This document shows positions 1 to 64,000 of a stretch of 64,000 bases of DNA, one piece after another; position 1 is the stretch's first letter; each line of letters opens with the position of its first letter. The notes beneath the pieces were generated by a model. That model saw nothing but the letters and a program-made list of their open reading frames with translations. It ran no database searches and was not told the DNA's origin. This stretch comes from a bacterium (lineage in GTDB: Bacteria > Eisenbacteria > RBG-16-71-46 > CAIMUX01). The stretch spans positions 1 through 64,000 of the forward strand of contig JAUIHP010000013.1 of assembly GCA_030431975.1 (NCBI GenBank), read 5' to 3'. The translations under genes were made by a program, and so were the position numbers.

Positions 1-1227
1 CACGTATTCCTTCGTCAGGTCCGATGTGATCATCTCTGCCTGTCGGTTGCCCCGTCCCAGAGACAAGGTGACCCGCACCGAACTCGAACGGAACTCCTCG
101 TCGAGCTTTTCCGTGTCGGCCGGAACGCAAGTCCCATCGGCAAAGATCGTTTCTCCGCCGATTCTCAGTGAGACGGAATCGGCAGACAGGGGAACGCCCG
201 CGTTGCCCGCGGCGGAAAGGATTCGTCCCCAGTTCGCATCGCCGCCGGCCAAGGCAGTCTTGACCAGGTTGGAACAGGCCACCGCCGACGCCACACGTTG
301 CGCTTCTTCTTCTGTTTTCGCTCCCTCGACCGAAACGACCATCAGGCGTTGACTCCCCTCGCCATCCCGAACGATCTGCGTCGCCAGACTTCGACAAACC
401 GTGCGGACCGCTGCCTCGACTCTTTCCAAGATGGGATCGTCGTCAAGTACGGTCGCCCGGTTCTTCATCCCGCCGGCGAGGAGAAGAACGGTGTCGTTCG
501 TGCTGGTGTCCCCGTCGACGGAGATGGCGTTGAACGAGCGCTGCACACTTCGGGAAAGGATGCCCTGCAGCGCCTCCTGCTCGATGGGCAGATCGGTGGC
601 AATGACCGCGAGCATGGTGGCCATGTTCGGATGAATCATGCCCGACCCTTTGGCCACGCCTCCGACGACGAATGTCTCCTTGCTGGACCCCAAACAACGA
701 GCCTCGAGCGCAAAGGACTTTGGCACGGTGTCCGTCGTCATGATGGCTTGCGCAACAGCTTCGTTCGAATCGGACAGCGACTCCGACGCGAGCTCGATTC
801 CTCGAAGAACCTTCTCAATCGGCAACGACTCGCCGATGACGCCGGTCGAAAGCACCAGAGCGGGGCCGCCCAGTCGTTGTTCCAGTTTGGCCGACATCGC
901 CTGAGCATCCCGGTCACCCGTAAGTCCGGTCAGCGCATTGGCATTTCCGCTGTTGATGACGACGGACTTCGCGCGGCCGTTTTCTTTCAGCACGCTCTTG
1001 CACAACTTCACCGGCGCTGCCGGGAACTCATTTTTGGTGAACACACCGGCGCAGGACCTGGGTTGATCGGCCGTGATCACCGCAAGATCCAGTCGAGGCG
1101 CCGGCTGCACTCCCGTCGCGGTGGCTCCCCCGCGAAGCCCGGGTACGGAAAGAATGCCGCCTCCCGGAATCTCGACGAGCTCGACTTCATCCGACGGTGG
1201 TTGGGTTTCAATGGGAAGCAACGACAT
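1..1227 (-). CDS. argJ: Bifunctional ornithine acetyltransferase / N-acetylglutamate synthase ArgJ (3' end cut by window edge)
   Basis: Reading down from an ATG at 1227 gives 409 codons without a stop to the window edge. The family normally ends a few residues beyond the last visible motif (SDLTKEY), so almost all of it is present. ArgJ moves the acetyl group from N-acetylornithine to glutamate, closing the cyclic arginine pathway, and many forms also use acetyl-CoA. The autocleavage signature KGSGMIHPNMATML is intact near residue 195; its Thr becomes the nucleophile of the beta chain. NSGNANALTG, DGDTSTNDT and GDANWGRI are also family hallmarks. A GGAGTGGAG ribosome site precedes the ATG. 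The gene starts 20 bp inside the 3' end of the upstream GNAT gene and is the last visible member of the argC-B-D-GNAT-J operon. Confidence 0.96.
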   Translation of the reverse strand, partial: MSLLPIETQPPSDEVELVEIPGGGILSVPGLRGGATATGVQPAPRLDLAVITADQPRSCAGVFTKNEFPAAPVKLCKSVLKENGRAKSVVINSGNANALTGLTGDRDAQAMSAKLEQRLGGPALVLSTGVIGESLPIEKVLRGIELASESLSDSNEAVAQAIMTTDTVPKSFALEARCLGSSKETFVVGGVAKGSGMIHPNMATMLAVIATDLPIEQEALQGILSRSVQRSFNAISVDGDTSTNDTVLLLAGGMKNRATVLDDDPILERVEAAVRTVCRSLATQIVRDGEGSQRLMVVSVEGAKTEEEAQRVASAVACSNLVKTALAGGDANWGRILSAAGNAGVPLSADSVSLRIGGETIFADGTCVPADTEKLDEEFRSSSVRVTLSLGRGNRQAEMITSDLTKEYV

Positions 1228-1822
1228 CGCGCTCCACTCCTACTTCTGAGACTTGTGTTGTCTGGAGGTCCTCGACCGCTCTTTGTGCTTCCGTTGCCAG
1301 GGCTTCACGAGGTGGCACCGCAATCGGCAGAACCATCTCGACACGAGTTCCCGGCTTGGCCCGTGACATCCCGTCCTCACCCTTCCGCGGAACTCGGCGA
1401 AAGCCATACCTACGAAAAAAGTCCGGGTGTCGGGTCACGCAGATGAGCCCCCGTCCGCTACGTCGGGCCTGGCGAATGAGTCTCTTGACGAGCCGCTCCG
1501 CCAACCCAAACCCTCGCCACTTTCTGGAAACGATGAGCCCCCGAAGTTCGCACGTACCCTTGTCGAGAGCACGAAGCGAGGCCGACGCCACAACGCGTCC
1601 ATCCGTACGAACGACAGCCGTGGAATGAAGATTCTTCTGGATCTCCGTGAAGCCCTGCGGAACCACATCCTCGATGTTGGCCAGGAAGAGCCGGGCCAGG
1701 GAGCTGACGTCCTTTCGACGGGCTTTCCCGATGACAAAGGTGTGGGACTTGTCTTCGCTCTCGTCGTGGGGAGCAGAAGACGCCCAAAAGATGGTTGTCG
1801 ATGTCCGTTTTCTTGGAGACAC
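1208..1822 (-). CDS. GNAT acetyltransferase, short N-acetylglutamate-synthase-like
   Basis: 204 residues from a GTG start. The GNAT fold runs from about residue 28 (HTFVIGKARRKDV) to 165. Motif A is visible as CELRGLIVSRKWRGFGLAE (the acetyl-CoA loop RGFGLAE), followed by HPDFFRRYGF, which matches the FFARHGF-type segment of short actinobacterial N-acetylglutamate synthases. Lying between argD and argJ and overlapping argJ by 20 bp, it most likely supplies N-acetylglutamate to prime the cycle; this is inferred from fold plus context. The first 25 residues are poorly conserved-looking and a start further in is possible. It could instead be a generic GNAT of another specificity. The gap to argD is only 9 bp. 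Confidence 0.85.
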   Translation of the reverse strand: MSPRKRTSTTIFWASSAPHDESEDKSHTFVIGKARRKDVSSLARLFLANIEDVVPQGFTEIQKNLHSTAVVRTDGRVVASASLRALDKGTCELRGLIVSRKWRGFGLAERLVKRLIRQARRSGRGLICVTRHPDFFRRYGFRRVPRKGEDGMSRAKPGTRVEMVLPIAVPPREALATEAQRAVEDLQTTQVSEVGVERDVVASH

Positions 1823-1831
1823 GTCAGTACC

Positions 1832-3139
1832 TCAGTTCGACTGTTTGAGCCGGTGAAACGCCCGACTCAATCGTTCTACGGCGATCTTGATTTCGGTGTC
1901 AGAGATGGTCAGCGGCGGCAGAAGGCGAACCGTTTCCCTCTCCGCCGTCAGGATCAAGAGATCTTCTTCGTATGCCGCGGCAACGACGTCCGCCGGGTTT
2001 TCCTCCGTCGTCAGGCCGATCATGAGACCGCGCCCGCGGATCGTTTGAACGAAAGGAAGCCGGGCGCTTTCCAACTGCCGGACGAACTCCCGCCCTTTGC
2101 GTTCGACTTCCCGGAGAAACGTCGACTCCTTGATTTGTCGAACGACGGCGAGCGCCACCGCGGTCGCCAAGGGTCCTCCTCCAAAGGTGGTGCCATGACA
2201 GCCCGGATACAGGCTGGTCGCTACAGACTCCGTCATGAGCACGGCCCCCAACGGCAGTCCCGCTGCGAGCGGTTTCGACGACGCCAGAAGATCCGGGATC
2301 GTCCCGGTATGCTCGTGCGCCCACAGACGACCGGTGCGGCCGAGTCCGCACTGCACCTCGTCGAAGATCAGGAGCGCTCCGGTTTCATCACAGCGGCGAC
2401 GAATCGCCCGCAGCCACTCACTCGACGCAATACGAACGCCGCCCTCTCCCTGGACAGGCTCGACGATGACGGCCGCCGTCGTGTTGTCGACCGCGCTCAG
2501 CGCGGAGGAGTCCTCCCACGGCACCCGGTGAAACTCCGCCGGCATAGGTCCGGACGGATGCTTGTAGTCCAGTCGGTCCGTGGCCGCCAAGGCACCCATG
2601 GTCCGTCCGTGAAACGAGCCCTCGGTATAGACGACGCCGCGACGCGACTCCCCTCCGTGAATCCGCGCAAACTTGATCGCCGCCTCGACCGCTTCGGTCC
2701 CCGAGTTGCAAAAGAAGACCCGGTCTGCGAACGACGTGCGGCAAAGCTCCTCTGCCAGCAGGATCGGCGCTCGTGTGTTGTAGAGGTTCGACGTGTGAAT
2801 GAGGCCACGGGTCGCGGCATGAACCAGGGTTTGGATCACGGTCGGCGAGGAGTGGCCGAGCGAGTTCACCCCAATTCCGCTGGTCAGATCCAACCAACGG
2901 CGGCCCGCGTCATCGACGACGTAGGACCCCTCTCCCTCCTCGAGAACGAACGGTGGCCGGGAGTAAGTGGGCGCAAGATAGCGCGCCGCAAGATCGGAGA
3001 TCTCCGGACCGCTGTCTTTCGAGAGCAGTGCTGCCTGCTTCATGGTGACGGTCGGATCCGGCTTTACGGGCGCTATGCCTGTGGTTACATCTGTGGCTGC
3101 GGTTGCGCCTATGGCTGTGGTTGTGGCTGAAGAAGTCAT
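1832..3139 (-). CDS. argD: Acetylornithine aminotransferase
   Basis: 435 residues, class III PLP aminotransferase that converts N-acetylglutamate semialdehyde to N-acetylornithine. Seen: the PLP phosphate-binding segment FCNSGTEAVEAAIKFAR, the GSFHGRT motif, IFDEVQCGLGRTG with the PLP-contacting Asp, the Schiff-base lysine segment SKPLAAGLPLGA, and HGTTFGG. The start is the ATG at 3139 because AAAGGAG lies just upstream; a longer in-frame extension to 3283 would run towards argB and lacks such a site. The first 45 residues are a Thr/Ala-rich low-complexity leader before the normal enzyme begins. The same enzyme often also serves as succinyldiaminopimelate aminotransferase, which sequence alone cannot decide. 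Confidence 0.95.
   Translation of the reverse strand: MTSSATTTAIGATAATDVTTGIAPVKPDPTVTMKQAALLSKDSGPEISDLAARYLAPTYSRPPFVLEEGEGSYVVDDAGRRWLDLTSGIGVNSLGHSSPTVIQTLVHAATRGLIHTSNLYNTRAPILLAEELCRTSFADRVFFCNSGTEAVEAAIKFARIHGGESRRGVVYTEGSFHGRTMGALAATDRLDYKHPSGPMPAEFHRVPWEDSSALSAVDNTTAAVIVEPVQGEGGVRIASSEWLRAIRRRCDETGALLIFDEVQCGLGRTGRLWAHEHTGTIPDLLASSKPLAAGLPLGAVLMTESVATSLYPGCHGTTFGGGPLATAVALAVVRQIKESTFLREVERKGREFVRQLESARLPFVQTIRGRGLMIGLTTEENPADVVAAAYEEDLLILTAERETVRLLPPLTISDTEIKIAVERLSRAFHRLKQSN
3077..3129. repeat. Low-complexity GTGGCTGTGGTT-like tract in the argD leader
   Basis: Imperfect repetition of GTGGTT / GTGGCTG units over about 50 bp, encoding the Thr/Ala-rich start of ArgD. In frame and upstream of the enzyme core. 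Confidence 0.6.
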
Positions 3140-3245
3140 GTTTCTCCTTTGACGAAGCTCCTGCCCGGATCGGTTTGAATCGTTCCTCGGGAGGATGCTG
3201 ACTATCGTTTGACCTGTCGGTTGGCCTTGGTCCGGGTGGCCGCGA

Positions 3246-4085
3246 TTACGAGATGCCCGCGGGCGCGCCGAAACGGGGCTCACGCACGACGGTGGCGACG
3301 CCGTCCTTCAAAGTCCGAAGGCTTCCGATCCGGACCCGATCCACTCCACTGGCGAGAGCGGAGAGAGCGCCTTGAAGTTTGGGGATCATCCCTTCCGTGA
3401 TTTGTCCACGTGCGGACAGCGAAGCGATCCCCGACTCGTCGAGTGTGTCGAGAACGTTTCCGTTCATGAGGACTCCGGCCACACGACCGACGTACTCCAA
3501 AGTCTCTGCATCCAATCCGGACGCTACGGCCGCCGCGGCAAGGTCGGCATTGACATTGATCGGGGCGCCGTCATCTCCAAGCGAGACCGGAGCCACCACT
3601 GGAATCATTTCGTTCTCGAGAATGATGTCGAGCAGCTTGGTGTTGACCACAGGACGGGAGCCGACACGGCCGAACCGCGCGTCGTCCAGGGCCGACGTCA
3701 GCACACCTCCGTCGATTCCCGAGATACCGACGGCCGGGATACCGGCTTCTCGAAGTCGTACGACGATTTCTTTGTTCGTCTTGCCGGCAAGGGCCATGGT
3801 CACGGCTTCCAGGTCGGCCTCGTCCGTTACGCGGATGCCGTCCACCATTCGAGGCTCGAGACCCAGCCTCTCCTGAAGCGACGCAATATGGGGTCCGCCG
3901 CCATGAACGAGGACGACGTGACGAGTACGACTCTTCAGCTCGCAGACGTAGTCCGCCATGCCCTTGAGAAACGAGTCGTCCGTGAGGGCCGAACCGCCGA
4001 CTTTGACTACGAGCGGCCGGACCGACGATGAGCTGCTGCGCTTTCGCGGCTGGGCCATGAGTGTTGTCTTCTCGGTGGTTTTCAT
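3246..4085 (-). CDS. argB: Acetylglutamate kinase
   Basis: 279 residues of the amino-acid kinase family; phosphorylates N-acetylglutamate with ATP, second step of arginine synthesis. Visible motifs: KVGGSAL (ATP site lysine) at about residue 28, VLVHGGGPHI, VDGIRVTDE (acetylglutamate contact), INVNADLAAAAVA and the C-terminal EGMIPKL. The ATG overlaps the argC stop by 4 bp (ATGA) and AAGGAGG lies 7 bp upstream, so it is translationally coupled to argC. The first 20 residues include a short Ser run (SSSSS) before the core. Arginine-feedback forms carry an N-terminal helix; this leader is too Ser/Arg-rich to call. Confidence 0.96.
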   Translation of the reverse strand: MKTTEKTTLMAQPRKRSSSSSVRPLVVKVGGSALTDDSFLKGMADYVCELKSRTRHVVLVHGGGPHIASLQERLGLEPRMVDGIRVTDEADLEAVTMALAGKTNKEIVVRLREAGIPAVGISGIDGGVLTSALDDARFGRVGSRPVVNTKLLDIILENEMIPVVAPVSLGDDGAPINVNADLAAAAVASGLDAETLEYVGRVAGVLMNGNVLDTLDESGIASLSARGQITEGMIPKLQGALSALASGVDRVRIGSLRTLKDGVATVVREPRFGAPAGIS

Positions 4086-5305
4086 ACCGACGCCTCCTTG
4101 TCAGTCGAAATGCCCGCAAAGTGTTGAGCCTGGACGGCGAATGGCGCCTTCAGTCCGGTGGGCTCCGGCATCCCGAGCATCAGGTTCATGTTCTGCACCG
4201 CCTGTCCCGCGGCGCCCTTCTGAAGATTGTCGATGGCCGAGACCAGGACGACGTGATCCGATCCACGAACTTCATGGACGGAAATGACGACGCCGTTGGT
4301 GCCGACGGCCATGGCCATCTCGGCCACGGCTTCCGGGTCTTTCAGGACGCGAACAAAAGGTTCGTTGTCGTAACGCCCGGACAGGAGATCCCGGACTTGA
4401 TCCGCGTTGGCCCGGGTGGAGATGCAGATCGTGGAAAGTAGACCGCGTTCCACCGGCACGAGATGCGGATTGAACAGAACCTTGCCCGTCTTTAGGCATT
4501 GCTCCATCTCGGCCACGTGCCGGTGCGAGCGTCCCGGTTTGTAGGGTGCGACGTTTCCGTGAAGCGTGCAGAAATGCGTTCTCTCGGACGGAGCCACACC
4601 TGCGCCCGAAACGCCGGACTTTGCATCGACCATGACAATGTCGGTGATCAGGTCTTCTTGCTGCACCGGCAACAACGCCGTCAAGACCGAGGTCGGATAG
4701 CAGCCCGGGTTGGCCACGAACGAGGATCGAACGATGTCGTCCCGGAAGTGCTCTGTCAGCCCATAGGCCGCCGTTTCGGCAAGGGCCTGGGCACGCCGAC
4801 AGCCATAGACTTCCTCGTGGATCTCCTTGCTGCGGATCCTGTGGTCTCCGGAAAGGTCGATGACCCTCACGCCCTTGGCGCAGAGTTCAGCAGCCATGCT
4901 TCCGCCCTGGCCCGACGGCATACAGAGGAAGGCAATGTCCGGCGAACTCGAGCCGAGTTCTTCCGGATCGATCAGCGGAAGCGCAGGCGCGTCTCCGACG
5001 AGATCACAAAGTTGTTGGCCTGCGGCTCTTCGGGACGTTCCGGCGATGAGATCGACGTGGGGATGGGTCCACAGAATCGACGCCAGCTCCCGTCCCGAAT
5101 ACCCCGTGGCGCCGGCAATGGCAACGCGAGGAAGATGGGCCGAGGAGTTTCTGGACCTGGTGCCCACCTCACTCGTCTTGATCCCGGTTGACCGGTCAGT
5201 TGGGGTTCGTTTCGACTCGGTTCTTTCGTCGATTCTTTCGTCGGCCCTTTCGTCGGCTCTTTCCGAGGTCGGCGTTCGAGTCGAAGCCGTTGCTTCTGCG
5301 GGCAT
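4082..5305 (-). CDS. argC: N-acetyl-gamma-glutamyl-phosphate reductase
   Basis: 407 residues; reduces N-acetylglutamyl phosphate to the semialdehyde with NADPH. The Rossmann loop is VAIAGATGYSGREL at about residue 62, and the catalytic cysteine sits in ANPGCYPTS. The conserved GVSGAG loop and the HLVPVERGLL segment follow. The ATG at 5305 is chosen for its GGAAGGA site 5-6 bp upstream; an upstream GTG at 5347 has none. The first 60 residues are extra compared with the usual roughly 345-residue enzyme and contain a DER/TESK tandem repeat. It is the first gene of the arg operon, reading away from the shared region with the sigma-54 regulator. Confidence 0.96.
   Translation of the reverse strand: MPAEATASTRTPTSERADERADERIDERTESKRTPTDRSTGIKTSEVGTRSRNSSAHLPRVAIAGATGYSGRELASILWTHPHVDLIAGTSRRAAGQQLCDLVGDAPALPLIDPEELGSSSPDIAFLCMPSGQGGSMAAELCAKGVRVIDLSGDHRIRSKEIHEEVYGCRRAQALAETAAYGLTEHFRDDIVRSSFVANPGCYPTSVLTALLPVQQEDLITDIVMVDAKSGVSGAGVAPSERTHFCTLHGNVAPYKPGRSHRHVAEMEQCLKTGKVLFNPHLVPVERGLLSTICISTRANADQVRDLLSGRYDNEPFVRVLKDPEAVAEMAMAVGTNGVVISVHEVRGSDHVVLVSAIDNLQKGAAGQAVQNMNLMLGMPEPTGLKAPFAVQAQHFAGISTDKEASV
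5221..5268. repeat. 12-bp tandem repeat in the argC leader
   Basis: Four adjoining 12-bp units of the form YTCTTTCGTCGR/CCCTTTCGTCGG, the last one degenerate. They encode the repeated ADER/IDER residues of the ArgC N-terminal extension and keep frame. Confidence 0.8.
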
Positions 5306-5469
5306 AGGTCCTTCCTTGATCTTTCCTTGATTTCGCACGAGCCGCACCGAAGTCCTGACCTGTCGGCACTCAACTTCGCCCGGGGACTGGGCACCGCGTC
5401 ACTCGGCCTCCCTCCAAGGAAGAGACAACTTCCATGCCACCGTTCCCTTGACCGGCCCAGGCCGAAACC

Positions 5470-5537
5470 GGGACACTGGTGTCCCATCGTATGAGACACA
5501 AGTGACCCATCAGGAGTGAACGAGACACAGTTGTCCC
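5470..5537. promoter_or_regulatory. Three tandem 16-bp inverted repeats between argC and the sigma-54 activator
   Basis: Copy 1 at 5470-5485 is a perfect palindrome, GGGACAC-TG-GTGTCCC. Copy 2 at 5493-5508 is GAGACAC-AA-GTGACCC. Copy 3 at 5522-5537 is GAGACAC-AG-TTGTCCC. Centre spacings are 23 and 29 bp. The pattern GRGACAC-N2-KTGWCCC looks like a dimeric regulator's operator cluster. It sits where promoters of argC (minus) and the activator (plus) should lie, and copy 3 is within the first codons of the activator as read from the GTG at 5516. It does not resemble the AT-rich ArgR box. Confidence 0.7.
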
Positions 5538-6964
5538 AAACCAAGAAGACACCGGAAACTCCCCTGGTCTGGACGGTCGGATGCGCTGCGGCCAGATCCT
5601 CGTTGGCAGCGGCCGGATTGGCACTCCGGAGCAAACGAAGTGTTTCTCAGAGCCTGAAACGCGACGGGTCCCGACCGCGGGCCATCATCATTCACCGCGC
5701 GGCGCTGCCACGTTCGGAGGTCGCGGCGTCCCTCCGCCAGCTCCGGCGGAACTGGCCTCTCGTCGACATCCTTCTCTGGGCGCCCGATGCATCCGGGGAG
5801 TACGTCCGAAGCTCCCTTCAAGCCGGCGCCATCGACGTGGTGCTGAGTCGAAGCCCGGAACGGCTGGCGGAAGTCGCGAAGAGCACCGTCGCGGACCAGA
5901 AGTTTCTGCCTCGCTCGACAGGTTCGCGCGGAGGTGAAACCAAGACCCGGTTCGAGGGCCTGGTCAGCCGCAGCCAACGCATGTGGGACCTCTTCGACTT
6001 GTGCGTTCGAATTGCCCCGACTGAGGCAACGGTCCTGATCGAAGGAGAGACCGGTACCGGGAAGGAACTGGTCGCTCGGGCCATTCATCGTCGCTCGGGC
6101 CGCAAGGGACGATTCGTCCCACTGAACTGCGGCGCCATCCCGACAGAGCTCGTCGACTCTGAACTGTTCGGACACGAGAAGGGTTCATTCACGGGAGCGA
6201 CGGTTCGCAAGGACGGAATGTTCCGGCACGCCGAAGGCGGGACCATCTTTCTGGACGAGATCGGCAGCATCGCCGAACCGACGCAGGTCCGACTTCTACG
6301 CACACTGCAGGAAGGAATGGTTCGGCCGGTCGGCGCCAATGAAGAGGTTCCGATCGACGTTCGGGTCATCGCTGCCAGTAGCGAGCCGCTCGAGGCCATG
6401 GTCGAGGAGGAAAGGTTCCGGTCCGATCTACTCTACCGGCTCGACGTGATCCGCCTACAGCTGCCCGCGCTACGGCAGCGTCCCGAAGACATCATCTTTC
6501 TCTTCGCCCAGTTTTCGGCAACCACTGCGAAGCGCTATCAGGTGGAGCGCCCGGAGGTGGATGAGTCCTTCCTCGATGCTCTCACTGGCTACGACTGGCC
6601 CGGCAACGTGCGCCAGCTCGAGAACTTCACCGAACGCCTCATCCTGACCCATCCGAGCTCAGCTCAACTCGATGCCAGTCACTTCACTCGGCTTGTGCAA
6701 CATGATGCCCAGGTCACTGGACAGACAAATGAGCCGACAGATGTCATGAATCACCCGGAACTGCATGATCTCAACGCATCAGGCTCGCTGGATGAAGTGG
6801 TGGGCCGAGTCGTGGAAGCTACCGAGGAGAAGTACCTTCGCGAGTGCCTGCGTCGAAATCGAGGCCGCATGGAACAGACGGCAGAGGCCGCCGGCATCAG
6901 TCGCCGCACCCTTCTTCGGAAACTGCAGAAGCATGGCATCGACAAGATGGAGTTTCGTCGCTAG
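5516..6964 (+). CDS. Sigma-54-dependent transcriptional activator with degenerate receiver domain
   Basis: 482 residues. Residues 1-125 have the length and alternation of a receiver domain but no phosphorylatable Asp at the beta-3 end (AIIIHRA). The AAA+ domain runs from about residue 145 to 375, with Walker A GETGTGKE, the sigma-54 contact loop GSFTGA (usually GAFTGA), Walker B GGTIFLDEIG and the arginine finger region FRSDLLYRLDV. A Fis-type helix-turn-helix is at the end (EQTAEAAGISRRTLLRKL). The GTG start at 5516 has AGGA too close to it, and a later TTG at 5531 is possible. The gene is divergent from the arg operon with operator-like repeats between, so it may control itself and/or arg genes. 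What it senses is unknown. Confidence 0.92.
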   Translation: MNETQLSQTKKTPETPLVWTVGCAAARSSLAAAGLALRSKRSVSQSLKRDGSRPRAIIIHRAALPRSEVAASLRQLRRNWPLVDILLWAPDASGEYVRSSLQAGAIDVVLSRSPERLAEVAKSTVADQKFLPRSTGSRGGETKTRFEGLVSRSQRMWDLFDLCVRIAPTEATVLIEGETGTGKELVARAIHRRSGRKGRFVPLNCGAIPTELVDSELFGHEKGSFTGATVRKDGMFRHAEGGTIFLDEIGSIAEPTQVRLLRTLQEGMVRPVGANEEVPIDVRVIAASSEPLEAMVEEERFRSDLLYRLDVIRLQLPALRQRPEDIIFLFAQFSATTAKRYQVERPEVDESFLDALTGYDWPGNVRQLENFTERLILTHPSSAQLDASHFTRLVQHDAQVTGQTNEPTDVMNHPELHDLNASGSLDEVVGRVVEATEEKYLRECLRRNRGRMEQTAEAAGISRRTLLRKLQKHGIDKMEFRR

Positions 6965-6980
6965 CCCGAACCTGCGGGCA

Positions 6981-7021
6981 GAAAAAAGCGACCGACGCCC
7001 CCTGTCCGAGGGCGTCGGTCG
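6981..7021 (-). terminator. Intrinsic terminator of the beta-barrel gene
   Basis: A perfect 12-bp stem (6989-7000 with 7010-7021) with a 9-nt loop. On the minus strand it is followed by a run of six T (6982-6987 as A on plus). It lies downstream of the barrel gene stop at 7073. On the plus strand, after the sigma-54 regulator, the T-run is missing, though the stem may still help end that transcript. Confidence 0.85.
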
Positions 7022-7072
7022 TGATGATGGGAAGACTCGAAGTACGCGGGGGTTCTGCGCTTTCGAGTACGA

Positions 7073-8260
7073 CTATTTGTCTCCCATCATCATCCCGTGA
7101 GACGAGCCCCCGAAACTTCGGGAGATCGAGAAGTTGACTACGTAGTCGGCGAAGGCTGCGTCTCCCTGAACCCACTCTCCCGACGAAGCTGTGCGCTCTT
7201 TGTCGGAAACGCTCTGCGTACGATTGCGGTAAAGCGCGATCGGCACGTTGAGCGACAAGTTCCAAACGTGTTGATTGAGAGACAACCCCGGCTCGATCGA
7301 AATCGCATACCCGGGACGACGGCGTCCGTCGCTGCCCCCGATGAGGTCTTCACTCGGAATCCCCTCAAAACGTCCACCAAGGCTTGCTGAAAGTCCGTGC
7401 GCCGGAAGGGCCGCGTAGTTCATGCCCATCCGGAACGAGTACTGGTCCGCGACCGAATGAAACGTCGTCGCGTTGTGCTGGGTATCGTTGACTTCCGTCG
7501 GAGTGAAGAGATAGAAGCCGTTGAAGTAACCCGAGAAACTCCGTGAGAACGCGCTGTATGCCTGACTGCGAAGGGCAAATCCCCAAGCGCCGTCACCGAG
7601 CTGGATAGACTGATCGACCGCTTTGGTGACGAGCGAGTCCGCGCCGTCACTCCCCATCTTGTGGAACGTGTCCTGAACGTTGGAATCGCCGGTCGGCGTC
7701 TTGATTCCGAGCCCGAGGGAGAAGTTCGTGCGATGGCCTTTGGCCGGATCGAGCATCCAGTAGTCGGCGGAAAGCCGCACATCGCCGAGACCGTAGCTTC
7801 CGGTGTTGAACCGTTGCTGGCCGGGGTTGCTGCCGATGCTGTTGCCGTAGTGCTCGTAGAGCGACGAGCGATCGTAGTAGATCAGGGGAACGTTGATCGT
7901 GAGCTGCGTCCGGCGGTTCAGCGAGTAACTGATTCCGAGATCCATCGCGTGGTTGATGTTGATGACTTCGGTCCCGTCATCGACGCGGTGACTTTCTTCA
8001 TGGTCCCCCCGGAAGTGGCGGAACGAACGAAAGTACTGGTAGGAAGCGGAGGCGTCCCACCGTCCTTCGACCAACGGACCACTGACCATGGAACCGTTGG
8101 ACATGGACATGTGTCCGGCATCACCGCAGGACATAGGCCGGACGGCCACACATCCCTGGGCTTGCACGGACTCACCGATCGTCAGCAGGCAGAGGGCAAG
8201 GGCGGCTCCGATCATGGCCACCGGAAGGTCAAATCTAGGTCTAGGTTTCGAGAGCTTCAT
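7073..8260 (-). CDS. Outer-membrane beta-barrel protein, function unknown
   Basis: 395 residues. A signal peptide is clear (basic start, VAMIGAALALCLLTIG, cleavage near SVQAQG). The mature protein begins with a Cys/Met/His-rich stretch (MSCGDAGHMSMSNGSM). It continues as alternating polar/hydrophobic strands with many aromatic-ending repeats (SLGLGIKTPTGDSN, LSASLGGRFEG, NFSISRSF), as in the transporter-type barrel families that include phenol-degradation MetA-like proteins. The ATG at 8260 has GGAG 9 bp upstream; the in-frame GTG at 8275 has no site. The C-terminus is again Met-rich (GMMMGDK). The Met/His content could suggest metal binding, but nothing nearby confirms it. Confidence 0.75.
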   Translation of the reverse strand: MKLSKPRPRFDLPVAMIGAALALCLLTIGESVQAQGCVAVRPMSCGDAGHMSMSNGSMVSGPLVEGRWDASASYQYFRSFRHFRGDHEESHRVDDGTEVININHAMDLGISYSLNRRTQLTINVPLIYYDRSSLYEHYGNSIGSNPGQQRFNTGSYGLGDVRLSADYWMLDPAKGHRTNFSLGLGIKTPTGDSNVQDTFHKMGSDGADSLVTKAVDQSIQLGDGAWGFALRSQAYSAFSRSFSGYFNGFYLFTPTEVNDTQHNATTFHSVADQYSFRMGMNYAALPAHGLSASLGGRFEGIPSEDLIGGSDGRRRPGYAISIEPGLSLNQHVWNLSLNVPIALYRNRTQSVSDKERTASSGEWVQGDAAFADYVVNFSISRSFGGSSHGMMMGDK

Positions 8261-8801
8261 GAGGTCAATCTCCACACGGGTGTCTATCGCGAAGTCGTCA
8301 TGGACCGATCCGTCCGTCCACCTTCACGGAGGCGCCGTGTCTGTAGCCCACGTCCTCCCCTCGATGCGTCCTGCTTCCCCATGAGAATCAATTCGCGGGC
8401 CGTTTGCTCAGAGAAGTCACGATTTTCGTCTCGTTTGGCGTAAGTCGTTGTGCAGACGGAACAAAGCCCGCGGGCAGCGCAGCGCCGACTTCGAGTCGAG
8501 AGCTGGGAAAACTCGTACGTTTCATGGGCCCGGACCCGTCACTCCATAAACCTTATGAGCTCCGTTGCGTCCGGTTGTTCGCCGTCCGCGAACGAAATCT
8601 TGAAGGGTTCGCAGACCAGAGCGCCTGGTTGTTGCAGTTCGACTTCGATCTGAGGCTCGTGTCCCAGGGCTCCTCCCTGAGACTACGCGCTCTACTTTTT
8701 GGATCGCAGCGTGTGACTTCTCCATGGCGAAGCGGGTCCGATGTAGGCCGGAAACTCCGGTCGTCCAGGAAGGACCCCGTCACAAAGGTGGACTCCACAT
8801 A
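8261..8801. other. 541-bp divergent intergenic region without a supported gene
   Basis: It separates the barrel gene (minus) from the OmpA gene (plus). Open frames across it have no ribosome site, no family resemblance and skewed composition, so I call none. A small hairpin GTTCGC-CGTCC-GCGAAC occurs near 8576-8593. The region probably carries both promoters, but I could not pick convincing -35/-10 boxes. Confidence 0.5.
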
Positions 8802-11408
8802 ATGTTTCGCCTCTTCACCATTACCACCATGGCACTTCTGATCAGTGTCGCCTCGCCAGCCGTGTTGCGGCTCAGCTCACCGGCCCACGCCGGCATCGGC
8901 GCCTCCGGCAGCACCGGAATCCTCGACCTCGACACGCCGGAGATGCTTCCGCCCGGTTGGATGAGCGTCAGCACCTCCGCTCGTCTCGACAACGTGGAGA
9001 TCGGTGATCGGCGTCTTCACACGTTCCGGATGACGCCGAGTCTGACCGTCGGACTGAACGGCGGGCTCGAGCTTTCCACCGCGGTTCCCGTCCAGGGATT
9101 CTTCCGCACGGGAAGCGACGAATCCGGCGTGTCCAGCCTCTTCAACGAAGACTTCTCGGTTCGCTTTTCCGACCCGGAAATCAAACTGAAGCAGGCCTTC
9201 CCCGTCGGCGGCGAAGCGCTTCGTTTCGGCCTTCAGGGCCTGGCGACCATGCCCCTGGGAAGCGACCGGTTCGAAGGAATCTACGCCGGAGCCGACTCGA
9301 TCCAGCCGTACACCTCCGGCGAATGGAATCTCGGACTGCGCGGACTGCTCACCCTCGACCTGACCGGCCCCGGCGGCGTTCCTTTGCGGATGCATCTGAA
9401 CGGTGGCTACGTTTGGAACCGGAATGAAAGCCGCTACTCCTACTACCGGGCACACCCGTACGCCCTCCCTGCGGTCCGACAGCCGCACTCGGACTCCGAC
9501 AACGACGTCATGCTTCTCGGCGCGGCCCTGGAGTTTCCTGCGTTTCGGCAGGCAGCGTTCGTCGAGTTGACGACGGAGCAGTTCGTCAATGACCGCAGCC
9601 TGCTGGAAGCTCGGGAGAACCCGATTCAGCTGACTCCGGGCGCACGTTTCAACCTGCCCGGAGGGATCGGGCTGACCACTGCAGTCTCTTTCAACCTGAG
9701 CGGAGACTCGGACAAGACCGCGTTCGAGCCGGGGGACGTCTACCCGGACTGGCAAGCACGCGCGGTCATTTCCTTCGGTGACATTTTCCAAAGTCGGAAG
9801 GCTCGACTTGAACGACGCGAGCAGCTGAAGGCCACCGGTGTGACGCCTCCAAGCCATGCTCCGAGCTACGTGGATGCCACGGACACGAACAGCAACTCCG
9901 GCTCTTCCCCGACCTCTACAGGTTCTTCCGGAGAGAGTGATCAACGGGACCGCGAACAAAAGGACGCGGCAAAATCTGTGGACGGCAAGCCGATGACCGA
10001 AGGCTCTTCAACCGCTACGGGCTCCGCCGCCGAGGCAAGTTCCACGGGCGAATCCGCGGGACTCGAAAGCAACTCCGTCATGGACTCGACGGCTTCGATG
10101 CTGGGCGCACCGCGCTACATGTCGCTTCCCAACGACATGGACGGTGACGGAATCCTGGACGCGGATGACCGCTGCCCTCGACATGCCGAAGACCGCGACG
10201 GCTTCCGCGACTTCGACGGCTGCCCGGACCTCGACAATGACATGGACGGCATTCTCGACCTCGATGACCTCTGCCCGAACTCTCAGGAGGATCATCTCGG
10301 TCCGTATCCGTTCGACGGATGCCCTTCGACCGTTCGCACGGCCCCGAATGCCCGAGACCAGGGATCCATTCCCGAGCCAGGCGCTCTCGGGTCGGGTAGC
10401 GCGATGTTCCGGCCCCTACCGACGTGGCCGGAAGAGTCTCCGTCCAACAACCCAACGAGCCGGTCCGAGGCGTCGAGGTCGTCCCGGGATTCGAAGAGCG
10501 TGAACTCATCGAAGGCAGCCGCTTCGGACCAGGAAGTCACGGCACGGATTGATGAACTAACGGGCGCTCTGCGGGAAAACCGTCGCACCGAGAACCAGCG
10601 ACTGGATGACCTGAATCGCACGGTGCGAGATCTGTCGCAGCGCTTGGAGGCGATGCAGCTGCGGGCGATCGCCGGCAGCTCCAGCGGCAGCGGCCGGGTC
10701 TACACAGACTCGGACGGGGACGGTGTCGCGGACGCCTTCGATCGATGCCCGGAACGCAAAGAGGACATGGACGGCTGGGAAGACGCGGACGGATGCCCGG
10801 ACACCGACAACGACGGAGACGGCATCCCCGACTCGGACGATCGCTGTCCGAATGTCGCCGAGACCTGGAACGGATACGAGGACCGCGACGGCTGCCCGGA
10901 CGAAGCACCGGGCCAGACGGGCTCCTTGCTTCCAGGAGCGGAGTCGAATCCGTCAACGGATGAGGATCCCGCTGCTTCTGCGGGTTCGTCACCAGGACCC
11001 AAGTCCATGGATTCCCTGAACTCGAGCACTACGGTATCGGCGGAAGATTCAGTCCAATTCGGTCAAATGTTGCAGAGACGTGAGTTCCTGCTCCACCGCC
11101 TCCATTTTCCAAGCGGCGGAGCCGCTCTAACCTCGTCCCATCGTGAGATTCTGCGCGGAATCGCGGAACTTTCCGGAGTCGTCGAAGTCGTATGTGAAGG
11201 CCATAGTGACGGACGGGGATCCAGCAGCGGCAACCTCGAGCTTTCCAGGAAGCGGGCGACCGCGGCGCGCGACTACCTCATCGAGTTGGGAATGCCGCCC
11301 AGCGTTGTCAGCATCACGGCCAGGGGGGAATCGGATCCCCTCGCGGACGACTCGACCGAGTTCGGACGCACGGAGAATCGGCGGGTCGACGTCCTCGTTC
11401 GCAGGTAG
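8802..11408 (+). CDS. OmpA-family outer-membrane protein with thrombospondin type 3 repeats
   Basis: 868 residues. Signal peptide at 1-31 (FRLFTITTMALLISVASP, cleavage near AHAG). Residues about 35-350 form a beta-barrel (transporter-like strands such as NLPGGIGLTTAVSFNLSG). A Ser/Thr-rich linker follows. TSP3 calcium repeats occur in two blocks: about 442-508 (DMDGDGILDADDRCP, DFDGCPDLDND) and 633-701 (DSDGDGVADAFDRCP, DADGCPDTDNDGDG). Between them is a coiled coil at 574-621 (RIDELTGALRENRRTENQRL). The C-terminal OmpA domain (about 763-868) has the peptidoglycan-binding pattern GHSDGRG and LSRKRATAARDYLIELG ending NRRVDVLVRR. It anchors the outer membrane to the wall. The ATG at 8802 has AAAGGTGG 10 bp upstream. 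Confidence 0.92.
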   Translation: MFRLFTITTMALLISVASPAVLRLSSPAHAGIGASGSTGILDLDTPEMLPPGWMSVSTSARLDNVEIGDRRLHTFRMTPSLTVGLNGGLELSTAVPVQGFFRTGSDESGVSSLFNEDFSVRFSDPEIKLKQAFPVGGEALRFGLQGLATMPLGSDRFEGIYAGADSIQPYTSGEWNLGLRGLLTLDLTGPGGVPLRMHLNGGYVWNRNESRYSYYRAHPYALPAVRQPHSDSDNDVMLLGAALEFPAFRQAAFVELTTEQFVNDRSLLEARENPIQLTPGARFNLPGGIGLTTAVSFNLSGDSDKTAFEPGDVYPDWQARAVISFGDIFQSRKARLERREQLKATGVTPPSHAPSYVDATDTNSNSGSSPTSTGSSGESDQRDREQKDAAKSVDGKPMTEGSSTATGSAAEASSTGESAGLESNSVMDSTASMLGAPRYMSLPNDMDGDGILDADDRCPRHAEDRDGFRDFDGCPDLDNDMDGILDLDDLCPNSQEDHLGPYPFDGCPSTVRTAPNARDQGSIPEPGALGSGSAMFRPLPTWPEESPSNNPTSRSEASRSSRDSKSVNSSKAAASDQEVTARIDELTGALRENRRTENQRLDDLNRTVRDLSQRLEAMQLRAIAGSSSGSGRVYTDSDGDGVADAFDRCPERKEDMDGWEDADGCPDTDNDGDGIPDSDDRCPNVAETWNGYEDRDGCPDEAPGQTGSLLPGAESNPSTDEDPAASAGSSPGPKSMDSLNSSTTVSAEDSVQFGQMLQRREFLLHRLHFPSGGAALTSSHREILRGIAELSGVVEVVCEGHSDGRGSSSGNLELSRKRATAARDYLIELGMPPSVVSITARGESDPLADDSTEFGRTENRRVDVLVRR

Positions 11409-11411
11409 GTG

Positions 11412-11442
11412 ATTCAGGGCGTGCTACGCTAACCCCCTGAAT
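11412..11442. terminator. Hairpin between the OmpA and efflux-adaptor genes
   Basis: Perfect 8-bp arms ATTCAGGG (11412-11419) and CCCTGAAT (11435-11442) with a 15-nt loop, 3 bp after the OmpA stop. There is no T-run, so it may be a weak terminator or an mRNA-stabilising hairpin. Confidence 0.4.
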
Positions 11443-11538
11443 TCTGCGGACGGCGGCTTCACCGACGACAGCGAGGTGACACAACCGTCCGCGCCGCGAA
11501 GAGAACAGCTCTTCCGGCCTGCGTTCAAGGGGGGATAC

Positions 11539-12837
11539 TTGCCAACCAACCTCGCCCAAGACCGAGTCATGGTCTTGGCATCTTTTGCGTTTTTGCTATC
11601 TGGCTTTGGCTTGACCGGTTGCCAGAGCGGTGAAGGGTCGGACCCTGCACCCCAGCAAGGGGGCGGTCCCGTTCCGGCGGTGGAAGCCGCGCAAGCCAAA
11701 CGCGGTTCCCTTCCTTTGACTCAGCGATTGAGTGGAAAGGTCCGAGCCGAGAACCAGATCTCCATCTATCCGCAGGCCACCGCGGTCGTCTCGGCCGTAC
11801 TGGTCGAGAACGGCCAAGCCGTGAAGGAAGGCCAACCCCTCGTTCGTCTCCGTGACGTCGAATTCCGTCAACGCCTGCGACAGGCTGAAGCCGATCTCGA
11901 GATCGCGCTCGCACAGAAGAAGCGCGAAGCTGCCGAGCTGCAAGACGCACAACGCAGCCTCGACCGTTCACGCGGCCTTTCAGAGAAACAGCTACTCAGT
12001 CAATCCGATCTGGAAGAGTCCGAGACCCGACTCTCCGCTGCGCAGGCAGATCTGGAACTCGCCGAGGCTCGTGTTCAGCAGGCGCAATCTGCGGTTGCGG
12101 AACAACGGGAGAACCTGAGCTACACAGAGATCCGGGCGCCGATCACCGGCACTGTCGGAAATCGCAACGCCGAAATCGGCATGGTCGCCACTCCGGGAAC
12201 GGAGCTCTTCACGCTTGGGCAACTCGACGACGTTCGTGTGGAAGTCGTGCTCACGGATCGCATGCTGACCTTCATTCGCGAAGGACAGCGCAGTGAGGTA
12301 ACCACGGCTGCCGGTTCGAGATCGGCCGGGCTTTCGCGCATCTCTCCGTTTCTGCATCCGGTCACCCACAGCACCGAAGCCGAGATCGACTTCGACAACG
12401 ACGACGGCTTCTTTCGCCCCGGAATGTTCGTCGCGGTCGATGTCTTCTACGGCGAAAGCGAAGAAGCCACGCTCGTCCCGTTGAGCGCCCTCTACGAGAA
12501 CCCGACGACGGGCGGACTCGGAGTCTATGTCGCCACCTCGAACCTCGAAGCCGGCACACCCGTCTCCGGTCAGTCGGAAACGCCTTCGCAAGCGCTAAGT
12601 GAACCCCTGGAGTTCAAGTTCACACCGGTAGACGTCATCGCCGAAGGGCGAATGGAAGCTGCTGTCTCCGGAATCGAAGAGCACATGTGGGTCGTCACTT
12701 TGGGACAGAACCTCCTGGGAGGCAAAGACGGCGAAGCCCGGGCCCGCACCGTGACCTGGGACCGCGTCGAGCACATGCAACGCCTCCAACGTGATGATCT
12801 TTTGGAAAGTCTGGTCCGACCCGAAGCCACCCCCTGA
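11539..12837 (+). CDS. RND efflux periplasmic adaptor (membrane fusion) lipoprotein
   Basis: 432 residues. The start chosen is the TTG at 11539 behind AGGGGGG; a GTG at 11476 or an ATG at 11569 are alternatives. A lipoprotein signal ends in LTGC (VLASFAFLLSGFGLTGC). Domains follow the HlyD/AcrA plan: a lipoyl half (VSAVLVENGQAVKEGQPLVRL), a helical hairpin of about 80 residues rich in Ala/Gln/Glu, the second lipoyl half (IRAPITGTVGNRNAEIGMVATPG), then the beta-barrel and membrane-proximal domains. It should link the inner-membrane pump encoded 17 bp downstream to an outer-membrane channel; no TolC-like gene is seen in the window. The substrate is unknown. Confidence 0.92.
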   Translation: MPTNLAQDRVMVLASFAFLLSGFGLTGCQSGEGSDPAPQQGGGPVPAVEAAQAKRGSLPLTQRLSGKVRAENQISIYPQATAVVSAVLVENGQAVKEGQPLVRLRDVEFRQRLRQAEADLEIALAQKKREAAELQDAQRSLDRSRGLSEKQLLSQSDLEESETRLSAAQADLELAEARVQQAQSAVAEQRENLSYTEIRAPITGTVGNRNAEIGMVATPGTELFTLGQLDDVRVEVVLTDRMLTFIREGQRSEVTTAAGSRSAGLSRISPFLHPVTHSTEAEIDFDNDDGFFRPGMFVAVDVFYGESEEATLVPLSALYENPTTGGLGVYVATSNLEAGTPVSGQSETPSQALSEPLEFKFTPVDVIAEGRMEAAVSGIEEHMWVVTLGQNLLGGKDGEARARTVTWDRVEHMQRLQRDDLLESLVRPEATP

Positions 12838-12854
12838 TCCCGAAAGGGAAAGCC

Positions 12855-15800
12855 ATGCGCATCACCGAAGTTGCCGTTCAGAGACCCGTCGCCACGACCA
12901 TGACCTTCCTCATCATCATGGTCCTGGGAGTGATGGGCTTCCGCTACCTTCCCGTCGACCTGCTTCCCCCCATCGAGTACCCGCAGCTGACGGTTCGAAC
13001 GAATTATCCGAACGTCGGTCCGCAGGAGATCGAACGGATCATCACCGACCGTGTCGAAAACGCGGTTGCCGGTGTCCCCAACGTCGAGCGGGTTCGCTCG
13101 CGTTCGGAAGAGGGATCGAGCCGGGTGACGTTGGAGTTCTCCCAGGGAACCAACATCGACGCCGCGGCCAATGATTTGCGCGCCGCCATCGATCGGATCC
13201 GGGACGACCTGCCTCCCGAAGTCGAGTCACCGAGAGTTTGGAAGTTCGATCCGGACAACTTCCCCGTCGTCATCCTCGGCGCCAAGTCCTCGCAGGGAAT
13301 GGAACGCCTGACCCGTACTCTCGAAAGGGAAATCGCCCAGCGTTTCGAGCAAATCCCCGGCGTGGGATCGGTCGATGTTTGGGGAGGCGTCTACCGCGAA
13401 GTGCAGGTTCGTCTTTTGCGCGACCGTCTGGCGTCGTCCGGACTGACCGCGCTCGATGTCCAGAACGCGCTGCAACGAGAGAACACGACGCTACCCGGCG
13501 GAGACATGCGCGAAGGCGTGCGCGACATGTACGTGCGGACCCGCGGTGAGTTCGAGTCCGTCCGACAAATCGGTCAGACCATCATCCGGGTCGTCGACGG
13601 ACAGCCCATTCGCGTCTCGGACGTCGCCGAAGTCGTGGATGGTTACGCCGATGTCAATCGACTCGTCCAGATCGACGGGCAGCCCATGGTCCGACTCGGA
13701 ATCCGCAAGCAATCCGGGGCCAACACCGTCGCCGTTGCCGAGGACGCTCGCCGCGAACTGGCAAGGATCAACGAAGAACGAGATGACCTGGAGCTTCTGC
13801 TCGTCGTCGATCAAAGCGAGTTCATTCAGGACTCCATCGACAACGTCCAGAAGTCTGCCCTCTGGGGTGGTCTGCTCGCCGTTCTCATCCTCTACATCTT
13901 TCTACGGAACGGGTCGACGACGTTCCTCATTGCGCTCTCCATCCCGATTTCTCTCATCGCCACCTTCGGACTCTTGTTCTTCAACAAGCTCACACTCAAC
14001 CAGATGAGTTTCGGGGGTCTGGCGCTGGGTATCGGCTTGATCGTCGACAATGCCATTGTTGTCATGGAGAACATCGTCCGACTTCGGGAAGACGGGCGAA
14101 ACCTTAGGGAAAGTGCGCTTGTCGGGACCCGTCAGGTTGGCGGGGCCATCGTCGCGTCCACGCTGACGACGTCGGTCATCTTTCTTCCGGTCGTCTTCAT
14201 GCAGACCATTTCGGGAATGCTCTTCCGGGAACTGGCTCTCGTCGTCGTCTTTGCCCTTCTCTGTTCTCTCTTCGTGGCGCTGACGATCGTCCCGATGCTT
14301 GCCAGTCGCTATCTGACGACGAGCACCGAGAGCAAACCGCGCTGGGCGTTTCTCGGATCGATCGGGACCGGCCTCCGCCGGCTCGAGAACGCCTACGGAA
14401 GTTGGCTTCCGGGTGTCCTTCGGCATCGCGGACTCGTTCTGGGCGGAACCGCGCTTCTCCTTCTGGGAACCGTTCTTCTTTGGCCGCTGCTCCCCGTGGA
14501 ACTGGCGCCGCAGACGGATGCCGACGAGATCGATGTCGAGTTGGAGATGGCGCAGGGAACCAACATCGCGGTCGTCAACGAGTACCTCTACGAGCTGGAA
14601 CGCCTCGTTCGCGAGGCCACGCCGATGGATCAGGTCAAGCACCTGACGATCGAGATTCGGCCCGGCGACGCCGAAGTCGAGATCTCTCTGCTCGGTGCCG
14701 GCGAGCGCACGATGGACAGCTTCGACATTGCCGACCAAATCCGTCAGAACGTTTCCGGCCAGGTTCCCGGAGCCGACATTCGGGTGCAGGCTCAGTCCGG
14801 GTTGTGGATGTTGCGTCGTCTTTTCGGATCCGGAGGTGGCGGCGCCGTCGAGCTGGAACTCCGCGGATACGACCTGGATCTGGCCGACCAGGTGGCCGGG
14901 CAGTTGCGACAGGCCATCGAAGGCGTCCCGCAGATCAAGGATGTTCGACTCAGCCGCCGCGAAGGCCGCCCCGAACAGAACCTGGTCATCGATCGGGAGA
15001 AGATCGCAGGCCTCGGTCTGTCGGTCTCTGACGTCGCCCGTGTCATTCAAACGAACGTCGGCGGCAGTCGGGCCGGAGTCTTTCGCGAAAACGGTGAAGA
15101 GTTCCCGATCATGGTTCGGCTCCAGCCGGATGACCGCCTCAGCACGCTCGACCTTTCCAGCGTCTCCATTCGAACGGCGACCGGCGAAATCCTTCCCATC
15201 TCTTCTGTAGTCAGTACCGAGAGAAGACGCGGTCCGACCGGGATCGAACGGGTCGACGGACAGCGGGTAACCTACATCCGTGCGAACCTGGAAAGCGGCG
15301 CCGCCATGGGAGATGTCATCGACGACCTTCGGGAACGCGTTCGCGCCGTCAACCTACCCGCCGGCTTCTCGCTTCTCTTCGGCGGAGAGTACGAGGAGCA
15401 GCAAAAGGCCAAAAAGGACTTCCTGATTGCCATCGTCGTCGCCGTTGTCCTGATCTATATGGTCATGGCCGCTCAGTTCGAGCGCTTCCTCGATCCGCTG
15501 ATCGTCATGGTCGCCGTTCCCCTGGCATCGATCGGGGTGGTGCCCACGCTGCTGCTGACCGGGACGACTCTCAACGTGCAAAGCCTGATGGGGATCATCA
15601 TGTTAACAGGGATTGTCGTGAACAACGCGATCGTCCTCGTCGACTACATCAATCTGTTGCGTCGGGAAGAAGGCATGGACATCACCAAAGCCGTCGTGGA
15701 ATCCGGGCGGCGGCGCCTCCGGCCCATTCTCATGACGACCTGCACGACGGTACTCGGTATGCTTCCGCTGGCTGTGGGAACCGGCGCCGGCGGTGAGATC

Positions 15801-15983
15801 CAAGCGGCACTGGCCCGCGCCGTCGTCGGCGGCCTCGTCGTTTCGACCGGAATCACCCTGGTCGTCATTCCGGTCGCGTACAGTGGCGCCTATCAGTTGA
15901 TGGCCGGCATTCAATCCAGGTGGAGGCGCGTCGTCGATCAGTCCGCGGTGCTTCCCGTCCCCGAAGAAGGAGCTGAGTCTTGA
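12855..15983 (+). CDS. RND efflux pump, inner-membrane subunit (AcrB/HAE1-like)
   Basis: 1042 residues, the normal length. A first transmembrane helix ([20 protein letters not shown]) is followed by the periplasmic porter domain and helices 2-6. The two-fold repeat begins again near residue 535 with a helix ([20 protein letters not shown]) and helices 8-12. Porter motifs such as [10 protein letters not shown] and [11 protein letters not shown] are typical. In the proton relay, TM4 reads [13 protein letters not shown], so the AcrB Asp407/Asp408 pair is Asp-Asn. TM10 reads [13 protein letters not shown], so the AcrB Lys940 position is Asn; this is common in a large HAE1 subgroup. Start ATG with AAAGGGAAA upstream. 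Exports small molecules with the upstream adaptor; specificity cannot be read. Confidence 0.95.
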
Positions 15984-16867
15984 CGAAGCAACCCGAGATC
16001 GATCCCCGTGTCTTCGACCTGTACGACGAGTACTGCCACGGCCGCATCGACCGACGGGAGTTTCTGAAGCGCGCAGCCGCACTCACCGTCATCGGCGGCT
16101 CTGCGCTGACCATGGCGCAGTCCCTGCTGCCGCGGTATGCAGAGGCACAGACCATCTCGTTCACCGACTCGCGGATCAAAGGAACCTACGTCGAGTACGA
16201 CTCGCCGGGCGGGACCTCCGGAACGATGAAAGGCTACCTCGTCCGCCCGACCAGCGAAGGGCCGTTCCCTTCTGTCATCATCTTCCATGAGAACCGTGGG
16301 CTCAATCCGCACATAGAGGACGTCGCACGCCGAGCCGCCGTCGCTGGATTCCTGGCGTTGGCTCCCGACGGACTCTTCCCCGTCGGCGGCTATCCCGGCA
16401 ACGACGATGACGGACGGGAGCTGCAGCGAAGCCTCGACCCCGACAAGCTCGATCGGGACATGGTCAACAGTGCGCAGTTCCTTCAGTCACACGAGCTCTC
16501 CAGCGGAAAGCTGGGGGCGACCGGTTTCTGTTGGGGCGGAGGAATGACCAATCGGCTGGCCGTGACCCTAGGCGACCAGCTGAGCGCCGGGGTTCCCTTT
16601 TACGGCGCGCCGCCCGCTCTCGGTGATGTCGGACGGATTCAGGCGCCGATCCTGGTCATCTATGCGCAGACCGATCCGAGAATCAACGCCATGTGGCCGG
16701 ACTTCGAGGCCGCGCTCAAGGCCAACGACATCGACTATGGGATGGAGATGTTCCCCGGGACTCTGCATGGTTTTCACAACAACTCGACGCCGCGGTACAA
16801 CGAGGCGGCGGCGGCGTTGGCGTGGAACCAGACGATCGGTTTCTTTCGGGAGCACCTGGCGACGTAG
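15980..16867 (+). CDS. Dienelactone hydrolase family protein with Tat-type signal
   Basis: 295 residues from a TTG that overlaps the pump's stop (TTGA), with AAGGAG 7 bp upstream. The N-terminus has a twin-arginine motif, RREFLKRAAALTVIGGSAL, implying export of the folded enzyme to the periplasm. The alpha/beta-hydrolase core has the Cys nucleophile elbow GFCWGGG, an Asp in AQTDPRI and a His in TLHGFHN, the dienelactone hydrolase triad. PSVIIFHENRGLNPHI is the oxyanion strand region. Coupling to an RND pump hints at processing or detoxifying a lactone or ester in the periplasm; that is inference. Many family members have unknown substrates. Confidence 0.93.
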   Translation: MTKQPEIDPRVFDLYDEYCHGRIDRREFLKRAAALTVIGGSALTMAQSLLPRYAEAQTISFTDSRIKGTYVEYDSPGGTSGTMKGYLVRPTSEGPFPSVIIFHENRGLNPHIEDVARRAAVAGFLALAPDGLFPVGGYPGNDDDGRELQRSLDPDKLDRDMVNSAQFLQSHELSSGKLGATGFCWGGGMTNRLAVTLGDQLSAGVPFYGAPPALGDVGRIQAPILVIYAQTDPRINAMWPDFEAALKANDIDYGMEMFPGTLHGFHNNSTPRYNEAAAALAWNQTIGFFREHLAT

Positions 16868-16881
16868 TCGACCTCGGTTCG

Positions 16882-17901
16882 TCAATCCACCGCCAGCTCA
16901 CGGAACCAGGCGGCCAGTTCGGCGTCGTCTACGATCGACCACGTGTGTGGCGAAGACCCATCCGCGAAGCCGTCACGCGACTGCCAGGTCGTAATGAGTT
17001 CTGCATCGTCGTTTCCCTGGAGTCTTAGTTCGTTGACCAAACCCGCGAGATCGAGCGAGTTCATCGCGTAGTAGGACTTGCCTCGGTTCTCGATCCACCA
17101 GTCCACATCCGGCTCGTGGTACGCCCGAAGCGGGATTCCCCGCAGCGCAATGGCAGCCCCTCCGTTCTCCGCGGTTTTCGTGTACGGCGAGTAGCGTCGG
17201 TAGGCGACGGGAACCTCCGTTGGCGTACCACCGAGATTCTGCTCCAACAGATACCTCACCCAGCGCCCCTCGTCGGCGGCCGCCGGATGAACGTTTCGGC
17301 GGGTCGCGTCGCGCAGGGCGTACCACATTCTTTCGAAGTCGAGCGGGGCATCGACCAGAGCGAGCCCGGAAACGCGCAACCCGTAGCCGGGATTGGATTC
17401 GAGGTACTGGGCAAATCGAGCCGAACGCGTCCCACCCAAGGAGAGCCCCGCAGAGAAGACGGGTTTGTCCTCGAGACCGTGGGCTGCAAGGACCGACTGA
17501 ACCTCCGCTGCGGCCCACTCGAGCGTGTCACTTTGGAAGAAGAACTCGAGGGGATCTCCGGTCGAGACATGAAGGATCCCAAGTCCCCGCGCCAACGCTT
17601 CACCGTCGAAGCTGTCCGCCGCGACCTCGGCCTCCTGATAGTCGATTCGACCGCGCTGGAAGAAGACGACGGTACCGACCACCTCCCCGCCCGAGCGAGG
17701 CGTGAGTAGAGTATGGCCGCGCTCTGTCATGTTGATCATCCGCTCCGGCTCGGGACCGATGCGCAGCGTCTCCCGAATGTCCGTGTAGGACGTCGAAGCA
17801 ACCGTGACGGGAAGGGATTCTGTGCCGGCCAGAGAACGTGGACACGAGGTGGAGAGGAGTAGAAAGAGGAAGAGGAAAACGGATCCGGAAATAGTCTTCA
17901 T
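16882..17901 (-). CDS. Secreted alpha/beta-hydrolase-like protein
   Basis: 339 residues. The signal peptide is SGSVFLFLFLLLST with possible lipid or peptidase cleavage around residues 20-26 (a Cys follows at SCPRSLAG). A nucleophile elbow FSAGLSLGGTRSA gives G-x-S-x-G, and a late His in SSPHTWS fits the triad. VVGTVVFFQRGRIDYQEA resembles the strand before the oxyanion hole. It is probably a serine esterase or a related fold; I do not recognise the family. It is convergent with the dienelactone hydrolase, with a 14-bp gap. The ATG at 17901 has GAGG 5 bp upstream. Confidence 0.75.
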   Translation of the reverse strand: MKTISGSVFLFLFLLLSTSCPRSLAGTESLPVTVASTSYTDIRETLRIGPEPERMINMTERGHTLLTPRSGGEVVGTVVFFQRGRIDYQEAEVAADSFDGEALARGLGILHVSTGDPLEFFFQSDTLEWAAAEVQSVLAAHGLEDKPVFSAGLSLGGTRSARFAQYLESNPGYGLRVSGLALVDAPLDFERMWYALRDATRRNVHPAAADEGRWVRYLLEQNLGGTPTEVPVAYRRYSPYTKTAENGGAAIALRGIPLRAYHEPDVDWWIENRGKSYYAMNSLDLAGLVNELRLQGNDDAELITTWQSRDGFADGSSPHTWSIVDDAELAAWFRELAVD

Positions 17902-18022
17902 AGGGACCTCAATTCGAAGATCAAGTGCGTCGACCGAGCCAGCCGGCGATCGCGTAGTACATCGCTCAAACAGTGACAGAGGCTTGGAAGAGTGGAAAGA
18001 GCGCGAACCATCCCTCCCTGCG

Positions 18023-19963
18023 CTACGGCGAAGGAGCCTCCTCGACGATCCGTTTCGATGCCCACTCCGAACCGCGCAGCGTCTGCACGTTACCGGACAA
18101 CCAGTGCACCTGCAGCGAGTCGACGCTTCGTTCTGACCGTGCTCCGAGAAAGAGGGAAGGCTCCCGAGCAGACAGGTAGGAACTGCCGGATCGAAGGACG
18201 GCCTCTGCTGACGGCGTCGATTCCCCGTTGGAGAAGAGTAACGCCCGAACTCCGAACGGGCTGACGTTTCCGCCGGCGTCCTGAAATGTCAACGTCATGC
18301 CCGCTGAGGCCGAGGACGCTGAGGCTGTCACCTTAGCGGAGGTGCCGGTCGAAGAGGAGCCAGTCAAAGAAACGCCGAAGTCATTCCGATAGAGATAGGC
18401 TCCCCCACCGTTCTCCGTCAGCAGAAGATCCAGATCCCCATCGCCGTCGACGTCTGACACAGCCAATCCTCGGCCCACGATCTCCGCGTTCAAGTCCCCG
18501 ATCTGCGGGATCGGCACCAACCGTTTTCCTTCCTCATTGCGAAAGACCTGCGGCGCCTGCCGATACTTCTGGTTCGAATAGAGCCGATCGATCTGCGGCT
18601 CGATGTGACCGTTGACGACGATGACGTCCTTCCAACCGTCCAGATCCAGGTCGACGGCACGCAATCCAAAGGCGAGAGTCGGAAGTGTCGGTAGGCCGAG
18701 TCCGAATCCGGGTGCGTCGTCCAGGTAAACCCCCGTGTCCTGTGCGAGAAAGAGTGCGGACATCTCATAGGAGAAGTTGGCGACGAGCACGTCCTCCATC
18801 CCGTTGCCGTCCAGGTCGCCGACGTCGACACCCATTCCTCCGCGCGCCGCTCCGCTCTCACTGAGAGCCACGCCCGCCGTCAATCCCGCCTCGACGAAGG
18901 TCCCATCGCGTTGATTGAGGAAGAGGAAGTTTCGTTCTGTGTCGTTGGCCACGATCCAGTCGCACCAACCGTCGCCGCCATGGTCGAGCGCCGCCACTCC
19001 CAATGCCTTGCCGCGGACGGAACCGATTCCAGAACTTTCCGTGACGTCGGTGAACTTCGTCCCGTTTGCGTCACTGTCGTTGCGCCAGAGCTGGTTCTCG
19101 ATCGCGTCGTAGAGTTCGGGGGTGCAGTAGGCCCGGTGGGTACCGTCCGGAAGGCATTCTACGTCCGATTCGGCACTCCATTGGACGTAGCGGCAGACGA
19201 ACAGGTCCGGATCGCCGTCGCGGTCGTAGTCATCGAAGGCTACGCTCGTGGAGAAGGCGGCATCGCTCTTCCAGAAGCCGGCCTCACGCGACCGATCGAC
19301 GAACCTTTTTCCTTCGTTGATGAAGAGTCGGTCCGGACCGACCGCCGAAACGAACAGGTCGAGGTCTCCGTCCGAATCAACATCGGCGGCGGCGGCGCCC
19401 ATACCGTAGAAGGAAACAGCGAGACCCATCGATTCCGTCACGTCCTCGAAGTGGACGAAGGCCGGATCTTGAGAGCCATTGCCGGCTTGTTGGGGTCCGA
19501 GGTTGCGATAGAGCTTCCCGGTCGGGCTTGATTCACCTGGACCCGGCTGACCTGCCGGTCCCGAGCGACTTGCCGACCTCCCCTCTCGCGACGAACCGGA
19601 CGCACCGACATCGTCCAACGAGGCTCCGTTCACGAGGTAGATGTCTGGACGGCCATCGCCGTCGTAGTCGAAGAAGATCGCGCCGGCGCCCATCGTCTCC
19701 GGGAGAAGACGACGTTCGGACCCGTCGTTGAAGTGCTGGAACCGGATTCCTGCCTCTTCCGTCATGTCGGTGAAATGCCAATCCGGCAGAGACGGTTCTT
19801 CGACTCCACCCAGGTCGGTCGGGGGCTGCTGGTCGGGAGGAGCATCCGGTTGGCACGCACACAAGCTAGTCAGCATTGCGATCGCCGTGATCCATGAGCC
19901 CGCCAGCCGCTGCACCGGCCACGTCTCCGCCCGTTTCACCGGTCGCTTCACCAGCCGTTCCAT
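18023..19963 (-). CDS. CRTAC1-type lipoprotein: FG-GAP/VCBS repeats plus ASPIC/UnbV domain
   Basis: 646 residues. Start placed at the ATG at 19963 (GGGGA upstream). An earlier GTG at 20059 overlaps the upstream regulator's stop (GTGA) but would add 32 residues of Pro/Arg/Gly-rich sequence unlike a signal peptide. A hydrophobic stretch ends at SLCAC, a plausible lipobox. FG-GAP calcium loops recur: DYDGDGRPDIYLVNG, DVDSDGDLDLFVSA, DYDRDGDPDLFVCR, DLDGNGMEDVLVANFS, DLDGWKDVIVVNGH, DVDGDGDLDLLLTENGG, giving a seven-bladed propeller. The ASPIC/UnbV end has SVDSLQVHWLSGNVQTL. It probably sits in the outer membrane or at the surface, downstream of and co-transcribed with a histidine kinase/regulator pair. 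Its ligand is unknown. Confidence 0.9.
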   Translation of the reverse strand: MERLVKRPVKRAETWPVQRLAGSWITAIAMLTSLCACQPDAPPDQQPPTDLGGVEEPSLPDWHFTDMTEEAGIRFQHFNDGSERRLLPETMGAGAIFFDYDGDGRPDIYLVNGASLDDVGASGSSREGRSASRSGPAGQPGPGESSPTGKLYRNLGPQQAGNGSQDPAFVHFEDVTESMGLAVSFYGMGAAAADVDSDGDLDLFVSAVGPDRLFINEGKRFVDRSREAGFWKSDAAFSTSVAFDDYDRDGDPDLFVCRYVQWSAESDVECLPDGTHRAYCTPELYDAIENQLWRNDSDANGTKFTDVTESSGIGSVRGKALGVAALDHGGDGWCDWIVANDTERNFLFLNQRDGTFVEAGLTAGVALSESGAARGGMGVDVGDLDGNGMEDVLVANFSYEMSALFLAQDTGVYLDDAPGFGLGLPTLPTLAFGLRAVDLDLDGWKDVIVVNGHIEPQIDRLYSNQKYRQAPQVFRNEEGKRLVPIPQIGDLNAEIVGRGLAVSDVDGDGDLDLLLTENGGGAYLYRNDFGVSLTGSSSTGTSAKVTASASSASAGMTLTFQDAGGNVSPFGVRALLFSNGESTPSAEAVLRSGSSYLSAREPSLFLGARSERSVDSLQVHWLSGNVQTLRGSEWASKRIVEEAPSP

Positions 19964-20055
19964 CGCACGCTTCCCCGACCCTGCTGCCCCGGCATTCCAC
20001 GCCCCACCGGGCCTCCGACGCGGAGTTCCTCTGTACTCAAATCCACCGGGTGGCT

Positions 20056-21633
20056 TCACGACTTACCCCGCCCCTTGTGCAGTCCGTGCTTCTTCAGAAA
20101 GTAGGAGACGTTTCTCTCGTCGACACCCAGCAGCCGAGCGGCCTCCCGTTTCTTCCCGTTGGCCCTGCGCAATGCTTCTTCGATGAGTTCCTTCTCTGCC
20201 TTTTGCAAAGAGTCGCGCAGGTTGAGCTCGGACAGTTCCTCCGGCCTGGTCAACACTCGCGACGTTTCAGCCTTTCCGGGACCGGAGTCCAACAGCAAGT
20301 GAGGCGGTAGTCCTTCGGGACCGAGCGTGTTCGCGGACTCGAGGAGAACCGCCCGCTCCATCACGTTTCGCAACTCCCGAACGTTGCCCGGCCAGTCGTA
20401 GGCAACCAAACGGTCCATCGTCTCCGGAAGAATCGAGTCGATGCGCTTCCCCTGCGCCGCGGACAGTTGCCGAAGAAAGACATCACTCAGCACCGGTATG
20501 TCATCGCGCCTCTCGCGCAGCGGAGGAATGTGGATCGTGAGAATGGCGATGCGGTAGTAGAGGTCCTGACGAAAGCGTCCGGCTTCGATGTCACCTTCCA
20601 CGTCGGCGTTGGTCGCCGCGATGATTCGCGTGTCAACCCGGGTCGTTTGGTTCTCACCGACTCGCTCGAAGGCGCCGTCCTGCAGAACGCGGAGCACCTT
20701 GGCCTGACACTCTTCGTTCATCAGGCCGATTTCGTCGAGGAACAGAGTGCCCTGGTGAGCGACGCGAAAGCGACCGTCCCGGTCCGAAGTGGCGCCAGTG
20801 AATGCCCCACGACGATGACCGAAGAACTCGCTCTCAAAGAGGTGGGACGGAATGGCTCCGCAGTTGACGGCAACAAAGGCGTGGTCCCGTCGTCCACTGA
20901 CGCGGTGAATGTAACGGGCGACCTCTTCCTTGCCGACGCCGGATTCTCCGATGATGAGGATGCTGGCATCGCCCTGCGCGCCCTTTCGCGCCAGTTCGAG
21001 CGTGGCGCGCCAGCCGGCCGAGGTACCCGGCGGCTGTTGGCCGGTCTCATCGCCTTCGGCACGACTCGAGCCAATGGCCTCTTCACCCGCCCCGCCGGAT
21101 CGTGCCGAGGTTCGGAGGTAGGCCACCTCCCGTCGTAACGAAGCCTCTTCGATGACGCGCTCGACGACGAGCAGCAACGCTTCCGGATCCGCCGGCTTCT
21201 GCACGAACTCGGCCGCCCCGGCCTTGAGACATTCCACGGCCGTTCGAACCGAACCATGCCCGGTCAGAATGATGACTGGAAGCCCCGGCTCTTCTGCGAG
21301 CAAGGCTTGCAGGACCTGCATCCCGTCACCGTCGTCCATTCGGAGGTCGACGATCGCTGCGTCGATTCCCCGAAACGTTCCCTCGGCAAGAGCGGACGTC
21401 GCGCCGTCGGCCTCGCGGACGTCGTAGCCGCGTCGACGAAAGAACATCGAGAGAGGATCGCGCACGTAGGCTTCGTCATCGACGAGAAGGATCGTTCCCT
21501 TCGGGCGCTCCCTGTTGGACGTGCGGTCGTCGGACGTGCGGTCGTTAGGCGTGCGGCCTCCGGACCCACCGGCGGCGCCCCCGCTGGAGTCGTTACGCCC
21601 GGGCCCTCTGGATGGAGTCGATTCTGCGGTCAT
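20056..21633 (-). CDS. NtrC-family sigma-54 response regulator
   Basis: 525 residues. A low-complexity leader (1-45) precedes a receiver domain at about 46-165 with DDE, phospho-acceptor Asp in AAIVDLRMDDGDG, and the Lys in VQKPADPEAL. The AAA+ domain (about 200-430) has Walker A GESGVGKEE, a canonical GAFTGA loop and GTLFLDEIG. The C-terminal Fis helix-turn-helix is KREAARLLGVDERNVSYFL. It should be phosphorylated by the histidine kinase encoded just upstream, whose stop overlaps this start by 4 bp (ATGA). The next gene encodes a CRTAC1 lipoprotein, a likely part of the same pathway. Target promoters are unknown. Confidence 0.95.
   Translation of the reverse strand: MTAESTPSRGPGRNDSSGGAAGGSGGRTPNDRTSDDRTSNRERPKGTILLVDDEAYVRDPLSMFFRRRGYDVREADGATSALAEGTFRGIDAAIVDLRMDDGDGMQVLQALLAEEPGLPVIILTGHGSVRTAVECLKAGAAEFVQKPADPEALLLVVERVIEEASLRREVAYLRTSARSGGAGEEAIGSSRAEGDETGQQPPGTSAGWRATLELARKGAQGDASILIIGESGVGKEEVARYIHRVSGRRDHAFVAVNCGAIPSHLFESEFFGHRRGAFTGATSDRDGRFRVAHQGTLFLDEIGLMNEECQAKVLRVLQDGAFERVGENQTTRVDTRIIAATNADVEGDIEAGRFRQDLYYRIAILTIHIPPLRERRDDIPVLSDVFLRQLSAAQGKRIDSILPETMDRLVAYDWPGNVRELRNVMERAVLLESANTLGPEGLPPHLLLDSGPGKAETSRVLTRPEELSELNLRDSLQKAEKELIEEALRRANGKKREAARLLGVDERNVSYFLKKHGLHKGRGKS
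21517..21561. repeat. 15-bp tandem repeat in the regulator leader
   Basis: Three 15-bp units starting at 21517, 21532 and 21547 (first two differ at one base). They encode the DRTSD/DRTSN residues before the receiver domain and keep frame. Confidence 0.8.
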
Positions 21634-23465
21634 TCGGTCTCTCTTCCTCTCATCACGCCTCCATCCGCTCTACCACTTTCGTGTTCCGGCAACCGAACCG
21701 TGAACTCCGCCCCGCCATCCTTATGGTTATCGGCCGAGATCGACCCACCATGCGCCTGGACGATGCCGAGGCAGATGGAAAGACCGAGCCCGGTGGAACC
21801 GCGTCCGGAAACGAAGGGCTCGAAAATCCCGTCGAGTTCGGCCGGATCGATCCCTGGTCCATGGTCCCTCACTCGAACAGAGGCCAATGAAGACCCGTCG
21901 TTGCCCGATTGCACTCCACGAACGATCGTCACCTCAACCGGCCCGGAATCCGCAACTTCCAATGCGTTCAGCAGCAGGTTGAGCAACAGCTGCCCGAGAG
22001 TCACCGGATCTCCAATGATCTGCACCTTGGAGTCCGGTGCGTCGATCCGAAGGTCCCTTCCGCGGAAGTCCGGTTGTGACTGAAGAAACGAGACCGTCTC
22101 TTCCACGACCTCCCGCAGATCCAGAGGCTGCTTCGAAACGTGGTGTCCGGGATCTGAATAGTCGAGAACACCCCGTGTTACCGAGGCGATTCGGTCGATG
22201 CCTTCGCGAACCCGGTCCACGGTTTCCAGCGCGTCGTCAGTGCGGCCCTCACGCAGATCGTCGCGAAGCAGTGCCAGGTAGCTCCCCATTCCTTCGAGCG
22301 GATTGTTCACTTCGTGTGCGATCCCGGCCGCCATCCGGCCAACACCCGCCAACCGTTCGTTGTGCAGAACCTGGCGCTCCAACTCCCGGACACGCGCCTC
22401 GTGGGCGCGGGCCGCCTCCGCAGCAACGCCCTTTCGAACCTGACCGTACGCGAACCAACCGGTAAGGATACTGAGAATGGCCAACCCGATGGTCAAAGAG
22501 AGCGTCGTTCGGAATCTCGACGTCGCTTCGAGGTCGGATCCCCAGATTCCGGCCGGAGGGGCGGTGAGGATCAATCGCAGCTCGACGGGGGGCGTCCAGT
22601 TGGAATCCCGAACCGGCGCGGCGGCGGAATGTTCCGCCAGGGATCGGGCGGCGCTATCCACTGTGGTGTCCGCTGTGGTATCCGCGGTGGTACCAGGGGC
22701 CGAATCAGCGGCGGTGCCCGTGGATGTGGGCTCACCGTCCGGCACGACACGAGCTTCGACTCCCGTGCTCGGCAGGGTCGGATCCGCTCTTTCCAGAAGC
22801 CCCTGTAGAGAAACCCAGGTCTCGAGGACGAACTCCTGGACGTCATCTACGGGCCAAACACTCAGTACGAACTCCTGGTTGTCGAAATCCTGGACCCAGC
22901 TCGACGGATCCGCGACCGTTGGAACGCCCGATCGACGCAGGATGACGATGTCTTCCCGGGACCCGCGACGTTCAGCGGCAACCACATCCGCGTTCGCTCC
23001 TGCCCCATCGTTCGCGCCCGCGCCGACGTCCGTCGCTCCGTCCCTTGCTACACCCGTATCGGGATCCGTCCCCGCTTCCGATGAGGCGGCGACCGGCTTC
23101 GCCGGCGTCACCCGCATCGCTTCGATCTCGGGCCGGGAGGCCATGAAGCGAACCATGGTGGCCTCGGCCTCCAGCCGACCCCACCGGCGGCTCACCGGAT
23201 CCGAATCGACCTGGAGCATAGGCAGGTCGTGAACGGCCGTGGCCTGGGTCAGAAAAAGCATGTCGCCGCGCAGCGAAGCCAGGCCGGCTTCGAGTGCCGT
23301 CGATACGGCTCGGGTTCGCAGATCCAGGTCTGACTGAAGCGCACGCTGCATCTCGCGGCGCCCCGCAACCAACCCCCAGCTCGCAGCGGCGAGGGTGGCA
23401 ATGAGCAGAAACAGCAGGACAAGAGTGGGCCGCGACCCTGGAGAATTCTGTGACGTCACCCTCAA
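21630..23465 (-). CDS. Membrane sensor histidine kinase (NtrB-like)
   Basis: 611 residues from a TTG; a GTG two codons on (23459) has AGGA better placed. TM1 is LVLLFLLIATLAAASWGLVA. A periplasmic sensor region of about 280 residues follows, containing two Ala/Gly/Asp/Thr low-complexity inserts. TM2 is TTLSLTIGLAILSILTGWFAY, then a coiled linker. The H-box is GIAHEVNNPLEG with the phospho-acceptor His. The ATPase has N-box LLNLLLNALEVAD, G1 DHGPGIDP and G2 GRGSTGLGLSI. The architecture matches kinases that partner sigma-54 regulators, and the 4-bp overlap with the regulator gene supports the pairing. The signal is unknown. Confidence 0.94.
   Translation of the reverse strand: MRVTSQNSPGSRPTLVLLFLLIATLAAASWGLVAGRREMQRALQSDLDLRTRAVSTALEAGLASLRGDMLFLTQATAVHDLPMLQVDSDPVSRRWGRLEAEATMVRFMASRPEIEAMRVTPAKPVAASSEAGTDPDTGVARDGATDVGAGANDGAGANADVVAAERRGSREDIVILRRSGVPTVADPSSWVQDFDNQEFVLSVWPVDDVQEFVLETWVSLQGLLERADPTLPSTGVEARVVPDGEPTSTGTAADSAPGTTADTTADTTVDSAARSLAEHSAAAPVRDSNWTPPVELRLILTAPPAGIWGSDLEATSRFRTTLSLTIGLAILSILTGWFAYGQVRKGVAAEAARAHEARVRELERQVLHNERLAGVGRMAAGIAHEVNNPLEGMGSYLALLRDDLREGRTDDALETVDRVREGIDRIASVTRGVLDYSDPGHHVSKQPLDLREVVEETVSFLQSQPDFRGRDLRIDAPDSKVQIIGDPVTLGQLLLNLLLNALEVADSGPVEVTIVRGVQSGNDGSSLASVRVRDHGPGIDPAELDGIFEPFVSGRGSTGLGLSICLGIVQAHGGSISADNHKDGGAEFTVRLPEHESGRADGGVMRGRETE
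22661..22696. repeat. 12-bp tandem repeat in the kinase sensor domain
   Basis: Three 12-bp units (CTGTGGTGTCCG, CTGTGGTATCCG and a diverged third) encoding part of the Thr/Ala/Asp repeat TADTTADTTVD in the periplasmic region. In frame. Confidence 0.75.
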
Positions 23466-23701
23466 ATCCTAACGGCCGTGCGAAGCCACTGCGACGGGTA
23501 TCGTGCTCTTCGTCCGAACACACCGTCACCTCCATTGGACGTGACAGCGGTCAGCTGATAGGTGAAACTCCCGTCTTTGGATAGTCGAGCCGTGGAGCCG
23601 AACTACCCCTGTCCATCACGACCAAAGCGTCGTGTTCCCCGTCCGGGATGCTGAGATCGTCACGCGCTGATACTTTGAGAAAGAGGAGAGAGTTCATACC
23701 G

Positions 23702-25195
23702 ATGAACCGGTTTCCCACCATCCTGATGGGTCTGCTCATCCTTTGCACGGTAACGCTCCTTGCCTCGTCCGCCCATGGACAGGCGATACCTGGCGGCGAG
23801 ACCGTGAGCGACGCGATCCGCGAGGCGACGGGACAGGGCACGACCGCGGCGAAGCCGGACTCCAGCGACACGAACCTCATCGAGCGCCTGGAAGGAAAGC
23901 TCGAGGACTCAATCGAGTACCGGGAGGAGAAGGTCATCGCCGCGGCGCCGGAGTCTCTCAAGGACTTCCTCTCGATGCCTCTTCTGCGGATCGAACTCTA
24001 CGGAGTGCGCGTTTGGCAGTGGATCGGCGTCCTCCTCTTCGTCGCCTTCTCGTGGCTACTGGCCGCCATCGCCTGCGGAGTTATCTTCCGCATTCTTTCC
24101 TCGTGGGCGAGGCGGACCACGACGACATTGGACGACGATCTGGTGGAGTCTTCCAATCGCCCGACCCGACTGATTGTGGCCATTATCATTTTCAGCCTGC
24201 TCTATCCGCTTCTGGTCATCGACCCGGAAGTGCGCTTCCTGCGCCACGGAATGGGTGTCGCCACCGCTCTGGCCATTCTCTGGTTACTTGTCGAGGCCAC
24301 GGATGTCTTCTCCGATGGACTCCTCCGCCATCTCAAGCGGAAGGACGAGAAGGCCAACACCAGCTACCTGCCAATGGTCCGCCGCTTCGTCAAAGCCGTT
24401 CTCTGTCTGATCGTCCTGGTCAGCATGCTGCAGTCGTTCGGATTCAATGTCATGGCTCTCGTCGCGGGATTGGGAGTCGGAGGCCTCGCCGTCGCCCTCG
24501 CTGCGCAGAAAACCATTGAGAACCTCTTTGGCGGAATCGTTGTCATCGCAGACCGACCGGTGGAGGTCGGCAACTTCTGCAAAGTCGGTGAGCACACCGG
24601 TACGGTCGAGGATATCGGACTTCGTTCGACGCGCCTGCGCACATTGGATCGAACGGTCGTTTCCATCCCGAATTCAGAGTTCTCCTCGACTCGAATCGAG
24701 AACTACGCCGAGCGTGACCGCATCCGCATCCATTCGATTCTCCAACTCGGCTACGACACGTCTCCCGATCAGCTTCGTTATGTTCTGACCGAGCTTCGCA
24801 AGTTGGTCGCCGCGCATCCGCGGATCATGGAGAACTACAACCGCGTTCGCTTCGTCAACTTCGGTGCGCACTCTCTCGACATCGAGTTCTTTGCCTATGT
24901 CGGCACCCGCGACTGGTTGGACTTTCAGGCAGTGCGAGAGGACGTCTTTCTTCGCGTGATCGACATCATCAACGGAAGCGGCGCCTACTTCGCCTACCCG
25001 AGTCAGACGCTGTATCTGGGCCGTCACGGAGGACGCAACGAGGAGCGAACGGAATCCGCGGAGCAGGCCGTGGCGAAGTGGAGAGAAGACGAGCAGCTGT
25101 TCTTCCCCGGCCTCCCTCCGGAGAAGATCGCGGAGATCGAGGACTCCCTCGACTATCCCCCTGCCGGTTCGCCGAAGAAGGAGCCCGAAAATTGA
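23702..25195 (+). CDS. MscS-family mechanosensitive ion channel
   Basis: 497 residues from the ATG at 23702, chosen because a signal peptide starts there (MNRFPTILMGLLILCTVTLL, cleavage near SAHGQ). A periplasmic segment of about 75 residues precedes transmembrane helices (WIGVLLFVAFSWLLAAIACG; LIVAIIIFSLLYPLLVI; a third near VLCLIVLVSMLQSFG). The pore helix region LVAGLGVGGLAVALAAQKT and the following FGGIVVIADRPVEVGNFCKV are MscS hallmarks. The cytoplasmic beta domain has GTVEDIGLRSTRLRTLD and IPNSEFSSTRIENY. It releases solutes on osmotic downshock. The stop overlaps the CorA start. Confidence 0.94.
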   Translation: MNRFPTILMGLLILCTVTLLASSAHGQAIPGGETVSDAIREATGQGTTAAKPDSSDTNLIERLEGKLEDSIEYREEKVIAAAPESLKDFLSMPLLRIELYGVRVWQWIGVLLFVAFSWLLAAIACGVIFRILSSWARRTTTTLDDDLVESSNRPTRLIVAIIIFSLLYPLLVIDPEVRFLRHGMGVATALAILWLLVEATDVFSDGLLRHLKRKDEKANTSYLPMVRRFVKAVLCLIVLVSMLQSFGFNVMALVAGLGVGGLAVALAAQKTIENLFGGIVVIADRPVEVGNFCKVGEHTGTVEDIGLRSTRLRTLDRTVVSIPNSEFSSTRIENYAERDRIRIHSILQLGYDTSPDQLRYVLTELRKLVAAHPRIMENYNRVRFVNFGAHSLDIEFFAYVGTRDWLDFQAVREDVFLRVIDIINGSGAYFAYPSQTLYLGRHGGRNEERTESAEQAVAKWREDEQLFFPGLPPEKIAEIEDSLDYPPAGSPKKEPEN

Positions 25196-26298
25196 CGGAA
25201 GTACTGGTTCCAGAATCGGAAAGCCCAAAGGCACACAGCGGCGGACTTGCCAAAGTCGGTCTAAAGCCGGGCGCAGTCGTCTACGTCGGCGTTGGCCGCG
25301 ACGCGCCGGTCAGCATGTCGGTCATCGACTACTCCGAGAACGAGCTGGAAGAAGCGGAGGCCACCGAGGTCGGGGAGGCCATTCCGTTTCTCGACGGTCC
25401 GACCATCACGTGGATTGATGTCATCGGGGTGCATGACTCCCAGGTCGTCGAGCAACTGGGAACCCATCTGAACATTCATCCGCTGGTTCTCGAAGACATC
25501 GTGAACACGCACCAACGGCCCAAGGTCGAGGACCTACAAAACTACGTCTTCGTAGCCTTGAAGATGCTCTACCACGACGGTGCGACGCTCGTTTCCGAGC
25601 AGATCAGTGTTCTTTGGGGCCCATCCTGGGTGGTGACTTTCCAGGAAGTGCCCGGCGATGTTCTGGAGCTCGTTCGGAAGCGACTGAAAAAGACGGTTCC
25701 CCGCATCCGCTTCATGCACTCCGACTACCTCGCCTACGCCATCATCGATGCCATCGTCGACCACTACTTCATTGTCCTGGAGCGAATCGGCAACGAGATC
25801 GAAGAGTTGGACGATCGCGTCTCCGACGATCCGACCCACGAGTGTCTCGTGGAGATCCGGAACATGAAGCGACAACTTCTGACCCTGCGCAAAGCCATCT
25901 GGCCGCTGCGGGAAGCGGTCAGTAGTCTCTCGCGTGCAGACAACAAGCTCATCCACGAAGAAACCGAGCCGTACCTACGGGACTTGTACGAGCACGTCAT
26001 TCAGGTCATCGACACCGTCGAGACTTACCGGGACACCGTGTCCGGGCTGGTCGATCTCTACCACACATCGGTTTCCAACCGGATGAACGAGATCATGAAG
26101 GTCCTGACCATCTTCTCAACAATCTTCATCCCGCTCGGCTTCGTCGCCGGGGTCTACGGAATGAACTTCGACACCGGAGCCAGCCCCTACAACCTGCCGG
26201 AACTCGGGCTCCGTTTCGGGTACATCGGGTTTTGGGTTCTCGTCGGGTGCGTCGTCCTGGGATTGCTTTACTTCTTTCGACGGAAGCAGTGGCTGTAG
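25192..26298 (+). CDS. corA: CorA-type magnesium/cobalt transporter
   Basis: 368 residues. The start is the TTG at 25192 overlapping the MscS stop (TTGA), with AAGGAG 9 bp upstream. The cytoplasmic funnel (1-300) includes ITWIDVIGVHDSQVVEQLG and the long helix pair (EIEELDDRVSDD; MKRQLLTLRKAIWPLREAV). Two C-terminal membrane helices follow: the pore helix ending in the selectivity motif YGMNF, and FWVLVGCVVLGLLYFFRRK. Mg2+ uptake is the family's role. The coupling with MscS suggests joint expression under ionic or osmotic stress. Confidence 0.95.
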   Translation: MTEVLVPESESPKAHSGGLAKVGLKPGAVVYVGVGRDAPVSMSVIDYSENELEEAEATEVGEAIPFLDGPTITWIDVIGVHDSQVVEQLGTHLNIHPLVLEDIVNTHQRPKVEDLQNYVFVALKMLYHDGATLVSEQISVLWGPSWVVTFQEVPGDVLELVRKRLKKTVPRIRFMHSDYLAYAIIDAIVDHYFIVLERIGNEIEELDDRVSDDPTHECLVEIRNMKRQLLTLRKAIWPLREAVSSLSRADNKLIHEETEPYLRDLYEHVIQVIDTVETYRDTVSGLVDLYHTSVSNRMNEIMKVLTIFSTIFIPLGFVAGVYGMNFDTGASPYNLPELGLRFGYIGFWVLVGCVVLGLLYFFRRKQWL

Positions 26299-26334
26299 GA
26301 CCGCAACACGGCCCGCTCCACGGTTGGTAGGTAT

Positions 26335-27081
26335 CTAACTCGAGGCGCCGAGGAGCGCAGCGAGTTCCTCCACCGTTTCCGCCCAGGAATCGTGGTAGGC
26401 CTGGCGGGCTCGGTCGCGATCTCCCAGTCCCCAGCCGACGAGAATGGCGGAGACTCCGGCTGCACGGGCGGACTCTCCGTCGATCCAGGTGTCGCCGATC
26501 ATGATCGTTTCGTCGCGCGGTTCGGCAGAGCCCGGAGTACCGGGGGAACCGCTCGAGCCCCGAAAACCCGAGGCGCGGCATTGTCGGCGGGCAAAGTTCA
26601 GAGGCTGCGGATCCGGCTTGTGCGTCGGCAGCGTGTCCCCGCCGACGACGGCCTGGAAGCAGGCACTCAGATCCAACCCATCGAGAATCTTGCGACTGAA
26701 ACCTTCCGGCTTGTTTGTCACGACAGCCATGCGCTGACCCCGGTCGGCCAGTCGCCAGATCAACTCCCAGATGCCCGGGTACGGCGTGGTCGTCGCGAGA
26801 AGGTTGCGGTCATAGTGCTGATCAAAGACAGCCAACGCCTGATCGGTCTCGGATCCGTCCGCCAAGGAATGTCCGCGCTCTTCCAGACAACGCGTGACAA
26901 GGTTGCGGGCTCCGCGCCCGACATGGCCGACGACGACATCCGTTTCCAGCACCGGATAGCCGTACTCCTTGAGCATTCCGTTGATCGCGGCAGCGAGGTC
27001 GCGACTCGTGTCCACAAGCGTGCCGTCCAGGTCCCAGAGCAGAATCTGCTCAGGATCTGAGAAGCGTTGAGAGGGGTTCAT
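26335..27081 (-). CDS. gph: HAD-family phosphoglycolate phosphatase-like hydrolase
   Basis: 248 residues from the ATG at 27081. Motif I LLWDLDGTLVDTSRD holds the nucleophile Asp. The cap domain follows; motif II is VVTNKPEGFS, the motif III Lys is in TLPTHKPDPQPL and motif IV is IMIGDTWIDGESARAAGV. The pattern fits Gph/PGP, which removes 2-phosphoglycolate formed during DNA repair or oxygenation. A Gly/Ser/Pro-rich stretch (FRGSSGSPGTPGSAEP) is inserted just before motif IV and is unusual. It lies downstream of the GreA fusion, separated by a terminator-like hairpin. Substrate assignment within the HAD family is tentative. Confidence 0.88.
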   Translation of the reverse strand: MNPSQRFSDPEQILLWDLDGTLVDTSRDLAAAINGMLKEYGYPVLETDVVVGHVGRGARNLVTRCLEERGHSLADGSETDQALAVFDQHYDRNLLATTTPYPGIWELIWRLADRGQRMAVVTNKPEGFSRKILDGLDLSACFQAVVGGDTLPTHKPDPQPLNFARRQCRASGFRGSSGSPGTPGSAEPRDETIMIGDTWIDGESARAAGVSAILVGWGLGDRDRARQAYHDSWAETVEELAALLGASS

Positions 27082-27134
27082 GCGGGTATCGTCACCGGGG
27101 AGGGAGACGGGGTCAACCGGGAGATGAAACGCAA

Positions 27135-27158
27135 CCGCCCGGGACGAGGCCCGGGCGG
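27135..27158 (-). terminator. Hairpin terminator after the GreA fusion gene
   Basis: Perfect 9-bp GC stem CCGCCCGGG / CCCGGGCGG with a 6-nt loop. On the minus strand it is followed by TTGCGTTTC, a weak U-tract. It sits between the greA stop (27238) and the phosphatase start (27081). Confidence 0.55.
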
Positions 27159-27237
27159 CAAATGACATACATGAACGACAGGACTCGTTCTGAGAACACA
27201 CGACCGTCCACACCGGTCGCTGATCCGACTGCCGACT

Positions 27238-29958
27238 CTAACTCGCCGGAGTCTCCTGAATAACCGGCAGCTTCGGACTTGTCGACATGACCACCAACTC
27301 CTTCGGCCCTTCGTCGGTGATGATGTTGATCCGGTCTCCGACCTTCTTGCCCAACATCTCGCGACCGAGCGGAGACGCATAGGACAGGACGTTCGCTCCG
27401 AAGACGTCGTCGCCTTCACCCAACAGCCAGTGTTCTTTGAGTTCGCGCGTCGCGACATCCTCGAGACCGACCAGGGTTCCGGGACCGACTTCACCCTCGG
27501 GGAGTTTGAGATCGTCGATCATTCGGGCATCGGCCAGCTTGGTGCTGAGGGCGCCGATGCGCTCCATGTAGTCGGCCTGCTTGTCCTTTGCAGCCTGATA
27601 CTCGGCGTTCTCTCTCAAGTCGCCGAGCTCGCGCGCTTTCTGAATGGCCTGGGCGACCGTCGTCTTGACCTCGAAGTTCATCTTCTCGAGATCCTTGCGC
27701 AGGCGCTCAAAGGTGGCTCGGGTCATGAACGTACCGGAGTAGTCCACGGCCTGGGCATGGCTCTGGAGAATCTTGTTCGTCCTCTCCACCTGCTCAGAGC
27801 GGAAGCTCTCGACTTCCTCATCCAAACCGACCTGCCGCAGGATGCGGAGCACCGGCTGCAGGAAGCGCTCGGACGAACGCCAACGACGCAGCAGGAAACC
27901 GAAGCGTTCGACGACCAACTCATCGGGTTCGGCTTCCGCCAACTTCGAGGCGAGAACGCCTTCGGGATTCAGGGTCGTCGACGCCAACTTGCGAACCTGC
28001 TCGCGTGAGGTGGACTCGACAAGGGTGGCTGCACCGAGCGCTGCGTGCCAGATGTCGGGCGCGATCTGATCGTCTTCCGGCCTGCGGATGGCGAGGTTGA
28101 TTGCAGCCAAGGCTGCCATCGGACGCTCCGCCGGCTGTTCGATGAGACCGCGAAGGATGGCCTGCCCCTGCTCGGGGTTCTCGGTCAACTTGTCCAACGC
28201 CATCTGACGGACATCGGGGAAACGTGACGAGAGCGCAAAATACGCGGTCTCTTTCCACAGGTCGTCGTAACCGAGCCCGACTTCGGTCAAAAGCTTCTGA
28301 TCGTTGATATCGGTGAACGAAGACGCTTCCACACCCTGCTGCAACATCTGGCGCAGGGCGTCGTGGAATTCGTCACCGGTTTCCTGATGCCACCGGTACA
28401 GCTGGAAATGAATGGCCATCCGGTCTTCCGGATTGGTCTTTTCGTCCCGCGCCCATCTTTCGAGGATGCGCGTGTACATCTTCTTCGCATGCTCGGTCAG
28501 TGCAGGATGCTGATCGAGGAATCGACGAATGAGATTGAGGTTCGGCCGAATTCCACGACGTGGTTCGACGATGGGAAATGCGACCTCGCTCGACGAAACA
28601 CCCGACTTGATCTTGTAGACCTGACGGAAAGCCTGCCCCAGATCGAAGCGGTCGTCGCTTTCCATCTGGACCTTGGCTTCCTTCCACCAACTCGCCCAAC
28701 GGGACGGAGCGATCACACCGTTGGTGAGGATCCGCTTCAAGTCCTGGGTCTTGGCCTGTCCCCGCAGCTGACGAATGGCCAGATAGACGACCTGGGCCGG
28801 AGCCTCTTTCGTCATCTGCTTGAGCTCGTCCTGCTTCTCGAGCTTGAGGACGCGAAGGTCGTCTGCCGGAACGACGTCCAATGCGCGCCGGCCCAGGTTG
28901 ACCGACATTCGGTGCCCTGCCTTCTCCTCGAAGTCGATGATTAGGCTGTCACCGTCGTTGCTGACAATCTTTCCGACTCCCCAGGAGTCATGGAAGATGT
29001 AGAACCCGGGCGCGAAGGCAATCAGCGGCTCGAGATCCTTGAGCGCCAGATCCACCGGCTTGGTCGGATCGAGAATTCCGGTGCGCTCGATGAGATCGGC
29101 GATCCCTTCGGCATGCGGAAACGCCTTGCCCGCCCAGTCGGCCAACTTCTGGCGGATTCCGACGGAAGCCGGGGCCTTGGAAACCTGATCGAGCATCAGA
29201 CGCCAAAGCTGATCGAGCATTCCCGCACGTTCCAGTGCCGGAACCAACGTTTCGGATGCCGTCTGGAACCGTCCCCAGGACTCCTGCTCTGCCAGCTTCT
29301 TCAGGCCGTGAAGAGGACGCTGCAGCGTATCGGGATTCGAGGAAATCGCGAGCTTGGCCACGACGTCATCGATGTAGTCGTTCTTCTTGTGCGTGATGAA
29401 GCCGTCGAGCGACTCGGCCCAGAAGAAGCGGGCCTCGGTCATCTTGCGCCGGCCCTCGTCGGTCTCTTCACCGACATCGGCGGCTTCCTTGGCACGCAGC
29501 TCGCCCATGAGATAGGCGAGGCGACTTTCGTTCGGGAAGTTGTCGTACGCGGACCGCAAAGCTTCGGGCGCGACCAGGTCAATCCCGTCGTTCTCCAGCG
29601 CCTTGGCCAGAAACAGAGCGGAATCGACTCGCGGTGACGCTTCCAAAGCCCGTGTCGAAAGGCAGGCAAGTGCTCGCCAACTCCCGTCGTTCTCCAGGCG
29701 GTTACTCAGGGACTCCCAAGTCTTGTGCGCGGAATCGATGTTCCCGTTGCGCATCTGTGCGGCGCCGTAGATGTAGTACTGGGGAATCTGGATCCCTTCG
29801 CCAACGATCGCTCCCTCCGTGGTCTGGAGGGCCAGCGGCAGGAGCCCGTGTTCCTCGACTTGCTCGACCAGAGCGTCGAGGGGCTCGAAGGGATCCGGTT
29901 CGAGGGCGGGATCGAAGGAGACTTCTTCGAGCTGCTGCCGGACGGCTTCAATTTCCAT
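27238..29958 (-). CDS. GreA-type transcription elongation factor fused to a long helical and CarD-like N-terminal region
   Basis: 906 residues; normal GreA is about 158. Residues about 744-906 are a full GreA: coiled coil (TFERLRKDLEKM, AQAIQKARELGDLRENAEY with the acidic tip) and FKBP-like domain (YASPLGREMLGKKVGD). GreA rescues backtracked RNA polymerase by stimulating transcript cleavage. Residues 1-310 are alpha-helical repeat sequence with TPR-like spacing. Residues about 316-375 (FHDSWGVGKIVSNDGDSLII, GHRMSVNL) resemble a CarD/Tudor-like RNA-polymerase-binding domain. Residues 380-740 are again helical repeats. The ATG has GAGG 8 bp upstream. Similar long GreA proteins occur in some FCB-type phyla, to my knowledge; the N-terminal role is not known. 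Confidence 0.88.
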   Translation of the reverse strand: MEIEAVRQQLEEVSFDPALEPDPFEPLDALVEQVEEHGLLPLALQTTEGAIVGEGIQIPQYYIYGAAQMRNGNIDSAHKTWESLSNRLENDGSWRALACLSTRALEASPRVDSALFLAKALENDGIDLVAPEALRSAYDNFPNESRLAYLMGELRAKEAADVGEETDEGRRKMTEARFFWAESLDGFITHKKNDYIDDVVAKLAISSNPDTLQRPLHGLKKLAEQESWGRFQTASETLVPALERAGMLDQLWRLMLDQVSKAPASVGIRQKLADWAGKAFPHAEGIADLIERTGILDPTKPVDLALKDLEPLIAFAPGFYIFHDSWGVGKIVSNDGDSLIIDFEEKAGHRMSVNLGRRALDVVPADDLRVLKLEKQDELKQMTKEAPAQVVYLAIRQLRGQAKTQDLKRILTNGVIAPSRWASWWKEAKVQMESDDRFDLGQAFRQVYKIKSGVSSSEVAFPIVEPRRGIRPNLNLIRRFLDQHPALTEHAKKMYTRILERWARDEKTNPEDRMAIHFQLYRWHQETGDEFHDALRQMLQQGVEASSFTDINDQKLLTEVGLGYDDLWKETAYFALSSRFPDVRQMALDKLTENPEQGQAILRGLIEQPAERPMAALAAINLAIRRPEDDQIAPDIWHAALGAATLVESTSREQVRKLASTTLNPEGVLASKLAEAEPDELVVERFGFLLRRWRSSERFLQPVLRILRQVGLDEEVESFRSEQVERTNKILQSHAQAVDYSGTFMTRATFERLRKDLEKMNFEVKTTVAQAIQKARELGDLRENAEYQAAKDKQADYMERIGALSTKLADARMIDDLKLPEGEVGPGTLVGLEDVATRELKEHWLLGEGDDVFGANVLSYASPLGREMLGKKVGDRINIITDEGPKELVVMSTSPKLPVIQETPAS

Positions 29959-30152
29959 GTGATGCCTCGCTCGTCAGGACCAAGTTTTCATTTGTGGCAT
30001 CCGGGGAGGCTATCACAGCAGGTTGCCGGGCGCTACCAACGGACTCGGCGGCGATCAGTCGTTCGGGACCTGCCCGGGGCTACCTGGTGGCTGCCGCGGT
30101 GAGATCGGTCGTCTCTGTGGCGGCAGGACGGGCTCGCCCCTAACATAGATAG

Positions 30153-30662
30153 ATGGAGTTCATGCTGGTGGCAAAGAGAGCGTTCTATGTACTCCGCCGA
30201 GTGCTCTCCGGCCACCGCATCATCCATATGAGACGAAACTCTCTCGACGACCTGCCCCCGGTCGTCGTCCCGAACGGATACGCCCTTCGCACGTTGCGGA
30301 ACGGAGACGCTGCCGGCTGGGTCCACGTCGTCAACCGCGCGATGAACCCGGTCTGGTCCGAACGACGTTTCCATAGAGAGGTCGAATCCGCCGCGGGCTT
30401 CCGTCCGGAGGACCTTCATGTGATGACGCACGGATCGACGGTCGTCGGGACTGCGTCCGCCTGGAGAGACGGCTCTATCCATATCGTGGCCGTTCTTCCG
30501 GAGCATCGGGGGCACGGACTGGGCAAGGTTCTGACCTTGGCCGCACTCCACCGGCTGCGCGAACTCGGGTTCAACGATGCGACGTTGATCACGGACGGGT
30601 CGCGGAGCGCCGCGATCCATCTCTACAAAAAGCTGGGCTTCGAAGAGTACCCGCCGGACTGA
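30153..30662 (+). CDS. GNAT-family N-acetyltransferase
   Basis: 169 residues. The GNAT core spans about residues 40-165. The acetyl-CoA loop is PEHRGHGLGKVLTLAALHRL, after strand SIHIVAVL, and the C-terminal SAAIHLYKKLGFEE is typical. The first 35 residues are basic and hydrophobic (VAKRAFYVLRRVL) and may be an artefact of an early start; no strong ribosome site is seen. The acceptor substrate is unknown. It is divergent from the GreA fusion and 48 bp upstream of the PEP-synthase-like gene. Confidence 0.85.
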   Translation: MEFMLVAKRAFYVLRRVLSGHRIIHMRRNSLDDLPPVVVPNGYALRTLRNGDAAGWVHVVNRAMNPVWSERRFHREVESAAGFRPEDLHVMTHGSTVVGTASAWRDGSIHIVAVLPEHRGHGLGKVLTLAALHRLRELGFNDATLITDGSRSAAIHLYKKLGFEEYPPD

Positions 30663-30710
30663 CGATGCCCGCACTTGGCACCCATGCCCGTACCCCGTAC
30701 CCTCACCGCC

Positions 30711-33671
30711 ATGATGCCGGAAACCCGAATCCGAAAGCCGACTGAGACCGAAGGCCTGATGGGCTTTCGCATTCGCGAAGTGCTGCTCGTGGCCAGTGAC
30801 TACGACTCGTACATCTTGGAAGAGGACGGCCAGCTCGCCGAGAGCCTCGACGTCGAGTTCTATCAGCTGAAGCTCAGCTGGTCGCCGCGGATCACAACAG
30901 TGCCGACCGCGGAAGAAGCACTCAACATCATCCAGGTTCGTCACTTCGATCTCGTCATTACCATGTCGCGGCTCGGCGGTGTCGAGGTTTCCGAGTTCAG
31001 CCTTTCCATGAAGCGCATTCGGCCGGACATTCCGATCGTCCTTTTGGCCGACAATCCGCTGGAAGCGTCCCGGGTCAAAGAGATGGGGCCGGAGTCCGGG
31101 ATCGACCAGGCCTTCGTCTGGCGCGGTGACGTCGGGGTCTTTCTCGCCATCGTCAAGTACATCGAGGACCGAAGCAACGTCCACCGCGACACGGGCGTCG
31201 CCGGCGTCCGCATCGTGCTTCTGATCGAGAACTCGGTGCGCTTCTATTCGTCGTATCTGCCTTTGCTCTACTCAGAGGTCATGAAACAGACGAACTCGCT
31301 GATGGCGGACGGAGTGAACACCGCGCAGCGGCTGCGACGGATGAAGGCGCGCGCCAAGATCCTTCTCGCAGAAACGTTCGAAGAAGGATGGGAAGTCTTC
31401 GAGGAATACCGGAACTCCATCCTCGGTGTCATCACGGACGCCCGGTTTCCTCGCGAAGGACAATCCGACCCACAGGCCGGACTGGAGTTCGTTCGCCGGG
31501 CGCGCGCAGTCGATGAGGACCTTCCCGCTCTCGTGCAATCCTCGGATGAGCGCATCGCCCTCGGTGCGGCCATGCTCGGCGCGTCGTTCGTCAACAAGCG
31601 CAGTCCGCGACTGCTCGACGAGGTTCGGCGGTTTCTCAGCGAGAGTCTGGGCTTCGGAGATTTCATCTTCCGGATGCCGGACGGTGGCGAACTCGTGCGC
31701 GCCCATGATCTCGACGAGATGCCGAAGGTCCTGGCCAGCATTCCCGATGAGTCGGTTCTCTACCACGCCACCCGGAATCACTTTTCCAACTGGTGCATGG
31801 CCCGAACCGAGTTCGAACTGGCCAAAGCGCTGCGACCGTCGCGGGTCGAGGACTTCGAAGACGCGGACGATCTGCGCAAGCATCTGATCGCCACGTTCAA
31901 GCAAGCCCGCTCTGCAGCCAGGCGTGGCGTCATTGCCGACTACTCCCGATTCACCGACGAACCGGTCTTTGCGTTTGCCCGCATCGGATCCGGATCCCTC
32001 GGCGGCAAAGGGCGCGGCCTCGGCTTCATTCAGTCGGCTCTACCCCGAGAGAACCTGGAAGAAGCGATTCCGGAAGCGCGGGTCTTCGTTCCGCCGACGT
32101 CGGTGCTGGGAACGGAAGTTTTCGACGAGTTCCTGCACCAGAATCGTCTTCTTTCCATCGCGTTGGAAGAAACCTCGGACGAGCGCATTGCCAAAGCCTT
32201 CCTCGATGCGTCACTGCCGCGCAACATCCTGGATGACCTGATGCACTTCGTTCGCATCTCCAAGTACCCGCTGGCGGTGCGTTCTTCCAGCCTGCTCGAG
32301 GACTCGCACGAGCAGCCGTTTGCCGGGATCTACCAGACGTACATGATCCCGAACAATGATCCCGACCCCGCGGTCCGCCTGGCGCGGCTCCACTCAGCGA
32401 TCAAGTTGGTCTACGCCTCGACCTTCTTTCAGAACGCGCGCTCGTATCTCGCCTCCACTCCCTTCCGGATGGAAGAGGAGAAGATGGGAGTGCTGCTGCA
32501 AAAGATCGTTGGGCGACGCCACGACCACTATTTCTATCCAGACATTTCCGGTGTCGCCCGCTCGCAGAACTTCTATCCCGTGCTCGACATGAAGCAGGAG
32601 GACGGCGTCGCTGCGATGGCCTTGGGCCTGGGTCGAACGGTGGTCGAGGGCAAGAAGGCCATTCGCTTCTCGCCCGCGCGGCCGGGACTTCTGCCGCAGT
32701 TCTCCGACACGAATTCGTTTCTCGAAAATTCGCAGCGCGAGTTCTACGCCATGGACATCGACGCCAAGAAGGAACTCGGAATCGAGGAGTCCGGAACGCT
32801 GGCGCTGCTGGGGCTGGACGTCGCCGAGGAACACGGCACGTTGCAGGCGGTCGGCTCCGTCTATTCGGCCGACAATGACGCCGTCTATGACGGAATCTCC
32901 CGGCCGGGCGTGCGCATGGTCACGTTTCGGCGCTTCCTCACCTCCAAGGACTTCCCGTTGGCTCGGATTCTTGCACAGCTTCTCGAGGTCGCGGCCCGGC
33001 GGATGGCCTGCCCGATCGAGATGGAGTTTGCGGTCAATCTCAAACCGGAGGACGGAGGCAAACCGGAAGTCGCGATCGTGCAGGTCCGTCCGATGAGTGC
33101 GCGCGACGTGTCGACGGTCTACGAGATTCCCGACGAAGGGGACGATGCCCTGATTTGCTCCAGCGACAACGCACTTGGCAACGGCCGCATTCAGGACATC
33201 CACGACATCGTCTATGTCGTCCCTGAACGCTTCGATCGAAAACGAACGCCCCAGATCGCATCCGAAGTCGGAAAGGTGAACCAGGAACTCGTGCAGGAAG
33301 ATCGCAACTATCTGCTCATCGGACCGGGACGGTGGGGAACGGCCGACCGCTGGCTCGGCGTCCCCGTTCAGTGGTCCGACATCTCGGGAGCGCGGGCCAT
33401 CGTCGAAACCGGTCTCAGCGAAGTTCCGGTCACACCTTCGGAAGGAACACACTTCTTTCAAAACCTGACCTCGTTCGGCATCGGCTACTTCCATGTCCAT
33501 GGTGATGAAGAGCGATCTCGTGTCGACTTCGACTGGCTCTCGTCTCTGCCCGCGGTCAAGGAGAGCGAGTTCGTCCGCCACGTCCGCCTGGATGGCGCCC
33601 TGGAAATGTGGGTCGACGGCAGGTCCCGCCGCGGAGTCATCCTTCGGCCGAAGGCGGTGGAAGTCGAATGA
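30711..33671 (+). CDS. Receiver-like domains plus PEP-synthase/PPDK N-terminal (ATP-grasp) domain protein
   Basis: 986 residues from the ATG at 30711; an ATG at 30759 has AAGG 5 bp upstream and is a fair alternative. Residues about 18-150 and 170-310 look like two receiver-type domains (REVLLVASDYDSYILEEDGQ, FDLVITMSRLGG; then SILGVITDARFP). The PEP/pyruvate-binding ATP-grasp domain extends roughly from 410 to 850 (GSLGGKGRGLGF, YPLAVRSSSLLEDS, FAGIYQTY, IEMEFAVNL, VQVRPMS). The swivelling phospho-His domain and the PEP-binding barrel of real PEP synthase are absent. So it likely binds ATP but cannot run the full PEP synthase reaction. It overlaps the ankyrin gene by 4 bp (ATGA). Function unknown, perhaps signalling. 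Confidence 0.88.
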   Translation: MMPETRIRKPTETEGLMGFRIREVLLVASDYDSYILEEDGQLAESLDVEFYQLKLSWSPRITTVPTAEEALNIIQVRHFDLVITMSRLGGVEVSEFSLSMKRIRPDIPIVLLADNPLEASRVKEMGPESGIDQAFVWRGDVGVFLAIVKYIEDRSNVHRDTGVAGVRIVLLIENSVRFYSSYLPLLYSEVMKQTNSLMADGVNTAQRLRRMKARAKILLAETFEEGWEVFEEYRNSILGVITDARFPREGQSDPQAGLEFVRRARAVDEDLPALVQSSDERIALGAAMLGASFVNKRSPRLLDEVRRFLSESLGFGDFIFRMPDGGELVRAHDLDEMPKVLASIPDESVLYHATRNHFSNWCMARTEFELAKALRPSRVEDFEDADDLRKHLIATFKQARSAARRGVIADYSRFTDEPVFAFARIGSGSLGGKGRGLGFIQSALPRENLEEAIPEARVFVPPTSVLGTEVFDEFLHQNRLLSIALEETSDERIAKAFLDASLPRNILDDLMHFVRISKYPLAVRSSSLLEDSHEQPFAGIYQTYMIPNNDPDPAVRLARLHSAIKLVYASTFFQNARSYLASTPFRMEEEKMGVLLQKIVGRRHDHYFYPDISGVARSQNFYPVLDMKQEDGVAAMALGLGRTVVEGKKAIRFSPARPGLLPQFSDTNSFLENSQREFYAMDIDAKKELGIEESGTLALLGLDVAEEHGTLQAVGSVYSADNDAVYDGISRPGVRMVTFRRFLTSKDFPLARILAQLLEVAARRMACPIEMEFAVNLKPEDGGKPEVAIVQVRPMSARDVSTVYEIPDEGDDALICSSDNALGNGRIQDIHDIVYVVPERFDRKRTPQIASEVGKVNQELVQEDRNYLLIGPGRWGTADRWLGVPVQWSDISGARAIVETGLSEVPVTPSEGTHFFQNLTSFGIGYFHVHGDEERSRVDFDWLSSLPAVKESEFVRHVRLDGALEMWVDGRSRRGVILRPKAVEVE

Positions 33672-35140
33672 CCGAGTCCACTCAACCCAATCCTCTGTCG
33701 GCGTTCTTTGCCGCTGCCTGCTCTTTCGAACGGGACGGCGGAACGGAAGAGTCCGAGCGGATCGTGCATAAGCACCCCGAAATCGCGACGGACATCGCGG
33801 TCGCTGCCGTTCGCGGCGACACCGCTTCCCTGGTTGCAGGCCTGATCGCGAGTGCTTCCGGGCTTTCCGCGTCGTTCGGGATTCCGGGTCGATCGAAAGA
33901 GTCGAAAGAATCCAAAGATGCCGCGAAGCCGGACTCGACCCCGCCCGCACTTCGAACCTATGAACCCGGCGGCTTTACTCCGCTCTTGTATTGCTGCTTA
34001 TCCAACTACGCACGATCAGGCCACGAACAATGCAAGGAAGTGGTCAGTGCTGCCGAGGTTCTGGTGAAAGCCGGCGCCGACCCCAACGCGGCTGCGCATC
34101 CAAATCCCTTCGACCCGAGAAAGACCGTTCGTCCCCTCTTCGGCGCAGCGGTCGTGCTGGCCAACAAAGAGCTGATCCAGATACTTCTCGACGGCGGCGC
34201 ACAGCCGTTGGCCGGCGAGGAGCTGGCTCAGGTCGCGAAGCAGGAGAATCCTGACTGCTGGAACCTGCTGATGGAACATGGCGATGTCGATGCCGTCGCC
34301 GAGTCCTTCGCGGCGGACGCCGAGACCGCACTGCATGCAGCGCTCGATCGTATCTACTCGGAAGAGTTGCTCCGTTTTCTTCTTCACCGCGGCGCGAACC
34401 TGGAGAAACAAAGCGAGCCGGGATCCGAGACGGCTCTCCACATCGCCACGCGTCGGCGGAGGTTGGAGGCGGTGCGTATCCTCGCCGATCAGGGCGCAAA
34501 GCTGAACGCAGAAACCGCCGGAGGAAAGACGGCATACGCCCACGCGATCCGACGCGGGTTTGTCGAGATTTCCGATGAGCTGCGCATTCGTGGGTGCAGC
34601 ACGAAGCTCAATCCTGCCGATGAACTGGCCGTCGCACTGGTCGGAGGGGATCTCGAGGAAGCTCGTTCTCTTCTCAGCCATCAGTCCGATCTGGTCAAAG
34701 AGATGTCCGCAGAAGAAGCACGCATCCTCCCCGACCTGACGGGTCGACAGGCGCTCGATCCCGTTCGCTTCCTTCTGGAAAACGGAGTCGACCTGAACGC
34801 CCGTGGGCTGGATGACGGCACGGCACTTCATCAGGCCGCCTGGTTTGGACAACCCGGGCAGGTCGACCTGTTGCTGTCCTTTCAGCATCCGATCGATCCT
34901 GTCGATCGGGTGCATCGCTTCACCCCGCTGGGATGGTGCGCGCACGGTTCGTCTTTCTCCGGCGATGCGCAGTCCCGGCAGAATGACTACGCACGAATCG
35001 CCCGGACCCTTCTGGAAGCAGGTGCTACACTCGCCCATCCGATCGAGACCGACCCCGACCCGCACGGGAACTGGCTGTTGCGGGAGGCGAGTCCTGAAGT
35101 CGCGGAGGTCCTTCGCGAGTTCGGCGCGGGAAACGGCTAG
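33668..35140 (+). CDS. Ankyrin-repeat protein
   Basis: 490 residues. The ATG overlaps the stop of the PEP-synthase-like gene (ATGA), so the two are likely translated together. Ankyrin repeats are visible from about residue 95 to 485: GGFTPLLYCCLSNYARSG, LVKAGADPNAAAHPN, LIQILLDGGAQPL, ETALHAALDRIYSEELLRFL, ETALHIATRRRRLEAVRILA, FLLENGVDLNARGLDDG and TALHQAAWFGQPGQVDLLLS. No signal peptide, so cytoplasmic. It should be a protein-binding scaffold; its partner is most simply the product of the coupled upstream gene. Confidence 0.9.
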   Translation: MTESTQPNPLSAFFAAACSFERDGGTEESERIVHKHPEIATDIAVAAVRGDTASLVAGLIASASGLSASFGIPGRSKESKESKDAAKPDSTPPALRTYEPGGFTPLLYCCLSNYARSGHEQCKEVVSAAEVLVKAGADPNAAAHPNPFDPRKTVRPLFGAAVVLANKELIQILLDGGAQPLAGEELAQVAKQENPDCWNLLMEHGDVDAVAESFAADAETALHAALDRIYSEELLRFLLHRGANLEKQSEPGSETALHIATRRRRLEAVRILADQGAKLNAETAGGKTAYAHAIRRGFVEISDELRIRGCSTKLNPADELAVALVGGDLEEARSLLSHQSDLVKEMSAEEARILPDLTGRQALDPVRFLLENGVDLNARGLDDGTALHQAAWFGQPGQVDLLLSFQHPIDPVDRVHRFTPLGWCAHGSSFSGDAQSRQNDYARIARTLLEAGATLAHPIETDPDPHGNWLLREASPEVAEVLREFGAGNG

Positions 35141-35276
35141 TGAGCCGTAACCGAGGAATCGGTGTGATTGAGCGAGGGCTAGGTTACGGGAAAGAAGACT
35201 CGCGGAACCGCGTCTTGCTGCGTGGCTCCGACAACGGGACTTCGATCACCATCCAAAGAGGAGGCAGCAAGAGTCC

Positions 35277-35756
35277 ATGGCCAAGCGCTACTGGTTGTTC
35301 AAGTCCGAACCGGATGTCTTTTCCTTCGACGATCTGAAGAACAGCCCGAATCAGACGACCGAGTGGGAAGGAGTGCGCAACTATCAGGCGCGAAACCTCC
35401 TTCGGGACGAGATCCAGGTCGGTGATGAGGTCCTCTTCTACCACTCGCGACAGGATCCGATGCACGTGGCCGGCATCTGCAAAGTCGTCAAGGCGGGTTA
35501 CCCCGATCCGCATCAGTTCGACAAGAAGTCCAAGTACTACGACGCCAAGTCAAAGAAAGAGGACCCTCGCTGGTATCTCGTCGACGTTCAGTGGCTGAAA
35601 GACTTCAAGCGGCCCGTGACCCTGAAGGAACTCAAGGAAACCGAAGGGCTGGAAGACATGATGCTGCTGCGCAAAGGCGCCCGGCTCTCGGTTCAGCCGG
35701 TGAGCAAGGGCGAGTGGAAGGTCGTGACCGCGCTCGGAAGGAAGTCGAAACCGTGA
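35277..35756 (+). CDS. EVE-domain protein (YTH/PUA-like fold)
   Basis: 159 residues, the usual size of a stand-alone EVE protein (thymocyte nuclear protein 1 family). Hallmarks: YWLFKSEPDVFSFDDL, TTEWEGVRNYQARNLLRD, GDEVLFYHSRQDPMHVAGI, DPRWYLVDVQ and LLRKGARLSVQPVS. EVE domains bind modified bases in DNA or RNA and are common beside restriction or RNA-processing genes. Here the neighbours are metabolic, so no defence link is implied. AGAGGAGG lies 12 bp before the ATG. Confidence 0.95.
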   Translation: MAKRYWLFKSEPDVFSFDDLKNSPNQTTEWEGVRNYQARNLLRDEIQVGDEVLFYHSRQDPMHVAGICKVVKAGYPDPHQFDKKSKYYDAKSKKEDPRWYLVDVQWLKDFKRPVTLKELKETEGLEDMMLLRKGARLSVQPVSKGEWKVVTALGRKSKP

Positions 35757-36484
35757 GCGAAGTGCGCGAAGAAACTCTGCAGGCCGGGAAGCTCACCTAC
35801 CGTCGCCTGACCGCCGCCGAGAACCCAACCCTCGGCGTTCTGCTTTGCCACGGATACGGGGCCCCCGGAACCGACCTCGTTCCATTCGGTCCCGAACTCA
35901 TTCGCTCTTCTCCGGACATTGCCGCGCGGGCGGTCTTTCTCTTTCCCGAAGCCCCTATTCGGTTGGGCGGGATCCCGGGCTACGAACAACGCGCCTGGTG
36001 GAATCTCGACATCGCGGCCTTGGAAACCGCCATGGCCGAAGGCAAGGTGCTGGACCGGCGAAACGACTGCCCGGAGGAACTGCCGGCGCTTAGGACGCAG
36101 CTTCATGGCGTGATCTCGGCCGAGACGGAACGGAGCGGAATCGAGTTCTCCCGCTTCGTCGTCGGCGGGTTCTCGCAGGGCTCGATGGTCACGACCGACT
36201 TGACTGTTCACTCGGGCCAGAAGCCCGCGGCCCTCTGCGCCTTTTCCGGAACGCTGCTTTGCGAAGACGTGTGGAAGGACGCTGCCCGAGACCTGAAAGG
36301 TCTGCGTGTTCTTCAGTCACACGGCAGGCAGGATCCGCTGCTTCCGTTTGCAGCGGCCGAGATGCTTCGTGACCTGCTGCAGAAAGCCGGAGCCGAAGTT
36401 CAGTTCGTAGGCTTTGACGGACAGCACGAGATTCCGATGCCGGTGCTCGTCGCGTTCCGCGACCTATTGGTTTCTTTGGCGTAA
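35753..36484 (+). CDS. Phospholipase/carboxylesterase family hydrolase
   Basis: 243 residues from a GTG overlapping the EVE stop (GTGA). The fold is the short alpha/beta hydrolase of the YpfH/carboxylesterase group: LLCHGYGAPGTDLVPF (oxyanion region), nucleophile elbow GGFSQGSM, Asp in SHGRQDPLLPF and His in DGQHEIPM. No signal peptide, so cytosolic. It likely cleaves short-chain esters or lysophospholipids. An earlier in-frame start would run deep into the EVE gene and is rejected. Confidence 0.92.
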   Translation: MSEVREETLQAGKLTYRRLTAAENPTLGVLLCHGYGAPGTDLVPFGPELIRSSPDIAARAVFLFPEAPIRLGGIPGYEQRAWWNLDIAALETAMAEGKVLDRRNDCPEELPALRTQLHGVISAETERSGIEFSRFVVGGFSQGSMVTTDLTVHSGQKPAALCAFSGTLLCEDVWKDAARDLKGLRVLQSHGRQDPLLPFAAAEMLRDLLQKAGAEVQFVGFDGQHEIPMPVLVAFRDLLVSLA

Positions 36485-36530
36485 CAGGATCACGGACCCC
36501 CACGACGATAGATCCGCGAAGGGAGTTGCC

Positions 36531-37016
36531 ATGAGTACGGGAACGGCTGAAGGCAAGAGCGTGCAGGAAACCCATGCTCCGAGCAGCATCTGCTTTGGAT
36601 GCGGTCCGGCGAACGAGAAGGGGCTTCGCATCCGGAGTTTCTCGGACGGCGAGAGCGGCCTGGTTTGTGAGTGGAAGGCAGATTCGCACCACGAAGCCTT
36701 CCCCGGTATGTTGAACGGCGGAATCCTGGGCGCACTCCTCGATTGCCACAGCAACTGGACTGCAGCCATGCACATCTTTCATCGGGACGGGCTGGATGTC
36801 CCCGCCTGCACCGTGACCGCAGACTTCCACGTCCGCCTGCTCAGGCCGACGCCGTCCGACGCCACCCTGACGCTTCGGTCGGAAGTCGAGCACTCGGAAG
36901 GAAGCAAGGTCCGGGTCAAGGCAACGATCGAAGCCGCAGGTAAAACGACGGCCACCTGCGAAGGCACTTTCGTCGCGGTCAAGGAGGGGCACCCTGCCTT
37001 TCATCGCTGGAGCTAG
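36531..37016 (+). CDS. Hotdog-fold acyl-CoA thioesterase (PaaI-like)
   Basis: 161 residues. It begins with the zinc-ribbon-like CFGCGPANEKGLRI common in this subgroup. The hotdog core has HHEAFPGMLNGGILGALLDCH (active helix) and TVTADFHVRLLRPTP. AAGGGAG lies 6 bp before the ATG at 36531. It hydrolyses an acyl-CoA thioester whose identity is not visible. It follows the esterase by 46 bp in the same direction. Confidence 0.92.
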   Translation: MSTGTAEGKSVQETHAPSSICFGCGPANEKGLRIRSFSDGESGLVCEWKADSHHEAFPGMLNGGILGALLDCHSNWTAAMHIFHRDGLDVPACTVTADFHVRLLRPTPSDATLTLRSEVEHSEGSKVRVKATIEAAGKTTATCEGTFVAVKEGHPAFHRWS

Positions 37017-37038
37017 TGGCGCGTCCAGGCTCTCTTTT

Positions 37039-38445
37039 ATGTTTCTGGCCCTCGCGTTCGTCGTCGGCCACTCGCCGGTCACGAACGCGACGACGGCCGC
37101 GACAACAAACGCAGCAACAAACGCCGCAACGAACACCGCAGAGACCGCGGCAACCATCGCTGCAACATGGCCCGGAGCCTTGGAGCGGCTTCAGGCGGGC
37201 GCCTACGAAGAGGCCCGTCCTCTCCTGCTTCAACTTGGGGAACGTACGGGAGACAGCGCGAAAGGCAACGCGGAAGACGACGCAGACGACGACGCGGAAG
37301 GCGACACGAAAGACCCGGGCCGAACCTTATCCCCAGGTTCCGAGCTTCCTCCCGAGTACTTCACCGCGCGCGCCTACCTTGCCTTGCGGGACAAAGAGCC
37401 GGAAGACGCCTGGCGGTTCATCGAACGCGGCATCCTCGCCGAGCGGGCGCCGGACGAAACGCTGCTTCCTTTGGAGAAGACACAGATCCTGTTGAGTGGC
37501 GCCAAGGCCGCCCTCGTCGTCTACAGCGCTTTCGACCAACTCGACCCGATCTGCATGGTCGTTCATGCCGACGGGGAGTACGCCGTCGCACTCCCGATGG
37601 ACTCCACGGGCAGTCGCAGCTCATGGCTTGGCGATGTCTGGCCAAGGATTCCGAAAGACATCGACCGCCTCTTTGTCGTACCGCCTTTCGTCGACGGGCA
37701 GCCCGTGCTCGGTTTTGAAGCCGAGGTCGCGAATCTTCATCCGGACCATCCCTTGGGTCCGCAGATCGAAGTTTCGTACCTGCAGTGGTCCTCGCTCCTG
37801 GGTTGGTCGGCAGCTCCGCGAACTCGATCCGGAGATGGTCTTGTGCTCATCGGCGGTGAGGATGCCGCGCTCGAAGCCGAAACGATGCTGGGCGGTCGCC
37901 CACGGAACGATCCGCTCGCCGCGGAGCAGGTCTTGTCCGATGAAGCGGCCAATGCCGATGTCCTTCATCTGATGCGTCCGATCGTTGCCACGTCGCAGGG
38001 ATTGAGAACGGGGTCGGACACGGTGCCTTGGCAGGACGTGGCGAATCACCCAATGATTGCCGACCTCATCATCCTGAGTTCCGATTCCGATGCAGAAGCG
38101 GCGGCGGCACGCGCCTTTCATCAAGCGGGCGCCCGTTCCCTTCTGTTGCTTCCATCCACCTTGGATCTCGAAACCCGTCAGCAGCTCGAGCAATCTCTGT
38201 ACCTTCTGTTGCGTCGCGGACTGCCCCGGGATCAGATTCCCGGAACGTTGACGGAGGCGAAGACGCGGCTGTGGGGAGCGGGTCACCTGCCCGTCTATGC
38301 CCTCGTTCCGAAGCGCGGATTGGGTTCGCTGATCCTGAGTTGGGTCATCTTCGTTGGGACCGGGTTCGTGGTTCTTCGTTTCTGGCTTCGACGCGTCATC
38401 AGCAACCCCGGCCCCACCACGCCGGCCGCTCCCGCAGGCCGGTAG
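37039..38445 (+). CDS. CHAT-like protein, membrane anchored, catalytic Cys apparently lost
   Basis: 468 residues. A short hydrophobic start (FLALAFVVGHS) may be a signal peptide, followed by a Thr/Ala/Asn repeat tract (about 16-42) and a TPR-like segment. Residues about 150-430 follow the CHAT peptidase layout: Q-rich start, GDGLVLIGGEDAALEAE, ANADVLHLMRPI at the usual His position, MIADLIILSSDSDAEAAAA where LSAC normally provides the Cys, AFHQAGARSLLLLPSTLD and ALVPKRG. The Cys position is Ser, so it may be inactive or use Ser. A C-terminal helix (LILSWVIFVGTGFVVLRFW) anchors it with a short basic tail. Start confidence is modest. Family assignment is by pattern only. Confidence 0.7.
   Translation: MFLALAFVVGHSPVTNATTAATTNAATNAATNTAETAATIAATWPGALERLQAGAYEEARPLLLQLGERTGDSAKGNAEDDADDDAEGDTKDPGRTLSPGSELPPEYFTARAYLALRDKEPEDAWRFIERGILAERAPDETLLPLEKTQILLSGAKAALVVYSAFDQLDPICMVVHADGEYAVALPMDSTGSRSSWLGDVWPRIPKDIDRLFVVPPFVDGQPVLGFEAEVANLHPDHPLGPQIEVSYLQWSSLLGWSAAPRTRSGDGLVLIGGEDAALEAETMLGGRPRNDPLAAEQVLSDEAANADVLHLMRPIVATSQGLRTGSDTVPWQDVANHPMIADLIILSSDSDAEAAAARAFHQAGARSLLLLPSTLDLETRQQLEQSLYLLLRRGLPRDQIPGTLTEAKTRLWGAGHLPVYALVPKRGLGSLILSWVIFVGTGFVVLRFWLRRVISNPGPTTPAAPAGR
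37081..37162. repeat. ACG/GCA-rich low-complexity tract in the CHAT-like gene
   Basis: Repeated ACGGCCGCGACAAC / AACGCAGCAACA-like units encoding ATTAATTNAATNAATNTAE-type residues right after the putative signal peptide. In frame. Confidence 0.7.
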
Positions 38446-38447
38446 CC

Positions 38448-39353
38448 ATGGACTCCTTCCAGCATTGGGGGGAGCTCGCCGCGTTGGGAACCGCACTTTG
38501 TTGGACCGGAACCGCCATCGCCTTCGAGTCGGCAGGCAAACGAATCGGTTCGCTCGTCGTCAACTTCGTTCGTCTGGTCATCGCCGTCTTCTTCCTCTCC
38601 GCTCTGACACTCGCCACGCGCGGGCTCCCGTTTCCAACCGACGCAACGACACACCACTGGATCTGGCTCGCCGTTTCCGGATGGGTGGGGTTCAACATCG
38701 GGGACCTCTGTCTCTTCCGCGCCTTTGTCCTGCTGGGATCCCGCACGTCGGTGCTCATCATGTCCTCCGTTCCCCCGATCACAGCCATCCTCGGATGGTT
38801 CCTGTTGAGAGAGTCTCTCCGGCCACTCGATCTGCTCGCCATCGTTCTGACCGTGACGGGGATCGCCTGGGTCGTTTCGCAGCGTAGAAATCCGAACGCG
38901 ACCGCCCCCGAGGAAAGAGGACATCGCACGCAGGGAGTACTCCTCGCGTTCGGCGGCGCAATCGGTCAGGCCGGCGGGTTGATCCTCAGCAAGTATGGAA
39001 TGCAGGATTACGATCCGTTTGCGGCGACACAGATTCGCATCTACGCAGGTATCGTCGGCTTCGTCATACTCTTCTTCGTCACACGTTGGTGGCCGCGGGT
39101 CTTTGCCGGAATCCGCGACGGCACGGCCATGCTTCGCACGTCGATCGGCGCCTTCTTCGGTCCGTTCCTCGGCGTCTCCCTGAGCCTCGTCGCGGTCCAA
39201 AGAACAGAAACCGGCGTCGCAGCCACGTTGATGGCCATGACGCCGATCTTCATTCTGTTTCCAACTTGGTACATCTACCGGGAGCCTGTTCCCAAGACCG
39301 TCTTGGCGGGAACGATCCTCGCAGTGGTTGGGTCGGTTCTTCTGTTCATGTAG
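38448..39353 (+). CDS. EamA/DMT-family transporter
   Basis: 301 residues with about ten hydrophobic helices in two homologous EamA halves. Half 1 starts ELAALGTALCWTGTAIAFES and ends LTVTGIAWVVSQRR. Half 2 starts GVLLAFGGAIGQAGGLILSKYG and ends VLAGTILAVVGSVLLF. The motif ATLMAMTPIFILFPTWYIYREP near the end is typical. It likely exports amino acids or other metabolites. The ATG is 2 bp after the CHAT-like gene's stop. Confidence 0.93.
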   Translation: MDSFQHWGELAALGTALCWTGTAIAFESAGKRIGSLVVNFVRLVIAVFFLSALTLATRGLPFPTDATTHHWIWLAVSGWVGFNIGDLCLFRAFVLLGSRTSVLIMSSVPPITAILGWFLLRESLRPLDLLAIVLTVTGIAWVVSQRRNPNATAPEERGHRTQGVLLAFGGAIGQAGGLILSKYGMQDYDPFAATQIRIYAGIVGFVILFFVTRWWPRVFAGIRDGTAMLRTSIGAFFGPFLGVSLSLVAVQRTETGVAATLMAMTPIFILFPTWYIYREPVPKTVLAGTILAVVGSVLLFM

Positions 39354-39369
39354 CGGAGCCGATCTGCGA

Positions 39370-42300
39370 TCAACGCATCGTCACGACCCGTCCCTTCACG
39401 TCGCGTCCGCCCATTCGAAGTTTGTAGAAGAACACGCCGTTCGCCAGGAGGCGCCCTCGCTCATCGCGCCCATCCCATTCGATCTCGTGGCGTCCGGCCT
39501 CGAGGTCTCCTTCGAAGATCGTGACGACTCGCCGGCCGGTGACGTCGTGCAAAGATGCTTCGACCGGACCCGACTTCGGCATCTGAAAGGCAAGGGTCGT
39601 CGGCCCCGGTGTCGGGTTCGGGTAGGCCTGATGCACGAACTCGAACTGCGCTCCCGAGTCGACGACATCGGTGACCACGGACATGAGGCAGGCGGACGCC
39701 TCCGAAGTGGAGCCGTCGACGGCCGTGGCGATGGCTGATAGTTCGCCCGCGTACGGTATCGTCTCGACGACGAAGTCGACCAGACCATCTACGTCCGTGA
39801 CCACCGTGGCACTCCCGAGCAGCACCTGAAGGTCACCGGGCTGGTCCTCGATGCACGCTTCGTTCCCGTAGATCTCGATCACGTACTCGGAAAGCGGGCG
39901 GCTCTCGAGCGATCCGGAAACATCGAGGCCGAGCGGATCGGCATCGGTCAGGACGGGTGCGTTCTGAAGACCGTTTGGACCGGCATCCACGTCACGGAAG
40001 TCGTTCGGTGTTTCCCCGTCGTCACCGAGATCAATCGCGAGACCGAGATTGGCGTAGATGGAGTTTCCTCTGAAGTCGTGCCCCTTTCCGTCGAGCACGG
40101 TGATACCAGGGCCTCCGTTGCCGGTGATCTCGTTGGACAGTTCGTTTGGACCGGCGCCTACCTGATTGTCATTCCCCGATCGAATGAGAACACCGCCCGC
40201 GCCGTTTCCCGTGATCCGTGTATCGCGAACGATCGTCAGATCCGAATCCTCGATGACGATTCCGTACCCGTCAAAGCTCTCGATCGCGATACCCCGTACC
40301 GCGCTCTCCCCAGCGGAGAAAACGAGCCCGTCACACCCGACGCAGTTGGTGCCATCCAGCGTGATCGCCGGAGCCCCGTCGCCCAGCAGCGACCCACTGT
40401 CCGAGGTGTATAGCCGTATCTGCTTCCGCAGAGAAGGAAGGGGGGTGTCGTAGGTGATGACTCCGCTCACCTCGAGAAACTCGATGTCGACCCAAGGGCT
40501 CTCACTTTCATTTGCTTCCTCGATCGCGACGAAGAGACTCCCGGGTCCACCCTGCTCGAGATTCGTGACTGTGATCTTCTCTGTATTGCGAACGACGTTG
40601 AAGAAGGCGAGCCCATTCACTGCCTGCTCGGTGATGATGACGGTGATCTCGTTGGTCGGCGGACTCAACGGCTCGAGGTCGTTGGGCTGAAGGAGGGCGC
40701 GGACGACATACTGCCCCGGGTCCAGGTCGAGTTCAAAACGACCACTGCCGTCCTGATTGGTCACAATCGTCGCAATGACATTGAGAGCAGTGTCCACCAG
40801 CTCCAAGACAACGCCCGACCCGCCGGTGTCTCCAACTCCGTCACGATCGACGTCGACGAAAATTCCGCAGAGAATGATGTTCAAGGACTCGCTGCGGTCC
40901 ACGGCTGCTTCGATCGAGTCCTGGAGGTATGCGAATCCGACCTCACTTCCTCCCTCCACTTCGATCGGCAACCACTCACCCGTGACGTTGCTGCCGTCGA
41001 CGATCGTCACCACTTCATCGACCGCACCTGCTGCGTCGACTCGGACCCGGCTCTTACCCGCCAGGTTGGTCGCGTCGTTGAACTGCAGATGGTCGCTTTC
41101 CAGCGGCGTCGCTCCGTCCTTGCGGAAATCAAACTCGGTCACCGCAGTGCTTCCGAACTGCGTTGGACCGATGAACGTAAGGTCGCCCCTGTCGCCCGGG
41201 TTCTCCCCTGGGCTGACCGTCCCATTGAGAATCAGATTGCCGTTGATGGCCTGGGTGATCGTTCCGTCACCGGCAAGACAGCCGCCCGGTGCAACCTCAC
41301 TGTCGACGAAGGTGAAACGCATCCCGGCCCCGCCCCGTAGTAGCAGCTTTCCGAGAACGGTCATGACGTTCGGAACGTTGACGTTGCTTCCTGGCTCGAC
41401 GACAAACCGACCTCCGGGATTCACGGTCGTCGGAACGTTGAGTGCCGGCGGGACACTCGCCGTTTGATCCACGGTGAGGGTGCCGTCGATGAACCACCGT
41501 TCTTCTTCCGCGGCGTTTCCGTCTTCCGTTACCTGAAGGTTCGTCGCCGCATGGCTGACGACAAAGTTCGCTCCTGCGGTCACGGTCGCCGTCGCGCCGT
41601 TCTTCAGGTCGATGTGCCCGTTCGTCCATTTCGAACCGTCCGTGAACTCGACACTCACGTCCTCGATCGCGGCGCGTTGAACGGACGACTCCGGAGAGAA
41701 CTCCACGCGGGCCCGGATGGCATCGATCGGATTCCCCAATCCGAGGATACGACCACCCTGAAGGTAGAGTCCCAACCCTGGAAGGTCGTTCACCCCGTCA
41801 ATGCCGAGATCCCCGGCAAGAATGACACTAACAAGTTCGTCGATCGTTGGACTACTCATGTAGGCAGAAGCGCCGTTCTCGATCACGACACGTCCACCGG
41901 CCAGAGTGCTCGTCGTCTCAAAGTCATAGATGCCATTCCGAAGTCTCATCGTCGCGCCACTCCCCATCGACACCTCCCCTCCGATGGTGCCGCCGCCGCG
42001 AAAGACAAACTCCGTGGACGGACCGCTCTCGTATCTCGCTCCGTTGGGAAAGCCGAAGTTCAGATCCGTTCTGGGTGGAACCTCACCCGTTCGGACGACC
42101 TGAAGGAGATTGGAGACGGTAAAGGACTCCGTCGCTCCAGGGTCGCCATCGCCGTTCATCTCCAGGTTCGTGTTCGCTTGGTCGACAATGACGTTTTCGG
42201 CATTGAGCGAGCCACCGTTCGACAACCGAATCTGACCGTCATTCCAGTTCAGCTCGCTCACATTGACCAGGGTCCCGTTGACCAGAAGGAGTTCGATGGA

Positions 42301-43368
42301 ACTCTGCTGAACGTTGACCTGCCCGAATGTGGCGTTCGGCCCGGAGATCGTCGTCTCCGCATCAATGTCGACCGGGCCGTCGATCTCCGCGCCGTCTCCC
42401 ATTTCCGTCGGGCCACGAAGCGAGAACGGTGTATCCGGAACACCCTCCGGGTCGAGAATGTAGATCGTCTGGTCCCCGGTCAGTGTGACGCCTTCCGGAA
42501 CCTCTCCGGAAACCACCTGCATTCCGCCTTGGGCAATGTGAGTACCTTCATCAAGGATGGCTTCCGTCCCGGCGCTCATCTGGAAGATGGATCCGATTCC
42601 AAACTCGCTGCCGGACCCGAAGATCGTTGTCCCGCCGGTCAGCTGGAACGTTCCGTTGATTCGAGTCGAGACCTCGTGCATGACGGTCGTCTCGGAGAGG
42701 AGCGTGCCCTCCAGACTGATTACGTAGACATCAGTCATGTCCGCAGTGATGTCTTCGCCGATGAGAGGAGCATCAAGGTGACTGGCTCGAATCCGCTCTC
42801 CGGATGGAGTCACGAATTCCCTGCTGAAGTCACTTTCGGACTCTTCGCCCGGGCGATTACTCCCGTGATCAACGATCGAGAACACAAAGCCCGCGTGATG
42901 ATGCAGCGCACCGCCGGCGGCGATGTCGTAAAGGATGTGGCTCTCTTCCCAGACGGCGTCACAAACCAGTTCGATCTGGCGACCAATGACCTTGTCGGGC
43001 CCTTCGAGAAAGGTCATTGATCCAGTAACAGTGAGGACTCCGTCACCGCCGACCGTCCCTTCGAACCAATCGAAAGCTCCCTCGACCGTGAGGTCCCCGG
43101 GCCCGTCGAGCGTGGCATCGTTGAGCGCCAGATCATGGGTCGCTGCCGCGACATCGAGCTGGATCGACGCTCCCCCGTCCAACTCGACGTCCGTCGCATT
43201 GGTGGGGACACCGTCCGGATCCCAGTTGGCCGCATCGCTCCAGGACACGCCATCGCCCCCACCGTCCCAGACGGATTGAGCTTGCAACGGCAAGGCCGCA
43301 AGGGGGGTAAGCGCAAGTATCAGAAGGGCGCACAGGAACTTAGGCCGGCGCGAAACTGGATAGGACAT
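39370..43368 (-). CDS. Giant secreted beta-helix protein with FlgD-type C-terminal domain
   Basis: 1332 residues. Signal peptide at 1-31 (FLCALLILALTPLAALPL, cleavage near LQAQS). N-terminal region starts WDGGGDGVSWSDAANWDPDG, as in autotransporter-like beta-helix proteins, and continues with long Gly/Asn/Thr-rich parallel beta-helix repeats to about residue 860. A Cna-B/SdrD-like segment (FVDVDRDGVGDTGGSGVVLE) follows at about 860-950. A CSLREA-like start (GGPGSLFVAIEEANES) opens a second right-handed beta-helix (VIEDSDLTIVRDTRITGNGA). The last 85 residues are a FlgD-Ig domain: QAYPNPTPGPTTLAF, GRHEIEWDGRDERGRLLANG. It is expected on the cell surface. The start has CGGAGGA 6 bp upstream, sequestered in a hairpin. 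Confidence 0.88.
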   Translation of the reverse strand: MSYPVSRRPKFLCALLILALTPLAALPLQAQSVWDGGGDGVSWSDAANWDPDGVPTNATDVELDGGASIQLDVAAATHDLALNDATLDGPGDLTVEGAFDWFEGTVGGDGVLTVTGSMTFLEGPDKVIGRQIELVCDAVWEESHILYDIAAGGALHHHAGFVFSIVDHGSNRPGEESESDFSREFVTPSGERIRASHLDAPLIGEDITADMTDVYVISLEGTLLSETTVMHEVSTRINGTFQLTGGTTIFGSGSEFGIGSIFQMSAGTEAILDEGTHIAQGGMQVVSGEVPEGVTLTGDQTIYILDPEGVPDTPFSLRGPTEMGDGAEIDGPVDIDAETTISGPNATFGQVNVQQSSIELLLVNGTLVNVSELNWNDGQIRLSNGGSLNAENVIVDQANTNLEMNGDGDPGATESFTVSNLLQVVRTGEVPPRTDLNFGFPNGARYESGPSTEFVFRGGGTIGGEVSMGSGATMRLRNGIYDFETTSTLAGGRVVIENGASAYMSSPTIDELVSVILAGDLGIDGVNDLPGLGLYLQGGRILGLGNPIDAIRARVEFSPESSVQRAAIEDVSVEFTDGSKWTNGHIDLKNGATATVTAGANFVVSHAATNLQVTEDGNAAEEERWFIDGTLTVDQTASVPPALNVPTTVNPGGRFVVEPGSNVNVPNVMTVLGKLLLRGGAGMRFTFVDSEVAPGGCLAGDGTITQAINGNLILNGTVSPGENPGDRGDLTFIGPTQFGSTAVTEFDFRKDGATPLESDHLQFNDATNLAGKSRVRVDAAGAVDEVVTIVDGSNVTGEWLPIEVEGGSEVGFAYLQDSIEAAVDRSESLNIILCGIFVDVDRDGVGDTGGSGVVLELVDTALNVIATIVTNQDGSGRFELDLDPGQYVVRALLQPNDLEPLSPPTNEITVIITEQAVNGLAFFNVVRNTEKITVTNLEQGGPGSLFVAIEEANESESPWVDIEFLEVSGVITYDTPLPSLRKQIRLYTSDSGSLLGDGAPAITLDGTNCVGCDGLVFSAGESAVRGIAIESFDGYGIVIEDSDLTIVRDTRITGNGAGGVLIRSGNDNQVGAGPNELSNEITGNGGPGITVLDGKGHDFRGNSIYANLGLAIDLGDDGETPNDFRDVDAGPNGLQNAPVLTDADPLGLDVSGSLESRPLSEYVIEIYGNEACIEDQPGDLQVLLGSATVVTDVDGLVDFVVETIPYAGELSAIATAVDGSTSEASACLMSVVTDVVDSGAQFEFVHQAYPNPTPGPTTLAFQMPKSGPVEASLHDVTGRRVVTIFEGDLEAGRHEIEWDGRDERGRLLANGVFFYKLRMGGRDVKGRVVTMR

Positions 43369-43374
43369 GGAGAA

Positions 43375-43426
43375 TCCTCCGTAGATCAGGTCCGGGAATC
43401 TGGGTTTCCCGGATCAGTGCGGAGGA
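43375..43426 (-). promoter_or_regulatory. Nested hairpin that masks the ribosome binding site of the beta-helix gene
   Basis: In the mRNA, TCCTCCG (complement of 43420-43426) can pair perfectly with CGGAGGA (complement of 43375-43381), the ribosome site 6 nt before the ATG. Inside it, a second perfect 8-bp stem TCCGGGAA / TTCCCGGA (43391-43398 with 43406-43413, 7-nt loop) brings the outer arms together. This looks like a translation switch; the trigger is unknown. Confidence 0.65.
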
Positions 43427-43622
43427 CGGGGACGGAACCCGCCAAAGTTTCTTCTCAGCGCCGACCGCCGCACTTTCTGTACGTCCAACCCCCAATCATT
43501 GCGTTATCCTCATTCAGCCCCCTCTCCTCGATCGCACTTGATGCGGCCAAACATTCGCAACCGTTGCCGTATCGGCAGAGGCGCGATCCTCACATTCCAA
43601 ATGCTCTTTGGGAGGGTCTTCC

Positions 43623-45665
43623 ATGCGTTCACGCTCACTTCTTCCCGCTCTTGGACTCTGCTGCCTGGCCGGAACCGCTTTCGCGGGCCCGAACGCCGGC
43701 GGCGTCATCCTTATTCATGCCGAGCCCGGTCTCATTTGGACGAACGAGCTGGATGTCGACTACTGTGGCCTTTCCACGACCCCGTCCTGTAGCGATGTCG
43801 TGTACCGCGTCGACGGCGGTCCCGGCTTCACGGTCTCCCACGTTCTGGCGGCGTTCCCTCCGACCGGCGAGCCGAGGGTGGCCGGCGTCACCATGGGTCT
43901 CGTCTACGATCCCGCGGAGGTCCTGATCGCGGGTTGGGGCGAGTGCGGAGACTTCGAACTGCACACCGGTGGATGGCCCGCTCCAAACGAAGGAATCGCC
44001 ATCACCTGGGGTGAGGCTCAGACGGACCACGTCCTCGAGGTTGCATGGTTCGCGACCTACACTTATGGAGACCCAACCACTCTCGGCCTGAGGGGACATC
44101 CCAGCGGAGGCGGGAACTTCGCGGACGACGACGTTCCCTCGAACATCGATGCGATCGCCGACTACGGGATCCTGGGCTTCAACACAGACGGCGACCTTCC
44201 CTGCGGGTCCTGCACACTGTCTTTGAGTCCCTCTGCGGTTACGGTCTACCAGCCCGGTGACGGCACGTTTCCCGTCGAACTGAACGTCGCCGACGTCGAT
44301 CAGCTCGGACGCTTCGAAGCATGCCTTGGACACGATCCCGGATTGGTCGAATTCATCGACCAGACGATCGACGAAACGTTCCTGGGCAGTACAGGTCGAG
44401 ACGTCTTTCCGTGGGACCCCATTCCCTGCGCCTCCGAATGCGGTGATGCAGGTTGGCGAATCGCAGCTTCGACCACGGGAAGTGAGGAAGGTCCGTCCGG
44501 GAGCGGCACGCTCGCAGAGATTCGCTTCCGTTCGAACGGAGACGCCGGCGGGAGCAGCACCGTTTGCCTGGACGCCATCGAACTGGAAGACACCGAGGAT
44601 CCGGAGAACGTGATCTGGGTGGCAGCAGCGTCCGGCATCGAAATGACTCACAGCGCCTACTGCTTCGGAGACTTCACAGCCGACGGAGACGTCACGGTCT
44701 TCGACCTGGCACAGAACATTCCCCGGTGGGGCACCTGCGCCGGAGATCCGAGCTACGTCGCAACCTATGACGTCAATCTTCTCGAGGAAGGAAACTTCTG
44801 CGCCTCGACGCCGGACGGCTGCATCAATGTCATCGACATTCAGCGCGTCGCCGGCCGCTGGCATCTTGGCTGCGAAACCGCTCCGGCGCCCGGACGCAAT
44901 GGGCAGGCGGAAAGAGGAGGAGGCGCCACGGTTCGCATCTCCCCCGAGTCACAGGTCATCAACGGCGCCGTCGGCCAGGAGTTCACCGTGGTGTTGAGCG
45001 TCGACGACGTGACTGACCTGGGCGGTTTCGAGGCCACACTGAGCTATGACCCATCCGTCGTCCACGTCCTCGGCGTCAACCGGAGCGAGTTCCCGGAAGT
45101 GACCGGACGAACGGCCTACTCGTTTGCCAACGACATCGACAATGACCTCGGCACGGTCCGCTTCGGCGCCTGCTCCGTCGGGCTCGATGGCGGCGCCGCA
45201 GGAACAGGAGACCTCGTCGAGATCCGGTTCGAGATCCAGGACTGTGAAGTCACGACGGACCTCGTCATAGAGGATGTTCTTCTGACCTATGTCGACGGTG
45301 CGCCACAGCCTGTGATCAGTGTCACCGACGGTTCTCTCGAGGTTCAGTGTGCGACCGACACACCGACGATTCCGATGGAGCCAGGGATCGCACTGACGCA
45401 CTACCCGAATCCGGTCTTCGACTCCGCGGAGTTCCGGTTCCGCGTTCCCGATGATGCGGCAACTTCTGATGTCTCGCTCGAGGTGTTCGATACGGCCGGG
45501 CGACGGATTCAGAGTCTGGTTCACGACCGGCTGGAGCCGGGTGAGCACCGGGCGCAGTGGGACACACGTTCCGGCGACAGGGACGTTGCGAGTGGGACCT
45601 ACTTTGCACGGCTTCGTGTCGGTGAGGAAGAGCGGACCGTTCGGGTGGTTGTCGCGAAGAGGTAG
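43623..45665 (+). CDS. Secreted cohesin-dockerin-cohesin protein with FlgD-type C-terminal domain
   Basis: 680 residues. The ATG at 43623 has GGGAGGG 6 bp upstream and opens a signal peptide (SLLPALGLCCLAGTAFAG). Residues about 20-195 are a Cys-containing domain I do not recognise. Cohesin-like domain 1 is about 200-335 (VTVYQPGDGTFPVELNVADV). A dockerin-like pair of calcium loops lies at 345-420 (GDFTADGDVTVFDLAQ; DGCINVIDIQRVAGRW). Cohesin-like domain 2 is about 440-585 (VGQEFTVVLSVDDVTDLGGF). The FlgD-Ig end is at 595-680 (LTHYPNPVFDSAEFRF, GEHRAQWDTRSGDRDVASG). It is probably surface bound. In non-cellulosome bacteria such domains mediate generic protein assembly. Confidence 0.85.
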   Translation: MRSRSLLPALGLCCLAGTAFAGPNAGGVILIHAEPGLIWTNELDVDYCGLSTTPSCSDVVYRVDGGPGFTVSHVLAAFPPTGEPRVAGVTMGLVYDPAEVLIAGWGECGDFELHTGGWPAPNEGIAITWGEAQTDHVLEVAWFATYTYGDPTTLGLRGHPSGGGNFADDDVPSNIDAIADYGILGFNTDGDLPCGSCTLSLSPSAVTVYQPGDGTFPVELNVADVDQLGRFEACLGHDPGLVEFIDQTIDETFLGSTGRDVFPWDPIPCASECGDAGWRIAASTTGSEEGPSGSGTLAEIRFRSNGDAGGSSTVCLDAIELEDTEDPENVIWVAAASGIEMTHSAYCFGDFTADGDVTVFDLAQNIPRWGTCAGDPSYVATYDVNLLEEGNFCASTPDGCINVIDIQRVAGRWHLGCETAPAPGRNGQAERGGGATVRISPESQVINGAVGQEFTVVLSVDDVTDLGGFEATLSYDPSVVHVLGVNRSEFPEVTGRTAYSFANDIDNDLGTVRFGACSVGLDGGAAGTGDLVEIRFEIQDCEVTTDLVIEDVLLTYVDGAPQPVISVTDGSLEVQCATDTPTIPMEPGIALTHYPNPVFDSAEFRFRVPDDAATSDVSLEVFDTAGRRIQSLVHDRLEPGEHRAQWDTRSGDRDVASGTYFARLRVGEEERTVRVVVAKR

Positions 45666-45733
45666 CCCCATGAAAGTTAGGTGCGGTTGCTTTGGCGGCC
45701 TGGAGGCAGGATCCGTCTTAGTCGGGCGACCGC

Positions 45734-45776
45734 ACTGACTCTTCCTTCGAGCGATTCGCCGCGCCTGCGAGTCAGT
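45734..45776 (+). terminator. Stem-loop followed by a T-rich stretch after the cohesin gene
   Basis: Perfect 8-bp arms ACTGACTC (45734-45741) and GAGTCAGT (45769-45776) with a 27-nt loop. The DNA turns AT-rich just after (ATTTATTTTAC). A possible terminator for the cohesin gene; the large loop makes it weak. Confidence 0.4.
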
Positions 45777-45875
45777 CCGTAACCATTTATTTTACAACAC
45801 TTTAGCACATACGTCGAATCCCGATAGTTTGCCATTAGGCCGATTACCGTACCTATGGTGCCGTAAATCTTAATC

Positions 45876-45919
45876 TTTCAAACTTGTGGTGGGTTTGAAA
45901 TACGATATATTACAGTGCC
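45876..45919 (+). promoter_or_regulatory. Promoter/operator of the AbiE locus
   Basis: A perfect inverted repeat TTTCAAAC (45876-45883) / GTTTGAAA (45893-45900) surrounds a weak -35 (TTGTGG, 45884-45889). After a 16-bp spacer comes -10 TATATT (45906-45911). Transcription would begin at about 45918, next to the ATG at 45920, so the mRNA may be leaderless; no ribosome site is visible. AbiEi antitoxins repress their own promoters through inverted repeats, which fits. Confidence 0.55.
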
Positions 45920-46774
45920 ATGGGTACGTCAAGAGGCCATAAGCTAAACCAGCTGCAGCGACTCCTACCCGAAGGACTGCTGGCTGACGCCGCGTGGTTC
46001 GGGATGCATGGCTACTCGGACTCCCTCCGTAGAAAGTACGTAGAGCACGGATGGCTCCACCGCCTGGCACGCGGGGTCTACACGCGACCCGGCCCCCCTC
46101 CCCGGTGGCAGCAGGTCGCAGTTTCACTACAAACGGTCCTGCGCTTCCCCGTTGCGGTTGGCGGCTCGACCGCTTTGGATCTGCAGGGCTTCGCCCACTA
46201 CCTGCGCGTCGGCGCGAAGAGCACGATCCACCTCTACTCCGAAAGACCCCTCCCGCGGTGGACTCGGAAACTTGAAGGAATCGACGACAACTTCGTGACT
46301 CACCGGGCAACGAAGCTATTCCCCGGCAGCGGCATCGCTGAAGCTGTCGAACAGCTGCCCGAAGCATCCAGCCCACAGGAATCTAGTCTGGGGAGAGACC
46401 TAGGTCATGGACTGACACTCGCGGCGTCCGACCGTCAACGCTGGCCGCTGCTGGTCTCCACCCCGGAACGGGCCATTCTCGAGACCATCGACCAACTGCC
46501 CGCACGCGAGAGCTTCGAACACGTTGACGAGCTGATGGCCGGACTTGCCACGCTGAGTCCCAAGCGCCTTCAAGAGCTCCTGGAAACGTGCGACAGCATC
46601 AAGGTGAAGCGGCTGTTCCTTTGGTTTGCGGAGCGACATCGTCATGCTTGGCGTGAGCACCTTGACGAGACACGAATAAACATCGGCAGTGGAAAGAGGA
46701 TGATCGTAAGCGGGGGGCATCTCGATTCGAAATACTTGATCACCGTACCGAAAGGTTTCGATGCCGATTTCTGA
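45920..46774 (+). CDS. AbiEi-type antitoxin (transcriptional repressor) of a type IV toxin-antitoxin locus
   Basis: 284 residues. An N-terminal winged helix (LNQLQRLLPEGLLADAAWFG, YVEHGWLHRLARGVYTRP) matches AbiEi repressors. The middle part has the family pattern FPVAVGGSTALDLQGFAHYL and IHLYSERPLPRW, and the later LLVSTPERAILETIDQLP is typical. The C-terminal domain carries the antitoxin activity. The protein looks complete. It overlaps the following toxin remnant by 14 bp. The flanking DNA is markedly more AT-rich than the rest of the window, suggesting a transferred module. Confidence 0.9.
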   Translation: MGTSRGHKLNQLQRLLPEGLLADAAWFGMHGYSDSLRRKYVEHGWLHRLARGVYTRPGPPPRWQQVAVSLQTVLRFPVAVGGSTALDLQGFAHYLRVGAKSTIHLYSERPLPRWTRKLEGIDDNFVTHRATKLFPGSGIAEAVEQLPEASSPQESSLGRDLGHGLTLAASDRQRWPLLVSTPERAILETIDQLPARESFEHVDELMAGLATLSPKRLQELLETCDSIKVKRLFLWFAERHRHAWREHLDETRINIGSGKRMIVSGGHLDSKYLITVPKGFDADF

Positions 46775-47039
46775 AGTCTACCGGAAGCAGGTTTCCCTTC
46801 TCGTCCAGGCGCTTCCGTACATTGCGCGCGAAACAGACTTCGCCTTGAAGGGAGGGACCGCGATCAACCTGTTCGTCCGAAACCTCCCCCGACTGCTCGG
46901 CGATCCCGACTGGAACAAACTGAGATTGGCGGGAGTCGAGAACCTTCCGGCTATTAAGTGGAAGCTGACGAACGTTGGGAAACTGGACGAAGGGACTCGA
47001 AGGGCAAATGCAAGGAAACTAGCCGGCATCTGGCCCTGA
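46761..47039 (+). pseudogene. AbiEii-type nucleotidyltransferase toxin, internally deleted remnant
   Basis: 92 residues against roughly 250-300 for the family. The start matches AbiEii (VLVQALPYIARETDFALKGG, TAINLFVRNLPRL). Right where the catalytic SVDIDL Asp pair should follow, the sequence jumps to WNKLRLAGVENLPAIKWKL, which resembles the C-terminal tail of the family. The reading frame stays open to a normal stop. So an in-frame internal deletion has removed the catalytic core, and the product should be inactive. It ends 9 bp from the convergent kinase gene. Confidence 0.8.
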
Positions 47040-47048
47040 GACCTCGCA

Positions 47049-50000
47049 CTAGACCAGTGCGAACGTCAGCGCCCGCTCAAAGTCGAACGAACGCCCATGA
47101 ACCACACATTCATCGAAGATGGAGTTTCCAACAGACTCTCTGATTCGACGGACCAGCCCGGAGTACTCCTCGTCTTCCCCGAACGCGACCGTACTACCAC
47201 TCTCCTGCTGAACCGCCTCCGCCGCACCCAACAAGGTTGCCGCCCGCTCCAACTCCTGACGCTCGCATTCCACGGCCGCCAGAAGATGAAGCGCATGCAC
47301 GGCGTAGTAACGGCTCTCAGTCGAACGGAGCAGCTCGATCGCGGCGATGACTTCAGCGCGGGCCTTCGCGGGCTCGGACTTCCTAAGAAGCGTCGCACCG
47401 AGGTTGATGTGGGAAGAACAGATCGACGGCGAGTAACCCAGTTCCTTTGAAACCGCCAGACTTTGACGGTATCGGCGCTCCGCCTTGTCCCAATCTTCGC
47501 GGCGGAAAGCGACGCCTCCCAGGTTTCCAATCAGAGTGGCTTCGCCTGCGCGGTAGCCGATCCGGCGCGTCGTGGCCAACGCTTCTTCGAACGACTCTTC
47601 CGCCTCGTCAAGCCGCCCTTCCAGGAAGGCGAGATTGCCGAGCCCTCGCAGGGCTCCGTTCATCTCTGACATTTCGAGGGGGGACAGCTCTGACGAATCA
47701 GCCTTGTCTCGGAAGAGCGCAATGGACTCTCCATACGCAGCACGCGCGTCCGTCGTGCTGGAAGTTTCCGCGGCAACGTCACCCAGACCGCGGAGAGCAA
47801 ACGCGGCGAAGGAAACGTCCCCCGTCTTGCGGGCAAGGTCGAGTGCGAGTTCAAAGGCGTTCCGCGAACCGTCAAAGTCTCCCGCCTTGAACCTTAGGTA
47901 GGCCAACCAGTGAGCGACCTCCATCCGCTCCTCAGGGAACGTGTCCCCGACAACCTCCAGTGCGAGCTGAGAGAGACGTCCACCTTCCGTGAACGCTCCG
48001 ACGTAGTGCCAATAGGCTCCGAGCGCCCCGACCAAACGAAGACACGTCGAGTCGACCTCGCCCTGAGACTCGAGCACTCCAAGGACATGGTGACAGTTCT
48101 CGCTCTCGTTTCGAAGTCGATCGAGGTACTCCGCCCCGTCCTCGTGACCGAGGCGTGCCTTTGTCTGACGAGCCAGATCGAGCAGCGCATGTTTGAGTCG
48201 CGCCATCGCCTGCGCCTCGATCTCCGACGGCGCTTGTTCCTCCACGAACTGTCTTACGACTTCAAGGAACGAGTGACGTGGCACGGCCCCGACCATGGAG
48301 ACACGCACCCAGGATTGATCGACGAGGTCTTCGAGTAGGTCGGGAACGCTTTCCGGTTTCAGGTCATCGCCACAAACCTCTTCCGCCAGGGACACGGTCC
48401 ATCCGCCACGGAAGGTGGCGATCCGTTGCAGCAGGGCTTGTTCCGGCTTGGACAGCAGTTCGTGACTCCAGGACAACGTCGCTCGCAGGGAGGCTTGGCG
48501 ATCGTCATCTCGACGTCCTCGCTTGAGTAGCGTGAGCTGATCGTCGAGACGCGCTCGAATTTCGGACAGGCTCATGACCCGAAGACGAGCCGCGGCCAAT
48601 TCCAAAGCAAGCGGGAGCCCTTCCACTCGGCGACAGATTGCGACGACGTCCGGAGCAGTCTCCTGGTTCAAACCGAAGTCGGAGCGCACCGCGCGGGCCC
48701 GCTCGACAAAGAGACGCACCGCATCGAAATGAGCCAGCTGCTCCAGGCTTCGATTTCCGGATCCTTGCCCAGGTCTGTTTCCGTCTCCGTCTCCGTCTCC
48801 GATTCCGGTTCCGGTTCCGGTTCCGGTATCAACGTCTGTTACGTGCTCCTTGTCGGTGTCGGCCTGCGTCTCTTCCGGGAACGAAAGGAAATCGACGGGG
48901 AACACCGTTTCGACCGCCGACCCGACTGCGGCGCGGCTAGTCGTCAGGATTCGGAGTTCCGGACATGCGGCAGTCAAGTCCTCCGCAAAGGCTCGAACAT
49001 CGGAAAGCACGTGCTCGCAGTTGTCGAGCACGACAAGCGTCGGCGAGTTTCCACCCAGACGTGCAAGTACCGCATCCCTCAAGTCTCCGCCTCGACTCTC
49101 GACCAAACTCAGTTGACGGGCGACGACCTCGACGATGCGACCAGCGTCGGCATTCGCCTCAGCAGCCGCCGTCGGACTCATCGGGACGAGGTCGACGAAC
49201 CACACGCCTCCCGGAAATCGAGCCAGGGAACGGCGCGCGAACTCCACTGCCAAACGGGTCTTTCCAGACCCACCCAAGGCGACGAGGGAAACCCACCGCC
49301 GATTCGTGAACTCGTCCGAGAGAGACGACAAGAGTCGGGTCCGGCCTACAAAACGATCCGGCATCTCTCTTAGATTGTGAGGAGTGGACGTCTTCTTCGC
49401 TGAAACCAACGACGACTTCAGCCCTTCGGACCAACGCTCGAGTTCCTCGAAGACGCTCGCGGCATCTCTCCGCTCCGTGGGGTCCGCAGCGAGCAGTTGC
49501 TCCAGCAGCCCACGCATCGCCTCCGGTGCCGACGTTGGAAGCAGAGTCCAATCGAGTCGAACCTCTCGAGTCGCGGCCAGGAGTTCGGCCAACGTTTCTC
49601 CGGCGACCGGTGTGCGCCCTGTCATCGCAAAGAAGAGAACGCAACCCAAAGCCCAGAGGTCGTCTGTAGGGGTGGGCAATCTGCCGTCCAGATGTTCCGG
49701 GCTGAGAAAGCCCGGTGTTCCCAAACGTGGCGCCGAAGGGAAAGGCAACTTCGCATCCGAAGTACCGGAACCCGGGGAGGAGATCCCTCCCGACACCTTC
49801 GCGGTACCCAGGAATGAAGCCTCCGCCGACCCTGCCTTTCCTGCCTTCCCTGCACCCTTCGACTCGGCCGCATCAAACCATCCGGCAACACCAAAGTCGA
49901 GAATACGGACTGTCCCATCCGGACAGAGCTTGATGTTGTCAGGCTTGAGATCCCGATGTACGACTCCGTGCCGGTGCGCGTATGCCAACGCTTCGGCAAG

Positions 50001-50660
50001 GCTCGCGCCCAGGGCCACAGCTTCGCCCGGCGAAAGTCGCCGCGCACGTACGCGTTCCTGCAGCGTTTCGCCCGGAACCAGTTCCTGCGTGAAGAAAGCC
50101 CGGCCTTCGGCTTCTTCGAGAGAGAAAACCGTAGCGATCCCGGGATGACGCAGCTTCGCGAGTAGCCGTGCCTCGTGTTCGATCCGATCCAACACGTCAC
50201 GGTTCGGAACGAGGTCGAGCGGAAACAGCTTGAGCGCGACGCGTCGATCGAGCGACGGATCCCGCGCTTCATAGACCGCACCCATCCCGCCTCGTCCGAG
50301 AAGACCGATCAGTTCATATCGACCGAGAGTTCCTTCGAGCACCTCAGCATCGGAGACGGTCTCATGTGGCTTCGACTGGAATCCCGGCTCCAGGAATCGG
50401 GACAGATCGAGAGAGTCCGCATCGAGTAGGGACTCGACGAGATCCCGAAGTCCCGGATCGTCGGCGCACTCATGGTCCAGCGCTTCGGAGCGCTTCCCCG
50501 GAGGAAACGCCCGCACGGCCCAAAAGACACTCTCCGCACGGTCGAAGTCCCAAGCCTGTTCATCGAGACGGTCTTCTTCATTGCGACGGTCCTGTCCGTC
50601 GCCACGACCCTGCCCATCTCCGCGGCCCCGTTCATCACGACGACTCTTCTCATCCGACAT
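47049..50660 (-). CDS. Ser/Thr protein kinase fused to NB-ARC ATPase and TPR repeats
   Basis: 1203 residues. Kinase domain about 112-395: GRGGMGAVYEA loop, VALKLF, HRDLKPDN and DFG motifs all intact. A Gly/Ala/Ser-rich insert follows the DFG. The signalling ATPase (about 440-770) has P-loop GGSGKTRLA at about 460, TLVVLDNCEHVL (Walker B), LRILTTSR (sensor) and EGLPLALELAAARL, as in the NB-ARC/AfsR-SARP type STAND proteins. TPR-like repeats run from about 860 to 1150 (RGLGDVAAETSSTTDARAAY, GALRGLGNLAFLEGRLDEAE). The start overlaps the upstream sigma-factor gene by 11 bp. No membrane helix, so cytosolic. A Gly-Asp hexamer repeat lies in the ATPase. Signal and targets are unknown. Confidence 0.92.
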   Translation of the reverse strand: MSDEKSRRDERGRGDGQGRGDGQDRRNEEDRLDEQAWDFDRAESVFWAVRAFPPGKRSEALDHECADDPGLRDLVESLLDADSLDLSRFLEPGFQSKPHETVSDAEVLEGTLGRYELIGLLGRGGMGAVYEARDPSLDRRVALKLFPLDLVPNRDVLDRIEHEARLLAKLRHPGIATVFSLEEAEGRAFFTQELVPGETLQERVRARRLSPGEAVALGASLAEALAYAHRHGVVHRDLKPDNIKLCPDGTVRILDFGVAGWFDAAESKGAGKAGKAGSAEASFLGTAKVSGGISSPGSGTSDAKLPFPSAPRLGTPGFLSPEHLDGRLPTPTDDLWALGCVLFFAMTGRTPVAGETLAELLAATREVRLDWTLLPTSAPEAMRGLLEQLLAADPTERRDAASVFEELERWSEGLKSSLVSAKKTSTPHNLREMPDRFVGRTRLLSSLSDEFTNRRWVSLVALGGSGKTRLAVEFARRSLARFPGGVWFVDLVPMSPTAAAEANADAGRIVEVVARQLSLVESRGGDLRDAVLARLGGNSPTLVVLDNCEHVLSDVRAFAEDLTAACPELRILTTSRAAVGSAVETVFPVDFLSFPEETQADTDKEHVTDVDTGTGTGTGIGDGDGDGNRPGQGSGNRSLEQLAHFDAVRLFVERARAVRSDFGLNQETAPDVVAICRRVEGLPLALELAAARLRVMSLSEIRARLDDQLTLLKRGRRDDDRQASLRATLSWSHELLSKPEQALLQRIATFRGGWTVSLAEEVCGDDLKPESVPDLLEDLVDQSWVRVSMVGAVPRHSFLEVVRQFVEEQAPSEIEAQAMARLKHALLDLARQTKARLGHEDGAEYLDRLRNESENCHHVLGVLESQGEVDSTCLRLVGALGAYWHYVGAFTEGGRLSQLALEVVGDTFPEERMEVAHWLAYLRFKAGDFDGSRNAFELALDLARKTGDVSFAAFALRGLGDVAAETSSTTDARAAYGESIALFRDKADSSELSPLEMSEMNGALRGLGNLAFLEGRLDEAEESFEEALATTRRIGYRAGEATLIGNLGGVAFRREDWDKAERRYRQSLAVSKELGYSPSICSSHINLGATLLRKSEPAKARAEVIAAIELLRSTESRYYAVHALHLLAAVECERQELERAATLLGAAEAVQQESGSTVAFGEDEEYSGLVRRIRESVGNSIFDECVVHGRSFDFERALTFALV
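48778..48825. repeat. 6-bp tandem repeat in the kinase-ATPase gene
   Basis: Eight 6-bp units NNTCCG from 48778: TTTCCG, TCTCCG three times, ATTCCG, GTTCCG three times. On the minus strand they encode the alternating GTGTGIGDGDGDGN residues of a loop in the ATPase region. Copy number can change without frameshift. Confidence 0.85.
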
Positions 50661-51237
50661 GACCGCTCAGCTCCCGATAAAGAAAGAGGCGCGCGAAATG
50701 CCACTCCCGTTCCACCGTGCGCACACTCGTTTCGAGTGCTTCCGCGACTTCCTCCACGGAAAGCCCGGCCACGAACCGAAGAAGAACGATCCGTCCCCGG
50801 CGGGAGTCCTTTCCCAACCGCTCCAGGGCCCGATCCAGGGCAAGCACGTCATCGGCGCGGCTCTCGTCGACGAGGCTGTCCAGACTGAACTCGAGGTTGG
50901 CTGGATCGACGCGACGCAGCTTTCCTCCTCGTTTCAGGCTGCCTTTCTCGCGCGCCCGGTCGATGAGAACTCTCCACATTGCTTTGGAAGCGGCGCCCCA
51001 GAAGTGTCCGCTGCTGTTCCATTGCCCGGGCCCGGACCCCATCAGGCGCAGGTAGGTCTCGTGAATGAGCGCGGTCGGCTGGAGGGTGTCTCCGGGAGGA
51101 AGTTTGGACATGCGAGAGCGGGCCAGGCTTCGCAGCTCGGTGTACAAGAGCTCGAGCAGCTCTTCCGAGGACTTGCGATCTCCCTCGCCGATGGCGTCCA
51201 GAAGATGAGTCACTCTCCCGCTCAGGACGGGATCCAT
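50650..51237 (-). CDS. ECF-type RNA polymerase sigma factor (RNA polymerase sigma-70-like, ECF_sub group)
   Basis: 195 residues from the ATG at 51237, behind GGGAGG 10 bp upstream. Region 2 includes ELLELLYTELRSLARSRMSK and HETYLRLMG; GHFWGAASKAMWRVLIDRAR follows, typical of the sigma group found with kinases in Planctomycetes and Acidobacteria. Region 4 has RFVAGLSVEEVAEALETSVRTVEREW as its helix-turn-helix. It overlaps the Ser/Thr kinase gene by 11 bp, so kinase and sigma factor are made together; the kinase may control it. No anti-sigma gene is adjacent. Confidence 0.9.
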   Translation of the reverse strand: MDPVLSGRVTHLLDAIGEGDRKSSEELLELLYTELRSLARSRMSKLPPGDTLQPTALIHETYLRLMGSGPGQWNSSGHFWGAASKAMWRVLIDRAREKGSLKRGGKLRRVDPANLEFSLDSLVDESRADDVLALDRALERLGKDSRRGRIVLLRFVAGLSVEEVAEALETSVRTVEREWHFARLFLYRELSGHVG

Positions 51238-51415
51238 TGGCGGCAGCCTCCCGTGGAATGGACTTCGGACATTGTAGACCACCAGCCGGTTGTCGACCCA
51301 AACGACAACGGGGATGGAGACCTGTCGGCCCCATCCCCGCAAGGATCTTTGCGGCGAGTTCTCTCCGAGCGAGTGCCGGGAGAGAGCGTCTCGCCGTTCG
51401 GTGCGTCCCGTTCGC

Positions 51416-52822
<1,407 letters not shown>

Positions 52823-52980
52823 TTACCCGAATCACCCGCCCTGGGGGCTGTGGATTGTCGGTGATAGATCGGCGCCTGGCCGGTTCGATAGGCACGGGCC
52901 CAACCGCCACGCCGGAAGGATCCACCCGGAAGGCCAGGGTCGCCAAGGTCGCAAAAACCGAAACATCGGAGCCGGCCGGA

Positions 52981-54309
52981 TCAGGAGGGATCGACGTACA
53001 TGGGGACCCGAACGCGGTAGCTCGTCCCCTTCCCGGGAACGCTCTCCATTTCGAGCACGGCGCCCATCCGCTCGGCCATTTGCTTCGCCAGAGCGAGGCC
53101 TTCGCCGTGAAGCCCTTCCTCCCGATGAAACGTCGAGAGGAGTCCCTGGACCTTTTCCTGCGACATCCCGGGACCATTGTCCGTGAGTTGGATGGAGATC
53201 CAGGCGCCATCGTCATCGGCCAAAGAAAACGCTTCGAGGCGGATGCTCGAACCCTGTGGCGTCAGCTTGACCGCGTGGTCGACGAAGGTTTGGAGAATCT
53301 GCTCCAGCCGGTTCGGATCCGTTTCGGCCGGGGGCAAGCCGGTCTCCGACGCGTAGCGGAACTCCCGAAGGTTCTCTGCAATCCCGAGGTGCCGGTCCAG
53401 ATAGAACTGCTCGAGGACGGGCTCGAGCTCCACCTCTTCAAGGTGAAACTCCATCGTGTCCGCAGCGGACGAAAGATCGACCAGCCGCTCGGTCAGCCCG
53501 CTGAGTTTTTGGCTCTCCGACAGTATGGTTTCCAGAAACTCCCGCTTCCCCTCGTCCTGCTCTTCGGAGACCAGCCACTGGGCATAGGCCAGGATGATCG
53601 TCAGAGGACCTTTCAAGTCCTGGTTGATGCCGCGGAGATAGTCGGCCTTGCTGCGCTCCGCCTCCCGAAGCTGGTCATAGGCGAGCTCGAGTTGACGGTT
53701 CTTCTCCGAGACCTTGCTGTACCGACTGGTGTTCTCCAAGGCCACGCCGAGTACGCCCAGCGAGCCGAGCAGCACCTGCTTGTCGACCGTCTCGTAGCCG
53801 CCCCCGCCGACACGCCGACCTAGCGCAACCATGCCGACGAGTCGCTTCTTCACGAAGATCGGGGCGAAGATCTCGAGCTCCGCGCGCCGAATCATGGCCA
53901 GACCGCTCTCGTGGACAAACTCTACGAGTTCTTCCGTTACGAGCGCCTCCCCATGCTCGCACATGACATCCGCCAGCTCCCGTCCGCAGACCGACCCGAT
54001 CGCCGACGCCTTCTCCAGAGGAATGCCGTAGGCGCGCAGGAGGATCGCCCGCGACTGATCCCCCTTCGAAAACAACCAGATCGAGGAACGTGGCGTCCCG
54101 ACATGTCCCATGAGGTTGAACAGGACAAGGTCGGCAATCTGATACGGGTCGAGCGAGACAGTGAGCTCACGCGTCAACTCCAGAATCGAGAGCAGGCTGT
54201 GCTCCCGACTCTGCACGATGGCAGCCACCTCCGGCTCGAGAGCTTCCAATCCCGGTAGCTCCCGAAACGACAGATGCACGGACTTTCTCTTTCTCAGTGG
54301 CTCGCTCAC
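52981..54309 (-). CDS. GAF domain plus degenerate histidine-kinase-like protein
   Basis: 442 residues, no membrane helix. A GAF-like sensor covers about 40-195. The dimerisation region at about 220-285 reads YLRGINQDLKGPLTIILAYA, where His of the usual H-E/D-L-R-x-P-L box is Gln. The ATPase domain (about 300-440) has an altered N-box (DHAVKLTPQG, the conserved Asn is His), an intact G1 (DNGPGMSQ) and a G2 reading GEGLALAK. So autophosphorylation is not expected. It follows the STAS gene by 12 bp, within a partner-switching module, and may act as a sensor or scaffold. Assignment as inactive is by sequence only. Confidence 0.88.
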   Translation of the reverse strand: MSEPLRKRKSVHLSFRELPGLEALEPEVAAIVQSREHSLLSILELTRELTVSLDPYQIADLVLFNLMGHVGTPRSSIWLFSKGDQSRAILLRAYGIPLEKASAIGSVCGRELADVMCEHGEALVTEELVEFVHESGLAMIRRAELEIFAPIFVKKRLVGMVALGRRVGGGGYETVDKQVLLGSLGVLGVALENTSRYSKVSEKNRQLELAYDQLREAERSKADYLRGINQDLKGPLTIILAYAQWLVSEEQDEGKREFLETILSESQKLSGLTERLVDLSSAADTMEFHLEEVELEPVLEQFYLDRHLGIAENLREFRYASETGLPPAETDPNRLEQILQTFVDHAVKLTPQGSSIRLEAFSLADDDGAWISIQLTDNGPGMSQEKVQGLLSTFHREEGLHGEGLALAKQMAERMGAVLEMESVPGKGTSYRVRVPMYVDPS

Positions 54310-54321
54310 GCTTCGCTCGAC

Positions 54322-54672
54322 TTACGCAGCCGCCCGATCACAGGCGTCGCTCTCGCTATCGGTGATATCGAGGAACGTGTTGAGGTTGAGCAGGCGAATG
54401 ACCGAGTCGACGACCGATGAGAGCTCGGCGTAGTAGATATCGACGTTCGCCTCACGGAACTCTTCGCTGAGTGCCAGGAGCGCGCCGACACCGCTGGATG
54501 CGATGAACGACACCTGCGACATGTTGACGATGAGCGAGCACCCCTGCTCCTTGACCTCACGGGCCTGGGACAAGAGCTCCGGCGTACTCGCAGCGTTCAG
54601 GTGTCCGGAGACCCGAAACAACTGAGTCCCTCCAGGGGTCTGAGTCTTCTCGATGGCAAACGTTTCAGGCAT
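54322..54672 (-). CDS. STAS-domain anti-sigma factor antagonist
   Basis: 116 residues from the ATG at 54672, behind a perfect AGGAGGTG. It overlaps the phosphatase gene by 8 bp. STAS core: TQLFRVSGHLNAASTPELLS, SLIVNMSQVSFIASSGVGAL and LSEEFREANVDIYY. The phosphorylatable Ser lies in ASSGVGAL; the Asp usually before it is Ala. Unphosphorylated STAS proteins bind the RsbW-like kinase, and the phosphatase encoded next to it should restore that form. Confidence 0.93.
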   Translation of the reverse strand: MPETFAIEKTQTPGGTQLFRVSGHLNAASTPELLSQAREVKEQGCSLIVNMSQVSFIASSGVGALLALSEEFREANVDIYYAELSSVVDSVIRLLNLNTFLDITDSESDACDRAAA

Positions 54673-57067
54673 GACGCACCTCCTTGAGTTCGACCGCGTC
54701 AGGATCAAAAGCGAGAATCGTGATGTTTCCTTGCGACGTGGCGGGTCGGTAGAGAACCTCGCTCATGACGCGATGAATGATGTCGAGGCCGAAACCTCGA
54801 GTCCGTCTACGAACGGCTGGGTCATTGAAATCAGAGGCCGTCCAGTTCTCGGCCGAGAAAGGAAGACCGTCATCCAGAACGACAAAGTGTCCGAGTATGG
54901 ACGCTTCAAACTCCGAGTCCACCTGGCGTGGCACCCACCACAACTCGAACTCTTCCCCCGTCACCCCGTAACCGTGCTCGGCAACGTTGGTGCAACACTC
55001 ATAGAGAGCTGTGACGAGAAGCTCGACCTTGGCCTTCTCCAGGTTCTCGAGGCGGGACCGACGGAGCAGCCAGGGCTCAATACAGTCAAGTTCACGAACG
55101 TTGGTCGGAAGGACAACCCGATCGCCGCAGCGACGCGCCAGGTCCAACCAACGGAGCGCCTCCTCTTCCTGCGACATTTCCGGGATGCTCTTTCCCAGTT
55201 CGTCGACGAAGCCCGCGGCATCGGTTGGCGTCTCTGCCATCTTCGGACCGGGGACCGGACTGACGTGCGAGGTGGCTTCTGCTTGCGCGACCGCGGGCAA
55301 CTCGCGGGCTTCCGCTTGCGCGGCCGGTTCCTCTGAATCGAATCCACCCGTCTCTTCCCGACGTGTCGCATCCGTCGGAAGCGTCGTCCGCTGGGAGCCT
55401 TGGTGGGCAGCGTACCCGGGCTTTGGAAACGGAATGACCTTCGCCTCTGCGTCGACAGAGCCCGATGTGGCCGGAAGCTCGCGACTGATCGTGACCAGAG
55501 TCTCATCATCCTGTCGGGGACCGCCGGCTCGGAAGGTCTCGAGCGAACTTTGGAACGACTCCAGAACCTTGATGGAGCCCTTGGGCGCCTCGCGCTCCAG
55601 AAGCTCTACCATGCCTTCGATCTCGAACTGTGTTTCGCCGTCTTCACCCAAGGTCTCGTTGATGCCGTCCGTGTACTGAACCATCAGGTCGCCGGGGGCC
55701 AACTCCGTCCATTCATCCTTGAGAGAGCGAGCAACGAATCCCCCCTTGACCGCACCGAGTGGAATTCCAGTGGATCGGATCTCCTCGACCTCACCGTCCT
55801 TCTTGCGATAGATCAAGGTCGGCATGTGCCCCGCGGATGCGAAACAGAAACGTCCCGAGGCCGGCTCGAGAATGCCGTAGAACATCGTGACGAACATTCC
55901 CGGGCGAAGGTCGGGGGCCAGCGCCTCGTCCAACGCGCCAAGCAGCTGCGCAGGGGACTCAAAGCGATCGCGATAGGCTTTCAGGAACGCTGACACCATC
56001 GACATGACCAGACATCCGGCCAGTCCTTTTCCGGAAACGTCGGCGACAACAACTCCCATCTTTCCTTCGTCGAGTTCGAAATAGTCGTAGTAGTCGCCTC
56101 CGACCTCGAAAGCCGCCGTGTGCGATCCATCCACGATGAAGCTCTCGGCCGTACGGCTCTCGTGAGGAAGCAACCGGCCCTGGATATCGCGCGCGAGATC
56201 CAGCTCGTGGGTCAGCCGCTCCTTTTCGACCATCTCGGCCTGGGCGACCTTGAGCTGCGATGCCATCTCGTTGACCGTCTGGGCCAGCAGTCCCAGTTCG
56301 TTTCCGTCTTTGACGTCGATCGGGTGGTCGAGATCCCCGTGCCCGATTCGTTCGATTCCTTTTCGCAGATCGTCAATGGGGGAAAGCAGCCCGGTCATCG
56401 TGAGGAAGACGACACCAATGGCCAACGCGAGAATTCCTCCGACGACCAGCAGAAGCTTCATCCTCGCCTTATGGATGATCGTATCAATATAGCTTCGGTC
56501 GATACCGACTGCGCACGATCCGATCTCCTGGTCCTGATACTCGACCGGAGTGGTGGCAACGATGAGGTCCGTATTGGCCAGCATCCCTTCTCCGCCCAGA
56601 AGCTGCTGACCACCGGTGTAGGGACTTAGCGACGCGTCATGAGCGAAGTCCTCGCCCAACAGACGAAACTCGGGATGACCCTGAATCTTCGACTCGTGAT
56701 CGGTCACGACCAGAAGTCGGAACTCCGGATTCCGTTCCTGCTTTTCCTTGAGCAACGGATGAAGCGTCAGCTCCGGAAAGTCGCTGAGCAGCGCCGAAGA
56801 GCTGGCTAGCGCGAGGTTGCGCGCCTCGAGCAACAACCGTGTCTCCAGTTCTTCGGTAAGTGCAACACGCGTCGAGTGCTCCTGAATGGCGCCGACTCCG
56901 ATGACAGAGGCCGCGGTCAGAACCACTGCGACCAGGGTCACAATGAGACGGATTCCGATTCGCGGTCTCCTTCGGGAGACGATACGGTCCAACCGGGCCG
57001 TACCCTCCTCACCGGGCCGGACGGAGTCACCGTCCGCGTTCGATACCTTGGTTTCCTCAGACTTCAT
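54665..57067 (-). CDS. Membrane SpoIIE/RsbU-type PP2C phosphatase fused to an RsbW-like ATPase
   Basis: 800 residues. TM1 (RLIVTLVAVVLTAASVIGVG) and TM2 (LLLVVGGILALAIGVVFLTM) bracket a periplasmic sensor of about 145 residues. HAMP (LSPIDDLRKGIERIGHGDLD) follows, then the PP2C domain at about 310-530 with metal Asp residues in GGDYYDYF, VADVSGKG, YTDGINE and DDETLV. A Pro/Ala/Glu-rich linker (530-650) leads to a HATPase_c domain at about 655-795 (LVTALYECCTNVAEHGYG, LDDGLPF, TRGFGLDIIHRV). One chain thus has both phosphatase and kinase modules of a partner switch. GGGGGAA precedes the ATG. Confidence 0.93.
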   Translation of the reverse strand: MKSEETKVSNADGDSVRPGEEGTARLDRIVSRRRPRIGIRLIVTLVAVVLTAASVIGVGAIQEHSTRVALTEELETRLLLEARNLALASSSALLSDFPELTLHPLLKEKQERNPEFRLLVVTDHESKIQGHPEFRLLGEDFAHDASLSPYTGGQQLLGGEGMLANTDLIVATTPVEYQDQEIGSCAVGIDRSYIDTIIHKARMKLLLVVGGILALAIGVVFLTMTGLLSPIDDLRKGIERIGHGDLDHPIDVKDGNELGLLAQTVNEMASQLKVAQAEMVEKERLTHELDLARDIQGRLLPHESRTAESFIVDGSHTAAFEVGGDYYDYFELDEGKMGVVVADVSGKGLAGCLVMSMVSAFLKAYRDRFESPAQLLGALDEALAPDLRPGMFVTMFYGILEPASGRFCFASAGHMPTLIYRKKDGEVEEIRSTGIPLGAVKGGFVARSLKDEWTELAPGDLMVQYTDGINETLGEDGETQFEIEGMVELLEREAPKGSIKVLESFQSSLETFRAGGPRQDDETLVTISRELPATSGSVDAEAKVIPFPKPGYAAHQGSQRTTLPTDATRREETGGFDSEEPAAQAEARELPAVAQAEATSHVSPVPGPKMAETPTDAAGFVDELGKSIPEMSQEEEALRWLDLARRCGDRVVLPTNVRELDCIEPWLLRRSRLENLEKAKVELLVTALYECCTNVAEHGYGVTGEEFELWWVPRQVDSEFEASILGHFVVLDDGLPFSAENWTASDFNDPAVRRRTRGFGLDIIHRVMSEVLYRPATSQGNITILAFDPDAVELKEVRHA

Positions 57068-57172
57068 GCTTCCCCCAAAGAAAGTGCACGACGATCGGAA
57101 ACGTGCCCCTGTTCCTCACTCGGCGTCCAACGGTGCGTCCATCGGTGTCGTTTTGCGGTGTTGTTCTGCGGC

Positions 57173-59293
57173 CTATTCATCGCTACCGCCCCGAATCTCC
57201 TTGGCTCGACTGCGGTGTCGCTGCGCTCGTTCGAGATAGCCCTGAGCTTTGGCATTGCCCGGATCCGCGTCGACAGCACGGGTCCAAAGATCGATGGCCT
57301 CTTCCAGTTTTCCGGCGGCAAACTGCTCCATTCCAACCGTGAGGTACTCGCGAACGAGATTCTCCCGCACCTGTGCGTAGTTCGGAGCGTCGGCGAAGAC
57401 CAACTCGAAGAATCGGATGGCGTCGGCCGAGCGGCCGTTCTGCGATGACTGCATTCCGCGGCGGTAGAGATCCTCGAGTTCCGTTGCCGACATGCGCGGC
57501 GCGGTCCGGGTTTTCTCGACGGTCGGGGCTGGATCCGAAACAGGTCCCGGTTCCGATGTTGAAGAGGTGGCGTCGGCAATCGCCCTGGACTTGCTGGAGT
57601 TGAGCTGTGTCAGGAGTGCCATCAGGCGCGGGGTGTCCCCTTCCACGCTACGAAGCTTGGCGATGCTTTCGGCAGCCTGGCGATAGCGTCCCTGTCCGAT
57701 CCAAAGAGGGATGTTGGCCTGAACCTCGCGGAACTCGCGATCGATCGACCCTTCGGTGCGCCGGAGCATGGCCTTGGCTTCTTCGTCCTTGGGACTGGCC
57801 GCAATCACCTTCTCGAAACCACTCTTCGCAGCGCCCCAGTCCCCTTCGGCGAAGGAGTCCATGGCGTCGGCGAAGGCTTCGCGAATGCCCTGGGCACGGG
57901 CTGCGCGCCGGCTGCTCTCCGCATCCACTCGCGCTTTGGCCTCAGCGGCATCCTTATCATCCGTACGCAGCGACAGAACCCGTCCGAAGGCCAGGCTCGC
58001 CTCACTCAACCGGTTCTTCTTCTCCATGGCCACACCCTGGTCGAAGTAGATGTTGGCCTGAACATCGATGGCTCCCTCCCGTTCGGGCGCGAGCGTCAAA
58101 GCGACATCGATAACGGATAGAGCCTCATCGAGGTCACCGGCTTTCCGCGCCTCCTCGGCCACACGGATCAGGTCGACGATTCGCTCTTCCTGTCGGTCCT
58201 GAAACGCCCGTTCGAGACGAGCCTGAAGTTGGCTTTCCTGTTGTTCCAGGAACTGCAGCCTACGCTCGGAGGTCGTTGCGCCGAGTTCGTAGGACAGCCC
58301 GATTCGGTGGACCGAACCGAGACCTCGATCCTCGAATGCATAGTCGACGTCAAAGTCCTGCCAGTGGACTCCTGCACCGATGGAAGATCCAGTGCCCCCG
58401 ACTCCCGTACGGAGTGACAGCATGGGGTGAAGGGTCCATTCGGCCCCGGTGCGAAGTTGCGTTCCTTCGGGTGATGACGATTCCAAGTCCAGTGCGGCAA
58501 CGAGATGGCTGCCACCGATCCACGTCCGTTCCAACGCCATCCCGATGCGGAAAGCCGAAGGGTCGACGACGTTGTCTTGCTCCAATCGAATCTCCGGCTC
58601 GATGAAGTTGACCCACGAGGCACCGAGACTGAGGCCGTGCGCCCAATCGGAGTCCCAATCAAAGGTCGTCGCCGGATGGAAACGTGCGCCGACGTCGAGT
58701 CCCAGGCCGTTGGCGCTGAAGTCTCCCAACTGCTCGCGCCGAAACTTGCCGGTCGCGCCCACAGACCAGCTGTCTCCCATCGGACGGGCATAGGCCAGGG
58801 ATGCCTGAAGCTGGTTTGAACTGAAGCCATCGTCCAAAACCTGATTGCGACTGTCGCGCGACTCGATGCCCTGAACTCCGAAATGGCGAATGCCCAGAGC
58901 GACCGAGCCCCAACGCCAGCTCGGGAGAACACCGGCAACGTGGGACTCGCCGATCTCTTCGCCGAAGTAGGATGTTCGTCCGAATGAGAACTGTGTTCGG
59001 GAGACGCCGGCCAGTCCCGCAGGATTCCAGTCCAAGGAAGCGAGGCTGCCTCCGACGGCGGTAAACGCGCCGCCCATTCCGAGCGCGCGCAGGTCGGCTC
59101 CTTCCGCAAAGACGGATCGGGTCCCGCCGTTTTCTGCCGCCTCTGCGGTACCGGCCGCGGTCAGTGCAACCCACCCCACAAGTACGGCGAACACCGTGGG
59201 CACCGCAGTCTTGGTTCGCACCCGGAGCTTTCCGAGGGAAGATCCTGCTGAAGCGCGTCCAGTCGGTGGGATATGAAGGCGTAGAGATCTCAT
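57173..59293 (-). CDS. PorV/UPF0164-like outer-membrane barrel with C-terminal TPR repeats
   Basis: 706 residues from an ATG that overlaps the upstream stop (ATGA). Signal peptide: TVFAVLVGWVALTAAGTAEA after a long basic leader of about 30 residues. The barrel (about 60-350) opens with the PorV/PorQ hallmark ADLRALGMGGAFTAVGGSLA, then LDWNPAGLAGVSRTQFSFG. It closes with VDYAFEDRGLGSVHRIGLSYE. Residues about 370-700 are TPR-like (AEEARKAGDLDEALSVIDVA, RGMQSSQNGRSADAIRFFEL, AGKLEEAIDLWTRAVDADPG). In Bacteroidota PorV carries proteins with C-terminal sorting domains to the surface; the upstream gene here encodes a protein with a FlgD-type C-terminus, so a similar role is plausible. Confidence 0.88.
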   Translation of the reverse strand: MRSLRLHIPPTGRASAGSSLGKLRVRTKTAVPTVFAVLVGWVALTAAGTAEAAENGGTRSVFAEGADLRALGMGGAFTAVGGSLASLDWNPAGLAGVSRTQFSFGRTSYFGEEIGESHVAGVLPSWRWGSVALGIRHFGVQGIESRDSRNQVLDDGFSSNQLQASLAYARPMGDSWSVGATGKFRREQLGDFSANGLGLDVGARFHPATTFDWDSDWAHGLSLGASWVNFIEPEIRLEQDNVVDPSAFRIGMALERTWIGGSHLVAALDLESSSPEGTQLRTGAEWTLHPMLSLRTGVGGTGSSIGAGVHWQDFDVDYAFEDRGLGSVHRIGLSYELGATTSERRLQFLEQQESQLQARLERAFQDRQEERIVDLIRVAEEARKAGDLDEALSVIDVALTLAPEREGAIDVQANIYFDQGVAMEKKNRLSEASLAFGRVLSLRTDDKDAAEAKARVDAESSRRAARAQGIREAFADAMDSFAEGDWGAAKSGFEKVIAASPKDEEAKAMLRRTEGSIDREFREVQANIPLWIGQGRYRQAAESIAKLRSVEGDTPRLMALLTQLNSSKSRAIADATSSTSEPGPVSDPAPTVEKTRTAPRMSATELEDLYRRGMQSSQNGRSADAIRFFELVFADAPNYAQVRENLVREYLTVGMEQFAAGKLEEAIDLWTRAVDADPGNAKAQGYLERAQRHRSRAKEIRGGSDE

Positions 59294-62200
59294 CGGACCA
59301 CCGCGACTTTCCGCAGGATCTTTTCGGACCGGGATCCCATCTTGACCTCGAGTTCGGCGAGGTAGACGCCATTGACCACCAGGTCTCCGTTTCCGTTCCG
59401 CCCGTCCCACACCACCGTTTGATGAAGTCCCGCCTCGGCCTCACGGTTGTTGACGAGAGTCGCGACCTCCTTGCCGCGAAGCGTCCAAACCTTGAGAGAG
59501 ACGCGACCCGACTCCGGCAGGTAGTAGACGAAGTTCGTGGACTCGCGACCGGCTGCGAACGGATTCGGGAAGTTGCCGTAGCTCGCTTCCAAATCGATGG
59601 AGCCGAAGCTCCCGGACGCGGTCCAGAGCGGGAACGGGCTTCCGGTCTTTCCGCGTGCTTCGATAAGGAACGCCGCGCCTTCCGGCTGGACGATTCCAAT
59701 GTCGTCGGCGAGGAGTCCGAAGCTCGCCTGCTTGGACTCCCCTGCCTCTTCGAAGACGACGCGCATTTCAAATCGCGCTTCCTCGCCTTCAGAGAGGAAG
59801 AGAGACTCGCCCTCGACCTTGGCGGTTTCCTCGTCCCGGACCTTGAAGCGTCCCCAGAGTTCATCGTTCCGGTAGAGAGAGACTTGTTTGATCTCGGCCG
59901 ACATCGGGGCCTCGCCGGACTCGTCTGCGAAGCGTACCGTGATGTGCTCGACCTGGATCGGCCCTGAACCTTCGTCGGCGGGATGCGAGAAAACCAAGTC
60001 TCCGACGACAACCTCTCCGCCGTCGCGAACGAGTGCCGCCGGCATCGCGCTCTCGATCTCGACGTACAGTTCGCGAGGTGGAGCGGTCAGCTGTGTCAGT
60101 CCGGAAAAGACCAGGAGCTCCGACTCTGCCTCGGCCGAAACATCGACGGGACGGTTGCTGTTCACGTCGTAGGCCGAGATCTGTTCGGATCCCAGCGTCA
60201 ACTCCAACCAACCCGCCGCAGCTCCCGCGTCGATGTCGACATAGAGAGAGATCGCACGGGTCTGTCCCGGTTCCAATAGGATTCCCGACAGCTCGAACCC
60301 GGCGGATGTTCCCGTTCTCGGCACGGGAGAAATCAGCCCGACGATCTCGTCGTTTTCCTGTGCCCACATCGCACTCACGACGTCGCCGGGAATGACGCCG
60401 TCGCGGTTCTGATTCCAGAACTGCGCGATGAGGCCCCGGATTTCGATTCGGCCGACATCCTCTCCACCCGGATGGCGAAGCTGGACCCGCAGCGCCTCGA
60501 CGCCACGCGAACCGATCGCCAGCTGCTCCGGGAACATCGCCTGTCCCGCAACTTCGACCGACTCGGCCACAGACTCTACGTCGAGCTCTCCCGTCGGGGC
60601 TTCGTCTCCCGTATAGAGAACGGTGATCGCTCCACCGGTGTTCGCGTCGCGGGCATCGACCGACTGCGAGTCTTCCAGACGGAACCGCAGCCATGCCGGT
60701 TCGGCTTCATCCTGAACATCGATCTCGAGTGTCACAGGCACGACCGAACCCGAGGAAGCCGTCAGCGCGCTCGTCAGGCGCACCGCCACAGAGTCACCAT
60801 CCACTCCCGCTGCGAGAACCTGGTCACTCAGTGTCTGTAGCGGAGTCTTGACCACGACGCGGCGTACGATGGAGGCGAGATCCGGATGTGGGACACCTTC
60901 CTCATCCTCGATCGAGAGCGCAAAGGCTCCGATCCGGGTTTCGGATCCGCCTTGTGTCTGCACGTCGAACTCCAGCACAGGCAGCGAGGTCGCTCCCGGG
61001 GCGGCGCGAAGTGCATCTTTGGCCTTCGGTACGATCTCGACGAACGTTGCCTCGGAAACGAGCTGGGCCAGTCCGGAAACGATGGGGAACGATCCGTCGG
61101 AGAGTTCGATCGTGACGGGCGCGCCGCTCGTTGCGTCGACGGCCTCGAAAGAGTCTGCCGATTCGACCAGAACGCGATAGGAACTGACCGGGCTGAGTTC
61201 CGCAATGTCGACGCGAAGACTGATCGTCGTCGGCTCGCTCGTCGTCACCGCGATCGGCGTCGCCAGGTCGAGATCGATCTCTGAGGTGGTCCCGACTTCG
61301 GTCGTCGAGAGGTAGATGCGATTCCCTTCATTGACGACGATGCGACCAAAGACCGTCGAGGGATCGACATCCTCCCCGCTCTCGTCGACGAGCCGGACTC
61401 GAAGCGAGCGAATCTCGATATCAGACGAGCCGGCAATACCGGGGTTCCTAAAGGTGAAGGAGAGCGGGACGACGCCGACCTGTCCGTAGCTCAGCGTCAC
61501 GGGGAAGGATCCCAGGGCGAACAACTCCAGTCCCTCGGCCGCGAGCCGAATCTCGTGGGGACTGCTGGACGCCTCCAATGAAGTCCGCGTGGTCCCGTCC
61601 GTCGAGGATCGTCCCTGGGGCTGAGCCTTGATCCGAATCGTTCCCGGGTTGGGTCCCTGCACCTGCCAAGTCATGACGCCGGACTCCGTCGGGCTCAGAT
61701 CGAGTCGGGAGGGATCGGGTCCGGAAAGAACGTTCAGCGTCACGTCTCCGTCGACGGCAAGTTCGGGAACGCTGATGTTTTCGATGCGCTCGCCGCTTCG
61801 GTTCGACACCTCGACTCGTACGTTGAAGAGCTGCTCGACATTCGTCGCGCCAGGAGTAGTTTGGATCGAAGTCAGAAGCGGCGCCGAACTCAGGGTCAGA
61901 CGCTGAGCGCTTTCCACCGGCTCGTCGATCGGCCCATCGTTCTCGGACAGCATCGTGACGCCACCGACGGGAACAACAAGTTCGACCGTGTCGGTTTCTT
62001 CGAGTTGCTCGCTGACTGTCAACGAAACGAAGAACTCGGCGCCACCTTCGGGAACGGCGGCAGAGAGGCCGTTCGTGATCCACCGATCTCCGACCCGAAC
62101 GAACGCACCTAGATCCGTGTCATCGATGGCCGCTGCGTCGAAGACTCGGTCTCCTCCGTCCACCCATAGGCGAAGTTCACCGATCTCGCCCGTAGTTTCC

Positions 62201-64000
62201 TCGCCATTCTCGAGAACAATCCCGTCGAGCACGTCCGACACGTAACCGTTGGCCGGAATCCCGAGTCGCATCGCGAGAGCAGGTCCCTGTCCCGGCCCCA
62301 AAGTCAGGGTCGAGTTCGTCCCCACGTCGATCTGAGACGCGACCATACCGTCGACGGAAAGGCGAGCCGCAGACGAGATCGGCCAGTCACCGGTCACAGC
62401 CGTAGGACTGTCGAGGACGACACCGACAGGGTCGGATAGACGAACGAAGAGAACGTCACCATCGCGAACACGGTCCGGAGAAACGTCCCCCGCCAGAAAG
62501 AGGAAACGGGTTTCACCCGGAGGGACCGACCAGGAGAGATTGCGGAACCGCGCGCGGCCGGACTCGAAAGAGTTCGTTCCAAGCAACCGGTCGGCATCGG
62601 GCTCCCAGACTCCGTCGCCGTCGTCTTCGAAGAGAGATAGGACATCAAACGCTTCATCGAGTTGCGAGGTATCGCCCAGACCGATCGATGCGTTGTCGAA
62701 GACCAGCTCGTTGATCTGCTTGGTGTCGGCATACGTGTTGGTCGCAAACAGGTGAAGTAGGGCGACACCCTCGTCCCCTGGATGGATCGTGGCGGCGCCG
62801 ATTTCACGGGCAGCCAGGGCAACCCGGTCCACGCTCGAAATGATGAGCTCCGTTCCGCTGCTGACGGCGACGTCATTCGGCCCGTCGTTGCCGCTTTCCA
62901 TTCCGAGACCAACGTCGGAACCGGTCGGCAGTGAGAGTTCCAACGTCCGGCTTTCCAAAGCGGCGCCCGCGATGTCACCGGTAACGAACAGCCTGCGACC
63001 GCCAACCGGCACGGGCACGGAGAGGCCGGTGATCTCCCAACGGTCCCCTGTGAACAGCATCTGCCCGAGTCGGGTGTCCGTCGTGGCCGCGAATTCACCA
63101 TCGCCATCGTCCGACCAGATCTCGAATCGCTCCAGGTCCGTCGTTGCCGCGCTACCGGCAACCAGAACATCGACCCGGCGCAGTTCATCGGCTTGATAGC
63201 CATTGGCCGGAACCGTGAAGTCGAAGACCACGTTCCGCGTCGTTCCGGCCTCGACACTGGCGGCTTCCAGCGGATGAACCGTGATCTGTGCGGCCGACAT
63301 CCCGTCGACCTCCGCAAAGCCCGGAGGATTGGTCGGGCCGAGCAGGACCATCTCGGGTTCACCGGACCACTCCGTATCCTCGTACTCGAGTTCCAGGTCG
63401 AGAAGGTCACCATCCCGGGCGCCCAGTTGTGCCGCGGCACGCACCGCAAAGGTGAGAGCCCGACCGGGCCGGATATCGAGTTCGAGTTCTCCGAAGTGAA
63501 GGGCTCCGGATTCCGCGATTGCTGTCGCAACGAGGCTCGCCCCACTCTCCTCCGACTGTTGCCAAAGCTCGAAGGGCTGCCAAAGCGACTCCACGACCGC
63601 GTTGTCGGCTTCGCCAAAAGACGTCACGCTGAAGGTCAGTCCTTCCAGCGTCTCTGCCTCTACCGTTCCGTTGGTCCACGTCAGACGAAGTACGGAGATG
63701 GGATCCGCGCCGGGCGCGAGATCGGTCCAGATCTCACTCTGTACATAGACGGCAAGGGCGCCGTTGGGCGGGGCGATCTCGAAAGGCTCGGTCTGCCCCG
63801 TGCTTCGATCGACAGGGCCGTCGTTTCCGCTGGCCACCTGGATGCCGTGCTCGGGTCCTGCGGGAAGCGACAGCTGAATGGTACGGCCCGCCGCAGCGTC
63901 CTCGTCGACATGGGCCTGAACGCGGAAGAACTCGCCGCCTGCCGGAATGGCGAAGTCGAGTCCCGACCAGGTCCACCCTTCCGGTCCCGCCACGCCTTCG
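59290..64000 (-). CDS. Giant repeat surface protein with FlgD-type C-terminal domain (5' end beyond window)
   Basis: At least 1569 codons are open to the window edge; the true start lies outside. The visible protein is made of beta-rich units. ASGNDGP/ESGNDGP/SENDGP motifs recur about every 940 bp (near 63820, 62885 and 61935). Each period holds two related subunits with DDGDGEF-like loops and a W.I.GLSVPVP.GG-like strand. From about 61800 downwards the repeats diverge into Ig-like segments. The last 85 residues are a FlgD-Ig domain: YGNFPNPFAAGRESTNFVYY, GLHQTVVWDGRNGNGDLVVN, ending KILRKVAVVR. No enzyme motif is seen. It should be a surface or adhesin-like protein, co-translated with the PorV-like protein. 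Confidence 0.88.
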   Translation of the reverse strand, partial: EGVAGPEGWTWSGLDFAIPAGGEFFRVQAHVDEDAAAGRTIQLSLPAGPEHGIQVASGNDGPVDRSTGQTEPFEIAPPNGALAVYVQSEIWTDLAPGADPISVLRLTWTNGTVEAETLEGLTFSVTSFGEADNAVVESLWQPFELWQQSEESGASLVATAIAESGALHFGELELDIRPGRALTFAVRAAAQLGARDGDLLDLELEYEDTEWSGEPEMVLLGPTNPPGFAEVDGMSAAQITVHPLEAASVEAGTTRNVVFDFTVPANGYQADELRRVDVLVAGSAATTDLERFEIWSDDGDGEFAATTDTRLGQMLFTGDRWEITGLSVPVPVGGRRLFVTGDIAGAALESRTLELSLPTGSDVGLGMESGNDGPNDVAVSSGTELIISSVDRVALAAREIGAATIHPGDEGVALLHLFATNTYADTKQINELVFDNASIGLGDTSQLDEAFDVLSLFEDDGDGVWEPDADRLLGTNSFESGRARFRNLSWSVPPGETRFLFLAGDVSPDRVRDGDVLFVRLSDPVGVVLDSPTAVTGDWPISSAARLSVDGMVASQIDVGTNSTLTLGPGQGPALAMRLGIPANGYVSDVLDGIVLENGEETTGEIGELRLWVDGGDRVFDAAAIDDTDLGAFVRVGDRWITNGLSAAVPEGGAEFFVSLTVSEQLEETDTVELVVPVGGVTMLSENDGPIDEPVESAQRLTLSSAPLLTSIQTTPGATNVEQLFNVRVEVSNRSGERIENISVPELAVDGDVTLNVLSGPDPSRLDLSPTESGVMTWQVQGPNPGTIRIKAQPQGRSSTDGTTRTSLEASSSPHEIRLAAEGLELFALGSFPVTLSYGQVGVVPLSFTFRNPGIAGSSDIEIRSLRVRLVDESGEDVDPSTVFGRIVVNEGNRIYLSTTEVGTTSEIDLDLATPIAVTTSEPTTISLRVDIAELSPVSSYRVLVESADSFEAVDATSGAPVTIELSDGSFPIVSGLAQLVSEATFVEIVPKAKDALRAAPGATSLPVLEFDVQTQGGSETRIGAFALSIEDEEGVPHPDLASIVRRVVVKTPLQTLSDQVLAAGVDGDSVAVRLTSALTASSGSVVPVTLEIDVQDEAEPAWLRFRLEDSQSVDARDANTGGAITVLYTGDEAPTGELDVESVAESVEVAGQAMFPEQLAIGSRGVEALRVQLRHPGGEDVGRIEIRGLIAQFWNQNRDGVIPGDVVSAMWAQENDEIVGLISPVPRTGTSAGFELSGILLEPGQTRAISLYVDIDAGAAAGWLELTLGSEQISAYDVNSNRPVDVSAEAESELLVFSGLTQLTAPPRELYVEIESAMPAALVRDGGEVVVGDLVFSHPADEGSGPIQVEHITVRFADESGEAPMSAEIKQVSLYRNDELWGRFKVRDEETAKVEGESLFLSEGEEARFEMRVVFEEAGESKQASFGLLADDIGIVQPEGAAFLIEARGKTGSPFPLWTASGSFGSIDLEASYGNFPNPFAAGRESTNFVYYLPESGRVSLKVWTLRGKEVATLVNNREAEAGLHQTVVWDGRNGNGDLVVNGVYLAELEVKMGSRSEKILRKVAVVR

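Follow-up and report, generated by a model that had tools for sequence, protein, structure and literature searches.

The three-gene locus

The DNA analyzed here (hereafter the window, 64,000 nucleotides at its full length) carries three tightly packed genes on the minus strand. The first, at 54665..57067, encodes an 800-aa protein in which Pfam matches and motifs gave the order TM-sCache-TM-HAMP, then a SpoIIE (PP2C) phosphatase domain and a HATPase_c_2 (RsbW-like serine kinase) domain. The SpoIIE (141.9 bits) and HATPase_c_2 (38.1 bits) matches both exceeded their Pfam cut-offs within this one chain, and HAMP was also matched, with sCache_3_2 falling just below its cut-off. A receiver domain that might serve as input was absent, the sCache-HAMP region being found in its place, and the best NCBIfam match of the phosphatase was the SiaA model, at a score far below the cut-off. 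The domains identify this protein as a membrane-anchored bifunctional regulator with predicted phosphatase and kinase functions.

The second gene (54322..54672, minus strand) encodes a stand-alone STAS protein of 116 aa, of the anti-sigma-antagonist type, with an SSG phospho-site motif (S59/S60); it matched STAS in Pfam at 52 bits, and TIGR00377 at 46 bits, below the 53-bit cut-off of that model. The third (52981..54309, minus strand) starts with GTG and encodes a 442-aa GAF-HisKA-HATPase protein, which Pfam, orthologue alignment, a constraint test and an AlphaFold2 model together mark as a degenerate (pseudo) histidine kinase. The stop of the SpoIIE-HATPase gene (54665) and the ATG of the STAS gene (54672) overlap by 8 bp, and 12 bp (54310-54321) lie between the STAS stop and the kinase GTG; the first-pass annotation of this DNA had given the genes, coordinates, overlap and gap correctly.

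Catalytic lesions of the kinase-like protein

The HisKA (42 bits) and HATPase_c (69 bits) matches of the 442-aa protein were above the Pfam cut-offs, and a GAF match reached 21 bits against a cut-off of 28.6 bits; a GAF-like alpha/beta domain was present in the AlphaFold2 model. This model (mean pLDDT 87) was confident for a GAF-coil-DHp-CA fold and disordered in the ATP lid, with residues 395-399 below a pLDDT of 50. The DHp-CA fold and descent from histidine kinases were thus indicated by the Pfam matches, by the model and by orthologues that are canonical histidine kinases.

Alignment with those orthologues bore out the replacement, already noted in the first-pass annotation, of the phospho-acceptor His by Gln (codon 230, CAG, Q230; 53620..53622, minus strand) and of the N-box Asn by His (codon 345, CAC, H345; 53275..53277, minus strand), with the G1 motif (DNGPGM) unbroken. 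The H-box reads NQDLKGP in the window kinase and NHELRTP in the orthologues, and the N-box FVDHAVKLTP in place of LVDNAVKFTP. The alignment also revealed two lesions absent from that annotation, namely a gap of 7 residues in the ATP lid, whose junction lies between residues 395 and 396 (53124..53125, minus strand), and damage to the G2 region, which is GLHGEGLALA in the window kinase and GGMGLGLA in the orthologues. Judged by these motifs, normal autophosphorylation should not occur in the window kinase, and an active ATPase is doubtful because the N-box is damaged and the lid shortened. The reading frame is nevertheless unbroken over its 442 codons, with normal codon-position GC. All 49 other HisKA proteins of the same genome have kept the His, which argues that its loss here is not due to chance.

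The loss is specific to the lineage of the window

We searched 47 genomes of the phylum, representing one class and including many fragmentary draft assemblies, and recovered seven orthologues of the kinase (in genomes G022, G014, G030, G039, G013, G027 and G016) at 32-39% identity. This search found no close relative of the window kinase gene, the nearest orthologue being 39% identical, and no orthologue in G001 and G002, which belong to the same family as the window's genome. In all seven orthologues the lid is full length and the N-box Asn is present, as is the His, which stands within HELR or HELL. The first-pass annotation had named orthologues with His, as a sign of sequencing error or local change, as the observation that would speak against its reading of the protein; His in seven of seven orthologues goes against that reading, and of the two explanations local loss is supported and sequencing error is not.

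The window kinase was compared with the orthologues in a constraint test at columns invariant in the orthologues, based on eight kinase sequences in which neither columns nor lineages are independent. At the same columns of the catalytic core, the window kinase deviated at 171/359 (48%) and the orthologues at 23/359 (6%), whereas in the GAF domain the window kinase deviated at 1/81 (1%) and the orthologues at 11/81 (14%). Counted per sequence, 23-25 of about 51 core sites were changed in the window kinase, as compared with 2-7 per orthologue, and 0-1 of only about 12 invariant GAF columns, as compared with 1-3. Trees gave the same picture, the core branch of the window kinase being the longest (1.21, against 0.39-0.89) and its GAF branch ordinary (0.84, against 0.32-1.11). 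Nine of its 11 radical changes fell within catalytic motifs, an enrichment over conservative changes that is not significant alone (Fisher test, p = 0.18), and many core substitutions were conservative hydrophobic swaps. The neighboring proteins showed no such pattern: the SpoIIE-HATPase protein was changed at 12/144 invariant columns (range among relatives, 0-20) and the STAS protein at 3/20, inside the range of its relatives. In the alignment the RsbW-type domain had its N-box and its glycine motifs, the SpoIIE motifs looked normal, and the SSG motif of the STAS protein was kept in all aligned relatives.

Sequencing or assembly error would be conceivable for H230Q and N345H, since each codon could have arisen by a one-base change, but it would also have to remove 21 nt from the lid and alter about 20 more invariant sites of the core, all without a frameshift, and leave the GAF domain conserved and the codon-position composition normal. 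As the core differs at 48% of invariant sites and the GAF domain at 1%, more than a one-base error is involved, and we give this explanation practically no weight. The His is present in 7/7 orthologues and in all 49 HisKA proteins found elsewhere in the genome. The loss of the His and Asn is real and local to the window's lineage; a missing His is here the sign of a loss in one lineage, and does not define a kinase family of its own.

The kinase is an accessory member of a conserved operon

The gene order large FlgD-Ig protein, PorV-TPR protein, SpoIIE-HATPase, STAS and GAF kinase recurred in G022, G014 and G030, and the SpoIIE-HATPase/STAS/GAF kinase triad also occurred in G039, where the large protein is encoded downstream on the opposite strand. 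In G016 the kinase and STAS domains form a single protein, kinase first and then STAS, and in G027 such a fusion adjoins the end of the SpoIIE-HATPase gene at the end of a contig. These fusions of a GAF histidine kinase to a C-terminal STAS domain (L037:8988-10547 and L036:651-2834) come from two genera of one family, and the alignment of their STAS part with the free STAS protein begins at the initiator Met of the latter. In G013 the GAF kinase was on a different contig from the STAS/SpoIIE locus. A search of genome contigs with the window kinase as sole query gave no matches; a profile search with the alignment yielded generic histidine kinases, and none of the 80 loci returned contained the triad.

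Because the gene order is conserved in the phylum and the kinase is fused to STAS in two genera, alignment and synteny place the kinase as a genuine third member of the partner-switch operon. To this extent the first-pass annotation, which had proposed a histidine-less sensor ATPase recruited to a partner switch, was right about membership. An ATPase recruited as such, able to bind ATP and the STAS protein without autophosphorylation, would fit the intact G1 motif and the family association with STAS that the fusions reveal; but since all orthologues are canonical kinases, recruitment preceded the loss of the His, and the damage to the N-box Asn, lid and G2 speaks against ATP turnover, so that we regard this part of the proposal as improbable. 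Even less probable is that the protein is a kinase by another route, such as a GHKL-type serine kinase in the manner of RsbT or RsbW, with the STAS protein as its substrate. Such a role would suit a GHKL ATPase adjoining a STAS gene; however, the N-box Asn is required in GHKL serine kinases as well, and the operon already encodes an intact RsbW-like domain.

The kinase also appears dispensable in some lineages. In G005, which belongs to the window's order, the kinase gene is a wreck, frameshifted, interrupted by a stop and lacking an internal segment (L151:5780-6641, minus strand), next to intact STAS and SpoIIE-HATPase genes, and its H-box still reads HHELRTPL. At the STAS and SpoIIE locus kept in the draft genomes G025 and G026, there was no adjacent GAF kinase of the family, although a gene missing from a locus in a draft assembly need not be truly lost. 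We therefore view the kinase as accessory, and the copy in the window may itself be in the course of disappearing.

After the STAS gene in G013 and G026, and after the kinase-STAS fusion in G016 and G027, comes a gene for a PAS histidine kinase; in G026 and G027 it is in turn followed by a response-regulator gene. These PAS kinase loci, all of one family, are L154:5352-7107, L036:2455-3943, L037:10561-11844 and L153:7492-8793, with the response regulator after those of L154 and L036.

Retained function or gene decay

Two known proteins illustrate how a histidine kinase may act without catalysis. DivL of Caulobacter is a pseudo-histidine kinase with the histidine kinase fold and no acceptor His that serves as a binding or sensing module (PMC4211667). 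The window kinase shares this fold and this lack; however, DivL homologues keep a Tyr and the other histidine kinase motifs, whereas the window loss is confined to one lineage and extends to the N-box, lid and G2. A non-His residue conserved across orthologues, as in DivL, was not found, the His being present in 7/7. The ChrS pseudokinase variant of Corynebacterium glutamicum is a recently inactivated histidine kinase that still acts through heterodimers (PMC9491836), but it differs in being a laboratory-evolved frameshift in the CA domain and in having no STAS partner.

It is possible, though on the unlikely side, that kinase activity became unneeded in the window's order and that the core is now drifting in a gene with no function left. 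The wrecked G005 gene beside its intact STAS and SpoIIE neighbors, the lack of an adjacent kinase at the locus in G025 and G026, and the lack of an orthologue in G001 and G002 all fit such decay. What this explanation accounts for poorly is the window gene itself, with 442 unbroken codons of normal codon-position composition, deviation at only 1% of invariant GAF columns and many core changes that are conservative hydrophobic swaps. The preserved GAF domain and intact reading frame favor a protein in use without catalysis, as in DivL or the ChrS variant, and we consider such a non-catalytic role more probable than decay.

A model for the partner switch

We consider it probable that the locus encodes a partner switch of the HsbR/HsbA kind whose accessory sensor kinase has turned pseudokinase in the window's lineage and likely still acts non-catalytically. 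The membrane partner switch would be the core of the system, its sCache-HAMP sensor setting the balance between the PP2C and RsbW-like domains, of which the former would dephosphorylate the STAS protein and the latter phosphorylate it. The STAS protein would then bind or release its target or targets. An ordinary GAF sensor histidine kinase would have joined this operon to serve the STAS protein as an accessory partner. In the window's lineage the phospho-acceptor His and the N-box Asn of this kinase, together with much of its ATP lid, have been lost, which makes it a pseudokinase. Since the GAF domain and overall fold are kept, this pseudokinase most likely retains a non-catalytic action, in which its GAF domain would control docking to the STAS protein or to another kinase. 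Phosphorylation of the STAS protein, its binding to the kinase and this remaining role are steps that we infer.

The model draws on HsbR-HsbA of Pseudomonas aeruginosa and CrsR-CrsA of Shewanella, in which a PP2C and an RsbW-type domain, both within one protein, determine how far a stand-alone STAS partner is phosphorylated (PMC6482189). The window SpoIIE-HATPase protein likewise joins a PP2C domain to an RsbW-type kinase/anti-sigma domain in one chain with STAS adjacent, and by analogy with HsbR-HsbA (PMC6482189) it should be able to add phosphate to the STAS protein and also to remove it. In contrast to HsbR, whose input comes through a receiver domain, the window protein has a membrane sCache-HAMP input, and the third gene of its operon encodes a GAF kinase. 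The window's genome also lacked a match to FlgM, as well as any SigB/F/G-type sigma factor above the cut-off, and contained one FliA/WhiG sigma factor. Since STAS and SpoIIE are retained even in genomes that lost the kinase, some other target must exist for the STAS protein.

SypE of Vibrio fischeri, which acts on the STAS protein SypA, is a further case of a serine kinase and a PP2C phosphatase in one chain (PMC3610818), resembling the window protein in this and in its STAS partner. It differs in its kinase-REC-phosphatase order and in lacking a membrane sensor and a third kinase. With HsbR, CrsR and SypE, the combination of phosphatase and RsbW-like kinase in one chain is thus already known. 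SiaABC of P. aeruginosa has a membrane HAMP-PP2C phosphatase that acts on a small partner protein (PMC7647112), as the window phosphatase may with its own small partner, but there the kinase SiaB is separate, the partner is phosphorylated on threonine and no histidine kinase gene is present. In RsfS-RsfR of M. smegmatis and RsbK-RsbY of B. cereus, a histidine kinase phosphorylates a receiver on the phosphatase (PMC10950880). These systems, like the window operon, wire a sensor histidine kinase to a partner-switch PP2C phosphatase, and RsbK has a GAF domain; however, the window kinase looks dead, and since the window phosphatase has no receiver, this route is closed to it.

The fusions suggest that the STAS protein is the partner of the kinase, although as such they document an association and not binding of STAS to the window pseudokinase. 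A more specific possibility, which we offer only tentatively and think rather unlikely, is that the STAS protein docks on the GAF sensor kinase, an arrangement made permanent by fusion in two genera, so that a histidine kinase is either controlled by the partner switch or gates it; in the window's lineage this docking role alone would be left to the kinase, as a GAF-gated pseudokinase receptor for STAS. For one accessory kinase in one operon, these genomes provide a natural series that is active by its motifs, fused to STAS, catalytically dead, broken or absent, and this series makes it possible to study what, apart from phosphotransfer, a partner switch gains from a sensor kinase.

Upstream operon members and surrounding genes

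Upstream of the partner switch (57173-63993) lie two genes whose linkage to it is conserved across the phylum. The nearer (57173..59410, minus strand), conserved beside the SpoIIE-HATPase gene, encodes a PorV/PorQ-family barrel plus TPR protein (NF033709, 97 bits, above cut-off). The other (59290..63993, minus strand), conserved in the operon, encodes a 1567-aa protein with a FlgD-Ig / T9SS-type C-terminus, for which PF13860 and NF052323 gave weak matches below their cut-offs. This linkage makes a surface or secretion role of the switch possible. We considered the N-terminal extensions of about 500 aa on the SpoIIE reading frames of G022, G030 and G039 as extra domains and rejected them, the PorV-TPR gene occupying this region in another frame.

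An ECF sigma factor gene (PF07638), followed by a gene for a Ser/Thr kinase-NTPase-TPR protein, is found at 47049-51342 and appears to form an independent regulatory pair. The sigma factor (50650-51342) was considered as a component of the switch and set aside, as it sits with the Ser/Thr kinase-TPR gene beyond a glutamate dehydrogenase gene. Elsewhere, a cluster of at least seven genes for HisKA kinases occupies about 18 kb at G000:C4:123900-142100.
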